64,000 bases of DNA, taken from NCBI GenBank assembly GCA_016182905.1, contig JACPFR010000027.1, positions 1-64,000 of the forward strand, in the 5' to 3' direction. Shown in pieces: positions 1-64,000 of this stretch; position 1 is the first letter of the stretch, and the number at the start of each line of letters is the position of its first letter. The notes below the pieces were generated by a model. It ran no database searches, was not told where the DNA came from, and worked only from the letters and a program-made list of their open reading frames with translations. The position numbers were made by a program, and so were the translations under genes. The DNA comes from Elusimicrobiota bacterium (GTDB lineage: Bacteria > Elusimicrobiota > Elusimicrobia > UBA1565 > UBA9628).

Positions 1-2147
1 AAAGTCTTCTCGGAGATGGCCAGCTGCTCCTTGGTCAACAGCGTCGACGCGTCGACCGTCTTCTTCTGGTTGAGCAGCGACTCGGCCATGACGTCGTTGA
101 GCGGGTCGCTGTCGGAGAGGATCGCGGTCACCGAGCGGTCGAGCTCGGCGGACTGCGCCTCCTGCTTCTCGATCTGCAGGCGGAGCTTCTCGACGAGCGT
201 CGAGGCCTCCTGCACCTTGCGGTTGTACACCGGCTTCTGGGCGTTGAGCTGGTCGATGATGCGCTGCGCCATCACCTCGGGCGTCTCCAGCTTCTTGACG
301 CCGAGGCCGAAGATGCCGAGCGCGGCGTTCCAGGCCCGGGCCAGCAGGTTGCGGAACGGCGCGGAGACCGCGGCGATCACCGCGATCACGGCCGCGCCGA
401 TGCCGAGCTCGAGGAGCAGGCCGCCAGCGGCGGGCTTGTCGTCGTTGCTCGCGGGCTTGTCCTTCTTGAAGATCGTCTTGAAGCCGAGGTCGAGGACGCT
501 CGCGACGAGCGCCGAGACGCCGAGGGTGATCGCGATCGCGGGAGAGGCGAGCGCGAAGCCGGCGTAGCCGGCGAGGCCGACGAGCGCGACGCCCACGCCG
601 GCGCCGATGACGCCGCCGAGGATGGCGATGCCCGCGGTCTTGGCGCCCGAGGTCTTCATGACCTTCTCGGCGAACACGCCGCCGGCGACGGCGCCGATGG
701 AGCCCATCGGGATCACGAGGCCCGAGACGGCGGAGGCCGCGAGGATCATGGCGATCCAGCCCGTGTTCAGGCCGGCCCACACGCCGATGACGACGTTGAC
801 GGCGATGCCGACGGCCTTGAGCGTGCTGACGACGCCGCCGCCCGCCGCGCCCTTGTCCTTCTGAGCCTGCTCGATGGCCGCCTTGCGGCGCGCGAGCTCG
901 TCCTTGATCTCCTGCGACTTGAGGGAATCCTTGGCCTTCTTGAGGATCTGGTCGGGGTTCGACTCCACGGAGTCGACGGTGCCCTTGGCGTCGGCCACCT
1001 TGTCGTTGACCGCGTCCTCGAACTTGTCCATGTTGTCCTTGAGGTCCCCGACCTGGAAGCCGCCCTTGAGCTCGGCGATCTGCTTCTGGATGTCGGCGGC
1101 GGCGGACTTGGTGAGGCCGGCCTGGATCTTGGCGATGGTCTCCTCGCGCTCGGAGAAGAAGCGGGCGCGCTCGTCCTTGATGGACACGAGCGTCGCCTCG
1201 GCGAGGACGATCTGCTCTTGGCTGGCGGCGATTGACGCCGCCAGGGTCTTCTGCTGGTTGATCATCCCCGAGGCCATGATGTCGTTGGCCGGGTCGGAGT
1301 CGGAGAGGAGCGCGGTGATGCCCTGCTCGAGCTCGGCGACCTTCTTGGTCTCGCCTTCGACCTGGAGCTTGAGCTTTTCGACCAAGGTCGAGGCTTCCTG
1401 CACCTTGCGGTTGTAGACGGGCTTGGCGGCGTTGAGCTGGTCGATGATGCGCTGCGCCATGACCTCGGGCGTCTCCAGCTTCTTGACGCCGATGCCGAGC
1501 ATGCCGAGGACGGCGTTCCAGGCGCGCTTGACGAGGCTCACGATCGCGAGCTCGCCGGCGGCGCGGCCCTTCGCGAGGGCGGCGTTCCGGATGGACGCGG
1601 GCGACTTGGCGGAGACGGCCTCGGCGCGGGAGAGGCCGGTTCGATTCGCCAGAGGCGAATCGCTCGCGGCGGACCGGCCGAGGACCTCGAGGGACTCGGA
1701 GCCGGCGGCGAGGGAGTTCTCGAACAGGGCGTTCAAGGCGGCGCCCTTCTCGGCGACTCCGACCTTGGCGTCGCGGGACTCGATCACGGACAGCGGCGAG
1801 CCCTTGGGCGTCGCGGGGACGGACTTCGCGGCGGCGGACAGCGGCCGGTCGGCGAGGGAGGCGGGGACGGGCGCCAGCGAGACGGGGGAGGCGATGGCGG
1901 GCAGGACCGGCGCCGGGGCGAGCGTCAGGCTCGGGGAGAGGAGGGCGGCGGGGGTGAGGGACGGCGTGTTAAAGGAAGAAGCGCCGGGGACGGGGCTGTT
2001 GAGCCCGGTTCCGATCGCCGGGGTCACGCTCACGCCGGTGACGGGGCCGCGCGTGAGCGTCTGCGCCGCCGCGTCCAAGGTGAGGTGTCCGGGTCCGGCC
2101 ACGAGGACGGCGGCCGACACGATCGAGGCGAGTGACTTCTTGAACAT
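1..2147 (-). CDS. Exported membrane protein with two PspA/IM30-like coiled-coil units (3' end outside window)
   Basis: Read on the minus strand from ATG at 2147, with GGAGG 9 nt upstream; the frame stays open to base 1, so the C-terminus is missing. Residues 1-30 are a signal peptide ending near AAAQ, followed by a Pro/Ala/Ser-rich linker to about residue 110. A helical unit (about residues 205-345) begins RAWNAVLGMLGIGVKKLETP and continues PEVMAQRIIDQLNA, a pattern like the start of PspA/IM30 proteins (membrane-stress ESCRT-III-like family). A Gly/Ala/Val-rich stretch of several probable membrane helices follows (about bases 900-330). Then the unit repeats almost word for word (about bases 345-1). 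The DNA of 203-341 and 1391-1531 is nearly identical, showing a recent internal duplication or conversion. Role in envelope or membrane maintenance is inferred; the PspA link rests on pattern only. Confidence 0.75.
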   Translation of the reverse strand, partial: MFKKSLASIVSAAVLVAGPGHLTLDAAAQTLTRGPVTGVSVTPAIGTGLNSPVPGASSFNTPSLTPAALLSPSLTLAPAPVLPAIASPVSLAPVPASLADRPLSAAAKSVPATPKGSPLSVIESRDAKVGVAEKGAALNALFENSLAAGSESLEVLGRSAASDSPLANRTGLSRAEAVSAKSPASIRNAALAKGRAAGELAIVSLVKRAWNAVLGMLGIGVKKLETPEVMAQRIIDQLNAAKPVYNRKVQEASTLVEKLKLQVEGETKKVAELEQGITALLSDSDPANDIMASGMINQQKTLAASIAASQEQIVLAEATLVSIKDERARFFSEREETIAKIQAGLTKSAAADIQKQIAELKGGFQVGDLKDNMDKFEDAVNDKVADAKGTVDSVESNPDQILKKAKDSLKSQEIKDELARRKAAIEQAQKDKGAAGGGVVSTLKAVGIAVNVVIGVWAGLNTGWIAMILAASAVSGLVIPMGSIGAVAGGVFAEKVMKTSGAKTAGIAILGGVIGAGVGVALVGLAGYAGFALASPAIAITLGVSALVASVLDLGFKTIFKKDKPASNDDKPAAGGLLLELGIGAAVIAVIAAVSAPFRNLLARAWNAALGIFGLGVKKLETPEVMAQRIIDQLNAQKPVYNRKVQEASTLVEKLRLQIEKQEAQSAELDRSVTAILSDSDPLNDVMAESLLNQKKTVDASTLLTKEQLAISEKT
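203..341 (-). repeat. Direct repeat copy 1 (PspA-like unit)
   Basis: Partner of 1391-1531. Long blocks such as GCGTTGAGCTGGTCGATGAT are identical between the copies. Both encode the start of the coiled-coil unit in the same reading frame, so this is an intragenic domain duplication and not a mobile repeat. Confidence 0.8.
1391..1531 (-). repeat. Direct repeat copy 2 (PspA-like unit)
   Basis: Partner of 203-341, same gene and frame; differences are scattered single bases plus a few codons. Confidence 0.8.
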
Positions 2148-2245
2148 CAGGGTGATCCTCCGGGAATCGGTTTCGGGGCTTATTCTACTGCGTACCGTCT
2201 TTTTCGGCATGAGACTCTAGGTGTCATTTCAGGAATCTAATAGGC

Positions 2246-3688
2246 CTAGGAAATCTGGGACCCTGGCGCCGGCGCTCTGGGTCCTGCGGCCAGGCGCGCG
2301 GCGACCTCGTGGGCGTGCAGATGGCCGACGACGACGTGCGCGGTCTTGGCGCCCGTCGCGGCGGCGTGCGCGGCGGCGGCGTCGGCGATGGCGCGCGAGC
2401 GGACGGAGAAGGCGTCCTCCGAGGCTCCGAGGGGCTGGGGGAGCTCCAGGCCCCGCAGGACCTCGAGATCGGGCTTGGCGACGAAGAAATGGCGCGCCTC
2501 GTCGGCGTACTGGTCGGCGATGTCCTCGAGGCCCTCGGCGCGGGCGCCCGCGGCCAGCATGCGGCGCTTCCAGGCCATCAGGGGCAGGCCGCCCGAGAGT
2601 ATGAGCCAGGCGAGCCCGCCGGACAGCGGCAGGAGGATCCAAGCGAACGGCGACGCGGGCGAGACGATCACCCATGCCAGGGCGGCGAGGGTCGAGCCGG
2701 GAGCGACGGCCCAGTCGATGGCGCGCTTCAGAAGGAGGGCCGCGCGCGTCAAGCCCGGGGCGGCGGGGACCACCTTCGCGGGAGCGCCGGAGGCGGAGGC
2801 GTGGTCGAGCGTCTCGAGGCCTGCCTTGTACCCGTAATAAGCGGGAAGGTTCTGCTCGGAGTAGACGGCGTGGCCGGCGGCCAAGGCGCGTCGGACCGTG
2901 GACAGCACGGCCCCGCGGCGGGGCGCGCCGTACTTCCCGTGGGCGACGCCGTGCACGAAAAAGACGGTCCCGTCGCGCTCCACGGTCAGAGCCGGGACGG
3001 AGAAGGTCTTGTCCACGGCGAACGGCGAGGGGAGGGAGGAGGAGGTCTTGCGCCAGAGGCGGGTCAATAAGAAGCGGAACTCGGCTTCTTGAGAAACGGC
3101 GAGGGAGGATTCCTTGGAGCCGAGGACGCCCAGCGAGGAAAGGCGGGCCGCGGCGTCGGAGGGGGACTGAGAGAGGGAGAGGGCTTGGGCGAGCGCCGCC
3201 GCGTCCACGCCGCGGGCGGCGGCGCGGGAAAGCACCTCGCGCGAGGCGGGGAAGGAGCCGTCGAAGAGGGCGTCCAGCTCGAGAGACGGAGTCTCAGCGG
3301 GGGCCGATGCGGGAGCGGCTTGGCGTGAGGACTTCCATTCAGCGACGGATTTCGCCGCTTCGCGGCGGACGTCGTCGGCTTTGGCGGCGGACGGTTTGAT
3401 CGAAACGGATAACGACGACGGCAACGGAGTTTGAACGGCGATGGAGGGGCGCGGCAGGACAGGCAAAACAACGGAATTCGGCGTGGGGGAAACGGCGGGC
3501 GATAAAGAAGGCGACAACGACAAAGACGTCAACGGCAACGGCGTGGAGGACTCGTTCAGACGGTCCATTCCGACGACCGGTACCGCGCCGATCGACGGGG
3601 GCTTAACGGCTATTCCGACTCGTACCTGCGCCGCGGCTGGCGCCGCGGCGGACGTCAATAGAACGGCGACGGCGAGGAACTTCCTCAC
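2246..3688 (-). CDS. Exported TraB/GumN-like membrane protein
   Basis: 480 residues. GTG at 3688 is chosen because it overlaps the stop of the upstream gene as GTGA (translational coupling); TTG at 3691 is one codon earlier. Signal peptide with cleavage after AAAQ, then a Pro/Ser-rich linker to about residue 100. The C-terminal half has VFFVHGVAHG (about 230), a following YSEQNLP, two probable membrane helices (about 320-370), and near the end AHVVVGHLHAHEVAARL. A GxxH turn, an acidic residue after it, and a late hydrophobic-GHxH block recall the TraB/PrgY/GumN fold (putative metal-dependent proteases or pheromone-control proteins). That is a motif-level guess and function is unknown. Downstream member of a pair with the giant coiled-coil gene. 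Confidence 0.75.
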   Translation of the reverse strand: MRKFLAVAVLLTSAAAPAAAQVRVGIAVKPPSIGAVPVVGMDRLNESSTPLPLTSLSLSPSLSPAVSPTPNSVVLPVLPRPSIAVQTPLPSSLSVSIKPSAAKADDVRREAAKSVAEWKSSRQAAPASAPAETPSLELDALFDGSFPASREVLSRAAARGVDAAALAQALSLSQSPSDAAARLSSLGVLGSKESSLAVSQEAEFRFLLTRLWRKTSSSLPSPFAVDKTFSVPALTVERDGTVFFVHGVAHGKYGAPRRGAVLSTVRRALAAGHAVYSEQNLPAYYGYKAGLETLDHASASGAPAKVVPAAPGLTRAALLLKRAIDWAVAPGSTLAALAWVIVSPASPFAWILLPLSGGLAWLILSGGLPLMAWKRRMLAAGARAEGLEDIADQYADEARHFFVAKPDLEVLRGLELPQPLGASEDAFSVRSRAIADAAAAHAAATGAKTAHVVVGHLHAHEVAARLAAGPRAPAPGSQIS

Positions 3689-6600
3689 CAACTGGAGGAG
3701 CCGCCGCCTGAGCTTGAACCGCCCCAGCTGGAGCCGCCGCCGCTTGAGCCGCTCGAGGAGCGACGGCTATCCTCTTCGCTTCGGCGACGGCGATCATCCT
3801 CTTCTTGCTGGCGCCTGCGCCGCTCTTCTTCCTGGCGGCGGCGCTCTTCTTCTTCCTCGCGCCTGCGGCGAGAGACTTCGGCCTCGGCGGTTTGGATCGC
3901 TGAAATCGCCGCGCTGCGCGCGGCTTCGGCGTAACGGATAGCCCCGTCATAATCGCCGCTGTTGAGGGCGGACTTGGCGGAGTTCAGCGAACCGGAGCCG
4001 GGGGAGCCGGGAACGGAAACCCCATAGGAACCGGTCCAGTTCGTGGCCTCGCGGACCTTGTGCGCGGCGTTCGAGATGACTTCGGTCGCGCGGGCGGCGG
4101 CGGCGATCTCGCCCTTCAGCGAAGCCGCGACGTGCGCCGCCTGGGCCGTGATGCGGTCGGCTTCCGCGTCGACCTTCGGCCACTCGCCGTGCTCGACCCG
4201 GGAGGCGGCCAAGGCGGACTCGTACGCGGAGCGGAGATTGGCGAGCTCCCTCAACGCGCTCGTGATCGCGGGGCTGTCGGCGACGCCGTCGCCCTGGGCT
4301 TCCTGGGCCAGCCGGGCGGCGGAGCCGAGTTGGGCGTCGGCGGCCTTCAGGCTGCGCACGACTTCCGCGTACGCGTCGCGGTCGTTGTTGAGCCTGACCC
4401 AGAGCTGGTCGAGCCCGGCGGAGACCGCGGCGATGGCGGCCGCGACCTTGAACGGGTCGCCCTTCTTCATATCGCTGGCGCTCCGCGCCTCGCCGAGGGA
4501 CTTGACGGAGTCGGCGTAGGCCGCCATCGTCGGGCGCATCGTGCGCTTGTCGTCGGGGATCTCGGTCTTCCAGGAGCGGACCTTGGCCTCGAGCTTCTCG
4601 AGGAAGGCGCCGTTGTCGACGACGGCCTTGTCGAGGCGCGCCCGCTTCTCGGCGATCTCGTCGAGCCGGCTCTGCGCGATCGACTCGTGCGCCATCGCCT
4701 GGTCGAGCAAAGACGCCGCCTCGAGGAGCTTGGCCTCGCGGAACTGCCGCACGGCCTTCTCGCGCTTGGCCTTGGCCGCGTCGATCGCGACCTGGGCCTC
4801 GTCGACGTTGTCGTCGATCGTGCCGTTGGAGTTCGGGTGGGAGACGTCGCCCGCGGCGAGGCCGAGGGTGGAGGCGGCGAAGTCGCGCTTGATCGTCTTG
4901 AGGACCTCGGCCCTCTCGGGGAGCAGGGCGTCGAGACGCTGGGCCTCGGCGATGCGGCCGGCGACGTCGCCGTCCTGCTCCTTCAACGACTGAAGAGACG
5001 CGGAGACGATGGCGTCGGCCTGGGCGACGAGGTCCGCGCCGAGCTTCTGCGACGCCTCGGCTTCGGCGAGCTTGCCTTCGCCGAGCTTGGCGGAGGCCTC
5101 GTCGAGCGCCACGGCGGCGGCGGTCAGGCGCTCGGTCGGGTCGTTCTTGGCCTCGCGCAGCATGACGTCCGCCTCGAGGCCGAGGCGGGAGGCGGCCTGG
5201 GAGCGCGCGGCCTCGACGGCCGCGGCCGACTTCACGGCCTCGGCGCGCGACGCGGCGATCCGGCTCAGGCCGTTCTTGGCCTTGGCCAGGCTCGCCGCGC
5301 GCTCCGCGTACGCGGCCTGGAGGGAAGCGAGGCCCTTGGCCCCGTCGCTCTGGGCGAGGGAGGAGGCGAGCTTGGAGGCCCGCGCGTCGAGCGCCGCGCG
5401 GTCGTCGGCGATCCACTTGGTTCCGACGGAAGCCGCGGTCAGCGCCGCGACGATGGGGTCCGTCACGGCGAGCTCGTCCCGGTACATCGACAGCGCCAGC
5501 TCGGCGAGCGACTTTGAATCCGCGGCCATGCGCCCGGCCAGCGCGCCTTGCCCCTTCATCGCGCCGATAGGGTTCTTCGCGGCCTTGCCGCGCGCGGCGG
5601 CCAAGGTCTCCTTCGCCTGGGGGAGGATGGAGGCGGCCAGCTCCGGGAGTCTGAAGAAGGCGCCGGAGGCGGCTTCGGCGGCCTTCTTCGCGGCGGCGGC
5701 GATCGCGGCCTCGGTGGCGTCGAACGCCGCGCCGTAGCCGGTGGACGCCTTCTCGATCTCGTCGAGAGCCGCGACGGCTGATCTCGACGTCGCGTTGAAC
5801 TTGGCCATCACGCTCTCGAAGTTCTCGGAGACGGGGGCGTAGTCCTTCGCCTCGCCGTACAGGTCGCCGCGCCAATCGCTCTTCTTCTCGAACAGCGCGT
5901 CGAAGCCGTCCTCGGGCTTGAAGGTCAGCGGCTCGGCGGCGAGCATGGCCTCGGCCTTCAGGTAGCGCGAGGGCCAGAGCTGGTTGACGATCCAGCCGAG
6001 CGTCATCGCCTTGGGGCGGACGAGCGCGGTCGCCCGGTCGTGGATGTTGCGCGCCATCGCGAGGTACAGCTTCGCGCGGCCCGCGTCCTGGCGGACCTTC
6101 GCCGCGGCGGCGTCGGTCTCGTCCTCCCAGCCGCGGGACTTCTCTCCGGAGATCGGCCCGACGTACACGTCCATGCGCTTGTCGAGCTCGTCGATGACGG
6201 CGTCGAGCTTGGTCTCCAGGATTGCGTCCCACTTCGTGAGCTCGGCCTCGGCCTTGCCGCGGGCCTTGCGGGCGCGCCAGTTGAGGAAGGCGCTCGTGCC
6301 GGCCGTGCCGAGCCCGAGCAGGATCCAGAAGATCATCGCCAGCATCGCGTTGCGGCTCGCGTCGGCGTCGGCGTCGGCGATCGAGCGCTCCGCGTTGGCG
6401 AGCGCCGACTTCGCGCTCTGCAGCTGGGAGGACCAGGTCGAGGCGCCGAGGTCGCGCGCCTCCCGGGCCTCGCGCAGGGACTGCTTCGCGGTCACGAGGT
6501 CGGTCGACGCGGAGCCGGCGCGCTCGCGGGACTCGAGCTGCGAGAGCACGGCCTCGGAGGCGGCGATCTGGTCGGCGCCGGCGGCGTGCTCGTTGAGGGC

Positions 6601-8289
6601 GGCCTGCACGCGGCGGGCCTCGGCGGCGACGGCGTCGGCGGCGGACTTGGCCCCGGACGGGTTGGCGGCCAGCGCGGACTCGGCGGAAGCGAGCTTCTCG
6701 CGCATCGCGCGCAGATCGGGGCGGGCCAGGTCGCCGGTCGCCTTGGGGTGGGCCTTCAGGAACGAGCCGGAGGCGCGCTCGAGAGCGTCCACCTCGCCGC
6801 GGACGGAGGCGATCAGGGACTTGCCCGCGTCGTAGTTCGACTGGTAGCTCGCCATCGAGGAGGACGCGTTCTGGGCGGCGGAGGACACCGCGCCCGCGAG
6901 GCGGGCGGCCTCGGCGTTGGACTTGGAGGCCAGGGCCTTCTCGGCGGCGGCGAGCTGGAGGCGCAGGGCGCCGAGGTCCGCGGCGCCGACGGTCGCGGCG
7001 GCGGACGGGTGCGAGCGGGTGAAGGCGGCGCGGGCCTTGGCGAGCTCCTCGAGGGAGGACTTCGCCGAGGCGACCGAGGACTTGGCGCTCTGGGAGGCGG
7101 AGGCGACGGCGGACTGGAGCTGGGAATCGACGTTCGTGACCGTCTCCTTCGCGGCGCCCATGATGTCGCCTCCGGCGCGCAGGCGGGCCTTCGCCCACTG
7201 GTCGAGGTTGCCGGGGAACTCGCGCTCGCCGTCGAGGCCGTTGACGCGCTGGGCCTCGGAGTTGCGCAGGAACAGCTTGCGCTGCTCCATGGTGATGACC
7301 AGGATCGAGCCGTCCTGGAGGCCGCTCGCCTCGTCGATCTGGGAGGAGAAGCCGTTCTTCTTGTAGATGCCCTGGCCGGCGCCGTACTCGACGGCGTCGT
7401 TGTCGTAGTGCGTGCGGCCCTCGGCGTCGCGGTAGGTCATGCCCGCGTTGCTCTGGATGATGATCACGGTCCAGTGCTTGTCGGCGAGCCACGAGGCGAG
7501 CTGGCGTTGGGAGCCGGCGTCGAGACCGGGGTTGCCGATGACGATGACCTTCGTCGCCGGCGTCCATTTCGCGATCGCGTCGTTGATGTCGGCGGCCTGC
7601 ACGACCTGGGCGTGCTGCTGCGCGCCGAGCTGGGCCATCATCGTCGCGGCGGGGACGTTCGGAAGGGCGGCGGAGTGCTGGGCGATCGCGGGGCCGGCGA
7701 CGGACATCGTCAAGGTGACGGCCATCATCGCGGTGACGGTGGCCCGCTTCAGGGCGTTCCACACCCGCTTCGGGGCGGCCGGGGCGGCGACGGCCTCGGG
7801 CGCGCGGCTCCCGAGGGCGGCGAACTCGGCGGCGACGGTCTTGAGGGACGCGGCGGCCTTGGCGGAGGCCTGGGCCTCGACGGACAAGGTCTTGACGGCG
7901 GTCTCGAGGCGGACGACGGCGGCCTCGCCGAGCGACTTGACGGCCTCGGCGCGGACGGCGGGCGTCACCGGCGCGGCGATGAGGGCGCGGGCGTAGACGG
8001 CGGCGGGGGAGACGTCGGCGGCCAAGGTCCTCAGGGTCTCGGGACGGACGGCGGCGGCCTCGATGGCCGTCACGACGGGGGCGACCGACGGGCTGAGCGC
8101 TCCAGTCAGGCCGGCGGACGCGGCGGGAAGGGCGGGGAGAGCGTTGACGGAGGGACCGGCGTTGATGCCCGCCGTCCCGACCGGGGCGGTCCCGGCGCGT
8201 CCGGCGGCGGCGCCTTCCTGCATCTGGGCGGTCGCGGGGCCGGCGGCGAGGAAGAGAGCGATATAAAGGGAAAGAGCGTGTTTGATCAT
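3685..8289 (-). CDS. Giant exported coiled-coil protein with TPM-like domain and Ser/Gly/Trp tail
   Basis: 1534 residues. Start ATG 8289 follows a TATACT box by 7 nt with no Shine-Dalgarno. Signal peptide ends PATAQ, then an Ala/Pro linker. A second signal-peptide-like stretch (about 175-205, ending GPAIAQ) follows, as if a leader had been added to a gene that already had one. Residues about 230-370 (TKVIVIGNPGLDAG, WTVIIIQSNAG) resemble a TPM domain. Next come coiled coil, one membrane helix (MLAMIFWILLGLGTAGTSAF, about 655-677), some 800 residues of Ala/Lys/Glu coiled coil, an Arg/Glu-rich segment, and a tail of SSGGGSSW type. TPM proteins such as YgcG usually end in a similar Gly/Ser-Trp tail, which supports the family guess. 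The role is unknown; probably an envelope structural protein. Confidence 0.8.
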   Translation of the reverse strand: MIKHALSLYIALFLAAGPATAQMQEGAAAGRAGTAPVGTAGINAGPSVNALPALPAASAGLTGALSPSVAPVVTAIEAAAVRPETLRTLAADVSPAAVYARALIAAPVTPAVRAEAVKSLGEAAVVRLETAVKTLSVEAQASAKAAASLKTVAAEFAALGSRAPEAVAAPAAPKRVWNALKRATVTAMMAVTLTMSVAGPAIAQHSAALPNVPAATMMAQLGAQQHAQVVQAADINDAIAKWTPATKVIVIGNPGLDAGSQRQLASWLADKHWTVIIIQSNAGMTYRDAEGRTHYDNDAVEYGAGQGIYKKNGFSSQIDEASGLQDGSILVITMEQRKLFLRNSEAQRVNGLDGEREFPGNLDQWAKARLRAGGDIMGAAKETVTNVDSQLQSAVASASQSAKSSVASAKSSLEELAKARAAFTRSHPSAAATVGAADLGALRLQLAAAEKALASKSNAEAARLAGAVSSAAQNASSSMASYQSNYDAGKSLIASVRGEVDALERASGSFLKAHPKATGDLARPDLRAMREKLASAESALAANPSGAKSAADAVAAEARRVQAALNEHAAGADQIAASEAVLSQLESRERAGSASTDLVTAKQSLREAREARDLGASTWSSQLQSAKSALANAERSIADADADASRNAMLAMIFWILLGLGTAGTSAFLNWRARKARGKAEAELTKWDAILETKLDAVIDELDKRMDVYVGPISGEKSRGWEDETDAAAAKVRQDAGRAKLYLAMARNIHDRATALVRPKAMTLGWIVNQLWPSRYLKAEAMLAAEPLTFKPEDGFDALFEKKSDWRGDLYGEAKDYAPVSENFESVMAKFNATSRSAVAALDEIEKASTGYGAAFDATEAAIAAAAKKAAEAASGAFFRLPELAASILPQAKETLAAARGKAAKNPIGAMKGQGALAGRMAADSKSLAELALSMYRDELAVTDPIVAALTAASVGTKWIADDRAALDARASKLASSLAQSDGAKGLASLQAAYAERAASLAKAKNGLSRIAASRAEAVKSAAAVEAARSQAASRLGLEADVMLREAKNDPTERLTAAAVALDEASAKLGEGKLAEAEASQKLGADLVAQADAIVSASLQSLKEQDGDVAGRIAEAQRLDALLPERAEVLKTIKRDFAASTLGLAAGDVSHPNSNGTIDDNVDEAQVAIDAAKAKREKAVRQFREAKLLEAASLLDQAMAHESIAQSRLDEIAEKRARLDKAVVDNGAFLEKLEAKVRSWKTEIPDDKRTMRPTMAAYADSVKSLGEARSASDMKKGDPFKVAAAIAAVSAGLDQLWVRLNNDRDAYAEVVRSLKAADAQLGSAARLAQEAQGDGVADSPAITSALRELANLRSAYESALAASRVEHGEWPKVDAEADRITAQAAHVAASLKGEIAAAARATEVISNAAHKVREATNWTGSYGVSVPGSPGSGSLNSAKSALNSGDYDGAIRYAEAARSAAISAIQTAEAEVSRRRREEEEERRRQEEERRRRQQEEDDRRRRSEEDSRRSSSGSSGGGSSWGGSSSGGGSSSW

Positions 8290-8296
8290 AGCTCGA

Positions 8297-8302
8297 AGTA
8301 TA
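8297..8302 (-). promoter_or_regulatory. -10 box TATACT, leaderless start of the TPM-like gene
   Basis: TATACT, then 7 nt, then ATG at 8289; no purine-rich ribosome site between them. The 8290-8467 region is a divergent promoter shared with the aminopeptidase gene. Confidence 0.55.
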
Positions 8303-8454
8303 ACCGCAAGAGGGGGTCGAGCGGATGAGCCCTCGGGGCCCAAAAGCCTCAGGTAAGGGGACTAGGAATTATTGGGACTTTGAACTCATCTCTTGGGCCG
8401 AAAGTCTAAGCCTCGCGGGCCCCTAGGTCCCATATGAGCGTTGAAATCATTCGA

Positions 8455-8460
8455 TAAAAT
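8455..8460 (+). promoter_or_regulatory. -10 box TAAAAT, leaderless start of the aminopeptidase
   Basis: TAAAAT, then AGGACGC (7 nt), then ATG 8468. The spacing puts the transcription start at or next to the A of the ATG. Confidence 0.6.
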
Positions 8461-8467
8461 AGGACGC

Positions 8468-11400
8468 ATGACGAGGTTGATCGCCGTCGCCGTGGTCGTT
8501 TCATTGCCGTCGCCGTCGGCGGCTCAAGTGAAATCCGGTCTTCCCGTGAGTCCCGGTCATATTTCTTTGCCGTTCCAATCCGTCGGCGCCAACATGAGCG
8601 CCCCTTCCGTTCTGTCGTTCCCCTCCGCGCTCTCCATCACCCCCGCTTTGACCGCCGTTCCTTCTATAATGCCCTTCCCGGCCGTCGTCGTGATCCCTGC
8701 CGCCCCCGTCGCGGCCGCCCCCATCATGAAGAACGAACCCAAGCTCTCCGCCGCCAAGCCCTCCCTCGACGCGCTGACCGCCGGCCTCGCCGAGACTCCC
8801 GCCGCCGCCGCGGCCACCTTGAACCTCCACTTCGACGCCGCGAAGGGTCATGCCTGCGCCGCCTGCGCGGGCGACGAGGTCCCCTCCGGCGCCCCGTCCG
8901 CGCAAGCGCCGCTGCCCCCGTCCTCCGCGGGCCGTCTGTCGAAGACCGTGCTTCCGAGGACCTATGATCTTCGCTTGAGGCTCGATCCCGAGAACGCCGC
9001 GTTCACCGGCCGCGTCAAGATCTCCCTCGAATCGAAACAGCCCGCGCCGCGGCTCGTCCTTCACGCGCTCGACCTGTCGTTGACCTCGGTCGTCGTCGCC
9101 GGCCGCCGCCTGGACCCGTCGAAGATCGTCGTCGACGCGAAGGCCGAGACCGTGACCTTGCTCCTCGACGCGCCGCTCGAGGGCCGCGCCGAGGTCGAGA
9201 TCGAGTACTCCGGCAAGATGAACGAGCTGATGCGCGGCCTGTACAAGTCGCGGGGCAAGAACGGGACCAAGGACGAGTCCTGGTCGTTCACCCATCTCGA
9301 GCCCACGCACGCGCGCCGCGTTCTTCCGTGCTTCGACGAGCCGTCGTTCAAAGCGGGCTTCAGGTTGACGTTGGACGTCCCCGCGGGGTTGACGCCGTTA
9401 TCCAACATGCCGCCGGTCTCCGACGCGGTCCTCGACGGCCGCCGCGTCGTTTCTTTCCAGGAGACCCCTAAGATGTCGTCGTATCTCCTGGCCGTCTTCG
9501 CCGCCCGTCTCGAGCCCCGCACGCGCAAGGTCGGCAAGACCGTCCTGACCGTCTGGGCCGCGCCGGACCAGATCGCCCAGGCCGACTTCGCCCTCGACGC
9601 GGGCGAGAACGCGCTCAAGCGCCTGAACTCGTACTTCGGCCTCCCGTACATGCTGCCCAAGCTCGACATGGTCGCCGCGCCCGACTTCGCCTCGGGGGCC
9701 ATGGAGAACTGGGGCGCGATCCTCTACCGCGACACGTCCTTGCTGATCGACCCGAGGCTGTCCTCCGACGCCGCCAAGCGCCGCGTCGCCGAGGTCGTCT
9801 GCCACGAGATCGTGCACCAGTGGTTCGGCAACCTTGTAACGATGGGCTGGTGGAACGACTTGTGGCTCAACGAGGCCTTCGCGACCTGGCTCGCCTACAA
9901 GGTCGTGGACTCGTGGAAGCCGGAGTGGAAGGTCTGGGACGAGTTCGACCAGGGGAAGCGCTCGCCGCTGTCCATCGACGCCCTGCCCGGCACGCGCCCG
10001 GTCCGCTCCGACGCGGCCACGCCCGCCGAGATCCAGGCCATGTTCGACCCGATGTCCTACCAGAAGGGCGGGGCGCTGCTGCGCATGGTCGAGGCGTATG
10101 TCGGCGAAGCCGCGTTCCGCAAGGGCGTGCAGGGCTACATGAGGCGCTTCGCGTATAAGAACGCGGAAGCGAAGGACCTCGCGAGGGAGCTCGAGCGCGC
10201 GTCGGGCAAGCCGGTGCGAAAGATGATGGATAAGTGGCTGAGCCAGGGGGGAGTCCCGGTCGTGTCGGTGACGGCCGAAGGCCGCGTCCTCACGCTGGCG
10301 CAGGAGCGGTTCTTCGCGTCAGACCTCAAGGCCGACACGAAGTGGTCCATCCCCGTCGTGGTGCGCTATCGCCTCAAGGGGGAGCGCAAGACGCGCACCG
10401 CCTCGGTGCTGTTGGATAAAGCAACGAAGAGGGTGACCTTGCCGGGCGCCGGCGAAATACTTTGGGTGTACCCGAACGCGAATGAGACCGGATACTACCG
10501 CTTCGCGCTGTCCCCCGAGCTGTTGTCCGCGGCGCTGTCGCGCCGCGGCGAACTTTCTCCGGTGGAGAGAGCGGGGCTTTTGAACAACTTGTGGGCCCAG
10601 GTCCGCGCCGGACGTATGCCGGTCGCGACTTTTCTCGATTCGCTCGCCGCGTTCCGCGGCGACGCTTCGCGACTGATCGTCGAGGACGCGTTCGGGTACC
10701 TGAAGACGATCCGTCAGGAATTGTCCGAAACCGACGCCGAGCGCGACGCGCTCGGCGTTTTTGCGACGGATTTCTTCGGGCCGCTCGAACAGAAGCTCGG
10801 GTGGGACAAGAAAAAAGGCGAGAGCCAGGAGACCACGTTGACCCGGCCGACGGTGCTCAACGCTCTCGCGCTTCTCGCGCCGAAGGCGCTCGACCAGGAC
10901 CAGGTTTCGGCGCGTCTCGAGAAGTATCTCGCCGACCCTTCGTCGATCGACTCGTCCATCTCCGCCGTGGTCCTGACCGCCGCCGCGCGCCGCAACGACC
11001 CGGCGCTGTTCGACGCGTTCCGCGCGCGTCTCGCCGCGCCGAAGACGCCGGAGCAGAAGAGCCTGATGCTGCGCGCCCTCGCCGAGTTCTCGGAGCCGGC
11101 GCTGCTCGACCGGTATCTCGCGATGACGGTGTCGGACGAGATCCGCGCGCAGGACGCGTGGATGCCGTACGCCTGGCTCCTCTCGAACTCCGCGACGCGC
11201 GAGCGCGCGTGGTCCTTCGTGAAGGCGAACTGGAAGGCGCTGTCGGCCAAGGTCGGCCCGCGCGGCGGCACCCGCGTGATCGGCGCGGCCGGCGGCCTCG
11301 TCTCCGCCCCGTGGAAGTCCGAGGTGGAGTCGTTCTTCCGCGCGCCGGACAACGAGATCGAGATGGCGCGCAAGACGCTCGACCAGACGCTCGAGGCGAT

Positions 11401-11821
11401 CGGCCTCGGCCTGCGCTTCAAGGACGGCCAGGCCTCCTCGTTCGCCGAGTGGTCGGGCCTGACGACGAACGGCGCGAGATTGTCGGCTCCGGGCTTCAAG
11501 GCCTTCGAGCGGCTGGCGGACCTCTGGAAGCTGACGGCGGCCGAGCGCCGCGCGGTCCTCGGCGTGGACGCGAGGACCTACGCGAGGTACCGGAAGTCGC
11601 CTTCCTCCCTGTCGCGCGCGTCGCTCGAGCGCGTCTCCCTGGCCCTCGGCGTGTACCGCCGCATCAACGAGATCCTGAGCGCGCCGGCTTCCAACGACTG
11701 GATCAAGAGCCCGAACAAGGCCTTCGGCGGAAGGTCCGCCCTCGACCTGATGGCACGCGACGCTCAGGGCCTGCGCGAGGTCCGCGACTACCTCCTCGGC
11801 GTCGGCGGCGGCTGGCTGTAG
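8468..11821 (+). CDS. Secreted M1-family aminopeptidase (gluzincin)
   Basis: 1117 residues. Zinc metallopeptidase that removes N-terminal residues from peptides. GAMEN substrate motif at 410-414; zinc site HEIVH at 446-450 with the third ligand in NEAFATW (Glu469), the canonical M1 spacing. A signal peptide ending SAAQ and a Pro/Ala linker with a Cys-rich ACAAC patch (about residue 135) precede the N-terminal beta domain, which begins near TYDLRLRLDP. The C-terminal half is helical, like the ERAP1-type C domain of M1 enzymes. ATG 8468 is chosen over upstream TTG 8441 because it begins the signal peptide and sits 7 nt after TAAAAT. A 26-bp imperfect palindrome starts 8 nt after the stop. Likely periplasmic or extracellular peptide scavenging. 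Confidence 0.95.
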   Translation: MTRLIAVAVVVSLPSPSAAQVKSGLPVSPGHISLPFQSVGANMSAPSVLSFPSALSITPALTAVPSIMPFPAVVVIPAAPVAAAPIMKNEPKLSAAKPSLDALTAGLAETPAAAAATLNLHFDAAKGHACAACAGDEVPSGAPSAQAPLPPSSAGRLSKTVLPRTYDLRLRLDPENAAFTGRVKISLESKQPAPRLVLHALDLSLTSVVVAGRRLDPSKIVVDAKAETVTLLLDAPLEGRAEVEIEYSGKMNELMRGLYKSRGKNGTKDESWSFTHLEPTHARRVLPCFDEPSFKAGFRLTLDVPAGLTPLSNMPPVSDAVLDGRRVVSFQETPKMSSYLLAVFAARLEPRTRKVGKTVLTVWAAPDQIAQADFALDAGENALKRLNSYFGLPYMLPKLDMVAAPDFASGAMENWGAILYRDTSLLIDPRLSSDAAKRRVAEVVCHEIVHQWFGNLVTMGWWNDLWLNEAFATWLAYKVVDSWKPEWKVWDEFDQGKRSPLSIDALPGTRPVRSDAATPAEIQAMFDPMSYQKGGALLRMVEAYVGEAAFRKGVQGYMRRFAYKNAEAKDLARELERASGKPVRKMMDKWLSQGGVPVVSVTAEGRVLTLAQERFFASDLKADTKWSIPVVVRYRLKGERKTRTASVLLDKATKRVTLPGAGEILWVYPNANETGYYRFALSPELLSAALSRRGELSPVERAGLLNNLWAQVRAGRMPVATFLDSLAAFRGDASRLIVEDAFGYLKTIRQELSETDAERDALGVFATDFFGPLEQKLGWDKKKGESQETTLTRPTVLNALALLAPKALDQDQVSARLEKYLADPSSIDSSISAVVLTAAARRNDPALFDAFRARLAAPKTPEQKSLMLRALAEFSEPALLDRYLAMTVSDEIRAQDAWMPYAWLLSNSATRERAWSFVKANWKALSAKVGPRGGTRVIGAAGGLVSAPWKSEVESFFRAPDNEIEMARKTLDQTLEAIGLGLRFKDGQASSFAEWSGLTTNGARLSAPGFKAFERLADLWKLTAAERRAVLGVDARTYARYRKSPSSLSRASLERVSLALGVYRRINEILSAPASNDWIKSPNKAFGGRSALDLMARDAQGLREVRDYLLGVGGGWL

Positions 11822-11826
11822 GTCAT

Positions 11827-12990
11827 ATGGCGACTGTTTCCGGAAACAGCCGCCGGTCCGGGAGACTCGCGCCGGCGCGAGTCTTCTTCGCGTTCGCGGC
11901 GCTGGGGCTGGTCGCGCCGGCGCCCGCGCAGGTCCTGACTCGGGTCCAGACGGGCGCCGTCCCGGTCCCGGGCCTCTCCGCTCCGGCGCTCGTCGCGCCC
12001 GCCGGCCTCCGGTCCCCGGTCCTCGCTCTGTCCGCCCCGTCCCTGGCGCCGGCCTTGGCGGCTCCCGCCGTCGCGATCCCCGCGCCGGTCGCCGTGCCCG
12101 CCGCCCTGCGTCCGTCCGCCGTTCCGGCCGCGCCCGAGCGCCCGAACCCTCTCGGCCAGCTGCGCGCCGCGCTCGTCGACTGGCTCAAGCCCGGCGTCGC
12201 CCCGTCCGATGACTCCGTCGCGGCGCCGGTCTCCGCCTACGTTCTCGACCTCGACGGCAACGCCTTCGGTCCCGGCTTCCCGACGAAGATCATCCTGTTC
12301 AAAAAAGGCGGCGACCAGGAGCTTCCCGTCCCGACCGCCCGCTTCGCCGTGATCGAGAAGAGCATCGGCGCGGACTTCGCCTACGGCGGCGTCAACCTCA
12401 GGGACTACGAGCTGCGCGGCGACGCCTCGTTCCGCGAGTTCTTCGGCCCGAAGTTCGCGGCCGACCTCAAGCACGCGGTCGAGAACCTTCCCGCCTCCGA
12501 GTGGCAGGGCCCGAGCTGGGGAGCGCTGGTCCGCGCGCTCAACGACCCTGTCCTCGCCGCTCACACCTACGTGCTGACCGCGCGCCAGCACACCTCCGAG
12601 CAGCTTCTCGACGGCTTCCGCTACCTCCAGTCCGCCGGCTACATCCGCTATCTGCCGAAGGTCGAGAACCTCCACGGCGTCGGCGGCACGCGCCGCACCG
12701 CGGAGCGCAAGGCCGAGCTGATGGCGGAGTTCATCGACGCCCTGCAGGCGTCGCCTCTCGGCGCGGACGGCGGCCGTCACGCCATCGGCTTCTCCGACGA
12801 CACCTGGGCGAACTTCGAGAAGATGCGCGACGCGCTGACCGCGATCATGCGCCGGGAGCCGGGACGCTGGAGCAGGGTCAAGATCGTCCTGTTCTTCACG
12901 GGCTCGAACGATCTGTCCCATAGGCCCGAGGCAATCGTGCTCGAGGGCGACGGGACGACGCGGCCTTATCTGCCGGGCGAGCCGCGCTAG
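11827..12990 (+). CDS. Exported HAD-like hydrolase
   Basis: 387 residues, starting 5 nt after the aminopeptidase stop. An N-terminal leader (signal segment ARVFFAFAALGLVAPAPAQ) is followed by a Pro/Ala-rich linker to about 115. The remaining domain shows HAD-superfamily landmarks: VLDLDG (motif I-like), YVLTAR (Thr of motif II) and GFSDDTWANF (motif IV Asp pair). HAD enzymes are usually phosphohydrolases using an Asp nucleophile; substrate unknown. The first codons overlap the palindrome at 11829-11854, so a hairpin forms at the very start of the mRNA coding region. No other plausible start precedes the signal segment. Confidence 0.8.
   Translation: MATVSGNSRRSGRLAPARVFFAFAALGLVAPAPAQVLTRVQTGAVPVPGLSAPALVAPAGLRSPVLALSAPSLAPALAAPAVAIPAPVAVPAALRPSAVPAAPERPNPLGQLRAALVDWLKPGVAPSDDSVAAPVSAYVLDLDGNAFGPGFPTKIILFKKGGDQELPVPTARFAVIEKSIGADFAYGGVNLRDYELRGDASFREFFGPKFAADLKHAVENLPASEWQGPSWGALVRALNDPVLAAHTYVLTARQHTSEQLLDGFRYLQSAGYIRYLPKVENLHGVGGTRRTAERKAELMAEFIDALQASPLGADGGRHAIGFSDDTWANFEKMRDALTAIMRREPGRWSRVKIVLFFTGSNDLSHRPEAIVLEGDGTTRPYLPGEPR
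11829..11854. repeat. Palindrome family copy 1 (26 bp, one mismatch)
   Basis: Perfect core CTGTTTCCGGAAACAG at 11834-11849; the arms extend to GGCG/CGCC with one A/C mismatch pair. It begins 8 nt after the aminopeptidase stop codon. The same core occurs at 41436-41463 and at the insertion-sequence target (22163-22171 plus 23689-23707). Confidence 0.9.
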
Positions 12991-13084
12991 GGCGTGTCCC
13001 TCGCCGTCATATTCCCACCCAATCTTCGCGATATTTGTTATTTTACCCGCCTTCGTGCCGCCCCAGCGCGGGCGAGGAGGGCTC

Positions 13085-14437
13085 ATGAACATTTTTCTAG
13101 CCGCGGTCTTGGCCGCGGCGCCGGCGGCCGCGTCGGACCTGACGATATTGGTGGCGGCGAAGGACACGCCGGCTTATGAGACGGCGAAGGCGAAGGCGGA
13201 CGGGTCGGCGGTGGTTTCCGCCGGAAAGCTGGGTCCGGCCTTCGATAAGGCCGCCGAGCATCTGAACGCCTGCGGCGACTGCACGGTCACGATCAAGGTC
13301 GCCTCCGGCGAGCAGACGGGCAAGGGCGGAGTGCCGCACTGGCCTTTTCCGGAGGTGAAGGCTCCGGGCGCGGCCCTGCTCATCCTGGGCGGCTTCGACG
13401 CCTCTTTCGAGAAGCGCTCGCCGCTGGCCGCGCCGACGCGGCTCGTCGTGGGAGACTCGATGACGATGCCGGTCGTCAAGTTCGAGGGCCGCAAAGGCGC
13501 GGTCCTGAAGGAGCTGACTCTTTCAGGCTTCCTGATCGACTCGGGCGCGGCCAACCGCTACGACGCCAAGTCGAACTCGCTCAAGAAGGGAACCTCGCCC
13601 TCCTCGCCCCTGCTGGCTTTCGGCTACCTGACCGCCGAGCGCCTGACGATCGCGGACAATGTATTCTTGAACTCGTCGTCCGGCGTTTCCGAGCCCTTCC
13701 TGCGCCCGGCCGGCACCGAGGCCGAGGTCCTCGTGCGCAACAACGTGTTCCTCAACAACGTGTTCTGCTGGCGCGCGCGCTCGCCGTCCTCGAAGACCAT
13801 GCTCAAGCGCTATCGCATCGAGGGCAACACGTTCGCGCGCAACTGGCCCTACAACCCCGACCCGGCGACCTCGAACCCGGGGACCCTCGAGATCGGCGAC
13901 CGGTACACGGCCTCCTCGGTCGAGATCGTCGGCAACCTGTTCGCCCTCAACTACGGCGGGGCGATCTTCCCTCAATACGACGACAAGACGGGGCCGAAGG
14001 TCTCGATCCAGGACAACCTCTTCTTCGGCAACGGCGCTCTTTTCGGCGCGAAGAGCCCGGGCGCCGGAGCCGTGATCGGCAAGTTCAACCGCGCCGCCAA
14101 ATACGCCGCGTACGACGCGGCGGACTTGGAGGACGACTTCTCCTGGAAGGTCTCCGGCAACGTCGCCCTCGATCCGAGGATCGAGATCGCGGTGGTCAAG
14201 ACCAAGGCCGTCAACTATAAGGGCAGCGACCATCACGAGGCCGCCGAGGAGCCCGAGGAGGGCGTCGAGGCCGGCGCGGAGGGCGGCGAGGCGGCGCCCG
14301 AGGCCGCGGCCGACGGCGTGCCGATCGTGCCGATCAAGAACTACGCCCCGCGGCTCGAGCTCCCCGAGGGAGCCGTCCCCTTCCCGACCGAGCCGAAGGC
14401 CCGCCGCTACGGCGCCAGCCAGAGCCGCGTGCTTTAG
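13085..14437 (+). CDS. Secreted right-handed beta-helix protein
   Basis: 450 residues, ATG preceded by GAGGAGG at 4 nt spacing. Signal peptide MNIFLAAVLAAAPAAA. The middle (about 150-340) repeats short units such as LTIADNVFLNSSSG, VLVRNNVFLNNVF, YRIEGNTFARN, VEIVGNLFALN and VSIQDNLFFGNG. These are the Asn-ladder pattern of parallel beta-helix (pectate-lyase-like/NosD-like) folds. No lyase or hydrolase active site is recognisable. The C-terminus is Glu/Ala-rich and probably disordered. It heads a run of small secreted-protein genes to 15875; role unknown, perhaps polysaccharide binding or a surface structure. Confidence 0.8.
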   Translation: MNIFLAAVLAAAPAAASDLTILVAAKDTPAYETAKAKADGSAVVSAGKLGPAFDKAAEHLNACGDCTVTIKVASGEQTGKGGVPHWPFPEVKAPGAALLILGGFDASFEKRSPLAAPTRLVVGDSMTMPVVKFEGRKGAVLKELTLSGFLIDSGAANRYDAKSNSLKKGTSPSSPLLAFGYLTAERLTIADNVFLNSSSGVSEPFLRPAGTEAEVLVRNNVFLNNVFCWRARSPSSKTMLKRYRIEGNTFARNWPYNPDPATSNPGTLEIGDRYTASSVEIVGNLFALNYGGAIFPQYDDKTGPKVSIQDNLFFGNGALFGAKSPGAGAVIGKFNRAAKYAAYDAADLEDDFSWKVSGNVALDPRIEIAVVKTKAVNYKGSDHHEAAEEPEEGVEAGAEGGEAAPEAAADGVPIVPIKNYAPRLELPEGAVPFPTEPKARRYGASQSRVL

Positions 14438-14460
14438 AAACGAAGAAGCAAGGAGCCACC

Positions 14461-15264
14461 GTGAAAACAGCGATCATGTGCCTCATGCTGTCCGCCGTCC
14501 CCGCCGCCGCCGCCGTCATGTCCCCGAAGGAGTTCGAGACGGAGGCGAAGAAATGGGTCGAGGAAGCGAAGGCCGTCGCCAGTTTGGACTGCGCGGCGAT
14601 GCACGACATCTGGTACGCGGGCTGCGCCGCGGACCTCGAAGGCGCCGCCGACCGCGACCTCGTCGAGGCCAAGGCCGCGGCGGACAAGGCCGGCTCGGCC
14701 ATCCCGGGCAAGGTCCAGGCGGCCCTGAGCAAGTACAAGAGCAAGCTCGAGCCCTGGATGACGAAGAACAAGTCCAATCCGCCGACCTACCTCAAGCCTC
14801 TGGTGGCGGAGGTCGCGCATCAGCTGACCCGGGTCAACAACCTCGCGCTGAGCAAGCTTCGAGGCTCCAACCATCCGTGGTTCCAGCAGGCCGCGAAGTA
14901 CGGGGTCAGCCAGCACAAGAACATGCAGGACATGCCCAAGTTCGGCTGCGTCGGCCAGGCTCAGCCGTTCAACGGCGCCCTGCCCGACTGCGTCAGTCCG
15001 GCGCAGTGCATGATCTACGAGTTCAAGCCCGACAACGACGCCGCTAAAAAGAAAGGCGAGGGGCAGCTCAGGGATTACAAGCCGAAGGTCGACGATTATT
15101 ATCTTGATGCCATCAACAGCGGCAGCGTGAGCGTCCACGGCGGAGCGGCGGCGATCGCCGCGATCACCAAGAACTCGAAATGCTACTCCGGCGGAAAAGT
15201 CGCCTTCGGCGTCAAGGTCGAGCCGTACAAGATGTGCGTGTTCAGCTACAACTGCGGCAAGTAA
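14461..15264 (+). CDS. Secreted Cys-rich protein with a possible PD-(D/E)xK-like motif
   Basis: 267 residues, GTG start with AAGGAG 5 nt upstream. Signal peptide to about residue 20. Helical N-terminal half, then a Cys-containing domain: KFGCVGQAQPFNG, PDCVSPAQCMIYEFKPDN, then KKKGEGQLRDY. The YEFKPD...GxxQLxxY arrangement resembles the E-x-K plus downstream Gln/Tyr seen in restriction-endonuclease-like toxin domains; this is pattern recognition only. Eight or so Cys suggest disulfides outside the cytoplasm. No immunity gene is evident next door. Follows the beta-helix gene by 23 nt, so probably co-transcribed. Confidence 0.75.
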   Translation: MKTAIMCLMLSAVPAAAAVMSPKEFETEAKKWVEEAKAVASLDCAAMHDIWYAGCAADLEGAADRDLVEAKAAADKAGSAIPGKVQAALSKYKSKLEPWMTKNKSNPPTYLKPLVAEVAHQLTRVNNLALSKLRGSNHPWFQQAAKYGVSQHKNMQDMPKFGCVGQAQPFNGALPDCVSPAQCMIYEFKPDNDAAKKKGEGQLRDYKPKVDDYYLDAINSGSVSVHGGAAAIAAITKNSKCYSGGKVAFGVKVEPYKMCVFSYNCGK

Positions 15265-15275
15265 GGAGAACCCCC

Positions 15276-15875
15276 ATGAGAACGATCGCTCTTGCCGTCG
15301 CGGTCTCGTTGTCGCCCGCCGCGGCCGTCGCCGCCGCCCCGACGGACAAGGTCGTGACGGTGGACAAGCTCCCGTCCTCGACCGAGGAATTCGTCGCGCT
15401 GCGCGATTCGCTCGCCAAGACGCCGGAGGGAGGCGCGGCCGTTTTCGTGACCGCGATGCTGGTTTACGCCCAGGACAAGGCCTTGGGCGAGCCGCTGATG
15501 ACCATGGCGATCGACCAGGGGCAGCTCACCAAGAGCAAGACGGGCTACAAGGGCTACGAGCCGGCGGCGGGCTTCAAGTTCCTGCTGCCGAAGCTCGAGA
15601 AGGACGCGCGCGTGGCGCGGTGCTACGCGGAGGGCGTCAAGACCGAGTCCGACTACGTCCTGCCGGCGCCGCCCTATCGCTTCCGGTTCAAGACCGACAA
15701 GCACGGCCCGCCCGGACCAGGGCAGGTCAAGCTCTTCGGGGTCTGCGCCGGCGCGGACACGCCGCGCCCGATCACGCTGAAGGTCAACGACAAGGGGCTG
15801 TGGAAGGCCAAGGAGGCGTCGAGCTTCTTCGTCGGCGTCGCGCCCGCGCCGTCGAAGGCCAAGGACGACCTCTAA
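15276..15875 (+). CDS. Small secreted protein of unknown function
   Basis: 199 residues; ATG 15276 with AAGGAG upstream, 11 nt after the preceding stop. Signal peptide ending AVAAA. The body has an alpha-helical segment (TPEGGAAVFVTAMLVYAQDK) and a beta-rich C-terminal half (YRFRFKTDKHGPPGPGQVKL, FVGVAPAP). I do not recognise the family with certainty. Last of three tandem genes for secreted proteins (13085-15875), likely one transcript. Confidence 0.75.
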   Translation: MRTIALAVAVSLSPAAAVAAAPTDKVVTVDKLPSSTEEFVALRDSLAKTPEGGAAVFVTAMLVYAQDKALGEPLMTMAIDQGQLTKSKTGYKGYEPAAGFKFLLPKLEKDARVARCYAEGVKTESDYVLPAPPYRFRFKTDKHGPPGPGQVKLFGVCAGADTPRPITLKVNDKGLWKAKEASSFFVGVAPAPSKAKDDL

Positions 15876-15923
15876 ATGAGGGTCGACGTCGAGATCCGCG
15901 GCTGGTACCCGGCCGAGAAGTAG
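15876..15923 (+). other. 15-codon ORF between the secreted protein and cupin genes
   Basis: ATG directly abuts the preceding TAA and encodes MRVDVEIRGWYPAEK before TAG. It could be a decayed remnant of a gene or a chance frame; it also carries the sequence ahead of the cupin ribosome site. Nothing indicates function. Confidence 0.2.
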
Positions 15924-15937
15924 TTCGAGGACAAGAC

Positions 15938-16300
15938 ATGGCCGTTCTCATCGACAAGCCGGTCCAAGTCGCCGCCGCGGGCAACAAGCCCAAGATCATC
16001 CGCGAGTTCATCGGGCGCGTCAGCTCCAAGACGGACAAGGCCAGCGTCGCGCGCATGTCGAGCCCCGCGGGGTGGGTCGAGCCCGGCCAGACGCCGGAGT
16101 TCGACGAATACACGGTCGTGATCTCCGGCACCCTCCGGGTCGAGACGCGCGAAAAGACCTTCCTCGTCAAGGAGGGGCAGGCCGTCATCATCCCGAAAGG
16201 CGAGTGGGTGCGCTACTCGACGCCGGGCGGCCCGTGCGAATACGTGGCCGTGTGCGTGCCCGCGTTCTCGCCCGACACCGTCCGCCGCGATCCCGGTTAA
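15938..16300 (+). CDS. Small single-domain cupin protein
   Basis: 120 residues; ATG 15938 preceded by CGAGGA. Cupin fold: PEFDEYTVVISGTLRVE, then EGQAVIIPKGEWVRYSTPGG and CEYVAVCVPAFSPDT. The usual first-motif HxH is replaced by PEFDEY, with Glu rather than His positions, as in some stress or sugar-binding cupins. No signal peptide, so cytoplasmic. Ligand unknown. Its stop codon overlaps the stop of the convergent deaminase gene at TTAA. Confidence 0.8.
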   Translation: MAVLIDKPVQVAAAGNKPKIIREFIGRVSSKTDKASVARMSSPAGWVEPGQTPEFDEYTVVISGTLRVETREKTFLVKEGQAVIIPKGEWVRYSTPGGPCEYVAVCVPAFSPDTVRRDPG

Positions 16301-17523
16301 GACTTGGCGGCCGGGAAGTGCCGGGCGGCGAGGTAGTCGTAGCGCGCGGACACGGCCTTGACGAAGGCGCGCTTCTGCTCGAAGGTGCCGTGGAAGAACG
16401 CGCCCTTGAAGCCGGCGACGATCAGGCGCTTGAGCTCGAGGCGGCTGACCTTCGCGTGCGCGCACACGAGCCCGACCTCGCGCGACACGGTCGTGTTCGA
16501 CACGAGGCGGTTGTCCGTGCAGATGGACACCGAGAGGCCGTGGTCGATCATCTGGCGGATCGGGTGCTTGTCGAGCGACTTGAGCGACGGGATCGTCTGC
16601 AGGTTGCTCGTGACGCAGACCTCGATGCCGATGCGCTGGCTGGCGAGGTAGTTCGCGAGGTCCTCGACGTAGCGCTTGCGGTCCTCGATCTTCGGGTCCT
16701 GGATCATGTCCTGGGCGAACAGGAAGGTGCCGTGGCCGATGCGGTTGGCGTGGCACTGCGTGATCGCCTGCCAGATGGACTCGGGGCCGTAGGCCTCGCC
16801 GGCGTGGACGGTCTTGCGCACGAAGTGGTTGTGGGCGTACTGATAAGCGGCCCAATGGTCGGCGGGAGGGTAGCCCGCCTCCTCGCCGGCGAGGTCGAAG
16901 CCGACGACGGGCAGGCCTTCCTGGGCGAGCTCGACGCCCGCGCGCGCGAGCTCGAGGGACGCCGCCGCGTATATCTCGTCCTTCGGCGCGTGCTCCATGA
17001 GGCGCAGCATGTCGGCGAAGTAAGGCGACATGCCTTTCTTGAAGCGGCGCATCGCGCAGAGGATCATGCCGTAATGGAAGGGGACGTCCTCGCCGGACTT
17101 CACGGCCTTGGAGCCGTTGTGCGCCTTGGCGCCGGCCGCGAGGCCCGCGGCGACGGCGCGCACGACGTCGCGCACGCCCGTCGTGCTCGTCACGTGAAGC
17201 TGCGGCGCGAAGCGCACCTCGATGTAGCGCACGCCCTCGGCGGCGTTGTCCTCGACGAGCTCCTGGGCGACGCGCGTCAGGTTCTCGAGGTCGGGGAGCA
17301 CGGCGCAGGTGTACATGAACCCGTGCAGGTAATCCGGGAGGTCCTTATACGACTCCTTGAACACGAGCTTCCGAAGCCCCGCCTCGGAGTACGAGGGCAG
17401 CTTCACCTTCGCCTCGCGGGCGAGCTCGATCAGGGTCTTGAGCCGCAGCGAGCCGTCGAGGTGGAGGTGCAGGTCGGACTTGGGGATCGCGGCGATGAAT
17501 TCGGGGGTGATTCGGTCTTTCAT
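16297..17523 (-). CDS. Adenosine deaminase family protein
   Basis: 408 residues. Hydrolytic deamination of adenosine (or a related purine) to inosine in purine salvage; cytoplasmic. Metal site: HLHLDGS (His19, His21), TVHAGEAYGPE (third His and catalytic Glu), RIGHGTFLF, and ICTDNRLVSNTT (metal Asp). The TDNR form, rather than TDDP, is one I associate with many bacterial ADA-like proteins. It is longer than E. coli Add (about 330), with insertions around 140-200. Start ATG 17523 is favoured over upstream starts because it lies 7 nt after TAGTCT. Convergent with the cupin gene. Substrate could differ within the ADA/AMP-deaminase superfamily. Confidence 0.9.
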   Translation of the reverse strand: MKDRITPEFIAAIPKSDLHLHLDGSLRLKTLIELAREAKVKLPSYSEAGLRKLVFKESYKDLPDYLHGFMYTCAVLPDLENLTRVAQELVEDNAAEGVRYIEVRFAPQLHVTSTTGVRDVVRAVAAGLAAGAKAHNGSKAVKSGEDVPFHYGMILCAMRRFKKGMSPYFADMLRLMEHAPKDEIYAAASLELARAGVELAQEGLPVVGFDLAGEEAGYPPADHWAAYQYAHNHFVRKTVHAGEAYGPESIWQAITQCHANRIGHGTFLFAQDMIQDPKIEDRKRYVEDLANYLASQRIGIEVCVTSNLQTIPSLKSLDKHPIRQMIDHGLSVSICTDNRLVSNTTVSREVGLVCAHAKVSRLELKRLIVAGFKGAFFHGTFEQKRAFVKAVSARYDYLAARHFPAAKS

Positions 17524-17530
17524 GCGCGAT

Positions 17531-17536
17531 AGACTA
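17531..17536 (-). promoter_or_regulatory. -10 box TAGTCT, leaderless start of adenosine deaminase
   Basis: TAGTCT, 7 nt, ATG 17523; no Shine-Dalgarno. Supports the shorter start. Confidence 0.55.
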
Positions 17537-17572
17537 CCAAAATCATGCGTTATCACCGATGGTCATGAATGC

Positions 17573-17578
17573 TATTAT
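17573..17578 (+). promoter_or_regulatory. -10 box TATTAT, leaderless start of the TPR gene
   Basis: TATTAT, CGGCCGG (7 nt), ATG 17586. Back-to-back with the deaminase promoter. Confidence 0.55.
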
Positions 17579-17585
17579 CGGCCGG

Positions 17586-18635
17586 ATGCGACGTTTGTCC
17601 TTCTGGCTTCCGCGCCTTTGGGGCGCTTTAATGGCGGCTTGGTTCGCGTGGTTCGGCGCCTTCGCCGCCGGACCGCGTTCCTTCGCGAAGAGCCGGCTGA
17701 ACCTCTTGGGCGCGCCGGGATCCGAGCCCAACTTCACGCTTCCGCTGTTCCCGGTCACCGTCGAGATCCTCGACAAGACCGAGAACGGACCCCGTTCGGA
17801 CGGACTTTGCTCCTCGGCGACCCTGAGAGAACGGCTTCATCGCCGCGCGTTCCTGTGGCTTGCGGGCGACCCCGCGGTGACATGGCGCGCCGACCTGATC
17901 CTGGAGTGCCGCGACCTTCAGGGAGAAGGCAAGGTGCACGTCGCTCTTTTTTGGCCCGATAGGCAGAAGATCTACGGGTTCAAGGTGCCGCGCATCGGCG
18001 GCTCGGACGGCGACGACCTGGCCTCGCGCACCATCGCCATCAATCTGGCGATGAACGAGGAGAAGGTGGCCGCCCCGGCGCTGACCGCCTTCATGGCGGC
18101 CAACCTCCGGCACTTCACGGAGGAGGGCGCCCGTAAGCTCCAAGAGGGCGCCTGGGACGAGGCCGCCGAGCTTCTGCACCTGGCTCTGGAGAGCCCCGTC
18201 GAGCCGCCGGCGCTCTACTTCGGGCTCGCGAAGGCGTACGCCGGGCTGGGCTTGGCCGATCAAGCCTACTGGTATTTCGCCGCCTACCTGGAGTCGTCAC
18301 GTCAGGATCCGGAGGACGTCGCCGACAAGGCCCGGGAGGTCCTGAAGGCGATCGCCGACGCGCCGGCTCGCGCGCCGCGCGACGGCGAGATCGCGGGCCG
18401 CTGGCGGGCCGCCGCCGGCGCGGAGGACTGGAACGACGCCCTCGTTCTCCAGAAGACCCTCGCTCTGGAGACTCCCTGGGACGAGGCGCTCTACCAGAGG
18501 ACGGCGGACGCCTATCAGAAGCTCGGCTGGAGCGCGCTCGAGGACAACTGGCGCCGCCGTCAGAAAGGGGCGCGAAGCGTGAACACGGGCCGGGCCCGCA
18601 TGGAAAGGCTCCAGCAGCTGGTCGCCGCCCCATGA
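17586..18635 (+). CDS. TPR-containing envelope protein
   Basis: 349 residues. Hydrophobic N-terminus (LWGALMAAWFAWFGAFAAG) is a signal peptide or anchor. Residues about 50-170 form an alpha/beta domain (FPVTVEILDKTENG, VHVALFWPDRQKIYGFKVP). From about 175, helical repeats of tetratricopeptide type (EGAWDEAAELLHLALESP, PALYFGLAKAYAGLGLADQAYWYFAAYLE) are followed by a last helical pair. TPR domains mediate protein-protein contacts. Overlaps the next gene by ATGA, so the two products are probably made together. Role unknown. Confidence 0.8.
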   Translation: MRRLSFWLPRLWGALMAAWFAWFGAFAAGPRSFAKSRLNLLGAPGSEPNFTLPLFPVTVEILDKTENGPRSDGLCSSATLRERLHRRAFLWLAGDPAVTWRADLILECRDLQGEGKVHVALFWPDRQKIYGFKVPRIGGSDGDDLASRTIAINLAMNEEKVAAPALTAFMAANLRHFTEEGARKLQEGAWDEAAELLHLALESPVEPPALYFGLAKAYAGLGLADQAYWYFAAYLESSRQDPEDVADKAREVLKAIADAPARAPRDGEIAGRWRAAAGAEDWNDALVLQKTLALETPWDEALYQRTADAYQKLGWSALEDNWRRRQKGARSVNTGRARMERLQQLVAAP

Positions 18636-19381
18636 ATCCGCGAGGGGCCGCGGCGACGCTGATCGTCGCCGGCGCCTTGCTTCCGGCGAGCGCGGGCGCC
18701 GTCGTGTGGAAAGGGGAGCTTTTCGACTTCGAGGCCGGCCACGCCTACGTCGGCTTCCGCCTCCTGGACTTGGCGATCTATGAGCCGGTCACGGGCTTGG
18801 GCATCGGGACCAATCCTTTCGAGGTCAAGCGCAAGGGCTGGGACGTGCGCCGGCCGGGAAGGCCGGACGCGTCGGGCCACAACATCGTCACGATCGCTCC
18901 GATCAACCTTTACGCCATCGTCTACAGCCGGGAAGGCGAGCCCGCGATGTTCTCCGATTATTGGGGGTCGCTGACCCTTCAGCGGGTCGAGCTGTTCGCG
19001 AGCTACTCGAACTGGTCCAGCCTCGGGGACTTCACCGAGGTCGGCACGGACATCCTGGGCGAGCGGACCCGCGTCCCCGTGGAGGGCTCCGTGCCCGCGC
19101 GGATGATCAACACGGGCGTCCGCTGGGACTACGGCAAGTACGTGGCGGCCCGCATCGGGCGCCTCGAGCTGAAGACCAGGCGCTCCGGCCCGTTCCTCGA
19201 GCGCTATTCGGCGCAGTGGTACGCGGCCGGACAGGTGTACTTCGGCGCGACCTTCGGGACCAAGGACGACTTCGCCGGCGGCGGCCTCTACCACCTCGCC
19301 CGCAGCGGCTGGGCGGGGCTCAAGCATCTCCTCCGGTGCCGCGGCTGGCGCTGCACGGTCGAGGAAGACCCCGATCCCTAA
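18632..19381 (+). CDS. Exported protein of unknown function
   Basis: 249 residues; ATG 18632 overlaps the previous stop (ATGA). Signal peptide to about residue 22 (ASAGA). The remainder is rich in aromatic, alternating segments (VGFRLLDLAIYEPVTG, LYAIVYSREG, SAQWYAAGQVYFGATFG), compatible with beta structure at the outer membrane. Cys pair CRGWRC near the C-terminus. Family not recognised. Its stop overlaps the stop of the convergent minus-strand gene. Confidence 0.75.
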   Translation: MNPRGAAATLIVAGALLPASAGAVVWKGELFDFEAGHAYVGFRLLDLAIYEPVTGLGIGTNPFEVKRKGWDVRRPGRPDASGHNIVTIAPINLYAIVYSREGEPAMFSDYWGSLTLQRVELFASYSNWSSLGDFTEVGTDILGERTRVPVEGSVPARMINTGVRWDYGKYVAARIGRLELKTRRSGPFLERYSAQWYAAGQVYFGATFGTKDDFAGGGLYHLARSGWAGLKHLLRCRGWRCTVEEDPDP

Positions 19382-19977
19382 GGCGCCTTCGGCCTGGGTG
19401 CCTCCATATCGCGCATGTCCTCGACGTCCTGGGCGGCGGCGCCGCTGAGGATTCGGTCGATGTACTTCCTATCCTCGTCCGATTTGACGACGGTTTTCGC
19501 TTTTTTGAGGAACGCGATCACCGCGGGGTCTTTGTAGTTCTCCTGCAAAGTCGTGTTCCATTCCAGCGTCGGGAAGGCCGCGGTCTGGAAGACATTCGGC
19601 GAGACTTTCTCGGTCTTCAAAAGTCCGAGAACCCCGTCCAGGAACTTGAGGTAGTCCGGGGTCTTCAGCCTCTGCATGGAATACGCGGCGATGAGCTTGC
19701 GCGTGTCGGAGACATCCGGGCTCTTGAGGAACTCGAGCGAGTCCTCGACGTATGTCTTCGGATCCTTGTAGACCTGCAGAAAGTCGGGAGAGCGGAACAG
19801 GTCGGAGGGGGCCGTCAAGTCGACGACCTTCTTCTCGATCCGGCTCATCCTGTCGCGGAACATGGTCTGCGGCGAGACGGCCTTCACCTTCGCGGAGAAG
19901 GCAGGCGGGCACGCCAGACCGAGTATAGCAACCAGGACGACGCGGCAGGCTATAGTCCGTTTCATAGACATTCTCAT
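19378..19977 (-). CDS. Small secreted helical protein
   Basis: 199 residues. ATG 19977 overlaps the stop of the upstream amidase gene as ATGA; internal ATGs at codons 3 and 5 are possible starts. Signal peptide (RVVLVAILGLACPPAFSA), then a HEAT-like helical region with repeated YKDP/FLKSPD phrases (QVYKDPKTYVEDSLEFLKSP, PDYLKFLDGVLGLLKTEKV, NYKDPAVIAFLKKAK). Probably periplasmic. Translationally coupled to the CHAP-like amidase; may be its partner or regulator (inference). Confidence 0.75.
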   Translation of the reverse strand: MRMSMKRTIACRVVLVAILGLACPPAFSAKVKAVSPQTMFRDRMSRIEKKVVDLTAPSDLFRSPDFLQVYKDPKTYVEDSLEFLKSPDVSDTRKLIAAYSMQRLKTPDYLKFLDGVLGLLKTEKVSPNVFQTAAFPTLEWNTTLQENYKDPAVIAFLKKAKTVVKSDEDRKYIDRILSGAAAQDVEDMRDMEAPRPKAP

Positions 19978-20822
19978 TCTCCCACGTAACGCCGGAAAGT
20001 AGGGGTGTCTCCTTCACGGAAACCCCAGTCGTTCACGGTGATCCGGCCGCGCACGTCGGCATGGGCGTTGGCCGACGCCGTCCGACGCGGACCCACGACG
20101 ACGCCGCAATGTCCGGTCGCGCCCGGAAGACTGATGGGGGCGGACATCGCGATGATGTCTCCCGGTTTGGGCTCGGCGACGACGGCCCAGCCCGGGATGG
20201 ACACAGCCGGGTTGGCCCAATCGCCCGCCGTGGGCGGGCTGGGGTTCCTATAACCCCTGATGTTAGGCACGACGGCCCCGCCCTCGCGCGCCATCTCCGC
20301 GACGAACAGGTTGCACTTGTTGTGGTTCTTCTTGAACACGCCGCGGACGACAGCTTGCGCCCACAGAAGACTTCCCTTCATGGCGGCCGCTCGCTCGGCG
20401 ATCTTTTGACGGATGAGATCGATCGGCGAGACGGGCGGCTTCTTCGGCGCGGGGAGCGGGGACTTCACGGCGGGCTTCGCGGCCAGCAGAGGGCCCAGAC
20501 CCGCCGCGGTGCGGCGCTCGTCGCGCCAGATGGAGCCGAGGATCTCCCGTCGCTGGTCCTCCTCGCTCCACGCCGGGGGCTGGAGCTGTCGGAAATGCCC
20601 GAGACGGCGGATGGTCTCGGCCCGGCACTCGGGACAGCCGGGCGGCGCCTCGCGTCCGTTGTCGTCGCGGTCCCGCGGGGGGCGGTACGAGTCGCGCGGC
20701 CAGGAGGCGTCGATGCAGCCCGAGGACCGCCCGGCGGCGCGGCACAGCTGGTCCCCCGCGATGCCCGCCGCCGCCGGCAAGGCCAGGAGCGTCGACAACG
20801 CGAACGTCGTCAGCCAGCGCAT
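19974..20822 (-). CDS. Secreted CHAP/NlpC-type cysteine amidase
   Basis: 282 residues. Likely peptidoglycan or peptide amidohydrolase. Signal peptide MRWLTTFALSTLLALPAAA. A Cys-containing region follows (DQLCRAAGRSSGC, PPGCPEC), then a Pro-rich linker. The catalytic-type domain is at about 150-282: HNKCNLFVAEMAREGG (nucleophile Cys), KPGDIIAMSAP, ATGHCGVVVGPR (catalytic His), and VNDWGF near the end. Order and spacing match CHAP/NlpC-P60 enzymes. ATG 20822 lies 7 nt after TAGACT. Coupled to the downstream small secreted protein. Confidence 0.8.
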   Translation of the reverse strand: MRWLTTFALSTLLALPAAAGIAGDQLCRAAGRSSGCIDASWPRDSYRPPRDRDDNGREAPPGCPECRAETIRRLGHFRQLQPPAWSEEDQRREILGSIWRDERRTAAGLGPLLAAKPAVKSPLPAPKKPPVSPIDLIRQKIAERAAAMKGSLLWAQAVVRGVFKKNHNKCNLFVAEMAREGGAVVPNIRGYRNPSPPTAGDWANPAVSIPGWAVVAEPKPGDIIAMSAPISLPGATGHCGVVVGPRRTASANAHADVRGRITVNDWGFREGDTPTFRRYVGE

Positions 20823-20829
20823 GGCCGCT

Positions 20830-20835
20830 AGTCTA
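20830..20835 (-). promoter_or_regulatory. -10 box TAGACT, leaderless start of the amidase
   Basis: TAGACT, AGCGGCC (7 nt), ATG 20822; no ribosome-binding purine tract. Confidence 0.55.
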
Positions 20836-20852
20836 CTAGACGAGCGGGGTGC

Positions 20853-22121
20853 TTACAAGCTCGCAGCCTTCAGCGCGGCTTCGATCGCGTCGCAGGCAAG
20901 CTCCACGCCGTTCTCGGCCCGAATGGCGGTCCCGACGCGAGCCGCCTCCGTCTTGATGCCGTCGTCGTCCAAAAGCCGCGACAAAGTCGCGGCAAGCTCC
21001 CGGCCCGTCGGGTTCCTCCCGTCGAGCGCCTCCCCGACGCCCAGACGGACGATCCGCGCCGCGTTGTCGAACTGGTCGTGCGCGAACGGGACGATCATCT
21101 GCGGGATCCCCGCCCGCAGCGCTTGGGCCGTCGTCCCGATCCCGCCCGAGTGCACGACCGCCGCGCACCTCGGGAACAGGGCGTGATAAGGCGCCGATTC
21201 GAACGCCTCCACGCCTTTGGGCAGATCCGTCAGCTCCTTCGCCGCGGGTCCCGCCAGCAGGACCGCCCTCACGCCGTGCCCTTCGACGGCGGCGGCCGCG
21301 TTGCGGAAGAAGTCGCCCGCGATCATCACGGCGGCGGAGCCGAGCGTGAAGACGACCGGGGGCGTTCCGGCGTTCAAGAAGGACTCCAATCCCGGGTCTA
21401 GCTCCTTGCCGCCGATGTCCGAGTCCAGGAACGGGAACCCGCACGCGAGCGTATTCTCCGGCCAGTCGAGCTGCGGCGGCCCGTACACCGGCGAGAACAG
21501 CGCGAGCGTGCCGTACGGCGAATACTGCCCGTCGAAGACCGGATCCGCTCCGCGCGGAAGCCCGAGGTCCCGGCGCAGGGCGCGCACGGGCTCTCCCCAG
21601 CGCGAGACGGAGAGCTTCGCGAGCGCGAACAGCGCGCGGTGGAACGCTGGGCCCAGCGGCCTCAGGGCGGCGAGCCAGGGCGCGGGCGCCATGACGGGCG
21701 GGTCCTCCGCGGAGAGGAACATCAGCGGCTGCAGCACGACGGACAGCCAGATCATGTTCCTCTTCTCGGCGAGCACCGGCGCCGCGTAGGTCAGGGAGTG
21801 GGAGAGCAGCAGGTCCGCGCCGGCGGCGGCGCGCTCGAGGTCCGCGTAGCTCGCGCGCACGCGCGGCGTCACGATCTCGCGGATGATGACCTCGGGGCCC
21901 CTCACGCGGTCGAGCGCGCGCTCGAGGAGGGCGAGGTCCCCGCGGTCCAGGTCGGGGCGCGCGGGAGCGAAGCTGAGACCGCGGCTCTCGACGTCGCGCC
22001 GGTAGCCCTCCGCCGTCGCGACGACCGGCTCGTGGCCGCGGCGCTTGAGCTCGAGGGCGAGCGCGAGGAAGGGGTTGAGGTCGCCGTACGAGCCGAAGGT
22101 GGCGAGGACGATGCGGGCCAT
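20853..22121 (-). CDS. GT1 (UDP-glycosyltransferase, MGT-type) glycosyltransferase
   Basis: 422 residues, cytoplasmic. Transfers a sugar from a nucleotide donor to a small-molecule or lipid acceptor. GT-B fold: N-terminal ATFGSYGDLNPFLALALEL with the Gly-rich loop of the acceptor domain; C-terminal PVVFTLGSAA and the donor signature AVVHSGGIGTTAQALRAGIP followed by PFAHDQFDNA. Acceptor unknown; relatives glycosylate sterols, polyketides or carotenoids. Start ATG 22121 follows TATTCT by 6 nt. Its promoter region (22122-22171) directly abuts the left end of the insertion sequence. Confidence 0.9.
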   Translation of the reverse strand: MARIVLATFGSYGDLNPFLALALELKRRGHEPVVATAEGYRRDVESRGLSFAPARPDLDRGDLALLERALDRVRGPEVIIREIVTPRVRASYADLERAAAGADLLLSHSLTYAAPVLAEKRNMIWLSVVLQPLMFLSAEDPPVMAPAPWLAALRPLGPAFHRALFALAKLSVSRWGEPVRALRRDLGLPRGADPVFDGQYSPYGTLALFSPVYGPPQLDWPENTLACGFPFLDSDIGGKELDPGLESFLNAGTPPVVFTLGSAAVMIAGDFFRNAAAAVEGHGVRAVLLAGPAAKELTDLPKGVEAFESAPYHALFPRCAAVVHSGGIGTTAQALRAGIPQMIVPFAHDQFDNAARIVRLGVGEALDGRNPTGRELAATLSRLLDDDGIKTEAARVGTAIRAENGVELACDAIEAALKAASL

Positions 22122-22127
22122 GACGTC

Positions 22128-22133
22128 AGAATA
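22128..22133 (-). promoter_or_regulatory. -10 box TATTCT, leaderless start of the glycosyltransferase
   Basis: TATTCT, GACGTC (6 nt), ATG 22121. The -35 region lies near the palindrome arm at 22163-22171, so the insertion changed DNA just upstream of this promoter. Confidence 0.5.
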
Positions 22134-22162
22134 TCAATTTGGCGCCGGGGCGCCGGCGCGGG

Positions 22163-22171
22163 CGCCGACTG
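22163..22171. repeat. Left arm of the palindrome split by the insertion sequence
   Basis: CGCCGACTG. Joined to 23689-23707 it makes a perfect 28-bp palindrome of the same family as 11829-11854 and 41436-41463. The final TG (22170-22171) is the probable core dinucleotide, repeated at 23687-23688. Confidence 0.85.
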
Positions 22172-22255
22172 ATAATCATCTAGAGGTCCCCTCCCCGGGT
22201 TGTGTAGTGTTCGGTTTCCAAGACGGACACAACAAACCCAAGGAGGGAACAACTG

Positions 22256-23275
22256 ATGAAATTATACGCGGCAATCGACCTGCATTCCAACAACAGCGTG
22301 TTGGTGATCTTGGACGAGCGAGATCGCGTCATATACGAGCGGCGCTTGCCAAACGAGCTGCCGGCGATCTTGAACGAGCTCAAGCCGCACCGCAAAAAGG
22401 TCCAGGGCATCGCCGTGGAGTCGACGTACAATTGGTATTGGCTCGTCGATGGTCTCATGGATGCAGGCTATAGCGTCAAGCTGGTCAACACCGCGGCGGT
22501 CAAAAAGTATGACGGTATGAAGTATTCGGGCGACGAGCACGACGCTCGACATTTGGCCCACCTGCTGCGCCTGGGCATCCTGCCGACAGGCTACATCTAC
22601 CCGAAGAAAGAGCGGGCCGTGCGCGACCTGCTGCGCAAGCGCGCCCAGTTGGTGCGTTGTCGCACAGCTCAGATCCTGAGCATTCAAAATCTGGTCACCC
22701 GCAACAGCGGCCATGGGATTGCAGCCAATGATATCCGTGATCTTGATGAAGGGGCGCTCAAAGAACTTTGCGGCGGCAACCAGATGCGGGCGCTGGCCGT
22801 GCAAGGCAACCTGACGGTTCTGCGCTGCCTTGATGAGCAAATCCACGCTCTCGAGCTCGTCGCGCTCAAGCAGGCAAAGCTCAAGCCTCAGTTCGAGAAG
22901 CTTTTGTCGGTCGACGGCATTGGGAATATCCTGGGCATGACCATCATGTACGAAGCCGGGGATATGGAGCGCTTCGCGAAGGTGGGGCAGTTCGCTTCGT
23001 ACGCGCGCTGCGTGAGCAGTTCCCGCTGGAGCAACGGCAAGAAGAAGGGCGAAGGCAACCGCAAGAACGGCAATAAGTATTTGTCGTGGGCCTTCATGGA
23101 GGCGGCCAATTTCGCCATTCGCTACAACGAGCGCATCCGGACTTTTTATCAGCGCAAGCAATCCAAGACCCATCGGATCGTGGCGCTCAAGACAGTGGCT
23201 CATAAATTGGCGCGCGCCTGTTACCACGTGCTCACGGATCAGGTCGAGTTCGATTTAACGAGGGCCTTTGCATGA
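22256..23275 (+). CDS. IS110-family DEDD transposase
   Basis: 339 residues; ATG preceded by AAGGAGGG. RuvC-like DEDD domain: AIDLHSNN (Asp7), GIAVESTYNW (Glu), and GDEHDARHLA (Asp pair). The C-terminal Transposase_20-type part has LLSVDGIGNILGMTIMYEAG (helix-hairpin-helix) and a Ser-rich CVSSSRWSNGKKKGEGN block expected to hold the catalytic serine, then KNGNKYLSWAFMEAA. Length and order are normal for the family and the gene is intact. IS110 enzymes use an RNA encoded in the element's own non-coding end (bridge RNA) to choose target and donor DNA. Confidence 0.95.
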   Translation: MKLYAAIDLHSNNSVLVILDERDRVIYERRLPNELPAILNELKPHRKKVQGIAVESTYNWYWLVDGLMDAGYSVKLVNTAAVKKYDGMKYSGDEHDARHLAHLLRLGILPTGYIYPKKERAVRDLLRKRAQLVRCRTAQILSIQNLVTRNSGHGIAANDIRDLDEGALKELCGGNQMRALAVQGNLTVLRCLDEQIHALELVALKQAKLKPQFEKLLSVDGIGNILGMTIMYEAGDMERFAKVGQFASYARCVSSSRWSNGKKKGEGNRKNGNKYLSWAFMEAANFAIRYNERIRTFYQRKQSKTHRIVALKTVAHKLARACYHVLTDQVEFDLTRAFA

Positions 23276-23283
23276 TTGATTTA

Positions 23284-23600
23284 GGTGGAGCAGATGAGCT
23301 CGGCCGGAAACTGGAATAACCTAGGCGACTGATTAGCCGCCTGCTCCACCGTCGTTTTAAGCGAGACGCCTCGGCCGTGAGCCACGGGAGACTGGATCGA
23401 TGAGAATCGAAGCCAAGAAACTGTGGGCGGCGTAAGCCGCCAAATATTGGACATGGCAGGGTACTAACGGTTTTCTGGGCCCTCGAACGAGGGCAGGGGC
23501 TCGGCAGCGTATCGCCGAAGCCTTGATCCTGATGAGTGTTTGGTGCGGCCTCGTGCCGATGCCATAGAAAAGAGAACCCGGACGCGTGGACGCTGAAACG
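23284..23600 (+). ncRNA. Candidate bridge RNA in the right end of the insertion sequence
   Basis: Non-coding and rich in pairing. GGTGGAGCAG (23284-23293) pairs perfectly with CTGCTCCACC (23341-23350). Hairpins follow at 23426-23441 (GGCGGC/GCCGCC) and 23479-23494 (GCCCTC/GAGGGC), and TCGGCA (23501-23506) pairs with TGCCGA (23554-23559). The first loop contains CCGGAAAC (23304-23311), complementary to the right half of the target, and CGACTG (23326-23331), identical to the left half. The later loop holds ATGAGTG (23532-23538), identical to the element's right end plus core. Boundaries are estimates. Confidence 0.6.
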
Positions 23601-23688
23601 GCGGCAAGGAAGTGGAAGGACAACGGACAACCACACAACCTGTGGCAGGGACGCTATTGCCTATTGACGCGGAAACCTCTAATGAGTG

Positions 23689-23707
23689 TTTCCGGAAACA
23701 GTCGGCG
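23689..23707. repeat. Right part of the palindrome split by the insertion sequence
   Basis: TTTCCGGAAACAGTCGGCG; continues the CGCCGACTG arm at 22163-22171. It ends 12 nt from the stop codon of the minus-strand gene at 23720, so before insertion the palindrome lay just downstream of that gene. Confidence 0.85.
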
Positions 23708-23719
23708 TGAAATCCGTCG

Positions 23720-24772
23720 CTAGCGCGCGTGCGCGAGCTTCGCCAGGTTCTCGAGGCGGGACGCCATCTCCGGCTCGGCCTGCCGGGACGGCGGGTCCTG
23801 GAAGAACAGGGAGAACAGCGCGTAGGAGCCCCAGGAGAGGACGAGCGTGCCCGTGGTCAGCAGGAAGTAGAAGTACTGGTAGCCGAAGCTCGCGAACAGG
23901 CCGAACTGCATGGTCAGGCTCGAGAGCTGGTAGAAGTGCATCATCGTGGAGTGGCTGATGACGCCCGCGCGCCTCATCTTGTTGATCGCCGGGATCAGCG
24001 GGCCGCCGGAGATCATCCCCTGAATTATGTTTATGAAAATGAGGCCCATGCCGTGCCAGGTGTAGACCAGCGGGTTCATCCCCAGCGGGCCGAGCACGAG
24101 GCGGTTGAGGAACTCGAAGAAGCAGAGCTGGACGTAGACGAAGGTGAAATCCCCGAGGTAGGCGGGGCCGACGCGGAGCATGCCGGTCATGCGGCCCAGG
24201 AACCTCATGTAGGTCTGGCCGAAGACGGTGAAGACGGTGTCCTGCAGCTGGTACCAGGTCAGCGCGGCGGCCGCGCGCGCGAGCGCCAGGCCTCCCGTGC
24301 GCACGGGGAGGATCATGAAGACCACGCGCACGACGAGGTTGAGGCCGAAGGTCTTGGTGACCAGGTACATGTAGTCCTGGCGGTTGGGCCGGGTCCAGCA
24401 CTCGCGCAGCAGCGCGGGCGCGCGGCGCAGCATGTCGGGCTTGAACTCGACGAGGCCCCGGGGGCCGTCGCCGCCGGATTTGGCGGCGCCGCTCATCAGC
24501 ACGACGGTGGTGCGGCCGGAGAAGCGGGAGCTGATCGAGCGGGTCAGCGCGCGGTCCTCGGGGGAGCGCTCCGCGGACCCGCCGCCCATGCCCTCGGAGT
24601 AGGTCTTGGTCTCGAACAGCGCGATGACGACGCGCTCCGCGTCGGGCAGCTCGGAGGCGGCGGTGAACCGGGTCGCGGCCTCGGAGGTCTTGGCGTGGAA
24701 GTAATAATAGCCGCGCTCGGTGTCGCTGCGGTCGAGGGCGAGGACGACGAGGTCTTCGGCGGAAAGGGTCAT
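23720..24772 (-). CDS. Polytopic membrane protein, related to the product at 29253-30869
   Basis: 350 residues, no signal peptide. The N-terminal 130 residues are soluble alpha/beta (DLVVLALDRSD, RVVIALFETKTYSEG, TTVVLMSGAAKSG). The C-terminal part has about six membrane segments (LVVRVVFMILPVRTG, FTFVYVQLCFFEFLNRLVLG, GMGLIFINIIQGMISGGPLI). VTKTF, FxQTYMRFLG and the INKMRRAGVISHS region parallel segments of the other membrane protein at the start of this operon (ATKTF, YMQGAGTIYRFL, YAKGSIKRWQHSG), suggesting paralogues. Last gene of the amylase operon, starting 7 nt after the previous stop. Function unknown. Confidence 0.75.
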   Translation of the reverse strand: MTLSAEDLVVLALDRSDTERGYYYFHAKTSEAATRFTAASELPDAERVVIALFETKTYSEGMGGGSAERSPEDRALTRSISSRFSGRTTVVLMSGAAKSGGDGPRGLVEFKPDMLRRAPALLRECWTRPNRQDYMYLVTKTFGLNLVVRVVFMILPVRTGGLALARAAAALTWYQLQDTVFTVFGQTYMRFLGRMTGMLRVGPAYLGDFTFVYVQLCFFEFLNRLVLGPLGMNPLVYTWHGMGLIFINIIQGMISGGPLIPAINKMRRAGVISHSTMMHFYQLSSLTMQFGLFASFGYQYFYFLLTTGTLVLSWGSYALFSLFFQDPPSRQAEPEMASRLENLAKLAHAR

Positions 24773-24779
24773 GCGTGGC

Positions 24780-27224
24780 TCACAGGTCGAGGAGGATATG
24801 ATCGTAAATTTTGGGGGCGTCGAGCGGGCCTCCGTCGGCGACGGAGAAGGCCCAGTCCTCGGGGGTCGCGGACAGCGCGCGCAATTCGCCCAGGTAGCCG
24901 TCCCACGTGGTGATCAGCACCTTCGCGCCGGCGAAGGTCTTGAGCTTGCCGAAGCAGCGCTCGGAGAACAGGAAATTGACCGTGCGGCGCGCGGGGTTGG
25001 CGCTTTGCTTGACCTCGCCGGGCAGGGGCGGGCCGTAGGCGTCGGCGCTCGAGCCCTTGGCCGAGAAGGAGCGGGACCCCCAGCCGTAGAGCAGGAAGCC
25101 CGCGTCCCAGCGGAAGCCGGGGACCTTGGCGCCCATCTTGGGGAGGGCCTCGACGCCGGGGCGGCCGGGGAGCTGGAAGAAGACGCCGAAGTAGGCGTGG
25201 TCGTAGCCCTCGGGGGGGTTCCACGAGTCCGTGACGCGGCTCATGAGGAGCTCCATCTTCAGATCGCGGCCGCGGGAGCAGACGCGGACGCGTTCCAACG
25301 ACAGTTGGCCGTCGTAGCTGGCCTCGGTGGGGGCGCGCAGGCGGCGGCCGCCGAAGCCGCCCTTGTTCGCGGGGGGGACGCCGCGCTCGACAAGCAATCG
25401 GTCGCAACATCGGAGGTCGACGTTGACGGCCGGAGACAGCGAGCGGGCGCCGCTCGGGGAGGTCGATAGAAGGCGAAGGGTCCGTTTCCCTCCGCCGAGA
25501 TTCTCCGGGTCGGCGGTCAGAACGCCGGCCTTCAGGTCGCGCACGGGCCGGCGGCGCTCCAGGTCGTCGTCGCACAGGAGCTCGAGCTTCGCCGGCTTGG
25601 GACCGCGAGGCAAGTCGAACTTCAGCTGGAAAGGCTCCTTGTAAGGTCCGTCGTTGGGGACCCTCAACTTCGGCGCCGAAGGCGCCGCGATCCTCACGGG
25701 AGACCGGCTCTCATCGAGGATCAGGAACGACTCGGGGGCCATCGACAGGACCGGCGACAACGGCATGGGGTCGGACGAGAGCAGGACCTTCACGCCCTTG
25801 CCGGCGTTGGCCAGCGCGTAAGCACGGCGTTCGGGCGCGGTGTTGAAGACGACGCGATAACGGTTTTTTCCGCTGACGACAACGTATGACAGGATCCCGC
25901 ATGACGCACCGGAATTCTCCACGGTCGCCTCGCCTACGGCGAGGCTTGCATGTTCCTTGCGCAGGGAGATCAGTTTGCGTAGGAACTTGTTTTCCGGACG
26001 CTTCGCGTCCGTAAGACTTTCGTCGAACATCTGCTGGCGCGCCCCGGTGAGACCGGCTTCGGTCCCATAGTAGACGCACGGTAAACCGGGCAAGGTGAAT
26101 AATGCCGCCAAACATTGCCGCGCCGCGCGCGGCGTGCCTCTTGCGTACACCCGCTCGACGTCATGATTATCCGCGAAGGTGACCCACAATTCCGGGTTGC
26201 GCTTGCGCGCCGCGAGCGGCGCGCGGAGATTGTCGGTGGCGGACTTGCGGAAGAAGACCTGGTTCAGGGCCTCGTTGAGGGGCAAGTCGACGGCGGAGTC
26301 CAGGCGCGGGCCCTTGGGGCCGTCCAGATATTTCCCGATGGCTTTGTAGTCGTAGCTCCAGACCTCGCCGAAGACCAGGAACTCCTTGTTGCCGCGCTCC
26401 GCGGCGAACGGCTTGAGGCCCTGATCCTTCGGATCCGTCTTTTTCAGGAAATCGTCGTAGAAGCCCTCGGGAGTGTAGTAGACAGTGTCGACGCGGAAAC
26501 CGTCCACGCCGACCTGCTCGATCCAGAACCGGTAGATCTCCCTCATCCGGCGGGCGGCCAGCGGATTGTCGAGGTTGATGTCGTCCAGGTCGCCCATCGC
26601 GTGGGTCAAGGTCTGCCGCCGGTCGCGGTAGTCGTCGATGTTCGGCGTGAAGTTGTAGGCCCCGGCCTTGCGATGCTCGGGATCGCGGGCGTCGTTCATC
26701 CGGAAGACGGGATCGTTGGGCGCCTTCGGCTCCCCGTCGGGAGGATAGGTGCCGGGGATCGAGCGCCAGCTGCGCTCGGGGTGCCTCGGGTCGTAGCCCT
26801 CGGCGGTCACGGTGAAGAAGTTGGCGGTGTGGTTGACGACGATGTCCTGGATCACCTTCATGCCGAGCGCGTGAGCGTCGGCGACCATGCGCCGGTAGTC
26901 CTCGATCGTGCCGAAGTGGGGGTCCACCGCCGTGAAGTCGTAGGGCCAGTAGCCGTGGTAGCCGCGCGTGGCGATGGTCGGGTTGACCCACTGCCCGTGG
27001 GTCGGCGGCGTCAGCCATACCGCGTCGATGCCGAGGCGCTTGAGCGCCGGCAGCCGCCGGCGCAGGCCCTCGAGGTCGCCGCCCTGGAACTTCTCGGGGT
27101 CGGCGGGGGAGTGCTCGTCGCGGCCGAAGTCGTTGCGCGAGGGGTCGCCGTCGGCGAAACGGTCGAGGAGGACGAGATAGAGGACCTTCCCCGACCAAGA
27201 AGGCAGCGGGTTATTTCGCGTCAC
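24780..27224 (-). CDS. GH13 alpha-amylase-family enzyme with C-terminal glucodextranase-like domain
   Basis: 814 residues; GTG 27224 overlaps the end of the upstream amylase gene by 14 nt. Hydrolyses or rearranges alpha-1,4-glucans. Catalytic (beta/alpha)8 barrel: IQDIVVNH (region I), GFRVDTVYY (nucleophile Asp246), FLVFGEVW (acid/base Glu287), FADNHDVER (Asp355). A beta-sandwich follows, then Ig-like segments. The C-terminal 200 residues (YFGVFFQLPG, VPGFRWDAGFLLYGWG, LITTWDGYLGEL, and a DHILLDL end) resemble the C-terminal domain of glucodextranase/amylopullulanase proteins. No signal peptide is visible, unlike its neighbour, so it is cytoplasmic or its true start differs. Confidence 0.9.
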   Translation of the reverse strand: MTRNNPLPSWSGKVLYLVLLDRFADGDPSRNDFGRDEHSPADPEKFQGGDLEGLRRRLPALKRLGIDAVWLTPPTHGQWVNPTIATRGYHGYWPYDFTAVDPHFGTIEDYRRMVADAHALGMKVIQDIVVNHTANFFTVTAEGYDPRHPERSWRSIPGTYPPDGEPKAPNDPVFRMNDARDPEHRKAGAYNFTPNIDDYRDRRQTLTHAMGDLDDINLDNPLAARRMREIYRFWIEQVGVDGFRVDTVYYTPEGFYDDFLKKTDPKDQGLKPFAAERGNKEFLVFGEVWSYDYKAIGKYLDGPKGPRLDSAVDLPLNEALNQVFFRKSATDNLRAPLAARKRNPELWVTFADNHDVERVYARGTPRAARQCLAALFTLPGLPCVYYGTEAGLTGARQQMFDESLTDAKRPENKFLRKLISLRKEHASLAVGEATVENSGASCGILSYVVVSGKNRYRVVFNTAPERRAYALANAGKGVKVLLSSDPMPLSPVLSMAPESFLILDESRSPVRIAAPSAPKLRVPNDGPYKEPFQLKFDLPRGPKPAKLELLCDDDLERRRPVRDLKAGVLTADPENLGGGKRTLRLLSTSPSGARSLSPAVNVDLRCCDRLLVERGVPPANKGGFGGRRLRAPTEASYDGQLSLERVRVCSRGRDLKMELLMSRVTDSWNPPEGYDHAYFGVFFQLPGRPGVEALPKMGAKVPGFRWDAGFLLYGWGSRSFSAKGSSADAYGPPLPGEVKQSANPARRTVNFLFSERCFGKLKTFAGAKVLITTWDGYLGELRALSATPEDWAFSVADGGPLDAPKIYDHILLDL

Positions 27225-29256
27225 GGACGAGCACGCGCACGCTCAGCGGCGGCACGGAGACGAGCAATTTCGAGCCGACGGGTCCGGGGCTGCGGGCGAT
27301 GGTCTGGTAGCCCTGGTCGAGGGCGTCGTGGAAGGCCGATCCGATCGGACTGAGCTTCGCGTCGACCCACATCTCCTCCTGCCGCGCCTCGCGGGAGAAG
27401 TTGAGGACCACTACCACTTCCTTGTCCTCGTAAATGCGGCTGAAGGCGAAGAGGCCCGGGCGGTCGGCGTCCGACCAGCGCACCCACTGGGTGCCGCGGC
27501 GCAGGGCGGCGTACGACTTGCGCACGTCGGCGAGCTGCTTCAGGAACCGGTAGGTCGGGTTGCTCCGGTCGAACTTGTCGCCCTTGGAGCTCTCGGACTT
27601 GAAGGCGCCGTCGGCGAACTGATCCTCGCGGTTGCGGGGGTCGGCGGGATGGTCGGGCCCCTCGGGGTCGAGGCGGTCGGTGTCCTGGCGGAAGCCCTGC
27701 TCGGTGCCGTAGTACGTCATCGGGATGCCGACGGAGAACAGCAGATAGGCGAGCGCGACCTTGAGCTGGGCCTCGGGCTCGCCCAGGCGCAGGAAGCGGT
27801 ACACGTCGTGGTTGTCGATGAAGCGCAGGAGGCGGTCCGCCAGGGGGCCGAGTGCCTGGTTCGTGCGGTGCATGCTGTCCTCGAGCACGCGCGACGGGGC
27901 CTTGCCGTGCAGGACGTAGGTCTCGCGCCGGTAGGCGGGGTAGGAGAACGCGCTGTCGAGGCCGTCGGTCGTCAGGTGCGGAATCAGGTCGGAGTCGACG
28001 CCGGTCGAGTTCTCGCCGACGAGGAAGAAGTTCTTCTTTCCGATCGAGGCGGCGTACTCCTTGATCGCCTTCGCGAACACCGGCACGAAGCCGGGGGCCA
28101 CGTGCCGCACCGCGTCGACGCGGAAGCCGTCGAGGTCCGTCTCCTGGATCCACCACTTGGCGATGTGGATCAGCGCGTCCGCGGTTTCCTTCTTATCCGA
28201 CGCGTAGTGGCGGTAGTTCGGGGGGAAGTCGCCGTTCGTCGCCTGCGCGTGGTCGTTCCAGTTGTCGATGACGCCGCGGCGGGTGAAGTGCTTCGGGTCC
28301 TTGAGGTCGTCGGGCTTGAGCGTCTCGGTCCACTCGCCGATCTCTTTGGGCTGGCCCTCGAGGCCGCGCCATTGGGAGCCTTCCGTGTACTCGAAGACGG
28401 GGCCGCTGTGGTTGAGGACCCAATCGAGCACGACCTTGAGGCCGCGTTTGTGGGCCTCGTCGACGAGCTCCTTGAAGTCCGCCATCGTTCCGAGGTGCGG
28501 GTCGATCGCCAGCAGGTGCACCGGCGCGTAGCCGTGGTAGGAGTCGGGCTGGTTCTGGTTCACCGGCGAGAGCAGCAAGGTCGTCACGCCCGAGCCCTTG
28601 AGGTAGTCGAGCTGCTCGATGACGCCGCGCAGGTTCCCGCCGTGGCGCGTGCCGCCTTTCGCCGGGTCGCCGTGCGTGCGGACCTTGCCGGCGCGGGCGA
28701 AGCGGTCGAGGAGCATGAAGTGGAGGATCTCGTCGCGCCAGTCCTCGGGAGACGGCGTGTACGCGCGGGCGGGGGTCGCGTCGATCGGCGCGTCGGCCAA
28801 GGTGTCGGGCGCGCCGGGGACCTTCTCGACGAGCGCGTGGGCGGTCTGCCAGGCCTTGCGCAGGGCGGCGATCTCGCTCGGCGTGTGGCCTTCCTCGGCG
28901 GCCGGCGCGGGGAGGGCGGTCGCGGAGAGCGCGGCAGGGGCGGCCGCCTTCGCGGCGAGAGGCGCCGCCGCCTTGACCGGCGCGACCGGCTTGGCCGCCG
29001 CCGGGATCGCCGAGGCGGCCAAGGCCGGAGCGAGAGCCGGGACGGCGAGCGACGGGGCGAGCGCGGCGTCGAGCGGGAGCGCGGACGGTCCGGTCAGCGG
29101 GGAGAGCGCGGGCGACGAGAGCGTCGCGCCGAGCGTCCCGTTGATGCGGGGGACCGAGGCGTTCGCCGCCCCGGAGACGGCCTGGGCGCGGAGCTCGGGC
29201 GCGCTCGAGAGCGCGAGGAGTATTGAGACAAAAGCGGCGAGGAATCGCCGCGTCAC
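27211..29256 (-). CDS. Secreted GH13 alpha-amylase
   Basis: 681 residues. GTG 29256 is chosen: it overlaps the upstream stop as GTGA, has GGAGG 6 nt before it, and starts a signal peptide (FLAAFVSILLALSSAPELRAQ). A Pro/Ala-rich linker runs to about 125. GH13 barrel: LKVVLDWVLNHSGP, GFRVDAVRHVAPGF (nucleophile Asp), FFLVGENSTG (acid/base Glu), RFIDNHDVYRFL (third Asp), and a C-terminal beta domain ending SVRVLVRDAK. Likely starch or glycogen hydrolysis outside the cytoplasmic membrane. Works with the second GH13 gene downstream. Confidence 0.92.
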   Translation of the reverse strand: MTRRFLAAFVSILLALSSAPELRAQAVSGAANASVPRINGTLGATLSSPALSPLTGPSALPLDAALAPSLAVPALAPALAASAIPAAAKPVAPVKAAAPLAAKAAAPAALSATALPAPAAEEGHTPSEIAALRKAWQTAHALVEKVPGAPDTLADAPIDATPARAYTPSPEDWRDEILHFMLLDRFARAGKVRTHGDPAKGGTRHGGNLRGVIEQLDYLKGSGVTTLLLSPVNQNQPDSYHGYAPVHLLAIDPHLGTMADFKELVDEAHKRGLKVVLDWVLNHSGPVFEYTEGSQWRGLEGQPKEIGEWTETLKPDDLKDPKHFTRRGVIDNWNDHAQATNGDFPPNYRHYASDKKETADALIHIAKWWIQETDLDGFRVDAVRHVAPGFVPVFAKAIKEYAASIGKKNFFLVGENSTGVDSDLIPHLTTDGLDSAFSYPAYRRETYVLHGKAPSRVLEDSMHRTNQALGPLADRLLRFIDNHDVYRFLRLGEPEAQLKVALAYLLFSVGIPMTYYGTEQGFRQDTDRLDPEGPDHPADPRNREDQFADGAFKSESSKGDKFDRSNPTYRFLKQLADVRKSYAALRRGTQWVRWSDADRPGLFAFSRIYEDKEVVVVLNFSREARQEEMWVDAKLSPIGSAFHDALDQGYQTIARSPGPVGSKLLVSVPPLSVRVLVRDAK

Positions 29257-30869
29257 TTTTTGCCTCCGCGGACCAGCTTCCACAGAGCGCGGGCGGGCCA
29301 CGTCATCACGCGGACGAGAGGGTTGTCGAAGACGGCCTTGACGGCCTGACGCAGCGGAGGCTCGATGACGACGCCCGCCTCGGGATACTTGGCCTTGAAC
29401 TCGGCGGTGCCGGCGACGGAGGCGCTCGTGACGAAGACGATCTCGCGGGACTTCGCCCAGCCGGCCCAGAGCGCGATGCCGAGGTCGAGAGACTGCTGGA
29501 AGAGGAAGATCGCCCAGAACAAGGTCATCGAGCCGGAGGCGAAGAAGGGCGCTGCGAGGAGGAAGCACAGGTCGCGGACCTGCTGGATGCCGGAGTGCTG
29601 CCAGCGCTTGATCGAGCCCTTCGCGTACAGCGCGTTGAGGGCGTTGTAGCCGAGCACGCCGAAGAAGGTGCCGATCACCGACATCAGCGCCATGTCCTTC
29701 CAGTAGCCGACGCTCCACGGGGGCGTCACGCTCGCCGGGTTCGCGGTCCACGTCAGGAACCGGTAGATCGTGCCCGCGCCCTGCATGTAGGCGAGGTTGA
29801 AGAACATCTGGTAGTTGAAGCCGCGCGCCTTCACCAGGCCTTCCTGGAAGTTGTTCCAGCTCTTCAGGTAGAAGCCGTGGAAGACCTGCTGGACGACGCT
29901 CAAGGCGATGAGCCCGACGAGCGCGACCGGGTGGGCCAGGCCGGCCGCGGCCCAGTAGACGCCGATCGAGGTGACGAGGGGGAAGGTCTTGGTGGCGAGG
30001 CCGCCGAGGATCTCGCTCGGCAGGGGCTTGACCAGCGAATCCTTGAACAGCTTCGCGAGGAACTTCGCCTCGCGGAAGGGCCAGAGCAGCTTCGCGCCGA
30101 GCGAGGTCGGCCCCTTCTTCTCCGTCGCCGGCGCGGCCTGCGGCGCGGCGGCCGTCTTCGGCGACCAGTCCACGGCGAGCTTCTCCTGCTCGATCTTTCC
30201 CTTCGCGGCGACGCCCAGCAGCGCGCCGACCTGGGCCGCGTTCTTCTCGCTCAGGCCCGAGGGGTCGTTCTTCGCGGTGAGCAGGCGGACCTGGCCTTTG
30301 CGCGCGGCCGCCTCGGCCAAGGTGATCTCGGTCATCGGCCGGCCGTGGCGGACGACGAAGGCCTTGAGGCCGGAGGGATCGAGAGCGGGCTCCGCGGCGG
30401 ACTTCTTCGCGCCGTCGAACATCGCGGCGAGCTTCTCGGTCCAGGTCTTGGAGGTCGCGGCCTCGTCCTTGGCCGCGGAAGGCGCGACGAAGGCCGCCGC
30501 GGGGACGACCTGGACTTGGGAGAGTTCGAGGGGCCGCGTCGCGGCGGCGGGGCGGATGGGCGCGAGGGCCGCGGGGAGAGCGGGGATGGCGCCGACGACC
30601 TGGGCGGCCGAGGGCGCCGCCTGAGCCGCGGCGAGCGCCGTCGGCGTGATCCCGGGGGCGGGCGTCAGGCCGGGGGTCATCGACGGAGCCGAGAGCGGGA
30701 GGGGGGTCAAAGCCCCGAAGGCCGAGGGGACGATCGAGACGGTCCCGGCCGCGGCGGAGACGGAGGATGGAGCGGAGGCGCCGGCGCGGGAGGCTGAAAC
30801 GGCTTGGGCAAAAGAGGAGGTTGGGATCGAGGCTGAAAGGATGACTGCGATCAACCCTGAGGGTTTCAT
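29253..30869 (-). CDS. Membrane protein with secretory leader, first gene of the amylase operon
   Basis: 538 residues. TACAAT lies 11 nt before ATG 30869 with no Shine-Dalgarno. Signal peptide (LIAVILSASIPTSSFAQ), then about 110 residues of Ala/Pro/Ser linker, a short soluble region (LKAFVVRHGRPMTEITLAEA), a second linker, and from about 290 several membrane segments (PLVTSIGVYWAAAGLAHPVA, LVGLIALSVVQQVFHGFYL, DMALMSVIGTFFGVLGYNAL, FFASGSMTLFWAIFLFQQSL). The membrane domain resembles that of 23720-24772. Ends with a basic tail. Function unknown; context suggests a role in glucan handling. Confidence 0.78.
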   Translation of the reverse strand: MKPSGLIAVILSASIPTSSFAQAVSASRAGASAPSSVSAAAGTVSIVPSAFGALTPLPLSAPSMTPGLTPAPGITPTALAAAQAAPSAAQVVGAIPALPAALAPIRPAAATRPLELSQVQVVPAAAFVAPSAAKDEAATSKTWTEKLAAMFDGAKKSAAEPALDPSGLKAFVVRHGRPMTEITLAEAAARKGQVRLLTAKNDPSGLSEKNAAQVGALLGVAAKGKIEQEKLAVDWSPKTAAAPQAAPATEKKGPTSLGAKLLWPFREAKFLAKLFKDSLVKPLPSEILGGLATKTFPLVTSIGVYWAAAGLAHPVALVGLIALSVVQQVFHGFYLKSWNNFQEGLVKARGFNYQMFFNLAYMQGAGTIYRFLTWTANPASVTPPWSVGYWKDMALMSVIGTFFGVLGYNALNALYAKGSIKRWQHSGIQQVRDLCFLLAAPFFASGSMTLFWAIFLFQQSLDLGIALWAGWAKSREIVFVTSASVAGTAEFKAKYPEAGVVIEPPLRQAVKAVFDNPLVRVMTWPARALWKLVRGGKK

Positions 30870-30914
30870 AGCCTAATGAGATTGTAACCCGGCGGCCGCG
30901 GGGTCCACAGGGGC

Positions 30915-30924
30915 ATGGGACCTA
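30915..30924 (-). promoter_or_regulatory. Shared upstream word TAGGTCCCAT
   Basis: On the minus strand reads TAGGTCCCAT, 46 nt before the membrane-protein start. The same 10-mer lies on the plus strand at 8424-8433, 34 nt before the aminopeptidase start. Could be a regulator or upstream promoter site; two copies only. Confidence 0.25.
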
Positions 30925-30992
30925 TAAGGTGCTGGGCCTTTGGCCTAGGCCTGCGGGCATCGCGGATTATGGATACAATAATGGGGCCGCCG

Positions 30993-31706
30993 ATGAACTT
31001 TTCCCGTCTGAGAAACGTGCTCGCGATCGCCGGGCTTGCGCTCGGAGCCGTCGGCGTCCTCGCCTACGGGCTCGGCTCGCCGCAGGCGACCTTGCTCGGC
31101 CCCGCGCTGGTGCGCGGCTCCGACCCGGGCGAGGTCCTGCTCACCTTCGACGACGGCCCGGCGGCGCCTTACACCGGCCAGATCCTCGACATCCTCCGCG
31201 ACCGCGGCGTCAAGGCGACCTTCTTCCTGTGCGGCTCGAGCGCCGAGCGCCATCCCGAGCTCGTGCGTCGCATCCGCGACGAGGGCCACGAGATCGGCAA
31301 CCATACCTGGTCGCATCCATGGCTCCACCTGATGGGCCGCGAGGCGATCGCCGCCGAGATCGACCGGACGCAGGACGTCCTCGAGCGGATCACCGGAACC
31401 CGGCCGGTCTGGTTCCGGCCCCCTTACGGCGTGCGCTGGTTCCCGCTGCGCGGCCTGCTCGAGGAGCGCGGGATGAGGATGATGCTCTGGTCCGACCGCG
31501 GCCGGGACGGGGACCTCGACGCCGCGGGCATCGTCTCGACGACCTTGGCCCGCCTCCACCCCGGGGCGATCGTCCTGCTGCACGACGGCTTCGAGGCGAA
31601 GGCGCCGGACCTCGTCGACCGCTCGGCCACCGTGGCCGCCCTGCCCGCGATCATCGACGGCGCGCGCCGGGCGGGCTACAGGTTCCCGTCGTCCTCGCGC
31701 CCGTAG
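30993..31706 (+). CDS. Polysaccharide deacetylase (NodB/CE4 family)
   Basis: 237 residues. Removes N- or O-acetyl groups from a polysaccharide (peptidoglycan, chitin-like or exopolysaccharide). N-terminal anchor or signal (LAIAGLALGAVGVLAYGL). NodB motifs: LLTFDDGPAAPYT (motif 1, catalytic Asp-Asp), GNHTWSHPWL (motif 2, His ligands), RPPYGVR (motif 3), WSDRGRDGD (motif 4) and IVLLHDGF (motif 5); all key residues are present. ATG 30981 would add four residues; TACAAT lies 1 or 13 nt from these starts. Divergent from the amylase operon. Confidence 0.93.
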   Translation: MNFSRLRNVLAIAGLALGAVGVLAYGLGSPQATLLGPALVRGSDPGEVLLTFDDGPAAPYTGQILDILRDRGVKATFFLCGSSAERHPELVRRIRDEGHEIGNHTWSHPWLHLMGREAIAAEIDRTQDVLERITGTRPVWFRPPYGVRWFPLRGLLEERGMRMMLWSDRGRDGDLDAAGIVSTTLARLHPGAIVLLHDGFEAKAPDLVDRSATVAALPAIIDGARRAGYRFPSSSRP

Positions 31707-31807
31707 GCGAGCAGGCTCACGGCCCGTCAAGACAACGGTACTTGCCGTCCATGGACCGCCGCGGCGCTTCGGGACTATCCTGTCCTCGAAAGCTCCACGG
31801 AGGCCTC

Positions 31808-32428
31808 ATGACTATGGTGATGCGACGCATCGTCGGACGCTGCGCGACGGGCCTCGCCCTGCTCGCCCTCGCCGCGGGCGCCGGGCGCGGCTGGCCCGAG
31901 CATGCCGCGGCCGCCGGGAAGGCCGAGACGGTCGTCGCCGAATGGCCGGAGCCGTCCCGCCGCACCGCCCTGGCGATGATCGAGAAGCTCGGCGAGCCTC
32001 ACCGCCGCGACGCGGACTCCCTGACCTGGATCGGCGTCTATCGGGGCAAGCGGACGGTGATCCGCCGCTCGAGCACGAGCCAGGGCATGGTCGAGCAGAC
32101 GGTCTTTTACCGGGTCCCCGCCGAGAAGATCCGCGACCTGGCGCTCTTCGACGACCGGATCTCGGTGGACCGGAAGGCCTCGGAACTGACCGCCCGCACG
32201 CAGAGCGTGAGGACGAGCTTCCTCGTCCTGAACCTCGCGCATGAGATCGCGAGCGGCTTCACGACCCCCGAGAAGGCGCGGCGGGTCCGGGACAAGGAGC
32301 TGAGGCTGGCGGAGGCCGGCAAATCCTCCCGTTATCGCGACGGCCTGATCTTCGAGGAGCCTCTGCCCTTGGTCCTGCCGGCGCGCGTCGCCCCTCCCGT
32401 CCTCCCTGCCGACGCAAGCGCGCCGTGA
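31808..32428 (+). CDS. Secreted protein of unknown function
   Basis: 206 residues; ATG 31808 with CGGAGG 4 nt upstream. Signal peptide (CATGLALLALAAGAGRG, cleavage near AAA). The body is charged: MIEKLGEPHRRDADSLTWIG, VIRRSSTSQGMVEQTVFYRV, LVLNLAHEIASGFTTPEKAR, and a Pro/Leu-rich end. The phrase about Leu-Gly-Glu-Pro and Trp-Ile-Gly-Val-Tyr recalls small beta-barrel assembly-type lipoproteins, but I would not assign a family. Independent TATCCT-like -10 near 31774. Confidence 0.7.
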   Translation: MTMVMRRIVGRCATGLALLALAAGAGRGWPEHAAAAGKAETVVAEWPEPSRRTALAMIEKLGEPHRRDADSLTWIGVYRGKRTVIRRSSTSQGMVEQTVFYRVPAEKIRDLALFDDRISVDRKASELTARTQSVRTSFLVLNLAHEIASGFTTPEKARRVRDKELRLAEAGKSSRYRDGLIFEEPLPLVLPARVAPPVLPADASAP

Positions 32429-32484
32429 CGCCGGAGCCGGCCTCCCTCCCCGCATGAGCTAAAACCTGTTAAACTCAGGGGGGC

Positions 32485-32555
32485 GCCCCCTTAGCTCAGT
32501 GGCAGAGCACTTGTTTTGTAAACAAGCTACCCCAGTTCGATTCTGGGAGGGGGCT
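32485..32555 (+). tRNA. tRNA-Thr (anticodon TGT)
   Basis: Cloverleaf by eye: acceptor GCCCCCT/AGGGGGC, D stem GCTC/GAGC, anticodon stem CTTGT/ACAAG around loop TTTGTAA (anticodon TGT, reads ACA), T stem CCCAG/CTGGG with loop TTCGATT. Discriminator T; CCA is not encoded. TAAACT 15-20 nt upstream may be its -10 box. Confidence 0.93.
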
Positions 32556-32562
32556 GCGCTTT

Positions 32563-32958
32563 TTATCGCGCCGCCCGGCGCTTCCTTTTATTGCGGGAGG
32601 AATCGGCCAGCCGCTTCCTGCGCGCCGCGCAGAGCGGACCCACCGCCTTCAGCCGGGTCATGTCCTGCCTGAGAACGGCCACCTCGTCGAAGCAGTCCTT
32701 CAGGCAATGGATGGCCCGCGCCTGGAAGCGGGTCGTCGGCTCGGCGAGGGCGTAAAGGCGCCACTGGCCCTGCGTGCGGGAGACGACGAGCCCCGAGTTC
32801 CTTAGATAGCTCAGGTGGCGGGACACCTTCGACTGGGGCTCGCCCATCGTGGCCATGATCTCGCAGACGGAGAGCTCCCGGCGCGCCAGCAGGTGGAGGA
32901 TGCGCAGGCGCGTGACGTCCGCGAACGCCCGGAACATCCCGTCGACGGGTTTATCCAT
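32563..32958 (-). CDS. ArsR/SmtB-family transcriptional regulator
   Basis: 131 residues; ATG 32958 has GAGGAG 5 nt upstream, which rules out the longer upstream frame. Winged helix: MFRAFADVTRLRILHLLARR, ELSVCEIMATMGEPQSKVSR, HLSYLRNSGLVVSRTQGQWR with wing YALAEP. A single Cys in ELSVCEIM sits where ArsR sensors carry ELCVCD, and further Cys (HCLKDC, LCAARR) are C-terminal, so a metal or redox ligand is possible. C-terminus is Lys/Arg-rich. Divergent from the cytochrome operon and separated by inverted repeats, so it probably represses that operon and itself. Confidence 0.9.
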   Translation of the reverse strand: MDKPVDGMFRAFADVTRLRILHLLARRELSVCEIMATMGEPQSKVSRHLSYLRNSGLVVSRTQGQWRLYALAEPTTRFQARAIHCLKDCFDEVAVLRQDMTRLKAVGPLCAARRKRLADSSRNKRKRRAAR

Positions 32959-33017
32959 GGGACTCCTCAGATGGTAACACGCCTCCCCCGCTGATTCAAG
33001 ACGGGAGTTCGCGGGAT

Positions 33018-33086
33018 TATATATCTGCGCATACGGATATATTGGGAATGTTTGTTGCATAAAACATCTGTGTGCGCAGATATATA
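33018..33086. promoter_or_regulatory. Inverted-repeat operator region between arsR and the cytochrome operon
   Basis: TATATATCTGCGCA at 33018-33031 recurs inverted as TGCGCAGATATATA at 33073-33086. Each half also forms its own dyad: ATATATC/GATATAT (33019-33042) and ATCTG/CAGAT (33066-33081). AT-rich in a GC-rich genome, and placed in the 164-bp divergent gap; fits two ArsR-dimer sites covering both promoters. Confidence 0.7.
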
Positions 33087-33122
33087 TGTGCTAACGCGCG
33101 CAAGTCGCTTAAAGGGGGTTTT

Positions 33123-34613
33123 ATGATCCGATTCAGCCGAAGCCTGCGCGTTATCGCGCGCGCGGTGTGCGTTTCCGGCCTGGCCTTGACCGCGTCGCTC
33201 GCGGCGGCGCAGGACGCGGAGTTGTCCAAGAAGGTGGACCAGCTCTCGAAGCAGGTGGAGGAGCTGCGCGGCCGGATGCCGAGCTCCGAGGCCAAAGGCG
33301 CCGACGAGGCGCGCAAGCCCGACTGGATCTCGTTCGGCGGCGACCTCCGTGTGCGCCACGACATGCTCCGCGCGCACGCGCCGTCGTACACCGACTTCAC
33401 GGGCGCGTCCAAGGGAGCGAGCACGATCAAGAACGACTCGCTGCTGACCAACCGCCTGGGCTTCAACATCGACGTCAAGCCCGCCGAGAGCGTCTCGATG
33501 CACATCCGCATGCTCGCCTATAAGACGTTCGGCATGCAGGAGGGCGGCGCGACGCAGACCGGCCTCTTCGGCGACCGCGACAGCAAGAACTTCGACGGGA
33601 CGCGGGGGCACGTGCCCTCCGACAGCAATGTGAGCATCGATTACGCTTACGCCACGGTCAAGGACCTCTTCGGGACCTCGGCTTGGTTCTCCGCCGGACG
33701 GCGCCCCTCCACGGGCGGCGCGCCGACCCATGTCAGGGCGGATCGCGAGGTCACCGGGGCCGCGGGCATCCCGGGACTCCTGGTCGATTACGCCTTCGAC
33801 GGCGCCACGCTCGGCGTCGCGCCCGAGATCGAGGCGCTGCCCGGCTTCGCCGCGAAGCTGTGCTACGGGCGGGCCTTCGAGAGCGGCTACCGCCAGGGCT
33901 CGGACGCCCAGGGCTCGGCGGCCATGCGCGACGCGGACATGCTCGGCGTGTCCATGCTCGCCTATGAAACTCCGGATGCTCGCGTGGATGTCCAGTACCA
34001 GCGCGGGTTCAACATCATGGACGGCATCCCCGGCCCGACCGTCGCCACGAACCTGGGCGACATCGAGAACTTCGGCGGGAGCCTTTTGGGCGTCGCGCGG
34101 GACCTCGGGATCGGAGACCTGACGGTCTTCGGCAGCGGCGCGGTCAGCGCGTCGCACCCGAACGGGAACCGCTACGGCGGAAACGCGGCGATGCCGGGGC
34201 TGATGTGCGACGGGCCGGACTGCGCGAACAAGACCGGCATGGGCCTCTACACCGGCGCGCGCTTCGACATCACGAAGACCAAGACGAAGGTCGGCGCCGA
34301 GTACAACTACGGCTCCAAGGACTGGATCACCTTCGCCCCGGCCGGCGACGACATCTGGACCAGCAAGCTCGGCACGCGCGGCAGCGTCTACGAGCTGTAC
34401 GCCATCCAGGACGTCGGCCGCGCGCCGATCGCCCGGGACGGACGCGTGTTCTTCCGGGTCGGCTGGCAGTACTACGACTTCAAATACACCGGCTCGAACT
34501 CCTGGATCGGGAACTCGAAGAGCATCTCGGGGCTGCGGGCGAACCAGGCGCAGATGATGGTGCCGATCCGCAACGCGTACGACGTGTACACGACGTTCGA
34601 AGTCAAATTCTGA
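33123..34613 (+). CDS. DUF3373-type outer-membrane porin
   Basis: 496 residues; Shine-Dalgarno-like AAAGGGGG 4 nt before ATG. Signal peptide ends SLAAAQ, then a short coiled coil (LSKKVDQLSKQVEELRGR). The beta-barrel starts at WISFGGDLRVRHDMLRAH and ends VYTTFEVKF with a terminal Phe, typical of outer-membrane barrels. LGFNIDVKPAESVSMHIRML and SWIGNSKSISGLRANQAQM are the type of phrases seen in DUF3373 proteins, which in Geobacter-like bacteria accompany multihaem cytochromes. First gene of the ArsR-controlled operon; probably the outer-membrane pore of an electron-transfer or oxyanion system. Confidence 0.82.
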   Translation: MIRFSRSLRVIARAVCVSGLALTASLAAAQDAELSKKVDQLSKQVEELRGRMPSSEAKGADEARKPDWISFGGDLRVRHDMLRAHAPSYTDFTGASKGASTIKNDSLLTNRLGFNIDVKPAESVSMHIRMLAYKTFGMQEGGATQTGLFGDRDSKNFDGTRGHVPSDSNVSIDYAYATVKDLFGTSAWFSAGRRPSTGGAPTHVRADREVTGAAGIPGLLVDYAFDGATLGVAPEIEALPGFAAKLCYGRAFESGYRQGSDAQGSAAMRDADMLGVSMLAYETPDARVDVQYQRGFNIMDGIPGPTVATNLGDIENFGGSLLGVARDLGIGDLTVFGSGAVSASHPNGNRYGGNAAMPGLMCDGPDCANKTGMGLYTGARFDITKTKTKVGAEYNYGSKDWITFAPAGDDIWTSKLGTRGSVYELYAIQDVGRAPIARDGRVFFRVGWQYYDFKYTGSNSWIGNSKSISGLRANQAQMMVPIRNAYDVYTTFEVKF

Positions 34614-34623
34614 GGAGGGTGCC

Positions 34624-34956
34624 ATGACTAGGATGCGCGGACTCATGCTTGCCGGTCTGTTCGCCTTCGCGGGCGCGGCGCCGTCGGCGCTGCGGGCCGC
34701 GGAGAAGAGCGAGGAGGCCGAGGTCGTCAAGGTCACGGGCTATCTGATCAAGATCGACGTCTCCGCGGACGGGAAGTCCGCGGAGACGGTCCTGCTGGTG
34801 AAGGGCAAGAAGGTCCCGATCCGCGTGGAGGACGCGCTGACCCTCAAGAAGTTCAAGGTCAAGAAGATCCGCACGGACGACGAGATCAAGTGCAAGTACA
34901 AGACGGTGGAGGGCAAGAACATAAGCCTTTCGTTCCTGAGGGCCGCGGGATGCTGA
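34624..34956 (+). CDS. Small periplasmic protein of the cytochrome operon
   Basis: 110 residues; GAGGAGG upstream. Signal peptide ending ALRAA. Body is Lys-rich beta (VVKVTGYLIKIDVSADG, LLVKGKKVPIRVEDAL, IKCKYKTVEGKNISLSFL), a small OB-like or barrel fold by appearance. Its stop overlaps the next start by 7 nt, so it is coupled to the octahaem cytochrome. Family not recognised. Confidence 0.75.
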   Translation: MTRMRGLMLAGLFAFAGAAPSALRAAEKSEEAEVVKVTGYLIKIDVSADGKSAETVLLVKGKKVPIRVEDALTLKKFKVKKIRTDDEIKCKYKTVEGKNISLSFLRAAGC

Positions 34957-36599
34957 CCCGCTCGACCCGGACCGGGGGGACGGCCGCCGTCGCGGCGGCC
35001 GTCCTGCTCGCCGTCCTGGGCGGAACGGCCCGGGCGTCGACGGCGGACCACCGGCAGTTCGCGGCGCTGAAGAAGAAGTTCGCGGACGGGCCCGCCGTCA
35101 CGCGGGCGTGCCTCGGGTGCCACACGAAGGCGGGCGAGGAGATCCACGCGACGTCGCATTGGAACTGGCTCGGGGAGGAGGTGGAGGTTCCGGGCCGCGC
35201 CGGCAAGCACCGCCTGGGCAAGGCCAACCTCCTCAATAATTTCTGCGTCGGCGTCCGGTCCAACGAGGCGTCCTGCGCCAAGTGCCACATCGGATTCGGC
35301 TGGAAGGACAAGACCTTCGATTTCAAGAGCCAGGCGAACATCGACTGCATCGCCTGCCACGACGGGACCGGGGAGTACGTCAAGAAGGCCCCCGGCGCCG
35401 CGCCGGACGCCGGATCCGCGGCCGAATGGACCGCCCTCGCCTTGGGCGTGGGGCCGACCAGCGTGCGCACCTGCGGGGCCTGTCACTTCGCGGGCGGCGG
35501 CGGCGAGGGCGTCAAGCACGGGGACCTGGACCCCTCGCTGCTCGAGGCGAAGAAGACGCTCGACGTGCACATGGCCTCGGACGGCGTCGGCTTCACCTGC
35601 GCCTCCTGCCACCGCGGCGAGGAGTCCGGTCACCGCTTCAAGGGCCGCGCGCCCAGCGTCTCCGTCGATTCCAAGAACATGGTGACCTGCGCGCAGTGCC
35701 ACGGCGACGGGCCGCACGGCCGCGACTTCGCTTCCCGCTCCGAGAAGGAGCGCGAGGCGGCCGGCCGCTTCACGGCCGGGCCGCAGAAGCTCGCCCCTTG
35801 GCAGTCCCTGCGCCGCAACTGGCACGCCCGGCGCGTCGCCTGCCAGACCTGCCATATCCCGACCTTCGCCCGGGAGAACTCGACCAAGCTGTCCTGGGAC
35901 TGGTCGAAGGCCGGCCGCCGCGATCCGGACGGCCGCCCCGTGACCGAGTACGACGACGACGGGAACATCTCGTACCTCGGCATCAAGGGCGCCTTCAAGT
36001 GGGGGAAGAACGTCGTTCCCGCCTATCGCTGGTGGAACGGGACCTCCGGCCGTTATCTGACCGGGGACGCCTTCGATCCTTCGCGCACCTTGGTGATGAA
36101 TCCGCCCCTGGGAGGGGCCGGCGACGGCGCGTCGAAGATCTGGCCGTTCAAGCTCCACGAGGGCAATCAGCCCTACGACGTCGTCCATAAGACCTTGATC
36201 CAGCCGAAGACCTACGGGCCTAAGGGCTCGGGAGCGTATTGGTCGGACTACGATTGGGAGAAGGCCTCGCGCCTCGGCATGAAGTACGCCGGGCTTCCCT
36301 TCAGCGGCAAGGTCGGCTTCGCCCGGACCGAGATGTACTGGCCCGTCAGCCACATGGTCACGCAGGGCGACAAAGGGCTCTCGTGCGCGGACTGCCACTC
36401 GCGCGCCAGCCGCCTGGCGGGCGTCGGCGGAGTCTACATGCCGGGCTACGACCGGAGCGCCGTCCTCGACTTCCTCGGCTGGTCCTCGGCGCTGCTGTCC
36501 TTGTTGGGCGTGCTCGGCCACGGCTTCCTGCGCTGGCTCGCCGGGCGGGGCCAGTTCGAGCGTCTCCTGGCCTGGCTGAGCGGATGGAGGAAGCGATGA
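34950..36599 (+). CDS. Octahaem c-type cytochrome, tetrathionate-reductase (Otr) family
   Basis: 549 residues. Eight CxxCH haem sites starting at about residues 54, 109, 133, 175, 217, 247, 298 and 479 (CLGCH, CAKCH, CIACH, CGACH, CASCH, CAQCH, CQTCH, CADCH). This count and phrases such as SNEASCAKCHIGFGWKDKTF match the Otr family, whose Shewanella member reduces tetrathionate, nitrite and hydroxylamine in vitro. Signal peptide at the N-terminus; a membrane helix (LDFLGWSSALLSLLGVLGHG, about 505-530) and basic tail at the C-terminus, so it is anchored facing the periplasm. Overlaps the next gene (cytochrome b) by ATGA. True substrate unknown. Confidence 0.92.
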   Translation: MLTRSTRTGGTAAVAAAVLLAVLGGTARASTADHRQFAALKKKFADGPAVTRACLGCHTKAGEEIHATSHWNWLGEEVEVPGRAGKHRLGKANLLNNFCVGVRSNEASCAKCHIGFGWKDKTFDFKSQANIDCIACHDGTGEYVKKAPGAAPDAGSAAEWTALALGVGPTSVRTCGACHFAGGGGEGVKHGDLDPSLLEAKKTLDVHMASDGVGFTCASCHRGEESGHRFKGRAPSVSVDSKNMVTCAQCHGDGPHGRDFASRSEKEREAAGRFTAGPQKLAPWQSLRRNWHARRVACQTCHIPTFARENSTKLSWDWSKAGRRDPDGRPVTEYDDDGNISYLGIKGAFKWGKNVVPAYRWWNGTSGRYLTGDAFDPSRTLVMNPPLGGAGDGASKIWPFKLHEGNQPYDVVHKTLIQPKTYGPKGSGAYWSDYDWEKASRLGMKYAGLPFSGKVGFARTEMYWPVSHMVTQGDKGLSCADCHSRASRLAGVGGVYMPGYDRSAVLDFLGWSSALLSLLGVLGHGFLRWLAGRGQFERLLAWLSGWRKR

Positions 36600-37186
36600 G
36601 CCGCGTCTATCTCTACAAGCGCTACGAGCGCCTTTGGCATTGGGCCCAGGTCGTCCTCATCCTGACCTTGGCCGCGACCGGCTTCGAAGTCCACGGGACC
36701 TTGCGCGTGGTCGGCTTCGAGAACGCGGTGCGCCTTCACGAGGCGTGCGGCCTGGGATTGGTGATCCTCACCGCGTTCACGATGTTCTGGCATTGGACCA
36801 CCGGCGAGGTGAGGCAGTTCATCCCGACGCGCAAGAACTTCCTCGATCAGATCCGCTTCTACACGAGCGGGATATTCCGCAGCGCCCCTCACCCGGAGAT
36901 CCCCACGCCGGAGAAGAAGTTCAACCCCATCCAGCGGGCGGCTTACTTCGGCCTGCTGATCTTCGTCTTCCCGGTCCAGATCGCGGCGGGCGTGCTCTAC
37001 CTCGGGGTCCCGCTGTGGCCGGCGCTGGTCGACGCGCTCGGAGGGCTGAGGCTCGTCGCGCTCGTCCACACCGCCGGCGCGTTCGCCATGCTCAGCTTTC
37101 TCGTCGTGCACCTCTACATGATCACGACGGGCCGGACCCTCGGCTCGAACCTCCGGTCCATGCTCACCGGCTGGGTCGAGCATTGA
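36596..37186 (+). CDS. Di-haem cytochrome b (b561/formate-dehydrogenase-gamma-like) subunit
   Basis: 196 residues. About four membrane helices with His in each haem-binding position: RLWHWAQVVLILTLAATGFE, RLHEACGLGLVILTAFTMFWHW, AAYFGLLIFVFPVQIAAGVL, LVHTAGAFAMLSFLVVHLYM. Expected to take electrons from quinol and hand them to the octahaem cytochrome encoded immediately upstream (ATGA overlap). Last gene of the ArsR-linked operon; a strong hairpin follows at 37278-37309. Confidence 0.9.
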   Translation: MSRVYLYKRYERLWHWAQVVLILTLAATGFEVHGTLRVVGFENAVRLHEACGLGLVILTAFTMFWHWTTGEVRQFIPTRKNFLDQIRFYTSGIFRSAPHPEIPTPEKKFNPIQRAAYFGLLIFVFPVQIAAGVLYLGVPLWPALVDALGGLRLVALVHTAGAFAMLSFLVVHLYMITTGRTLGSNLRSMLTGWVEH

Positions 37187-37277
37187 GCGATGGATATCGG
37201 GCGGCTTGAAGATCCCGCGGAAAGCAAGGTTCCTCCCAGGAGCCTTTCCTCGGGCGCTTCCGGGCGCTCCTGAGAAA

Positions 37278-37309
37278 GAGCCGCCCCCGGCGAACGCCGG
37301 GGGCGGCTC
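37278..37309. terminator. Bidirectional hairpin between convergent cytochrome genes
   Basis: Perfect 15-bp GC stem (GAGCCGCCCCCGGCG, then its complement) with a 2-nt AA turn. It lies 92 nt after the cytochrome b stop and just beyond the peroxidase-like gene stop. No long T run on either strand. Confidence 0.65.
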
Positions 37310-37312
37310 GAG

Positions 37313-38671
37313 TCAGAGCGCCTTGAGGAACGCCGCCAGGTCCGCCTCTTCCTGAGGCGTGAGCTTCGTCTCCAGCACGAGGTTGAAGAACCTCACCGCG
37401 TCGTCGAGCGTCGGGAGGCGCCCGTCGTGCAGGTACGGCGGGGTGTCCTTGATCCCGCGCAGGGGGAAGGTCTTGATCGGCCCATCGGCCGACGCCATCA
37501 TGCCGCGGATGAGGCGCGGCTTGTAGAAGCGCTCGACCTTCAGGTCGTGCATCGCGTTGTCGGTGTAGTACGGCGGCTCGTGGCAGTCGGCGCACTTCGC
37601 CTTGCCGAAGAACAGCATCTGGCCGCGCAGCTCCGCGGGGGAGGCCTTCGCGGCGAGCAGCTTCCCGTCGAGGCCGAGCTTCGGCGCGGGCGGGAAGTCG
37701 AGCAGCTCCTGGAACTCCGCCATGTGGTGGACCTGCGAGGCGCGGTCGGGCGCGTGGACGCCCTTCTTCGCCGCGAGCGCGATGTCCCCGTCGAAGTAGG
37801 CGGCGCGCTGCTCGAACTCGGTGAAATCCTCGACGCTCTTGAGCGCGCGCTGGGAGCCGAACAGGCGCTGGACGTTCACGCCGCGCAGGGCCGGGGTCTC
37901 GATGCGGTGGCGGAACTCCTGCGGGCGGATGTCGCCGACGAGGTGCGTCGCGCCGTTGGCGCCGCCGTTGGCGTGGCAGTCGAAGCAGGTCACGCCCAGG
38001 CTCGGACGGACGACGCGGCGGTCGTCGGTCGCGTTGAACTGCTGCTGGGGGAACGGCGTGAGCAGCAGGCGCAGGCCGTCGAGCTGCTTCATGTTCAGGA
38101 CGCCGCCCAGGAGCTCGTGGAAGTTGTCGAGCGTGACGAGCCTGCCCTTCGACACGTCGCCGAGGTCCGGCCGCGTGGTCAGGAACATCGCCGGGGGGAA
38201 CTCGGGAAGGAAATGATCGGGAAGATCGAAGTCGAGGTCGTAGCGCTCGAGGTCCCGCCCCTCCTGCTTCTTGATCTCGTCGATCTGCGCGCGGGGGAAC
38301 AGCATCCCTCCCTCGGGATGGTTCGGATGAGGGAGCGGCATGTAGCCCTCGGGGAAGCGGTCCCGGGCGCGGACGTCCTCGGGCGGGGACTTCAGCAGGT
38401 CCTCCCAGGCGGCGCCGACGGGCAGCCTCGCGCGCACGCCCTGCTGGACGCTCTTGCCGCGGAACATGGTCGCGTCCTTCGCGGGGCGGTCGGAGAGGTC
38501 GTAGCGCCGCTTGAGCATGGCGGCCTGGCGTTCGCCGAAATCCTTGCGGTGCTCGGTGAACCAGCGCTTGGTCTCGGCGAAGCCCTTCAGGTCCTTGGGC
38601 GTCGCGGGATTGTCGTCATCGGCGGCGAAGGCCGCCGGGGCGAGAAGGAGGACGAGCATCAGGTGTCTCAT
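37313..38671 (-). CDS. Di-haem cytochrome c peroxidase-family protein
   Basis: 452 residues. Signal peptide MRHLMLVLLLAPAAFA. Two CxxCH sites, TCFDCHANGGA (about 228) and KCADCHEPPYYTD (about 362), and the peroxidase-type ending TFPLRGIKDTPPYLHDGRLP...DDAVRFFN, with HDGR typical of CcpA/MauG-like proteins. Longer than classic CcpA (about 340) because of a 130-residue N-terminal extension. Periplasmic; probably reduces peroxide or acts in oxygen defence for the adjacent electron-transfer operon. ATG 38671 follows TATCCT by 6 nt. Confidence 0.88.
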   Translation of the reverse strand: MRHLMLVLLLAPAAFAADDDNPATPKDLKGFAETKRWFTEHRKDFGERQAAMLKRRYDLSDRPAKDATMFRGKSVQQGVRARLPVGAAWEDLLKSPPEDVRARDRFPEGYMPLPHPNHPEGGMLFPRAQIDEIKKQEGRDLERYDLDFDLPDHFLPEFPPAMFLTTRPDLGDVSKGRLVTLDNFHELLGGVLNMKQLDGLRLLLTPFPQQQFNATDDRRVVRPSLGVTCFDCHANGGANGATHLVGDIRPQEFRHRIETPALRGVNVQRLFGSQRALKSVEDFTEFEQRAAYFDGDIALAAKKGVHAPDRASQVHHMAEFQELLDFPPAPKLGLDGKLLAAKASPAELRGQMLFFGKAKCADCHEPPYYTDNAMHDLKVERFYKPRLIRGMMASADGPIKTFPLRGIKDTPPYLHDGRLPTLDDAVRFFNLVLETKLTPQEEADLAAFLKAL

Positions 38672-38677
38672 GCGCGA

Positions 38678-38683
38678 AGGATA
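38678..38683 (-). promoter_or_regulatory. -10 box TATCCT, leaderless start of the peroxidase-like gene
   Basis: TATCCT, TCGCGC (6 nt), ATG 38671; no Shine-Dalgarno. Confidence 0.5.
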
Positions 38684-38743
38684 GACAAGGCGCGCGCGCG
38701 GCGTCCACGACGGGGGAGTCAGCCGTTTATGACGGGGGAGCGA

Positions 38744-39040
38744 CTACTTGCGCAGCGCGACGGTGAAGCGCCGCGGCGTGGAGCCGACGGGGGAGCCGTC
38801 GCGGTTCTGGCCGCGCGCGACGAGGACGTGCTCGCCGTTGCCGTAGTCCGACCAGTCGTACCACCAGTAGCCGCAGGCCCGGCGGCAGGCCCGCCACGGG
38901 CCGCGGTCGACCGCGATCTCGAGGGAGCCGAGGGTCTCGGGCCCGTCGACGCGGAAGGTGTAGATCGGCGAGGTCACGATCTGGTCCTGCTGGGGGTGGT
39001 CGATCTCTAAGGTGGCCATGGGCAAGGCGTGCACGCTCAC
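38744..39040 (-). CDS. Small Ig-like domain protein
   Basis: 98 residues from GTG 39040, or 91 from ATG 39019 (MATLEIDHPQ). Single beta-sandwich pattern: LEIDHPQQDQIVTSPIYTFR, LGSLEIAVDRGPWRACRRAC, GYWWYDWSDYGNGEHVLVAR, PRRFTVAL. This looks like one Ig/Fn3-type carbohydrate- or surface-protein module, but without a signal peptide. A Cys pair (CRRAC) may be structural. AT-rich promoter (TATAGTATGAATAGG) just upstream; start uncertain. Standalone gene. Confidence 0.7.
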   Translation of the reverse strand: MSVHALPMATLEIDHPQQDQIVTSPIYTFRVDGPETLGSLEIAVDRGPWRACRRACGYWWYDWSDYGNGEHVLVARGQNRDGSPVGSTPRRFTVALRK

Positions 39041-39103
39041 GCCCTATTCATACTATAACGCGCCGCGCGAGGCCAGCGTTAAAATGCCGGATGAGCCGGT
39101 ATT

Positions 39104-41341
39104 TTACAGGTGGGTGGAGAGGATCGAGTTCGGCCCGTGGTGGTCGCCGGACGGAGGCTTGGCGTGCGCGGGCGGGACGGGGCCGGGCGCGGGCGGCTCG
39201 GGCGGCGGCTGGCGCGAGGCCTTGCTGAAGGACAGGAAGGGGGCGGCGAGGCGCAGAAGGCCCATCACGCCGGTCGCGATCGCGGCGATCGTCAGCGAGG
39301 TCGCGATCGAGATGTCCTTGAGGACGAAGCCGTAGACGTAGGTCGAGACGATCGCGGCGGCGATGCCGAGCAGCGACTGCGCGGCCAGGATCTTGTTGAC
39401 GTCCTCGTCCTTGTGGGCCCCGAGGTTCTTCTGGTACAGGCCCGAGATCGCGATGCCGATGAAGCCGACGGCCAGCGACTGCAGGCCGTACAGCGCGACG
39501 GCGCCGAGCATCGTCGGGGTGTTGATCATCAGGAGGAACAGGGGGGCTTCCAGCGCGGCCAGTATGAAGAACGGGATCGTCAGCGCCTCGTCGGTCTTGA
39601 AGCCGAATCTCTGGAAGAGCTTCGTGAGCGGCTTGATGAGCAGCGAGGCGGCGATGGAGCCCACGCTCGCCATCACCATCATCATCGCGAAGTTGCCCAT
39701 CGGCGTCGCGGTCAGCGACTTGAGGAACCAGCCGAGGACGGGGATGTCCATGATCGCGCCGACCGAGCCCGGGTTGCCGGCGACGAGGCCCTCGATGTAC
39801 TCGGGGAGCACGTTGAAGACGAGGGGGTCGGAGAACAGGGACGTCACCATCGACATCAGCAGGAGCGTGCGCAGGAACCGGTCCTTGAACACGAGCTTCG
39901 TGCCGTCCTTGATCGAAGACCACAGGCTCCTGAGCGTGCCGCCCGCGCCCTTCGGGGCGGGGGCCTCCGCCGCTTCGCCGGGCTTCCGGGCGAGGTTGGC
40001 CTTCTTGGCGCCGCCGATCAGCTTGATCGAGGCGTACACCAAGGCGGCCAGCGCGATGGCGCCGGCATAGATCGAGTAGATCACGGCGCCGCCGACGCCG
40101 GTCTTGCCCATCACCGGGCCGATCTGCGCGATCTGGCCGGCGATGACGGGCGCGATGATCGCGAAGAGCGCGGCGATGAAGGTCAGGATCGAGTTGGCCT
40201 TGGTGCGCTCCTCGCTGGTGACGGTCGAGTCGCCCATGATGCGCGTCGTCGCCGCGCCCTCGAAGGTCACCGCGATGCCCTGGAAGAAGGACTGGAGGGC
40301 GACGAGGCCGAGGAAGGTCCAGAGCGCGCCCGTCACGCTGAGCAGGCCCGTCGCGAAGAACAGGCCGGCGATGCCCGCGAGCATGGCGGCGCGGCCGAGC
40401 ATCGAGCGCACGAGCCATTTCTTGGGCCCGTCGCCGTCGATCCCGCGCGTGAAGAGGGGGATCGTCGCGTAGCTGACGCCCTGCGCGACCCAGTGCGCGA
40501 TGCGCGCCAGGGAGCGGTTGGAGCGGATCATCGACTTGAGGGTCTCCTCGTTCGCGGCGCGGGCGTCGCGGTTCTCGGTGAGGGAATTGCGCGTGATCGC
40601 GGAGATCAGGTAGGGAAGGCCGACGACGTACATCTGATAGCCGAAGAGGAAGATGCTGTAGCCGCCGACGTAGCGCCAGAAGGCGCGGTTGCGCTCGGGG
40701 TCCTTGAAGACCGTGGTGATGCCGGCTTTGCGCGGGGCGGGAGGGACGGCCTTCTCGTCGGCGGCGGGGGCGGAGAGGCGCCTCGCGGAAAGGCCGGAGG
40801 GGGCGAGGGCGGCCATGCGGCCGGCGACCGGCGCGAGGGAGGAGTCGGAGCGGGACGGCGTCGCGAGGGCTTCGGAGACGAGCGCGGAGAACTGGGCCGA
40901 GGCTTTGGAGCTGGCCGAATCGCCTGACGCTTTGGAAAGGCCTTCGACGGCCTTCGACGCCGCGTGCTGGACCGAAGCTAACGCCGCGGCCGTGGCTTGG
41001 ACGGGCTTCGGGGCGGCCGCTGACTTGGAGGCTTGGACGGCGACAACGGCTTTAACGGCAACGGATGGAGCGATTCCCGGAGAGACCGGCTGCGCGTTGG
41101 GAACGACGGAAGGGGCGGATAAAGACGGAGACAACGACAACGACGGCAACGTGTTTGGGATCGTGCCGAAGACCGGAATTCCGGGGAGCGAGGGGTTGGA
41201 GCTTGCGCCTGCGGCGCTGACGGCTGAGGGGGCGGCGGCGGAGGGAACGGAGACGGATATCGACCGGATTTGGGCGAGGGCGGGCGTGGCGCCCAGCGTC
41301 ATGGACAGTAAGAGAGCGATCGTCTGTCGCATGAGCCTCAT
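39104..41341 (-). CDS. MFS transporter with secretory leader and Pro/Ala/Ser linker
   Basis: 745 residues, far longer than a normal MFS carrier (about 400). ATG 41341 sits 6 nt after TATAAT. Signal peptide (TIALLLSMTLGATPALAQ) and linker rich in Pro, Ser and Ala to about 230. Then about twelve membrane helices from FWRYVGGYSIFLFGYQMYVV to MGLLRLAAPFLSF, with a central cytoplasmic loop (ARKPGEAAEAPAPKGAGG). Major-facilitator features: paired six-helix halves and a loop with charged residues. The C-terminal tail is Pro/His-rich. Substrate unknown. How a signal-peptide-led linker and a twelve-helix carrier share one chain is unclear. Confidence 0.85.
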   Translation of the reverse strand: MRLMRQTIALLLSMTLGATPALAQIRSISVSVPSAAAPSAVSAAGASSNPSLPGIPVFGTIPNTLPSLSLSPSLSAPSVVPNAQPVSPGIAPSVAVKAVVAVQASKSAAAPKPVQATAAALASVQHAASKAVEGLSKASGDSASSKASAQFSALVSEALATPSRSDSSLAPVAGRMAALAPSGLSARRLSAPAADEKAVPPAPRKAGITTVFKDPERNRAFWRYVGGYSIFLFGYQMYVVGLPYLISAITRNSLTENRDARAANEETLKSMIRSNRSLARIAHWVAQGVSYATIPLFTRGIDGDGPKKWLVRSMLGRAAMLAGIAGLFFATGLLSVTGALWTFLGLVALQSFFQGIAVTFEGAATTRIMGDSTVTSEERTKANSILTFIAALFAIIAPVIAGQIAQIGPVMGKTGVGGAVIYSIYAGAIALAALVYASIKLIGGAKKANLARKPGEAAEAPAPKGAGGTLRSLWSSIKDGTKLVFKDRFLRTLLLMSMVTSLFSDPLVFNVLPEYIEGLVAGNPGSVGAIMDIPVLGWFLKSLTATPMGNFAMMMVMASVGSIAASLLIKPLTKLFQRFGFKTDEALTIPFFILAALEAPLFLLMINTPTMLGAVALYGLQSLAVGFIGIAISGLYQKNLGAHKDEDVNKILAAQSLLGIAAAIVSTYVYGFVLKDISIATSLTIAAIATGVMGLLRLAAPFLSFSKASRQPPPEPPAPGPVPPAHAKPPSGDHHGPNSILSTHL

Positions 41342-41347
41342 GGCCTC

Positions 41348-41353
41348 ATTATA
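41348..41353 (-). promoter_or_regulatory. -10 box TATAAT, leaderless start of the MFS gene
   Basis: Consensus TATAAT, GAGGCC (6 nt), ATG 41341. The best -10 match in the leaderless set. Confidence 0.65.
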
Positions 41354-41435
41354 AGGGTGCCGGGGGGATATAAAAGGAGGCATTCGGCCCTGTTTCGACC
41401 AGGTCCGAAGGCCCACGGAACTTTTGTCGCTTGCG

Positions 41436-41463
41436 GCCCGACTGTTTCCGGAAACAGTCGGGC
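41436..41463. repeat. Palindrome family copy 3 (28 bp, perfect)
   Basis: Arms GCCCGACTGTTTCC and its exact reverse complement, with core CTGTTTCCGGAAACAG. It lies 22 nt past the stop of the minus-strand cupin gene. Nearly identical to the restored insertion-sequence target. Confidence 0.92.
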
Positions 41464-41484
41464 GCGTTGACGGGGACGCCTCGG

Positions 41485-41964
41485 CTAATCAGTGAGCTTG
41501 ACGATGACGTCTTTCGCGTCCGGGAAGCGCGCGAGCAAGGTGGAGCGAGATCCCAGGTCGAAGTCGTCGAAGTCGAAGCCGGGGGCGACGGTGCAGCCGA
41601 CGAAGGAGAAGCCGGAGCCGGGCTCGGGCGCGGCGCCGAACCAGTGGCGGGCGGGCACGACGTGCTGGAGGCGCTGGCCGTTCTTGAAGTCCGGGCCGAG
41701 GACGACCTCGGTGACGGCGCCTTCCGGGGCGATCTGGGTCAGGCGCAGCGGGCCGCCGAGGTGGAAGTGCCACAGCTCGTCGGACTTGATGCGGTGGAGG
41801 CGGGACTTTTGCCCTTCGGGCAGGAGGAACAATATCCCCGTCGAGATCGGCCGCGAGGCGCCGCCGCGCGTGGTCATCCTTTCCGCGCTGCGGTAGGTCT
41901 CTTTGTAATAGCCGCCCTCGGGATGGGGCTCGAGGCCGAAGGCCGCGATGAGCTCCTTGTTCAA
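41485..41964 (-). CDS. Cupin-5 (DUF985-type) protein
   Basis: 159 residues. TTG 41964 overlaps the upstream acyl-CoA dehydrogenase stop and starts the conserved sequence NKELIAAFGLEPHPEGGYYK. Cupin core: TGILFLLPEGQKSRLHRIKS, DELWHFHLGGPLRL, LQHVVPARHWFGAAP and GFSFVGCTVAPGFDFDDFDL. This fits the RmlC-like family found with epimerase-type cupins of unknown function. Cytoplasmic. Translationally coupled to the dehydrogenase; role unknown. Confidence 0.85.
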   Translation of the reverse strand: MNKELIAAFGLEPHPEGGYYKETYRSAERMTTRGGASRPISTGILFLLPEGQKSRLHRIKSDELWHFHLGGPLRLTQIAPEGAVTEVVLGPDFKNGQRLQHVVPARHWFGAAPEPGSGFSFVGCTVAPGFDFDDFDLGSRSTLLARFPDAKDVIVKLTD

Positions 41965-43112
41965 CAGCCGATCGCGCGCGAGATCACGAGGCGCTGGATC
42001 TCCGACGTGCCCTCGCCGATCTGAAGGAGGCGCTGGTCGCGGTAGAAGCGCTCGACGTCGAATTCCTTCATCAGGCCGTAGCCGCCGTGGATCTGGACGG
42101 CCTCGTTGGCCACCCACTGGGCGACCTCGGAGCAGTACAGCTTCGCCATCGCGCTTTCCTTGCCGAAGGGCTTCTTTTGATCGCGAAGCCAGCACGCTTT
42201 ATACAGGAAGACGCGCGCGTGCTCGATCTTCATCGCCATGTCGGCGAGCTTGAAGGCGATGGCCTGGAAGCGCGAGAGCGGCTTGCCGAACTGGACGCGC
42301 TTCTGGGCGTAGGACAGCGCGGCCTCGTAGGCGCCCTGCGCGCAGCCGAGGCCCATCGCGGCGATGGACAGGCGGCCGGAATCCAAGGTCTTGAGCATCT
42401 GGCGCGAGCCGGTGCCGCGCTTGCCGAGTATGGCCGAATCGGGAACGACGACCTTGTCGAAATACAGCTCGGCGGTGTCGCTGGCGCGCCACATCAGCTT
42501 CTTGTGCATGCGCCTCGAGGTGAAGCCGGGCGTGCCCTTGGGCACGATGAAGCAGGTGAACTCCGGATCGCCGGCCGCGTTGCGGTCGCTGACGGCCTGC
42601 ACGATCACGCCGCCGGTCAGCTCGTTGGAGCCGTTGGTGATGAAGATCTTCGAGCCGTCGATCGTCCACGTGCCGTCGGCGTTCTTCGTCGCCTTCGTGC
42701 GCGAGCCGCGCGAGTCGCTGCCGGCGTCGGGCTCCGTGAGACCGAACGCGAACAACAGCTCGCCCGCCGCAAGGCGGGGGAGCCACTCCTTCTTCTGCGC
42801 GTCGGTGCCGAAGTAGAGGATGGGGGCCACGCCGAGGGAAACGCCCGCCGCGACCGTGGCGGCCTGGGAGCCGTCCACGCGGGCGAGCTCCTCGACGGCG
42901 ATGCAGTAGGAGGTGTAGTCGAGGCCCGAGCCGCCGAACTCCTCGGGGACGATGAGCCCGAACACGCCGAGAGCGCCCATCTGCCGCGTCAGGTCGGCGG
43001 AAAACTCCTCTTTTTCGTCGAGGTCGTGGGCGAGGGGCTTGATCTTGGCCTCCGCGAACTTGCGGACCGTGTCGCGGATGTCCTTCTGGGCGTCGCTGAG
43101 CTCGAAATCCAT
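41961..43112 (-). CDS. Acyl-CoA dehydrogenase
   Basis: 383 residues. FAD-dependent alpha,beta-dehydrogenation of acyl-CoA (fatty acid or branched-chain amino acid breakdown), passing electrons to ETF; cytoplasmic. Landmarks: FGLTEPDAGSDSRGSRTKAT (FAD/substrate loop), IDGSKIFITNGS, RVQFGKPLSRFQAIAFKLAD, VQIHGGYGLMKEF and RDQRLLQIGEGTSEIQR, with the catalytic Glu of short-chain-type enzymes in the last. Normal length. ATG 43112 has GGAG about 8 nt upstream. No ETF genes nearby. Confidence 0.95.
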   Translation of the reverse strand: MDFELSDAQKDIRDTVRKFAEAKIKPLAHDLDEKEEFSADLTRQMGALGVFGLIVPEEFGGSGLDYTSYCIAVEELARVDGSQAATVAAGVSLGVAPILYFGTDAQKKEWLPRLAAGELLFAFGLTEPDAGSDSRGSRTKATKNADGTWTIDGSKIFITNGSNELTGGVIVQAVSDRNAAGDPEFTCFIVPKGTPGFTSRRMHKKLMWRASDTAELYFDKVVVPDSAILGKRGTGSRQMLKTLDSGRLSIAAMGLGCAQGAYEAALSYAQKRVQFGKPLSRFQAIAFKLADMAMKIEHARVFLYKACWLRDQKKPFGKESAMAKLYCSEVAQWVANEAVQIHGGYGLMKEFDVERFYRDQRLLQIGEGTSEIQRLVISRAIGC

Positions 43113-43164
43113 TTGTTTTTCTCCGTGAAACGCATTGTAGCCGATTTTGTAGGATAGCCGCTGA

Positions 43165-45036
43165 ATGAAGCAAGGCGCGCACCCGCACGATAAGCCTCAT
43201 CACCCCCACTGGCCCCTCGAGACCTTGCTCTTCGCGTTCGTGTTCGCGCTCGGCTGGCGCTCGGTGCACGCCCCCGAGACCTGGATCCATCTGAAGACCG
43301 GCGCGAAGATCCTCGCCGAGCACGCCCTTCCCCGGACGGATCCCTTCGGCTACGGCGCCTCGGGCGGCGCGTGGTCGACGGACTCCTGGCTGTTCGACGT
43401 CGTCGCGGCCCGGCTCGACGCGCTCGGCGGCGTGAAGGCCGTCGTGTTCCTGAAGAGCGTCGCGGCGGCCGCCGCCTTCGCGCTCCTGCTCCCGGTCAAC
43501 CACGGCAGCCCGCTCGCGGCGGCGGCCTTGCTGGCGCTCGGCGCGTGCGCGGGCTGGGCCGGCCTCGTCGAGACGCCGGCGGTCTTCGATCTTTTGTATT
43601 TCGCGCTCTTCGTCCGCCTGCTGCGGCCCCGTCACCGCTTCCGATGGTGGCAGGGGGCGGCGGCCGCGGCGCTGACGGCGCTGTGGGCCAACACGCACGG
43701 CGCGTCGGCCCTGCTGGGGCTGTGGCTCGTCGGGCTCAAGGTGTTCAAGGCGTCCCTGCGCACCGCCGCGCGCGAGCGCCTCGGCTATTGGGCGACGCTC
43801 GCGGCCTGCGTGCTGACCCTCGCCTGGAACCCGCTCGGCTGGGCCGTGCTCGGGCGCACCTTCGCGGACGCGACCGCGGTCGCCGGCGGCTGGCCGGCGG
43901 ACTGGCTCTCCCTTTACACGTTGTTCGCGGTCGCGGGGCTGGCCTCGTCCTGGTACACGCTTCAGCAGGAGTTCGTGACGACCGTGGCGGCGACGACCGT
44001 CATCGCCCTCTCCTTCGTCCTGCCGGGCCTGCGCCCGCTGGCTGTCCTGGCGGCCTGCCCGGTCATCGCCCTCGCGCTCGGGCATTGGCTCAAGCCCCGC
44101 TCCGACACGTGGCCGCGCGTGCTGCGCTGGGCGGCGTTCGCGGGCTTGCTGCTCGCGGGCTACCATCATCTCGTGGCGGAGCCGCTCTCCCGCGTGCGCG
44201 GCTACGGCGCGCCGGCGCTGTCGGGCGCGGCGCACTACATGCAGTCCAACGGCGTGCACGGACGCATGTTCAACGAGCCGGACACGGGCGCCGAGCTGAT
44301 CGGCCTGTCCGACCGCCCCGTCTTCGTGGACGCCCGTCCCGGCGTATACCCGGCTTCGTTCAAGCGCGAGGCCGCGGCCTGGCCGCGGATGTTCCGCCAG
44401 CTCGACATGGTGTACCGCTTCGACTACGCGGTGATGCACAACCACCGAGCGGGGGCGCCGGCGCGGGTCATCGACGAGGACCCCAACTGGGTCCTCGGCT
44501 ACGCCGACGACCGGGCCCTGGTCTATCTGAAGAAGGTCGGCGAGAACGCCCTTCTCGCGCCGCGGGAGCCGCGCCTGATCGCTCCCAACCGGATGTGGCC
44601 TGACGGCCTCGATCCTTTGCTCGCCGACAAGCGCAAGGCGGGCAAGGCGCTGGAGGAGCTCGACCGCTGGCTCGTCCAGGCCCCGGACTCCGTGCAGGCC
44701 CTGATCTGGAAGGCCTACGCCCTCGGCCGCCTCGGCCTGACCGACAAGGCCGACCGCCACCTGGAGCTCGCGCGCGAACGCCCGCGCCTGCGCCGCGATC
44801 CGGAGCTGAAGGCCGCCTACGCCTTCGCGCTCGAGGCTCGCGGCCGCGCGCCGGAGGCCCGGGACGCGTATCGGTCCGCCGTCGAGTCGGCCCGCGCTCT
44901 GGGCGCGCCGGCCGTGGAGGCCGAGATCCTGCCGCGTCTGGCCGCCGTGCAGCGCAAGCTGGGCAACGAGGGAGCCGCGCGCGAGGCCGAGGCCCGGGCC
45001 AAGGCCCTGCCCGCGCCCGTCGAGCCCGAGGAATGA
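43165..45036 (+). CDS. Polytopic membrane protein with C-terminal TPR repeats
   Basis: 623 residues. About ten membrane segments between 15 and 340 (LLFAFVFALGWRSVH, FALLLPVNHGSPLAAAALLA, AALTALWANTHGASALLGLW). The periplasmic-loop phrase HLKTGAKILAEHALPRTDPF recalls PMT/ArnT-like proteins that use lipid-linked sugars, though no DxD is obvious. After LSDRPVFVDARPGVYPASFK the C-terminal 200 residues are helical repeats of TPR type (ALIWKAYALGRLGLTDKADR, YAFALEARGRAPEARDAYRS). Function unknown. ATG 43165 follows TAGGAT by 9 nt; divergent from acyl-CoA dehydrogenase. Confidence 0.8.
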   Translation: MKQGAHPHDKPHHPHWPLETLLFAFVFALGWRSVHAPETWIHLKTGAKILAEHALPRTDPFGYGASGGAWSTDSWLFDVVAARLDALGGVKAVVFLKSVAAAAAFALLLPVNHGSPLAAAALLALGACAGWAGLVETPAVFDLLYFALFVRLLRPRHRFRWWQGAAAAALTALWANTHGASALLGLWLVGLKVFKASLRTAARERLGYWATLAACVLTLAWNPLGWAVLGRTFADATAVAGGWPADWLSLYTLFAVAGLASSWYTLQQEFVTTVAATTVIALSFVLPGLRPLAVLAACPVIALALGHWLKPRSDTWPRVLRWAAFAGLLLAGYHHLVAEPLSRVRGYGAPALSGAAHYMQSNGVHGRMFNEPDTGAELIGLSDRPVFVDARPGVYPASFKREAAAWPRMFRQLDMVYRFDYAVMHNHRAGAPARVIDEDPNWVLGYADDRALVYLKKVGENALLAPREPRLIAPNRMWPDGLDPLLADKRKAGKALEELDRWLVQAPDSVQALIWKAYALGRLGLTDKADRHLELARERPRLRRDPELKAAYAFALEARGRAPEARDAYRSAVESARALGAPAVEAEILPRLAAVQRKLGNEGAAREAEARAKALPAPVEPEE

Positions 45037-45084
45037 CCTGGACAACATGCCGCGGTCCTGTTATACTCGGAACTCTATAAGAGG

Positions 45085-45798
45085 ATGAAAAGCACCTTTC
45101 TGCGCCGTCTGTCCGCGGTCCTCCTTTTGACCCTCGCCGCCGCCTGCAGCCCGCCCAAATACGCGAGCTACGAGTCGATCAACAAGGACTTCGCCGCGTC
45201 CGTCCCGTGGGGCTGGCAGGTGATGACCGACCAGCAGGACTCCGATTTCTCCCAGACGGCCTTCATCGGCCCTTTCGACCCCGATTTCTATCTCGGCGCG
45301 CCGAGCCTCAGCGTGCGCTGGTATCGCCGCTACCGCCCGCACCGCCTGACCGACGGCCGCCTGGAGCTGTATTCCGGGGCCGACGACTTCATCCGTCAGA
45401 CCCTGGCCCAGGTCTACGGCCCCGAGTACATCCTGCTCCGGCTCGACGGCAAGGTATCCTACGACGAGGAGACGAAGGCCGAGGTGATCCCGGAGGTCAC
45501 GCTCAAGCAGTCCGGCCTCAAGGCGAAGGGCTTCATCGTCGAGTCCGCGACGCCGGCCCCGGCGGCCAACAAGTGGGGCATCAGCGCCCGGGCGGGCACC
45601 GGCGAATCGTTCGTCCTGCGCAAGCATGCCTATGTCGTCGTCCCCATCGAGGACGGTTTTTACGTGCTGACCTATCCCGCGACGGAGCGGGGCTTCCCGA
45701 GCTATCTGGATAAATTCGCCGGGCTGATGGGCTCCTTCATGCCGCGCACCGCCGGCCCCGGAGGCGCGAAGATCCGGGTCCCCGGTCCCAAAGCCTGA
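45085..45798 (+). CDS. Outer-membrane-type lipoprotein of unknown function
   Basis: 237 residues; ATG preceded by AAGAGG. Lipobox LAAAC at Cys21 after a basic, hydrophobic signal. The mature protein is a PsbP/DUF-like alpha/beta fold by pattern (DFAASVPWGWQVMTDQQDSD, LSVRWYRRYRP, HAYVVVPIEDGFYVLTYPAT, LDKFAGLMGSF). Probably anchored in the outer or inner membrane facing the periplasm. Own promoter (TTATACT about 45060). Confidence 0.82.
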   Translation: MKSTFLRRLSAVLLLTLAAACSPPKYASYESINKDFAASVPWGWQVMTDQQDSDFSQTAFIGPFDPDFYLGAPSLSVRWYRRYRPHRLTDGRLELYSGADDFIRQTLAQVYGPEYILLRLDGKVSYDEETKAEVIPEVTLKQSGLKAKGFIVESATPAPAANKWGISARAGTGESFVLRKHAYVVVPIEDGFYVLTYPATERGFPSYLDKFAGLMGSFMPRTAGPGGAKIRVPGPKA

Positions 45799-45835
45799 CG
45801 CCCTTCGACCCCTGGCCCGTTCGCGGGCCCTGTGC

Positions 45836-45841
45836 TACACT
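45836..45841 (+). promoter_or_regulatory. -10 box TACACT, leaderless start of the SRPBCC gene
   Basis: TACACT, GAAACG (6 nt), ATG 45848; no Shine-Dalgarno. Confidence 0.55.
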
Positions 45842-45847
45842 GAAACG

Positions 45848-46390
45848 ATGCCGTCCGCCGAGACCCCTCGCCTTTCCACCCGCGACATCCGCCTCGTCGC
45901 GACGATCCGCGCCAAGCCGGAGCTCGTCTACCGCAGCCTGACCTCGGCCCGCGAGCTGACGCGCTGGTGGGTGCTCGGCGCCGAGACCGACGCGCGCAAC
46001 GCGGGCCGCCTGCGCATGATCTGGCCGGTCCGCCGCGCCAAGGACGGGGTCCGCTGCCCCGGGTTCGGCGAGCGGGAGGGCGTTTTCGTGGACCTCGAGC
46101 CCGCGCGCAAGGTCGCCTGGCTGTGGAAGCCGGCCCGCGGCGAGAAGGGCGCGCCCGCCCTCGCCTCGATCTTCATCCTGCCCGCCCGCGGCGGCAAGAG
46201 CGAGGTGACCTTGCTCCATGCCGGCTTCCCGTCGGACCCCGGCGCCGGCGAGCTCCGCGAGCGCTACGCGCGCGCCTGGGAGGACGGCCTCGCCAAGCTC
46301 AAGCTCTATCTCGAGACGGGGCGCACCTGCAAGCTCGAGTGCCTCGACCTCGAGGCCGTGAATATCCTCACGACGAGGTCCCGGCGATGA
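45848..46390 (+). CDS. SRPBCC (AHSA1/START-like) family protein
   Basis: 180 residues. Helix-grip fold: RDIRLVATIRAKPELVYRSL, ELTRWWVLGAETD (typical of AHSA1-type proteins), GVFVDLEPARKVAWLWKPAR, SEVTLLHAGFPSD and a final helix WEDGLAKLKLYLETG. Usually binds hydrophobic ligands or acts as a co-chaperone; ligand unknown. Cytoplasmic. The stop overlaps the rmuC start by ATGA, so the two are co-translated. Confidence 0.88.
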   Translation: MPSAETPRLSTRDIRLVATIRAKPELVYRSLTSARELTRWWVLGAETDARNAGRLRMIWPVRRAKDGVRCPGFGEREGVFVDLEPARKVAWLWKPARGEKGAPALASIFILPARGGKSEVTLLHAGFPSDPGAGELRERYARAWEDGLAKLKLYLETGRTCKLECLDLEAVNILTTRSRR

Positions 46391-47499
46391 ACGTATTGAC
46401 GATCTTGCTGGCGGTGATCTCCGGCGCGGCCGTCGCGGTCGTCATCTGTTATCTCATCTTCTTCTCCTCGCGCAAGAACGAGGACGCCGGCCGCGTCCAG
46501 ATGCGCGAGGATTTCCGCGCCCTGCTGGAGCTGGCCGAGCAGAAGTTCGAGACCGAGCGGGTCAAGCAGAAGAGCGAGCTCGACGAGAAGAAGGCGTCGG
46601 TCGAGAACACCGTGGACAAGCTGTCCGAGCGCCTGAAGAACTACGAGGAGCTCGTCCGCAAGTTCGAGGCCGACCGGGCGACCAAGTACGGCTCCCTCGA
46701 GAAGGGCCTCAAGGACGCGACCGAGCAGACCGCCAAGCTCGCCTCCTCGACCGAGGGCCTGCGCGCGCTGATGGACAACTCCCGCGCCCGCGGCCAGTGG
46801 GGCGAGCGGATGGCCGACGACATCCTGCGCGCGTCCGGGTTGGCCGACGGCGTTCAATACCGCAAGAACCGCGCCCTCGACACCGCCGCCACCCGCCCCG
46901 ACTTCACCTTCCTTCTCCCGGAGGGCAAGAAGCTCAACATGGACGTGAAGTTCCCGCTCGACAACTGGCTGAAGATGCTCCACGCCGAGGGAGACGAGGA
47001 GCGCAGCAAGCTCAAGAGGGATTTCGAGCGGGACGTCAAGAACCGGATCAAGGAGCTGCAGGGGCGCGGCTACATCAGCGTCGAGGAGGGGACCCTCGAC
47101 TACGTCCTGCTCTTCATCCCCAACGAGCAGGTCTACGGCTTCATCCAGGAGAATTATCCGGGGCTCGTGGACGAGGCGCTGGGACAAAAAGTGGTCCTGT
47201 GCTCGCCGTTCACGCTCTACGCCGTCCTCGGCGTCATCCGCCAGTCCTTCGACAACTTCCACTTCGCGCAGGCCACCCAGGAAGTCCTCAAGCTGATCTC
47301 GAGCTTCTCGGCCACCTACGAGACGTTCAAGGCGCGCTTCGTCAAGCTGGGAGAGCAGGTCGGCAAGGTGGGCGAGCTCTACCACGACATCGAGCAGACG
47401 TCCTTCAAGCGCCTCGACGCCTCCGTCGCGAAGATCGACCGCGTGCGCAAGGGCGAGGAAAAGCCCGAGGCGCCCGCCCTTCCTCCCGACCTCGGCTAG
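46387..47499 (+). CDS. rmuC: RmuC-family protein (DNA recombination)
   Basis: 370 residues. Putative nuclease-like protein limiting inversions at short inverted repeats in E. coli. N-terminal membrane anchor (LTILLAVISGAAVAVVICYL), coiled coil (about 35-140), then the PD-(D/E)xK-like RmuC domain: SRARGQWGERMADDILRASG, RPDFTFLLPEGKKLNMDVKF, YVLLFIPNEQVYGFIQEN, VVLCSPFTLYAVLGVIRQ, and a C-terminal helix pair. Normal family length. Start ATG overlaps the previous stop. Two hairpins follow the stop. Confidence 0.95.
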   Translation: MNVLTILLAVISGAAVAVVICYLIFFSSRKNEDAGRVQMREDFRALLELAEQKFETERVKQKSELDEKKASVENTVDKLSERLKNYEELVRKFEADRATKYGSLEKGLKDATEQTAKLASSTEGLRALMDNSRARGQWGERMADDILRASGLADGVQYRKNRALDTAATRPDFTFLLPEGKKLNMDVKFPLDNWLKMLHAEGDEERSKLKRDFERDVKNRIKELQGRGYISVEEGTLDYVLLFIPNEQVYGFIQENYPGLVDEALGQKVVLCSPFTLYAVLGVIRQSFDNFHFAQATQEVLKLISSFSATYETFKARFVKLGEQVGKVGELYHDIEQTSFKRLDASVAKIDRVRKGEEKPEAPALPPDLG

Positions 47500-47553
47500 G
47501 TCCGGCCGCGAGCGGCCGGACACAACTGCTTTAGAGGAAGGCCTTTAGCAGTT
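47500..47553. terminator. Pair of hairpins between rmuC and the beta-barrel gene
   Basis: GTCCGGCCGC (47500-47509) pairs with GCGGCCGGAC (47512-47521). AACTGCT (47524-47530) pairs with AGCAGTT (47547-47553), the latter overlapping the convergent gene's stop codon. A GCCTTTAGCAG stretch but no clean T run. Likely stops transcription from both sides. Confidence 0.6.
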
Positions 47554-48757
47554 AGTAGTTGTAGGCGAACCCGACCATGTGGGACTGGAGCGTGTAGCTC
47601 GTCTTGAAGAACTTCTCGTACTTCTGGTTCGAGCGCGCGGTCGCGATCGTCGAGTTGACGAGCAGCTTGAAGCCGCGGCCGACGGGCACGGCCAGGTCGA
47701 AGAGGAAGTTGTCCTGGTTGAGGACCATCGTGTCGCCGAGGTAGGTCCCGCCGGGGTCCTGCGCGAGGCGCGAGAGGTACTCCCGGCGCGTGTTGAGGTA
47801 GGCGAGCGCCAGCTCGACCTTACGGGCCCCGAGCGTGAAGGTCGCGCGCGGCTGCAGCGACATCTCCTCGTAGGAGTAGTAGTCGCCGGTGTAGCGCGCC
47901 GTCTGGGCGTCGTAATGGTTCTGCGTGCTGTCCAGGCGCGTCCAGGAGCCCTGCATGTCGACGTAGACGCCGCTCTCCTCCCCCAGGCGCCAGCCGCGGC
48001 CGAGCCCGACGGCCACGGTCTTGAGCTGGTCGGCGCGGCGCTCCGCGGAGAGGGAGCCCGTCGGCTGGACGAGGTTCTGCTCGGGATAGCGGCGATCGGT
48101 CCAATTGACGGACAGGCGCGTCTTCACGCCGGGTATCGCGAACGGGAAGGCCGCCGTCCCGGTCCAGGACAGGTTGTTGGTGTCGAGCGTGCGGCCCGAG
48201 GCCTGCTCGCGTCCCAGGCCCTGGCCTTTGACGGTGGACTCGAGCGAGCGGTAGTTCGGGAACTCGATGCGGTACCAGTCGACCGACGCGCCAACGGTGA
48301 CGGCCTCGGCGACGGCGTACTCGGCCTCGAGGCCGAGCGAGGGCTTGCGGTAGTCGAACAGGCCCTTGCCCCATTTCTCGTCGGCGGTCTCGCGCAGGAA
48401 CTCCCAGCGATAGCCCGCCAGGGGCTTGAGCTTGAGGTTGCCGCGGCGCCAGACGCCTTTGACGCGCAGCGAATGGCTCATCGAGTCCTGGAACAGCTGG
48501 CCGCCGCTGCCGAGGTCGGCGATGGATTTGGTGCCCTGGTAGGCGAAGGCGTAGGTCGGGATCAGGCCCCAGGCCTCGGAGAACTTCAAGGCCGGCGTGG
48601 CCTGCAGGCTGGCGTTCCCGTTCCACGAGGTGGACTTGCCGTCCTGCAAGGTCTGCCCCAGCAGGAAGGTGCCGCCGAGGACGGGGATGAGCTCGACGGC
48701 GCGCGCCGGTCCCGCCGCGAGCAGCGCGGCCGCCAATAGGAGGTGGGGGCGTGTCAT
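47552..48757 (-). CDS. Outer-membrane beta-barrel protein
   Basis: 401 residues; ATG 48757 overlaps the previous stop (ATGA). Signal peptide HLLLAAALLAAGPARA. The mature part is alternating amphipathic strands throughout (TPALKFSEAWGLIPTYAFAY, LSWTGTAAFPFAIPGVKTRL, LQPRATFTLGARKVELALAY) and ends QSHMVGFAYNY with a terminal aromatic, as outer-membrane barrels do. Porin or secretion-associated; substrate unknown. Last gene of the surface operon 47552-55882. Confidence 0.82.
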   Translation of the reverse strand: MTRPHLLLAAALLAAGPARAVELIPVLGGTFLLGQTLQDGKSTSWNGNASLQATPALKFSEAWGLIPTYAFAYQGTKSIADLGSGGQLFQDSMSHSLRVKGVWRRGNLKLKPLAGYRWEFLRETADEKWGKGLFDYRKPSLGLEAEYAVAEAVTVGASVDWYRIEFPNYRSLESTVKGQGLGREQASGRTLDTNNLSWTGTAAFPFAIPGVKTRLSVNWTDRRYPEQNLVQPTGSLSAERRADQLKTVAVGLGRGWRLGEESGVYVDMQGSWTRLDSTQNHYDAQTARYTGDYYSYEEMSLQPRATFTLGARKVELALAYLNTRREYLSRLAQDPGGTYLGDTMVLNQDNFLFDLAVPVGRGFKLLVNSTIATARSNQKYEKFFKTSYTLQSHMVGFAYNY

Positions 48758-49689
48758 CTCTCGCGGGGTCCTTTTTCGCCGCTCGGCGTGCCGAAGCGGT
48801 AGGTGATCGCGAAGAGATGCGAGCCCGCGATGTCCCCGCCGGGGCCGAAGGCGTAATCGGCCTCGACGGGCCCGAAGCGGCCGCCCACGCCGGCCTTGAG
48901 GCCGGAGAAGCGTCCCGCGTCGGGAGTCTTGGTGTTGATGCCTGCGCGGAAAGCCACGGAATTGTTCTCGCCCGAGAGGCGGGCGCGGTACTCGCCGCCG
49001 AGGGCGACGTAGAAAGGGGAGTAGGCGGGGGCGACGAGGTCGGCCGCGACGTTCCAGCCCGGGCTCGGACGCCAGGCGCCGCCGAAGGCCGCGCGGGCGG
49101 GCAGGGGGTCCGACTGCGTCTCGTACTTGAGCCCGCCGCCGAGGTTGTGGCCGGAGACGCCGACCGCCCAGTCGTCGTCGAGGTCGTACTGGCCGCCGAC
49201 GTCGAAGGCGGTCGTCTTCGCCGTGGTCACGATCTTCGACTCGACGCGCTTGACCGTCGCGGCCAGGCGGATCTTGTCGCCGGCGGTCGTGCCGTAGCTC
49301 AGGGCGTAGACCGTGTCGCCGGGGCCGAAGCCGCCGGTGACCGCGCCGGCGTCGTCGCGGCCCTCGAGGGTCCCGTAGCCGAGGTGGCGGTACGCCAGGC
49401 CGAAGCGGTGCTTGCCGAACGCCCCGCCGTAGGCCAGATGGTCGGCGCCGATGCCGTTGCCGAGGATCGAGTGGGTGAAGTACGCCTCGTGGGCCGAGAT
49501 GGCGGAGAGCGCGGCTGGGTTCGTCGTCAGCGCGCCCGCGCCCGAGGCGCAGGCCTGGCCGGCGTCGCCCATGCCCGCGGCGCGGGCGTCGGGCTGGGTA
49601 TTGAGGAACTCGGCCGTCGAATTGCGTCCCGCCGCCCGGGCCGGGAGGGCCGGGAGGACGAGCAGGACGGCGAGGGCGAGGAGCCTCAT
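48754..49689 (-). CDS. PorV/PorQ-like outer-membrane protein
   Basis: 311 residues; ATG 49689 overlaps the upstream stop. Signal peptide MRLLALAVLLVLPALPARA. The N-terminal signature TAEFLNTQPDARAAGMGDAG, followed by GALTTNPAALSAI, is the hallmark of the PorV/PorQ (UPF0164-like) barrel family, whose Bacteroidota members act in type IX secretion. Ends with a barrel strand (SHLFAITYRFG). Downstream of a gene whose product carries a FlgD/T9SS-like C-terminal domain, suggesting a secretion partner. Confidence 0.88.
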   Translation of the reverse strand: MRLLALAVLLVLPALPARAAGRNSTAEFLNTQPDARAAGMGDAGQACASGAGALTTNPAALSAISAHEAYFTHSILGNGIGADHLAYGGAFGKHRFGLAYRHLGYGTLEGRDDAGAVTGGFGPGDTVYALSYGTTAGDKIRLAATVKRVESKIVTTAKTTAFDVGGQYDLDDDWAVGVSGHNLGGGLKYETQSDPLPARAAFGGAWRPSPGWNVAADLVAPAYSPFYVALGGEYRARLSGENNSVAFRAGINTKTPDAGRFSGLKAGVGGRFGPVEADYAFGPGGDIAGSHLFAITYRFGTPSGEKGPRER

Positions 49690-52600
49690 CTTTGCACCGC
49701 GAACTTGATCGTGCGCCTTCCGCCCGTGCCCTCGATGACGGCGAGGTAGACTCCGCTGGCGAGCGCGCGGCCGTCCCGGTCGGTCCCGTTCCAGCTCAGG
49801 ACCTGGCCCGCGGCGTCGGCGTCGAGCTCCTTGAGCAGGCGGCCCGTCGCCGTGAAGATCTTGACGTGCGCCCCCGCGGGCAGGTTCGAGAGCTTGATCT
49901 TCGTGTGGCCGAGCGCGGGGCGGAACGGGTTGGGGAACACGAAGCCGTCGGCGACCGAGGCGCCGGGCGTCTGGGCGACGATCTGGAACAGCGAGAAATG
50001 GTCGGTCGTGCCGGTGACCTGGCGCGTCTCATTGTCGGCGCTGCTGTCGAGGACGACCCAGCCGGTCGTCGCGTCGTAGCGGGCGAGCCTCAGGTGGTCG
50101 GGGTTGACGCCCGCGACCTGGGCGGGCGTGTAGCCGATCTTGATCGTCACCGGCGCCGAGGGCTGCAGGCCGCCGGCGGTCACCGAGATCGTGACGCCGA
50201 GCGCGGTCAGGCCGGGGCGCGCGGGCAGGGCCGGCACGGCGGAGGCGCCGGGCACCGTCACCGAGATCGTGGCCGGGGCCGAGAAGCCGCCGGTCGGGAC
50301 GACGACCTCGGCGGTGGTGCCGCCGGCGAGCGCGGTCGTGACCGTGGCCGAGGAGCCGGTGGTGAGGTTCGTGAACGACGGCGCGCCAAGGGCGTAGATG
50401 CCGTCGGGGTTGGAGACCTCGGCCGTGACGACGCCGGTCACCGAGTTCACCGCCGTCACGCCGTCGATGACCTGCTCGAAGACGCTCGTGGCCTGGTTGA
50501 GCTTGAAGACGCGCATCACCGACAGCGGCACGAGGATGGACTGCGCCCCGTAGGCCCCGACGCTGATGCTGCCGGAGGTGACGACGTAGGGCATGCTGAC
50601 CGTGACGAGCCTGCTGCCCGCGCCGGCCGCCGTCGTCGGGCTCGCGTCGCGCACGGCCGAGAGCTTGAGGACCGTCGTCGAGACGAAGGTGTTGGCCGTG
50701 GCCGCGAAGGCGGCGGTCGTCAGCGCCAGGTCCGCGGCGGCGAGCTCGGACTTGCCCTGGATGCCCAGGCGCACGCTGAAGCCGTAGGTGTTGGCCGGGA
50801 TGTCGGCGCGCAGCAGGGGGTTGCTGAAGTTGACGACGGCGCCGCCCGCCGAGGTCACGAGCACGGTCGAGTACACGGTCGTGTCGCGGGCCAAGGCGCC
50901 GATCGAGGCGCGCAGCAGGTTGGCCTGGGCGCTGAGGCTGTTGGTCGAGGAGAAGAAGGCCTGGGTCTGGCCGAAGGCGTCGGTGACGGCCTGCGTCGAG
51001 GTCACCGCCGAGACGACCGAGCCGTTGACCAAGGACAGCGACACGACGCCCGAGCCGGTCGCCACCGAGAAGGTCGCCGTCGAGTTGGACACGGGGTTCG
51101 AGTAGCCGTCGTAGATCGTCGCCGTCAGCACGCTCGGCACGCCGGCGATCGTGGACTGCGGGTTGGCGAGCAGCGCGATCTGGGCGGGCGTGCCCGCGCC
51201 GACGACGGCCGCGTACGTCGAGACGCCGACCACGCCCGCGCCGGTGTCGGCCGCGCGGATGACGATGCTCTCCGCCTTCGTGTAGGTCTGGTTGGCGATC
51301 GTGACGACGCCGTTGGCGGGCATGTTGATGTTCGTCACGCCCAGCACGCCCGCGCCGGCGAGCGATTGGTTGGCCGCGTTGAGCGCCGACAGCGAGAGGG
51401 TGCCGGCGTAGCCGACGACCGGCGTGCTCGACGAGTCCACGGCGCGCACGGTCATGGAGAACGGCACGCCCGCCTGCGTCCCGGTGGGGATCGTGACGAT
51501 GAAGTGGCTCGGGCCGCGCACGACGAGCGTTCCGGAGAGGCCGGTCTTGATGCTGCCGCTGCCCCGGGTCGCCTTGATCTGGATGTCCTCGATCTTGTTG
51601 TAGGTCTGCGAGCTGATGACGACCTGGCCGCCGGAGCCGGCGAAGCTCATGACGCTCGTGCCGAGCGTGCCGGTGCCCTGGACCGCGGTCTGGTCGAACA
51701 GCGGCGTCAAAGTGACGCCCGATTCGGTGTAGCCCGGCAGCTGATGGCCGTACGCGTTGACCGCCGTGACCGTGCTGCGGAACGAGACGCCGACCGAGGT
51801 GACCGTCGGCACCGAGACCTGGTACGAGTCGAGGAAGTTCGACTCGACGAGGACCGCGGGGGTCGAGACGGCCACGTTCGGCGTGAAAACGGGCGCCGAC
51901 GCGAGGAAGCTCGCGAAGTTGTCGAACGTGTGGGATCCGCAGTTGCGGCCGTCGGCGTGGAACTGGGCGCGGCCGAGGGAGTCGGTGTACCCGATGAGCT
52001 GGGTCCCGCCGCAGGTCACGGTCGGGCCGGCCAGGATCCCGTTGAAGCCGTAGAGGAAGTAGGCGGCGCCGACCATGTCCTTGAGCAGGACGATCGTCGC
52101 CGGTACGGTGCTGCCGAGAGGGTCGAAGACGGTCACCGTCATCGTCGTGCGCCGCACGTCGCTTTGCAGCGCCTGCGAGGAGTAGGAGACCGTGAACGTC
52201 GAGGCGCGGGCGTCGGCGAGGACGACCGGCAGATTCGGGAGTCCGAGCGCGTAGGCGGTCACCGTCGGCGCGACGTACGGAAGCGCGAGCGCGGGAGCGC
52301 ATAGGAGGGTCCCCGACTCGCTGTAGCGCAGGCGGTAGGCGACGCTCACCTGCCCCGTGCTGTCGGTCAGATAGTAGTTCGAGGCCGGGGTCAAGGAGGA
52401 TTCCGGGGCGACCGCGTTGCAGGTTCCGGTGAAATTCGTCCGGTCCAGGCCGACCGGGAAATTCGAGACCCGGCCGCCGGTCGAATTGGAAACGGTGAAG
52501 GTCAAGGTCGTCACCTGAACGATGCGGCCGGTCCCGTCGTCCTCGATCGAGGGCGTCGAGAGCGTCACCGTGAAAGTCGAGGCGCGGGTCTCGCGCGTCA

Positions 52601-54209
52601 CGATCGATGCGGTCGCGCCCACGCCGATCAAAGTCGCGGTGAGCGTGGAGGAGAACGTGCTCCAGTTCGCGTGGCTCAGCGAGTTGAGGTTCGCCTCCAC
52701 GGACAGACCCAGCAAGCCGGTTTCGCTGGAACTGTACTGTCCGTTGACGAGGTTTCCGACGACGCTGTAAGTCGTGGCGGAGGCGTTGTAGGCCAGTCCC
52801 GTCGTGGCGGTCTGCGAGATCGCCAGCGAGGCCATTCCCCGGAGAGCGCTCGCGCCGTCGCGGGTCTCGAAGACCACGGTCGAGGTCCACACGCTCCCGT
52901 TTTGCGCGACGATGGAGGACGAGGACATGCCGACCACTTGGCGCGCGCCCGAGTCGGCGACGGCGTAGGCGTTGCGTCCGGAGGTCTGCGTGTGGGTGAA
53001 ATAGAGCGCGCCGGTGCTGCTGACGGCGATGCCGCCGGACCCCCACTGCGCGTAGCCGTCGTTCCCGGCGTAGTTCATCGTCCAGTTGACGGCGCCGGTG
53101 GCGGGGTCGAGCGACACGAGCTTGCCGTCGTCGAGGAAATAGAGCGACGTGCCGTTGACCAAGGTCGGCGCGCCGCCGTACTGCAGGCTGGCGGTCGGGA
53201 AGTAGGTCCAGGAGGCGGCGCCGGTGGTCCGGTCGAAGGCTTGGAGGTTGGAAAATCCGTTCGAGGCGATCACGCGGCTCGGAGCGATGATCGGGCTGAA
53301 TATGGTCGTGTTGCTGTCGGACCCCGCGCCAGCGGTGCGCCAGATCGTGGTGTTCGTCAGGAGGTCCATCTTCATCAGATATTCGCCGCCGGAGGCCGCG
53401 TTCTCCGAGGTGAAGTAGGCGAAGCCCTGATCGTCCACCGATAGCGCCAGCGAGTCCGCCCAGCCGCCGGGGTAGTGGCTGCTGATGAAAACGCCGGTGG
53501 CGCTGGCGAGCGAGATCGTGCCCGTATAATTCCCGCGATAAATGACCTGCGCCCCGTCCGTGGAGATCGCGGGAGCTCCCGAGTAGCTGCTCGCTCCGAC
53601 CTTCGTGCGCCAGGCCACGCCGCCCGTGCTGGCGTCGATCTTGTAGATGTAGGAAGGATAGGTGCCCAGGCCACGCTCGTCGTCCTGGTCGCCGAGGTAG
53701 ATGAAGCCGTCGGCCCCGATCGCAGGCGAGCCTCCGGGGAAGTTGAAGGTCGTGAAGGGGCCGCGCGGATCGACCGTCCACTGGACGGCGCCGGTGTTGG
53801 TGGAAACGGCCACTACGACGTTTTGGCTGGAATAGATCACGAGGCCGTTGTCGGTGACCGCGGGCTGGGAGATCTTGGCGCCTGTCGCCCCCGTCTGCCA
53901 GAGCGTGGCGCCGTCGGAGGGATTGAGAGCCAGGAGGCGGTCGAACGAAGGGACGAGGAGGGTCCCGTCGGGGCCGATGCTGGGTCCGTAGCGCGGCCGC
54001 ACCGTGCCGACGCCGCCCGAGAAGTCGCCGCTGCCGAGGACTTGCCGGCTCCAATAGACGCGGGGGTTGCCGATGCTCCCGCCGGCGGTCGTCGAGCTCG
54101 TGTGCTGGGCGTTCCCTAGCCGCATCGGCCAGGGCGTCTGGGCCGGGCCGGCGGACGCGGGACTCGCGAGAGCCAGGCCCGCCGCCAGCGCCAGGAGGAG
54201 CCTCCTCAC
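49686..54209 (-). CDS. Large surface protein: PQQ-type propeller, Ig-like repeats, T9SS/FlgD-like C-terminal domain
   Basis: 1507 residues; GTG 54209 overlaps the upstream stop as GTGA. Signal peptide LLLALAAGLALASPASAGPA. Residues about 30-470: PQQ-like beta-propeller blades (LLALNPSDGATLWQTG, VAVSTNTGAVQWTVDP, SLDPATGAVNWTMNYAG). Then many Ser/Thr/Val-rich Ig-like (invasin/filamin-type) repeats (VLTATIYDGYSNPVSNSTAT). The C-terminal 90 residues: FVFPNPFRPALGHTKIKLSN, AHVKIFTATGRLLKELDADA, WNGTDRDGRALASGVYLAVI, ending TIKFAVQR. This is the FlgD-Ig/T9SS type A-like anchor or sorting module. Probable adhesin or surface-layer protein exported with the PorV-like neighbour. Confidence 0.85.
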   Translation of the reverse strand: MRRLLLALAAGLALASPASAGPAQTPWPMRLGNAQHTSSTTAGGSIGNPRVYWSRQVLGSGDFSGGVGTVRPRYGPSIGPDGTLLVPSFDRLLALNPSDGATLWQTGATGAKISQPAVTDNGLVIYSSQNVVVAVSTNTGAVQWTVDPRGPFTTFNFPGGSPAIGADGFIYLGDQDDERGLGTYPSYIYKIDASTGGVAWRTKVGASSYSGAPAISTDGAQVIYRGNYTGTISLASATGVFISSHYPGGWADSLALSVDDQGFAYFTSENAASGGEYLMKMDLLTNTTIWRTAGAGSDSNTTIFSPIIAPSRVIASNGFSNLQAFDRTTGAASWTYFPTASLQYGGAPTLVNGTSLYFLDDGKLVSLDPATGAVNWTMNYAGNDGYAQWGSGGIAVSSTGALYFTHTQTSGRNAYAVADSGARQVVGMSSSSIVAQNGSVWTSTVVFETRDGASALRGMASLAISQTATTGLAYNASATTYSVVGNLVNGQYSSSETGLLGLSVEANLNSLSHANWSTFSSTLTATLIGVGATASIVTRETRASTFTVTLSTPSIEDDGTGRIVQVTTLTFTVSNSTGGRVSNFPVGLDRTNFTGTCNAVAPESSLTPASNYYLTDSTGQVSVAYRLRYSESGTLLCAPALALPYVAPTVTAYALGLPNLPVVLADARASTFTVSYSSQALQSDVRRTTMTVTVFDPLGSTVPATIVLLKDMVGAAYFLYGFNGILAGPTVTCGGTQLIGYTDSLGRAQFHADGRNCGSHTFDNFASFLASAPVFTPNVAVSTPAVLVESNFLDSYQVSVPTVTSVGVSFRSTVTAVNAYGHQLPGYTESGVTLTPLFDQTAVQGTGTLGTSVMSFAGSGGQVVISSQTYNKIEDIQIKATRGSGSIKTGLSGTLVVRGPSHFIVTIPTGTQAGVPFSMTVRAVDSSSTPVVGYAGTLSLSALNAANQSLAGAGVLGVTNINMPANGVVTIANQTYTKAESIVIRAADTGAGVVGVSTYAAVVGAGTPAQIALLANPQSTIAGVPSVLTATIYDGYSNPVSNSTATFSVATGSGVVSLSLVNGSVVSAVTSTQAVTDAFGQTQAFFSSTNSLSAQANLLRASIGALARDTTVYSTVLVTSAGGAVVNFSNPLLRADIPANTYGFSVRLGIQGKSELAAADLALTTAAFAATANTFVSTTVLKLSAVRDASPTTAAGAGSRLVTVSMPYVVTSGSISVGAYGAQSILVPLSVMRVFKLNQATSVFEQVIDGVTAVNSVTGVVTAEVSNPDGIYALGAPSFTNLTTGSSATVTTALAGGTTAEVVVPTGGFSAPATISVTVPGASAVPALPARPGLTALGVTISVTAGGLQPSAPVTIKIGYTPAQVAGVNPDHLRLARYDATTGWVVLDSSADNETRQVTGTTDHFSLFQIVAQTPGASVADGFVFPNPFRPALGHTKIKLSNLPAGAHVKIFTATGRLLKELDADAAGQVLSWNGTDRDGRALASGVYLAVIEGTGGRRTIKFAVQR

Positions 54210-55882
54210 TGGAGGACCCCCGCCTTGATCAGGATCTTGGGCTCGACGACGATGTCGATGCTGCGGCCGCCGAACTCGGAGGCGATGATGCGCTGCTGGA
54301 AGTTGTGCTGGACGAGCTTCTCTTTGTAGCGCGCCCCGCTCGTCACGCCGCTGAAGTCGGCCTTCGTCGCCACGCGGCCCTCGTCCGAGACGACGTAGAA
54401 GTCGTACATCTCCATCGTGCCGTCGAAGGCGTAGGTGATGGTGACGCGGTCGTGGAAGACGCCGGCGCCCTCGGGCTGGGTGATCGCGGAGGGCCGGGCG
54501 GCGTTCTCGCAGGCCGTGGAGGTGCAGTTGACGGGCGCGGCGACCGCGCAGCCGGCCAGGGCGCAGTCCGCGCCGCCGCCGAGTATGCGCGTGTGGATGC
54601 CGCCCACGGCGTAGTCGTAGGAGGTGATGTTGGCCCCGGCCGCGGGCTCCCAGCCGTACTTCTCGGTCCCGTTGATCTTGTAGGAGTAATTGTCGAAGAG
54701 GGTCGTCCAGAAGGCGGTCCCGGCCGTCTCGGTGGTGAAGGTGTTGGTCTGGCCGTCGTAGGCGACTTTGTCGGCCGTCAGGGGGGAGTTGACGAGGTGG
54801 CCGCCGGTGCCGATCTCGACGACGGAGTCCCGGGTGTTGGAGCGGCCGGTCTCGAACTCGGTGATGAAGTAGTCGGGGGCGGCGCCGGACTTGCCGGTCA
54901 GGTAGCGCGTCGCCGCGGTCAGGTCGGCGGGCAGGGTCTGGTTGAAGCGGGCCTGATAGTAGAAGTAGTCGAAACGGTCGGCGCGCTCGGAGAGGGCGAC
55001 GAGCTTGAACTGGTCGGCGGCGGGGCGCACGACGTACTCCTCGAGGCGCACGCGCTTGCCGAACGCGTCGATGAGGGTCTTGCCCTCCTGGTACTCGGCG
55101 CGGCGGGACTCGACGGCGGCGGCGGCCTGGATCGCTTCCTTGGACTGGCCGAGGGCGACCTCGCGCTCGACGTCCTTCTTGAAATCGTCGTCCACCGTCC
55201 GCGGGGCGGTGGTCTTCTCCAGCCGCTTCAGCGGCTTGCGCTCCGCGACGATGACCTTGGGGGCGGCGGCGGGGGCGGCGGGCTTGGCCGCGGCGGCCGC
55301 GGCGGCGGCGGCGCGCTCGGCCGCCCGCTCGAGCGGCTGGTCGGGCATGACCCGGATGGAGCGCATCGTGCGCCCGTCGCCGAGCTCGATCTCCTCGCCG
55401 AGCAAGGTCTTGACCCCGACGACACCCTCGCTGACGTCGATCAAGGTGGCCCGGGAGGCGGCGACGTCGACCGAGAACGCCGTGCCGCGCACCGAGCAGA
55501 CGGCGGTCGGCGTGCGGACCTGGAAGCGGCGGTTGAGGGTCTTGGTGACCCAGGCCTTGAGCGTGCCGACCTCGAGCTTGAACAGGGCCATGGTCCCGAC
55601 CGCGGCGGAGGACTCGGCCGTGAACTCGGAGGACGCCCCCAGGAGTATCTTCGAGCCGTCCGGGGTCAGGAGGGAGGCCGTGGAGCCGCCGCCGGTGCGG
55701 ATCTTATCGCCCTTTTCGACGCGCCAGGGCACCTCGGTGACCCGATTCCAGCTCTGGACCCGGGGCAGGTAGACCTCGACGTTGCCCTGCCTCTCGACGA
55801 TGTCGATCTGCGCCCGCGCCGCTTGGCCAAAAAAAAGCGCCGCGAGGGCGAGGAGAGGGGCTTTGAGGAGGGGAGGCGGCAT
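54206..55882 (-). CDS. FecR-domain envelope protein
   Basis: 558 residues. Signal peptide APLLALAALFFGQAARAQ. FecR domain (about 25-190): VERQGNVEVYLPRVQSWNRV, WRVEKGDKIRTGGGSTASLL, LLGASSEFTAESS, RRFQVRTPTAVCSVRGTAFS, IDVSEGVVGVKTLLGEEIEL. An Ala-rich spacer follows, then a predicted helical or beta C-terminal region with Cys (CALAGCAVAAPVNC). FecR-like exported proteins often act in surface or signalling assemblies. First gene of the surface operon; ATG 55882 lies 9 nt after TATACT. Confidence 0.85.
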   Translation of the reverse strand: MPPPLLKAPLLALAALFFGQAARAQIDIVERQGNVEVYLPRVQSWNRVTEVPWRVEKGDKIRTGGGSTASLLTPDGSKILLGASSEFTAESSAAVGTMALFKLEVGTLKAWVTKTLNRRFQVRTPTAVCSVRGTAFSVDVAASRATLIDVSEGVVGVKTLLGEEIELGDGRTMRSIRVMPDQPLERAAERAAAAAAAAAKPAAPAAAPKVIVAERKPLKRLEKTTAPRTVDDDFKKDVEREVALGQSKEAIQAAAAVESRRAEYQEGKTLIDAFGKRVRLEEYVVRPAADQFKLVALSERADRFDYFYYQARFNQTLPADLTAATRYLTGKSGAAPDYFITEFETGRSNTRDSVVEIGTGGHLVNSPLTADKVAYDGQTNTFTTETAGTAFWTTLFDNYSYKINGTEKYGWEPAAGANITSYDYAVGGIHTRILGGGADCALAGCAVAAPVNCTSTACENAARPSAITQPEGAGVFHDRVTITYAFDGTMEMYDFYVVSDEGRVATKADFSGVTSGARYKEKLVQHNFQQRIIASEFGGRSIDIVVEPKILIKAGVLQ

Positions 55883-55948
55883 TACCCGTGAAGTATAGAG
55901 GGGCCTCCCGGGGGTGTCAATGTCATAAAGGTTACGAGACCGGAGTCT

Positions 55949-56134
55949 CTAAACGGGGTTTTGAGGCCGGCGCCGGGTGACCGGGCGCTTCGGCTGCGGG
56001 TTCATGGCGGCCTTGCGGCCCTGGCGGCAGCGGAGCAAGGCCTGCGGCATCGGACCGATCGGAAAGAATCCGTTGGAGCGGTTCGGGGCCGGCTGGCGGC
56101 CCAAAAGGTCGTCCAGGAAGCGTTTCATGCCCAT
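55949..56134 (-). CDS. Possible small basic protein
   Basis: 61 residues, or 59 from the second ATG: MKRFLDDLLGRQPAPNRSNG, then a very basic Pro/Arg tail (RRCRQGRK-like and RPVTRRRPQNPV). Composition and a helical start look protein-like, but there is no clear ribosome site or homologue in mind. It fills most of the 334-bp gap 55883-56216, where I see no better gene on either strand. Confidence 0.3.
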   Translation of the reverse strand: MGMKRFLDDLLGRQPAPNRSNGFFPIGPMPQALLRCRQGRKAAMNPQPKRPVTRRRPQNPV

Positions 56135-56161
56135 TCGGGTCGCAACGCACCCGCCAAAGAG

Positions 56162-56197
56162 AGCCCCCCGGCCGCTGAAGCGGTCGGGGGGCTTTTT
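56162..56197. terminator. Rho-independent-type terminator next to the cold-shock gene
   Basis: 14-bp stem AGCCCCCCGGCCGC with one G-T pair, loop TGAA, then TTTTT on the plus strand. On the minus strand it follows the cold-shock gene stop by 20 nt but has only CTCTTT after it. The T run implies it also ends an unidentified plus-strand transcript from the 55.9-56.16 kb gap. Confidence 0.75.
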
Positions 56198-56216
56198 ACC
56201 CGGAGCTAGCTCTGAG

Positions 56217-56417
56217 TTAGAGCTTGACGACGCCGGCAGCCTTCGGGCCCTTCTCGGTCTGAAGGAGATCGTACTGGACGGCCTGGTTCTCGCTCAAGGA
56301 GCGGAAGCCGTCGGACTGGATCGCGCTGTGATGCACGAACACGTCCGCGCTGCCGTCGTCGGGAGTGATGAACCCGAAGCCCTTCTGGTCGTTGAACCAC
56401 TTCACTTTGCCTTGCAT
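56217..56417 (-). CDS. Cold-shock protein (CspA family)
   Basis: 66 residues: complete single CSD with RNP1 [10 protein letters not shown] and RNP2 VFVHHSAI; begins [11 protein letters not shown]. Binds single-stranded RNA/DNA and melts mRNA structure. ATG 56417 (GAGG 8-9 nt upstream) is the family start; longer frames are leader sequence. An approximately 75-nt 5' leader with a GC hairpin (GGCCCTGCCGAGGGGCCC) precedes it, in keeping with temperature-responsive csp leaders. Confidence 0.97.
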
Positions 56418-56496
56418 GCTTGTACACCTCGTATTGCGACTTGTACGGGCCCCTCGGCAGGGCCTTCTCGTCGACGAATCGACGGGAACTGACAAA

Positions 56497-56524
56497 ATTA
56501 TACCACGAGGCATTCGTCCGTCAA
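56497..56524 (-). promoter_or_regulatory. Sigma-70-type promoter of the cold-shock gene
   Basis: -35 TTGACG (56519-56524), 16-bp spacer, -10 TATAAT (56497-56502). Predicts transcription from about 56490 and a leader of roughly 73 nt, in contrast to the leaderless genes around it. Confidence 0.8.
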
Positions 56525-56669
56525 GTACCATTTGTTACTGATTCGGGGGGTTATTTTGGCACCCTCCATAGGGCCTAGAAAAGACCTATAAGCGGGGTCA
56601 TAATGAGCCTAAACGACGCTTAATGGACGCGAAACGCGAGGGGCGGGCGCGGAAAGGCCGAAAAGAAGC

Positions 56670-57164
56670 TTACTTCGAGCCCGAGCGGGCTTTGCGGCGG
56701 GCTTCGGCGGCGATCCAGCGCTCCTTCTCGTCCGGCGTCTCCACGAGGAGGGGAGGGATGGGGGCGGGGCGGCCCTGGTCGTCCACGGCGACCATGGTGA
56801 CGAGGCAGGAGTTGGTGTGGACCCGGCTGCCGCCGGGCATGTCCTCGGCGTAGACCTCGACGCCGATCTCCATCGAGGTGCGGCCGGTGTGGTTGACCTG
56901 GGCCTTGGCGATCAGGAAGGTGCCCACGTGGATCGGGACCAGGAACTCGACGCGCTCCATGGCCACGGTCACGCAGGGCTTGCCCGAGTGGCGCATGGCG
57001 CAGACGGAGGCGGCCTTGTCCACCATCTGCAGGACCTTGCCGCCGAAGACGGTGCCGTGCATGTTGGCGTCCGGGGGGAACATCAGGTCGGCGACGTCGG
57101 AGATGGAATCTCGGGAAGGGCGCGGGGCCAGGCGGCGGTCCGCCTTGGGGGGCTTAGCGGCCAT
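56670..57164 (-). CDS. Acyl-CoA thioesterase (hotdog fold, YciA/BFIT type)
   Basis: 164 residues. Hydrolyses acyl-CoA to free acid and CoA in the cytoplasm. Hotdog signature: SISDVADLMFPPDANMHGTV with FGGKVLQMVDKAASVCAMRH (catalytic-helix region), VTVAMERVEFLVPIHVG, and SRVHTNSCLVTMVAVDDQGR. C-terminal Lys/Arg tail. Its start overlaps the 3' end of the nitrilase gene by 11 nt, so co-transcribed. Confidence 0.92.
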   Translation of the reverse strand: MAAKPPKADRRLAPRPSRDSISDVADLMFPPDANMHGTVFGGKVLQMVDKAASVCAMRHSGKPCVTVAMERVEFLVPIHVGTFLIAKAQVNHTGRTSMEIGVEVYAEDMPGGSRVHTNSCLVTMVAVDDQGRPAPIPPLLVETPDEKERWIAAEARRKARSGSK

Positions 57165-57930
57165 ATAAAGCAGGCCTGCGGTCGTCGAATAAGTCGCAGG
57201 CGGGGTGGACCTTCTTGTTCTTGGCGGTCCAGGCGTCGATCGTGACGACCGCGGCGGCGGGCTGCTCGGGGCCGAGGCGGACCAGCAAGGTCCCGTTGGG
57301 GGAGACCATCTGGGACTGGCCGATGTAGCGCAGGCCGCGCTCGATGCCGACCCGGTTGGCCGTCGCGGAGAAGACCCGGTTCTCGAGGGAGCGGATCTTC
57401 ATGCCCTCGGGCGCCCAAGGGAGGACCAGGTTCGAGGGGTGGGCGATGATCTCCGCCCCCTTGAGGGCCAAGGTCCGGGCGGCCTCGGGGAAGAACCAGT
57501 CGAAGCAGACCATCACGCCGACCGACACGTCTTTGACCTTCTCGGTCCAGAAGCCGGTGTCGCCGGGGGTGAAGAACTTCTTCTCGCCGCCGAACAGATG
57601 GGTCTTGCGGTAGACGCGGCTCTTGCCGCCCTGCGCCAGGACGGCCGAGTTGTACAGCTTGGAGCCCGCTTTTTCGGGGAAGCCCGCGACGATCGCGCAG
57701 TCGCGGCTCGCGGCGTAGGCGCGCAGGAGGCCGATCAGGGGGCCGTTCGCGCCTTCGGCGCACTTGGCCGCCTCTTTCTTGGTCTTGAAGTTGTAGCCGG
57801 AGGCGAAGAACTCGGGAAGGACCCAGAGATCGGCTTCCTGGCGGTCCATCAGCTCGAAGCACGCCTTGATGTTCTGGGGCGCTTTGAGGAACTTGGGGGA
57901 ATTTTGGACGACGCCGAGCCTGAATTCCAT
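57154..57930 (-). CDS. Carbon-nitrogen hydrolase (nitrilase superfamily)
   Basis: 258 residues. Hydrolyses an amide or related C-N bond with a Glu-Lys-Cys triad: WVLPEFFASG (Glu40), VYRKTHLF (Lys109), MVCFDWFFPE (Cys142). PNGTLLVRLGPEQPAAAVVT near the end is the usual late strand pair. The substrate branch (omega-amidase, carbamoyl-putrescine or other) cannot be told. ATG 57930 is preferred to 57939 because it lies 7 nt after TACGAT. Pairs with the thioesterase downstream. Confidence 0.93.
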   Translation of the reverse strand: MEFRLGVVQNSPKFLKAPQNIKACFELMDRQEADLWVLPEFFASGYNFKTKKEAAKCAEGANGPLIGLLRAYAASRDCAIVAGFPEKAGSKLYNSAVLAQGGKSRVYRKTHLFGGEKKFFTPGDTGFWTEKVKDVSVGVMVCFDWFFPEAARTLALKGAEIIAHPSNLVLPWAPEGMKIRSLENRVFSATANRVGIERGLRYIGQSQMVSPNGTLLVRLGPEQPAAAVVTIDAWTAKNKKVHPACDLFDDRRPALYGR

Positions 57931-57937
57931 GGCGGGC

Positions 57938-57943
57938 ATCGTA
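57938..57943 (-). promoter_or_regulatory. -10 box TACGAT, leaderless start of the nitrilase
   Basis: TACGAT, GCCCGCC (7 nt), ATG 57930. Supports this start over 57939. Confidence 0.5.
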
Positions 57944-57954
57944 TCAAAAATTGA

Positions 57955-57990
57955 AGAAGCCCGCCTCCCTGGGAAGTGAGGCGGGCTTCT
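57955..57990 (-). terminator. Hairpin with minus-strand T-rich tail upstream of the nitrilase
   Basis: 13-bp stem AGAAGCCCGCCTC/GAGGCGGGCTTCT, 10-nt loop, followed on the minus strand by TCAATTTTTG. No annotated minus-strand gene lies upstream, so it may end an unannotated short transcript from about 58.1 kb or act on the nitrilase promoter. Confidence 0.55.
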
Positions 57991-58140
57991 GCGCCGTCTT
58001 CCGGGATCCCTCTTTCGAGGGTAGGAGGAGGAAAGCGCTTGGTGATAGGAGGTTAGCCGGCCCGGCGGCCGCGCGGGAGGGTCCGGGGGCTCAGGCTCGT
58101 CTGGGTCTAAAGTCCTATATCCGCGGGAGGGCTTCCTTTA

Positions 58141-58146
58141 TAGAAT
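58141..58146 (+). promoter_or_regulatory. -10 box TAGAAT, leaderless GTG start of the methyltransferase
   Basis: TAGAAT, CCGCGG (6 nt), GTG 58153; no Shine-Dalgarno. Confidence 0.55.
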
Positions 58147-58152
58147 CCGCGG

Positions 58153-58977
58153 GTGAGGAAAAAAGAGGCGCTGTCCTGGTGGCGGATGCACCTCGAGGAC
58201 GACCCCCGCCGCCCGCACTCCCAGGTCAAGCAGCAGATCGACGGCGTCGAGCGCTTCATGCGCCTGGAGCCCCGCTCGCGCGTGCTCGACCTCGGCTGCG
58301 GCTCGGGCCGGCGCACGATCGAGCTCGCCCGCCGCGGCCACCGCGTCCTCGGCGTGGACCCCGACGAGCGCGCGCTGTCCGTCGCGCGCGCCGCGGCCAA
58401 GGGCGAGAAGCTCAACGTCCACTTCATGAAGGCCGACACCCGCGCGATCCCCTACCGCAGCGAGATCGACGCCGTGGTCAGCCTCGACGGCGCCTTCGGC
58501 CAGCTGCCCAACGACCGGGACGACCTGCGCTGCCTCGAGGCCGCGCGCAAGGCGCTGAAGCCCAAGGGCCTTCTCCTGCTCGACACGCTCAACAAGGAGT
58601 GGCTGATGCGCCACTTCGAGCCGAATTTCTGGGAGCAGGGCGAGGAGCGCAAGAGCTCCGTCGTGCTCGACCAGATCGGCTTCGACTTCGAGCGCGGGCG
58701 CCTGGACAACCGCCGCGTCATCGTCGACGCCGACGGCAAGCGCACGCCGTCGTTCGTCAGCGTGCGGGTCTACACGCTGACCGAGATCAAGAGCCAGCTC
58801 GAGCGCGCCGGGCTGACCTATCTCCAGAGCTGGGGGGGCTTCGACGGCTCGGCCTACGGCATGGACAGCCCGCGCGTCGTCGTGCTCGCCGAGCGTCCGC
58901 GCGAGGAGCGTCCGGCGAAGCGGCTCGAGGCCGAGGTCGAGCTGCCGAAGGCGATCCGCATCAAAGGACGGAGATGA
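58153..58977 (+). CDS. Class I SAM-dependent methyltransferase
   Basis: 274 residues, GTG start. Motif I VLDLGCGSGRRTIELARRGH (SAM-binding Gly loop), VLGVDPDERALSVARAAAKG (motif II acidic), VHFMKADTRAIPYRSEIDAV, LDGAFGQLPNDRDDL, LKPKGLLLLDTLNKEWLMRH. Small-molecule type with a C-terminal extension (EVELPKAIRIKGRR). Acceptor unknown. The stop overlaps the first M16 gene by ATGA, an odd pairing of a cytoplasmic methyltransferase with exported peptidases. Confidence 0.93.
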   Translation: MRKKEALSWWRMHLEDDPRRPHSQVKQQIDGVERFMRLEPRSRVLDLGCGSGRRTIELARRGHRVLGVDPDERALSVARAAAKGEKLNVHFMKADTRAIPYRSEIDAVVSLDGAFGQLPNDRDDLRCLEAARKALKPKGLLLLDTLNKEWLMRHFEPNFWEQGEERKSSVVLDQIGFDFERGRLDNRRVIVDADGKRTPSFVSVRVYTLTEIKSQLERAGLTYLQSWGGFDGSAYGMDSPRVVVLAERPREERPAKRLEAEVELPKAIRIKGRR

Positions 58978-60326
58978 CGATGAGAGCGCTGCTGCTGGCG
59001 GCCTTGATGGGCGCCGTCCCGGCCGGCGCCGCCGAATCGGCTCCCCGGATCGACTTCTCGAGCTTCACCTTGGCCAACGGCCTGCGCGTCGTCCTGTCCC
59101 GGGACGCCGCCGTTCCGGTCGCCGCGATGACGATGATCGTCGACGTCGGCGGGCGCCATGAGGCGCCGGGCCTCTCCGGCTTCGCCCATCTCTTCGAGCA
59201 CCTGATGTTCGAGGGCTCCAAGCACGTGCCGAGGGGGGACTTCGACAAGCTGCTCGAGACCTACGGCGGCGACAACAACGCGTCCACGCACGAGGACTTC
59301 ACCTTCTACTACGAGCAGGCGCCTTCCAACGCCCTGCCGGTCGCCGTGTGGCTCGACGCCGACCGCGTCGGCGCGCTCAACGTGGCGCCGGAGTCCGTGA
59401 AGAACCAGATCGAGGTCGTCAAGGAGGAGAAGCGCATGCGCGTCGACAACGAGCCCTACGGCTCGCTGCTCTACGTGGACATGGCCTCGCACACCTTCTC
59501 CAACTGGCAGAACTCCCACCCGACGATCGGCTCGTTCGCGGACCTCGACGCCGCTTCCCTGAAGGACGTCCGCGCCTTCTTCGAGGCCTACTACTCGCCC
59601 GACAACATCATCGTGGCGATCGTCGGCGACATCGATCCGGCCGAGACGCGCCGGCTCGTCGAGGCGTATTTCGGGCCGATCCCGGCCAAGCCCCGGCCGA
59701 AGGCCGCCGACACGACGGAGCCCGCCCCGGCCGGCGAGCGGACGGTCAAGCTCGTCGACGAGCACGCCAAGCTCCCGGCGCTCGGCTTCACCTGGAAGGG
59801 CGGGCCCGAGCGCGGCACGGACGACTACTACGCGCTGCTCCTGCTCGGCAAGGCCCTGTTCTCGGGGAAAAGCTCGCGGCTGTACCAGAGGCTCGTCAAG
59901 GAGTCGCAGACCGCGGTCTCGCTCGACGGGGGGCTCGGCTTCCCGATCTCGGACGCGGACGAGTACAAGGCGCCCGGAGCCTTCGGCGGCTTCGTCGTGC
60001 ACAAGCGCGAGAAGGCCTCGTCCGAGCTCAAGGCGCTCGTCGAGGCGGAGGTCGCCAAGCTCGCTAAGGACGGCCTGGCCGCCGCCGAGCTCGAGCGGGT
60101 GAAGACGAAGTTCCGGTCCGACTGGCTGCGGGGCCAGGAGACGAGCCTCGGCCGCGCGCAGCGTCTCCTTTACGCGGCGCTGCTCGACGGCGATCCCGAG
60201 GCCGCCAACCGCGAGCTGTCGCGCTTCATGGCGGTCACGCCGGAGCAGATCCGCCGCGCCGCCGCGGCGCGGCTGTCGCCCGCGGCCGCGACCTGGTTCG
60301 AGCTCGCCGCCGGGGGGGGCGAATGA
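58974..60326 (+). CDS. Secreted M16 zinc peptidase, catalytic member
   Basis: 450 residues. Signal peptide LLLAALMGAVPAGAAES. M16 (pitrilysin/MPP-like) domain: GFAHLFEHLMFEGSKHVPRG with HxxEH zinc site, then the third ligand Glu in KNQIEVVKEEKRMRVDNEPY, and the C-terminal domain (ALGFTWKGGPERGTDDYYAL). Half-size M16B proteins act as pairs, one active and one inactive; the next gene is that partner (ATGA overlap). Periplasmic processing of peptides or signal peptides is likely. Confidence 0.93.
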   Translation: MTMRALLLAALMGAVPAGAAESAPRIDFSSFTLANGLRVVLSRDAAVPVAAMTMIVDVGGRHEAPGLSGFAHLFEHLMFEGSKHVPRGDFDKLLETYGGDNNASTHEDFTFYYEQAPSNALPVAVWLDADRVGALNVAPESVKNQIEVVKEEKRMRVDNEPYGSLLYVDMASHTFSNWQNSHPTIGSFADLDAASLKDVRAFFEAYYSPDNIIVAIVGDIDPAETRRLVEAYFGPIPAKPRPKAADTTEPAPAGERTVKLVDEHAKLPALGFTWKGGPERGTDDYYALLLLGKALFSGKSSRLYQRLVKESQTAVSLDGGLGFPISDADEYKAPGAFGGFVVHKREKASSELKALVEAEVAKLAKDGLAAAELERVKTKFRSDWLRGQETSLGRAQRLLYAALLDGDPEAANRELSRFMAVTPEQIRRAAAARLSPAAATWFELAAGGGE

Positions 60327-61726
60327 TCGCGTCCCTCGTCCTGCTCTCGGCCGCCCTCGCCGCCGCCGCCCCCGTCGACATGTCGAAGCCTCCCGAGGTC
60401 GCGCCGATGCGCGCGGTGAAGCTGCCGCCGCGCCAGGAGTGGAGGCTCAGGAACGGGATGACGGTGGTGCTCGTCGCCGACAAGCGCGTGCCGCTCGTCA
60501 CCGCGCGCCTCGCGTTCCCCGGCGGCGAGGCCGCGATCCCCGCGGAGGACGCCGGCCTGGGGGAGGCGCTGGCCGAGCTCCTGACGGACGGGACGGCGAA
60601 GAAGTCGTCGAAGGAGATCGCCGAGGCGGCCGAGCTGTTCGGCGGCTCCCTCTCCGCCGGCGCCGAGCCCGACGCGGTCGTGCTCCGCGCCTCCGCGCTC
60701 GCGGACAAGGCCGACGCGATGGCGTCCCTGCTGGCCGAGGTCGTGCGCTCGCCCTCGTTCCCCGAGGCCGAGGTCGCCCTGCGCAAGGCGAACATGAAGG
60801 AGGAGCTCGCCGCCGCGCGCGCCGAGAGCGACTTCCTGGCGGGCGTCGCGTTCTACAAGAAGACGTTCGCGGGGCATCCCTACTCCGTGACCGCGCCGAC
60901 GGACGCCTCGATCGAGCGGATCGACCGCGCGCGCGTGGCCGCGGCCTACAAGCGGCTGTTCACGCCGAGCGGGGCGCTGCTCGTCCTCGTCGGCGACCTC
61001 TCCCGGCGCGACGCCGAGGCGCTGGCCCTCCGGCATTTCGGGACCTGGCACGGCGGCCCCGCCCCCGCCGACGCCCCGCCCGTGCCGCGGGGGAAGGCCG
61101 AGCGGGTCGTCTACCTGCTCGACCGTCCGAAGTCGAGCCAGGTGTCCTTCCTCCTCGGCAACCCGGCCGTCCGCGAGGACAATCCCGCGTACTTCGACCT
61201 GCTGCTCGCCAACCAGGTGCTCGGCGGCTCCTTCTCCTCGCGGCTCATGCGCGACATCCGGGAGACCAAGGGCTACACCTACGGGATCAGCAGCCGCCTC
61301 GAGCACCGCCTGACCGGCTCGCTGTTCAAGATCCGCACGCCCGTGCGCACCGAGGTGGCGGAGCCGGCGCTCGCGGCGATCATCGGCCATCTCGAGCGGA
61401 TCCGCAAGGACGAGCCGTCCGCCGAGGAGCTCAATCAGGCCAAGGCCTATCTCGCCGGGAGCTTCGCGCGCTCGCTCGAGACCCAGAACGGGGTCGCCGA
61501 GGCGGTGCTCAAGCTGCGGATGCGCCGCCTGCCCGACGGCTGGTACGACTCCTACGTCGAGCGCGTGCAGGCCGTCACCGGCGCCGGCGCCCGGCGCGCG
61601 GCGGAGGTGTTCATCCGCCCCGACGAGCTGACCGTCGTCGCCGTCGGCGACGCCTCGAAGGCGGCCGCGGTCCTGGCGAAATTCACGAAGAAGCCGGTCG
61701 TCACCGTTGACCAAGACGGGAACTGA
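60323..61726 (+). CDS. Secreted M16-family protein, non-catalytic partner
   Basis: 467 residues; signal peptide to about residue 18. M16 fold (RLRNGMTVVLVADKRVPLVT, DAGLGEALAELLTDGT), but the HxxEH position reads GLGEALAELL, so zinc ligands are lost. The C-terminal R/Y motif is kept (RDIRETKGYTYGISSRLEHR), as in MPP-alpha-type subunits that hold substrate. Expected to form a heterodimer with the upstream catalytic protein. Confidence 0.92.
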   Translation: MIASLVLLSAALAAAAPVDMSKPPEVAPMRAVKLPPRQEWRLRNGMTVVLVADKRVPLVTARLAFPGGEAAIPAEDAGLGEALAELLTDGTAKKSSKEIAEAAELFGGSLSAGAEPDAVVLRASALADKADAMASLLAEVVRSPSFPEAEVALRKANMKEELAAARAESDFLAGVAFYKKTFAGHPYSVTAPTDASIERIDRARVAAAYKRLFTPSGALLVLVGDLSRRDAEALALRHFGTWHGGPAPADAPPVPRGKAERVVYLLDRPKSSQVSFLLGNPAVREDNPAYFDLLLANQVLGGSFSSRLMRDIRETKGYTYGISSRLEHRLTGSLFKIRTPVRTEVAEPALAAIIGHLERIRKDEPSAEELNQAKAYLAGSFARSLETQNGVAEAVLKLRMRRLPDGWYDSYVERVQAVTGAGARRAAEVFIRPDELTVVAVGDASKAAAVLAKFTKKPVVTVDQDGN

Positions 61727-63053
61727 GGCCCGGCGGGCCGTCGCGCCCGCTCTCGGCGCGGGGGCCGCGCTGACGGCCATGCTCTTCGCCTCGCGCCTGC
61801 CCGTCACGCTCGACTTCATCCTCCCGCGCCGCGCGGGCTGGGCGCTGTTCTCCGTCGCGCACGAGGCGCTGTCCCGCCCGGCCCCGCGCCGAGCCTTCAC
61901 CGCGGCCGTCACGCTGCTGCTGCTCGCCGCCCTGGCGCGGTTCGCCTGGCTGATCGTCGCGGCGGCGCGAGGCCGCAAGTGGAGCCCGGCGCTGTTCCTG
62001 GCGCGAGGATTCCTGCTGGCGCTGGCCGTCCTCCTGCTGCGCTGGTCGTTCTCGGTCTGGTTCGAGGTCTCGCAGAAGGTCTGGTTCCCGTTCGGCTCTC
62101 TGAACCCTCTCGAGCCCTTCGCCAACCTCCTCTTCTGCTCGTTGGCGGCGTACGCGGCCATGTCCAACGCGCTCGCGTGCCTCGCGCCGCGGCCGGCGCC
62201 GGTCCGGCCGCTTCTCTCGTGGGCGGCGGCCAACGCCCTCGCCGCGATCGCCGCGGTGGTCCTGTACGGCGCCTGGAGGCCCTCGCCGTCGTCCGCCGTC
62301 GAGAGCCGCCGCCTGTTCGTCGTCCTGACCGAGGAGGAGGGAAGGCCCGGCCAGACGGCCTACGACCTCCCGCTCGCGCCGCCGCCGCGGCTCCCGCCGT
62401 CCGGAGCCGGGCGGCTGGAGTCGCTGCGCGCGCTCTACGAGCGTCAGGCCAAGCTCATGGATCCCGCCGGCCTGAGGAGCGCGCTGATGCTCGGCGTGAA
62501 GCACGGCGACGACCTCGCGCGGGCGCTCCTCCTCGAGCACCTCGTCGCGGCCCCGCCCTCGCCCGAGGCCCTGGGCGCCCTGGGCGCGCTGGCCGACGAG
62601 ACGGCGCACCGGATCGGGGCCGTGGGCGCGTCGCGCATCGCTTTGGCCTACGCGCATCTCGGCGACGCCGCCCAGGCGGCGGTCTGGGCCAAGCGCGGCG
62701 AGGCCGCCCCGCGCGGCATACCGGCCGGCCTGCTCGGCCTGACGGGCGGCGGCGCGCTCAAGCCCGGGCGGATTTCGGGCAGGCTTGCGGGTCCGCGTCC
62801 GCTGAAGGTCGCGCTGTACCGGAAGTCCGATCCCGGAGCGCCCTACCTGCTCGACGCCGCCGGGCTCGTCGCGTCGGCGGAGCCCGACGCCGAGGGCCGA
62901 TTCTCCTTCAGCGGTTTGACGGCGGGCCGCTACTATCTCGCCTTCGCCTTCGCGCCTCAGGCGAAGGAGATCCGCGTAGCGGGACATCGCGGGGATGTCG
63001 TCCTCGACCCGCGGAAAGCATCGCGCGAACTTCCCGTCCTGACGGCCGAATAA
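61707..63053 (+). CDS. Membrane protein with C-terminal beta-sandwich domain
   Basis: 448 residues from TTG 61707, which overlaps the previous gene by 20 nt; ATG at about 61779 is a shorter option. About five membrane helices to residue 195 (LTAMLFASRLPVTLDFIL, FLARGFLLALAVLLLRWSFS, WAAANALAAIAAVVLYGAW), then a helical soluble segment (ESLRALYERQAKLMDPAGLR) and a C-terminal domain (GRISGRLAGPRPLKVALYRK, GRFSFSGLTAGRYYLAFAFA) of carboxypeptidase-regulatory/transthyretin-like type. Function unknown. Followed by a terminator at 63079-63116, so it ends the M16 operon. Confidence 0.78.
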   Translation: MTKTGTEARRAVAPALGAGAALTAMLFASRLPVTLDFILPRRAGWALFSVAHEALSRPAPRRAFTAAVTLLLLAALARFAWLIVAAARGRKWSPALFLARGFLLALAVLLLRWSFSVWFEVSQKVWFPFGSLNPLEPFANLLFCSLAAYAAMSNALACLAPRPAPVRPLLSWAAANALAAIAAVVLYGAWRPSPSSAVESRRLFVVLTEEEGRPGQTAYDLPLAPPPRLPPSGAGRLESLRALYERQAKLMDPAGLRSALMLGVKHGDDLARALLLEHLVAAPPSPEALGALGALADETAHRIGAVGASRIALAYAHLGDAAQAAVWAKRGEAAPRGIPAGLLGLTGGGALKPGRISGRLAGPRPLKVALYRKSDPGAPYLLDAAGLVASAEPDAEGRFSFSGLTAGRYYLAFAFAPQAKEIRVAGHRGDVVLDPRKASRELPVLTAE

Positions 63054-63078
63054 GACCCGGACTCCTCAAGGATAGTCG

Positions 63079-63116
63079 AAAGCCCTCCGGCGCGGGGCGC
63101 CGGAGGGCTTTCTTTT
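63079..63116. terminator. Rho-independent terminator between convergent genes
   Basis: Stem AAAGCCCTCCGGCG (63079-63092) with its complement (63098-63111), 5-nt loop, and CTTTCTTTTC after it on the plus strand. Serves the M16 operon and, from the other side, the subtilase gene. Confidence 0.88.
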
Positions 63117-63132
63117 CGCTTCGCGGGAGAGC

Positions 63133-64000
63133 TTAGTCCTTCGTCGCGTCTCTGAGGATCTTGCCGGCGAGCTCGAAGGCCGCCCACACGTTGATGAAGC
63201 CGTCGCCGACCTCGTCGGGACCGGCCACCTTCTCCGCGGTCCGGGTCATCGCGTAGCGCGCCAGGTCCATGGCGAGCTGCGTGCGCTGCTTCGCGTCGCC
63301 CGCCGGCAGGCCGTCCTTGAGCAGGACGAGGATGCCGCGCGTCAGCAGCAGGAACGCGCCGAACACGCCGGGGTTGCTCATCGACGTCCCGGACATCGCG
63401 GCGCCGGGGCCGCCGAGCTCGGGCACCGTCGCGCCCGAGGGCACGGCGGCGATCAGGTTGACGCCCACGCCCGACGCGTCCGGCTTCTGCGGGTAGTTCT
63501 TGTATTCCGGTTTCGTGGAGGTGATGCGGCTGCCGGGGCCGCGCGAGGAGAACGACGCCGTCTTCTTGTCCGCGTCGGAGGCCGCGATGGCCTTGATGCG
63601 CTTGACCTTGCCGATGACCTTGCCGTTGATGACGAGGTCGGTCTCATAGACCGCGATGGCCGGGCCGCCGACGGTGTTCTTGCGGCTGCCGGCGTTGCCC
63701 GCGGAGACGGAGTGGTGGATCCCGCTCTCCGCGCCCTTGATGAAGAGCTTCTCGATGGCGCCGTCCGGGTTCCCGGAGCCATCGCCCCACGAGTGGGTCG
63801 TGCCGATCGCGCCGTCCTCCTGCGCCATGTTCATCTTGAAGAGGATGTCGCTCTCGGACGCCGAGCCGCCCGGGAAGATGTTGTAGTTGCGGCCCGCGTA
63901 GTTCCAGCGGTCCACGCCGATCACCGTGCTGGCCGTGTGCGTGCCGTGGGTCTCGCTGTCGGGGTTGTTGTCGACGTTCTTGGTGAAGCGCCCCTTGAGG
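63133..64000 (-). CDS. Subtilisin-like serine protease (S8), C-terminal part; 5' end outside window
   Basis: At least 289 residues; the start lies beyond base 64000. Catalytic His in DSETHGTHTASTVIG, oxyanion Asn region HHSVSAGNAGSRKN, catalytic Ser in AAMSGTSMSNPGVFGAFLLL. The Asp motif is not in the window. An inserted PA-like segment (AIAVYETDLVINGKVIGKVK) precedes the Ser block, as in larger extracellular subtilases. Ends FELAGKILRDATKD. Probably secreted; signal peptide not visible. Convergent with the M16 operon. Confidence 0.92.
   Translation of the reverse strand, partial: LKGRFTKNVDNNPDSETHGTHTASTVIGVDRWNYAGRNYNIFPGGSASESDILFKMNMAQEDGAIGTTHSWGDGSGNPDGAIEKLFIKGAESGIHHSVSAGNAGSRKNTVGGPAIAVYETDLVINGKVIGKVKRIKAIAASDADKKTASFSSRGPGSRITSTKPEYKNYPQKPDASGVGVNLIAAVPSGATVPELGGPGAAMSGTSMSNPGVFGAFLLLTRGILVLLKDGLPAGDAKQRTQLAMDLARYAMTRTAEKVAGPDEVGDGFINVWAAFELAGKILRDATKD

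What the first reader, a model, noticed from the sequence alone, without database searches (positions are those of the whole stretch)
23284..23600. Candidate bridge RNA with loops matching target and donor DNA
Downstream of the transposase, a 10-bp perfect stem (23284-23293 with 23341-23350) encloses CCGGAAAC, complementary to the target right half GTTTCCGG, and CGACTG, identical to the target left half including the TG core. A later loop, closed by TCGGCA/TGCCGA, contains ATGAGTG, identical to the element's right terminus plus core. IS110-family elements use a bridge RNA with separate target and donor guide loops, so this is the arrangement expected for an RNA-guided recombinase reprogrammed to a palindrome. 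Matches are short (6-8 nt), and the target is palindromic, which raises chance matching. The second donor guide (complement of ATAATC) was not found.
Basis: partly seen in the sequence, partly recalled or inferred. Interest (0 to 1): 0.88.

Follow-up and report, generated by a model that had tools for sequence, protein, structure and literature searches.

The report
IS1111 bridge RNA targeting a palindrome
A small jumping gene in an Elusimicrobiota genome carries a guide RNA next to its transposase whose loops spell out both the DNA site it jumps into and its own end, and in 34 related elements that spelling changes together with the site; it is a well-supported natural example of a recently discovered class of RNA-guided recombinase.

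Summary
The finding is real. Window 22172-23688 is a 1517-bp IS1111-type IS110-family element. Its downstream noncoding region has a target-binding loop (TBL, 23275-23359) and a donor loop (guide 23532-23538). A covariance model built without the window finds the TBL at 60.9 bits (E 2.6e-20); its stem has compensatory changes. Across 34 related elements the right target guide pairs with its own right flank at 7.06 of 8 positions (3.29 when flanks are swapped; 0/20,000 permutations); the left guide matches its own left flank (0/20,000). Two additions: (1) each loop carries two further bases from the partner DNA (AT = left end; TT = right flank), which also covary: handshake guides in mirror image to IS621, implying bottom-strand-first exchange. 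(2) The target is a dispersed 20-bp palindrome, 20 exact copies in this genome, with an uninterrupted copy at the syntenic site of a sister genome. New member of a known kind (IS1111 seekRNA/bridge RNA). RNA expression and transposition could not be tested.

The parts
22172..23688 (+). whole IS1111-type element, 1517 bp, right end counted with its TG core
   Evidence: ends fixed by covarying subterminal repeats, guides and a syntenic empty site in a sister genome
22163..22171 (.). left part of the target palindrome, CGCCGACTG, ending in the TG core
   Evidence: copies elsewhere in the genome
23689..23707 (.). right part of the target palindrome, TTTCCGGAAACAGTCGGCG
22181..22187 (+). left subterminal inverted repeat TAGAGGT
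23675..23681 (-). right subterminal inverted repeat (ACCTCTA on +)
22256..23275 (+). IS110-family DEDD recombinase, 339 aa
   Evidence: Pfam and NCBIfam NF033542; predicted fold matches IS621 and ISCro4
23275..23359 (+). target-binding loop (TBL) of the bridge RNA
   Evidence: covariance model built without the window, 60.9 bits, E 2.6e-20
23284..23293 (+). TBL stem, 5' arm
   Evidence: compensatory changes
23341..23350 (+). TBL stem, 3' arm
   Evidence: compensatory changes
23304..23311 (+). right target guide (RTG) CCGGAAAC, complementary to core G plus TTTCCGG
   Evidence: covaries with right flank
23326..23331 (+). left target guide (LTG) CGACTG, including the core
   Evidence: covaries with left flank
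23332..23333 (+). handshake bases AT of the target loop, equal to the first two bases of the left end
   Evidence: covary (AT/AA/AC/AG)
23360..23600 (+). donor-binding part of the RNA, predicted multiloop
   Evidence: consensus fold with compensatory pairs
23532..23538 (+). left donor guide (LDG) ATGAGTG, identical to the right end plus core
   Evidence: covaries (ATGAGTG/ATGGGTG/ATGGATG)
23539..23540 (+). handshake bases TT of the donor loop, equal to the first two bases of the right flank
   Evidence: covary with right flank, 1.88/2 vs 1.13, 0 of 20,000 permutations
23664..23669 (+). TTGACG, -35 box of the promoter that forms when the ends join (with GATAAT across the left end, spacer 18)

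Best explanation
The region is the bridge RNA (seekRNA) of an IS1111-type element. Shown by sequence: the RNA has a target loop whose 5' guide complements the right target top strand and whose 3' guide complements the left target bottom strand, and a donor loop matching the element's right end; these vary with the insertion site from element to element. Inferred: transcribed from the promoter formed when the ends join in the excised circle, the RNA is bound by the transposase and brings circle and target together at the shared TG core. Each loop also holds two bases from the partner molecule, so the target loop carries the product junction target-left|core|left-end and the donor loop carries right-end|core|target-right, both pairing with bottom strands. 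By analogy with the IS621 handshake this suggests that bottom strands are exchanged first. Here the guides are set to a dispersed palindrome, which gives many equivalent sites in the host.
For: Guides versus own flanks over 34 elements: RTG 7.06/8 against 3.29 permuted, LTG 3.77/6 against 1.84, both 0 of 20,000. Repeated with model-defined columns: 6.96 vs 3.38 and 3.45 vs 1.85, 0 of 100,000. TBL model without the window finds it at E 2.6e-20. Stem: 97.3% standard pairs, 8 pairs changed on both sides, 0/500 shuffles. Handshake bases covary. Circle-junction promoter in 28 of 29 elements examined. Empty site with uninterrupted palindrome in G209. Recombinase fold matches IS621 and ISCro4 bridge-RNA complexes. 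Guide order and position as published for IS1111 (PMC11187229).
Against: No RNA or transposition data. The left guide is the weaker match in some elements (L003, L029 and L077 match 1-2 of 6 outside the core). L032, L004, L007 and L080 miss one of two donor-loop handshake bases. No right donor guide could be proved. The catalytic S/T-G motif of known enzymes is S-N-G here. The order of strand exchange is inferred, not shown.
Confidence: 0.94

Rival explanations
1. The loop matches are chance, helped by the palindromic target, and the structured region has some other role such as regulating the transposase mRNA.
For: In this window alone single matches are short; 73, 3 and 38 of 1000 shuffles reach them. 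A palindrome makes same-sense and complementary matches equivalent.
Against: Relatives with different, mostly non-palindromic targets show the same relation at the same loop positions; all three window matches together occur in 0 of 1000 shuffles.
Confidence: 0.02
2. Target choice is by protein recognition of a folded palindrome, and the RNA matches are a by-product of flanking DNA captured by imprecise excision.
For: This target and several others in Elusimicrobiota are hairpins (L001, L003, L026, L033, L038, z about -2 to -5). IS1111 relatives are known to use REP and attC sites.
Against: Only 6 of 29 joined targets fold unusually well, yet guides match flanks throughout. The matching bases sit about 400 bp from the ends, in two strand senses and at fixed loop positions, which capture of flanks would not produce.
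Confidence: 0.03
3. The bridge RNA is real, but the two partner bases are not handshake guides; they match because the core-proximal target bases are constrained for another reason.
For: AT after the left target guide is nearly constant in Elusimicrobiota, and the left end is too uniform there to test (1239 of 20,000 permutations). Functional handshake is known only for IS621.
Against: The donor-loop bases covary strongly in the Elusimicrobiota set (1.94/2 vs 0.91, 0 of 20,000), and the target-loop bases covary over the whole set (AT, AA, AC, AG). The donor loop is otherwise almost invariant.
Confidence: 0.25

Closest known systems
IS1111-family seekRNA systems (ISEc11, ISKpn4, ISPa11; Siddiquee et al. 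2024, PMC11187229)
   Same: Long noncoding region downstream of tnp, subterminal inverted repeats, top-strand-complementary guide 5' of the bottom-strand one, guides overlapping at the insertion point, end-joined promoter in the circle; ISPa11 also targets a repeated palindromic element
   Different: Different host phylum and target; recombinase has S-N-G in place of the S/T-G motif; two partner bases in each loop, not mentioned in the sections read; right subterminal repeat partly degenerate in this copy (7 bp)
IS621 bridge RNA (IS110 group; Durrant et al. PMC11208160, Hiraizumi et al. PMC11208158)
   Same: Two-loop RNA with left and right guides for target and donor, shared core dinucleotide, handshake bases 3' of the second guide of each loop, same protein fold
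   Different: RNA at the right end, not the left; guide order reversed; handshake bases would pair with bottom strands instead of top strands; donor part is a multiloop, as Durrant et al. note for many IS1111 elements

Membership tests
IS110 family (DEDD recombinase) | DEDD_Tnp_IS110 and Transposase_20 domains | tested here: met
   Pfam E 1.2e-14 and 5.3e-18; NCBIfam NF033542 IS110 family RNA-guided transposase, 179.6 bits over cut-off 140
IS110 family (DEDD recombinase) | acidic residues of the RuvC-like domain conserved | tested here: met
   D8, E55, D93 and D96 invariant in 16 relatives; their assignment to DEDD is by position, from knowledge of the family
IS1111 group | subterminal inverted repeats of at least about 7 bp inside short terminal extensions | tested here: met
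   TAGAGGT/ACCTCTA 7 bp here, up to 13 bp in relatives, varying in step
IS1111 group | longer noncoding region downstream of tnp | tested here: met
   413 bp downstream against 84 bp upstream
IS1111 group | GL-P----S(T)G motif in the C-terminal domain | tested here: not met
   S259-N260-G261 with no matching proline; N260 is invariant and aligns with the S of the SG motif of IS621. Filed as IS1111-type on RNA and ends, not on this motif
IS1111 seekRNA/bridge RNA | top-strand guide 5' of bottom-strand guide, matching both sides of the target | tested here: met
IS1111 seekRNA/bridge RNA | conserved RNA secondary structure | tested here: met
IS1111 seekRNA/bridge RNA | two donor guides | tested here: inconclusive
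   left donor guide covaries; right donor guide not proved
IS1111 seekRNA/bridge RNA | RNA expressed, bound by the transposase and required for transposition | not testable with these tools
   needs small-RNA sequencing and a transposition assay
IS1111 seekRNA/bridge RNA | promoter formed by joined ends in the circle | tested here: met
   TTGACG-18-GATAAT at the joined ends; circle itself not observed

The most novel reading that the evidence does not exclude
IS1111-type bridge RNAs carry handshake guides in mirror image to IS621: the two bases after the left target guide and after the left donor guide spell the recombinant bottom-strand junctions. IS1111 would therefore exchange bottom strands first, and retargeting it well would require changing two donor-loop bases as well as the target loop.
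Probability: 0.55. Interest if true: 0.65.

Novelty: new member of a known kind. Interest (0 to 1): 0.5.

Why it matters
It gives comparative evidence, from 34 natural elements with different targets, that an IS1111 clade uses a programmable RNA. It also yields a concrete rule that can be tested at the bench: two donor-loop bases follow the target. The only solved structures that match this recombinase with confidence are IS621 and ISCro4, so evidence on how IS1111-type enzymes exchange strands is useful. It further shows such an element set to a host's dispersed palindromes, a strategy known for ISPa11 and IS621, here in Elusimicrobiota.

Tried and rejected
Rfam has no matching family (only a chance hit). 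The viral collection gave no relative. GGTTTTC (23469-23475) as right donor guide: 4-7 of 7 pairs in most elements but no covariation (6926 of 20,000 permutations as high), and it sits in a predicted helix with one compensatory change; not adopted. Automatic left-end calls for L040 were wrong and are not used as evidence. A general preference for hairpin targets was tested and is limited to part of the Elusimicrobiota set. The guide table was curated by hand, so the test was repeated with model-defined columns.

Full report
Observation. The bases described are present at the stated coordinates: the stem GGTGGAGCAG/CTGCTCCACC, the CCGGAAAC and CGACTG loops, and the later ATGAGTG. Extending the matches, CGACTGAT equals the left flank|left end junction and ATGAGTGTTT equals the right end|right flank junction. 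Taken one at a time they are weak (73, 3 and 38 of 1000 shuffles reach them); together none of 1000 does. So the window alone could only suggest the answer.

The element. The ORF 22256-23275 is an IS110-family recombinase whose predicted fold matches the IS621 and ISCro4 bridge-RNA complexes. The element runs from 22172 to 23688, with the core TG at each boundary. A sister genome (G209, L085) has the same two neighbouring genes, no element, and an uninterrupted palindrome AACTGTTTCCGGAAACAGTC between them. Two other genomes (L084, L086) keep the gene order but lack the palindrome. There is one copy in the host genome. Subterminal inverted repeats of 7 bp here, and up to 13 bp in relatives, vary in step at both ends. 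Joining the ends would create TTGACG-18-GATAAT; a TTGA box at a spacing of 16-18 bp is seen in 28 of 29 elements examined.

Relatives. The phylum search gave 15 of 341 genomes with a match at E<=1e-60, the own genome included, and the genome collection gave 23 loci. Plasmid records added nine loci.

Covariation test. For each element I recorded the flanks and the loop bases. The right target guide pairs with its own right flank at 7.06 of 8 positions, against 3.29 when flanks are exchanged between elements (34 elements, 0 of 20,000 permutations). The left guide matches at 3.77 of 6 positions outside the core against 1.84 (31 elements, 0 of 20,000). Because that table was curated by hand, I repeated the test with guide columns set by a covariance model: 6.96 vs 3.38 (26 elements) and 3.45 vs 1.85 (22 elements), 0 of 100,000 each, and the same after dropping three near-duplicate programmes. 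Within the Elusimicrobiota subset alone the right-guide value is 7.25 vs 3.46, again 0 of 20,000.

Structure. A TBL model built from 13 relatives without the window finds the window segment at 60.9 bits, E 2.6e-20. The TBL shows 97.3% standard pairs and 8 pairs with changes on both sides, and no shuffle or slid register is as high. The full region folds with 82 predicted pairs, 28 of them with compensatory changes, and a donor multiloop, as Durrant et al. describe for many IS1111 elements.

Partner bases. Two bases follow the left target guide and equal the first two bases of the left end (AT, AA, AC or AG according to element). Two bases follow the left donor guide and equal the first two bases of the right flank (TT, AC, GC, CG, CC, TC or AG). 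Both covary across elements (1.94/2 vs 1.56 and 1.88/2 vs 1.13; 0 of 20,000). In the Elusimicrobiota set the donor-loop pair is strong (1.94 vs 0.91), while left ends are too uniform there to test the other. In IS621 such handshake guides follow the right guides and pair with top strands. Here they follow the left guides and would pair with bottom strands. By strand symmetry the whole arrangement is that of IS621 seen from the other strand, so bottom-first exchange is the natural prediction; this step is inference. The held papers that I read do not describe it for IS1111, but subscription papers and preprints are not in the library, so it may be known.

Target. GACTGTTTCCGGAAACAGTC occurs 20 times exactly in this genome, with no copy of the reversed control, and in 6 of 19 genomes of the genus. 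Half-sites bring the number of places to about 55. Sampled copies look intergenic by eye, but this was not tested. Some Elusimicrobiota relatives are likewise set to repeated hairpins, such as CGACACTACGCTGTCG, with 1-7 copies in each of six of the ten genomes searched. Targeting of repeated palindromes is known for ISPa11 and IS621.

Limits. There are no expression or activity data, the right donor guide is unresolved, and the S-N-G motif departs from the S/T-G motif of characterised enzymes. NCBIfam already names the family RNA-guided, so the class itself is known. What is added here is the comparative proof for this clade, the mirror handshake and the palindrome target.

Noticed in passing
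L044 2519-2604 and 2638-2721 (G148:C62): Two tandem target-binding loops with different guides (58.5 and 75.1 bits). The left flank and its core fit the first loop (GGTCGTG), while the right flank, right-end core and donor-loop bases fit the second (GCTTTCCT, CG, GC): probably a natural recombinant of two elements, and a possible route to retargeting.
   Followed up: partly
window 11832-11851, 41440-41459, and genome-wide: A family of dispersed palindromes GACTGTTTCCGGAAACAGTC (20 exact copies), plus two other families often close by: GACTCGCRCCGGYGCGAGTC (9 copies) and ACTATCCTNNAGGATAGT (8 copies). The genome also encodes 5 Y1-transposase-domain proteins, so a REP/RAYT-like system is possible; origin and function unknown.
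   Followed up: partly
window 23030-23038 (S259-N260-G261 of the recombinase): The catalytic S/T-G motif is replaced by S-N-G in this clade (N260 invariant in 16 of 16, S259 in 15, T in L007). N260 aligns with the S of the SG motif of IS621, so the nucleophile may be shifted by one residue.
   Followed up: partly
L041 (G224:C71): Element with an internal deletion of the transposase gene (about 161 residues left) but an intact bridge RNA and both ends; perhaps mobilised in trans.
   Followed up: no
L033 right end (G134:C109): The right end lacks AGTG (ends ...CTAATG instead of ...CTAATGAGTG), yet the right flank CCGCGAGA still matches its right target guide and donor-loop bases CC.
   Followed up: no
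target loops of L001, L002, L025, L040, L045 versus L026, L027, L033, L039: The right target guide starts pairing with the flank either directly next to the TGG hairpin or one base further away; the one-base shift between elements is unexplained.
   Followed up: no
L084, L086 (G206, G196): At the syntenic locus these genomes have the same gene order without the palindrome, so palindrome copies themselves come and go between close relatives.
   Followed up: no
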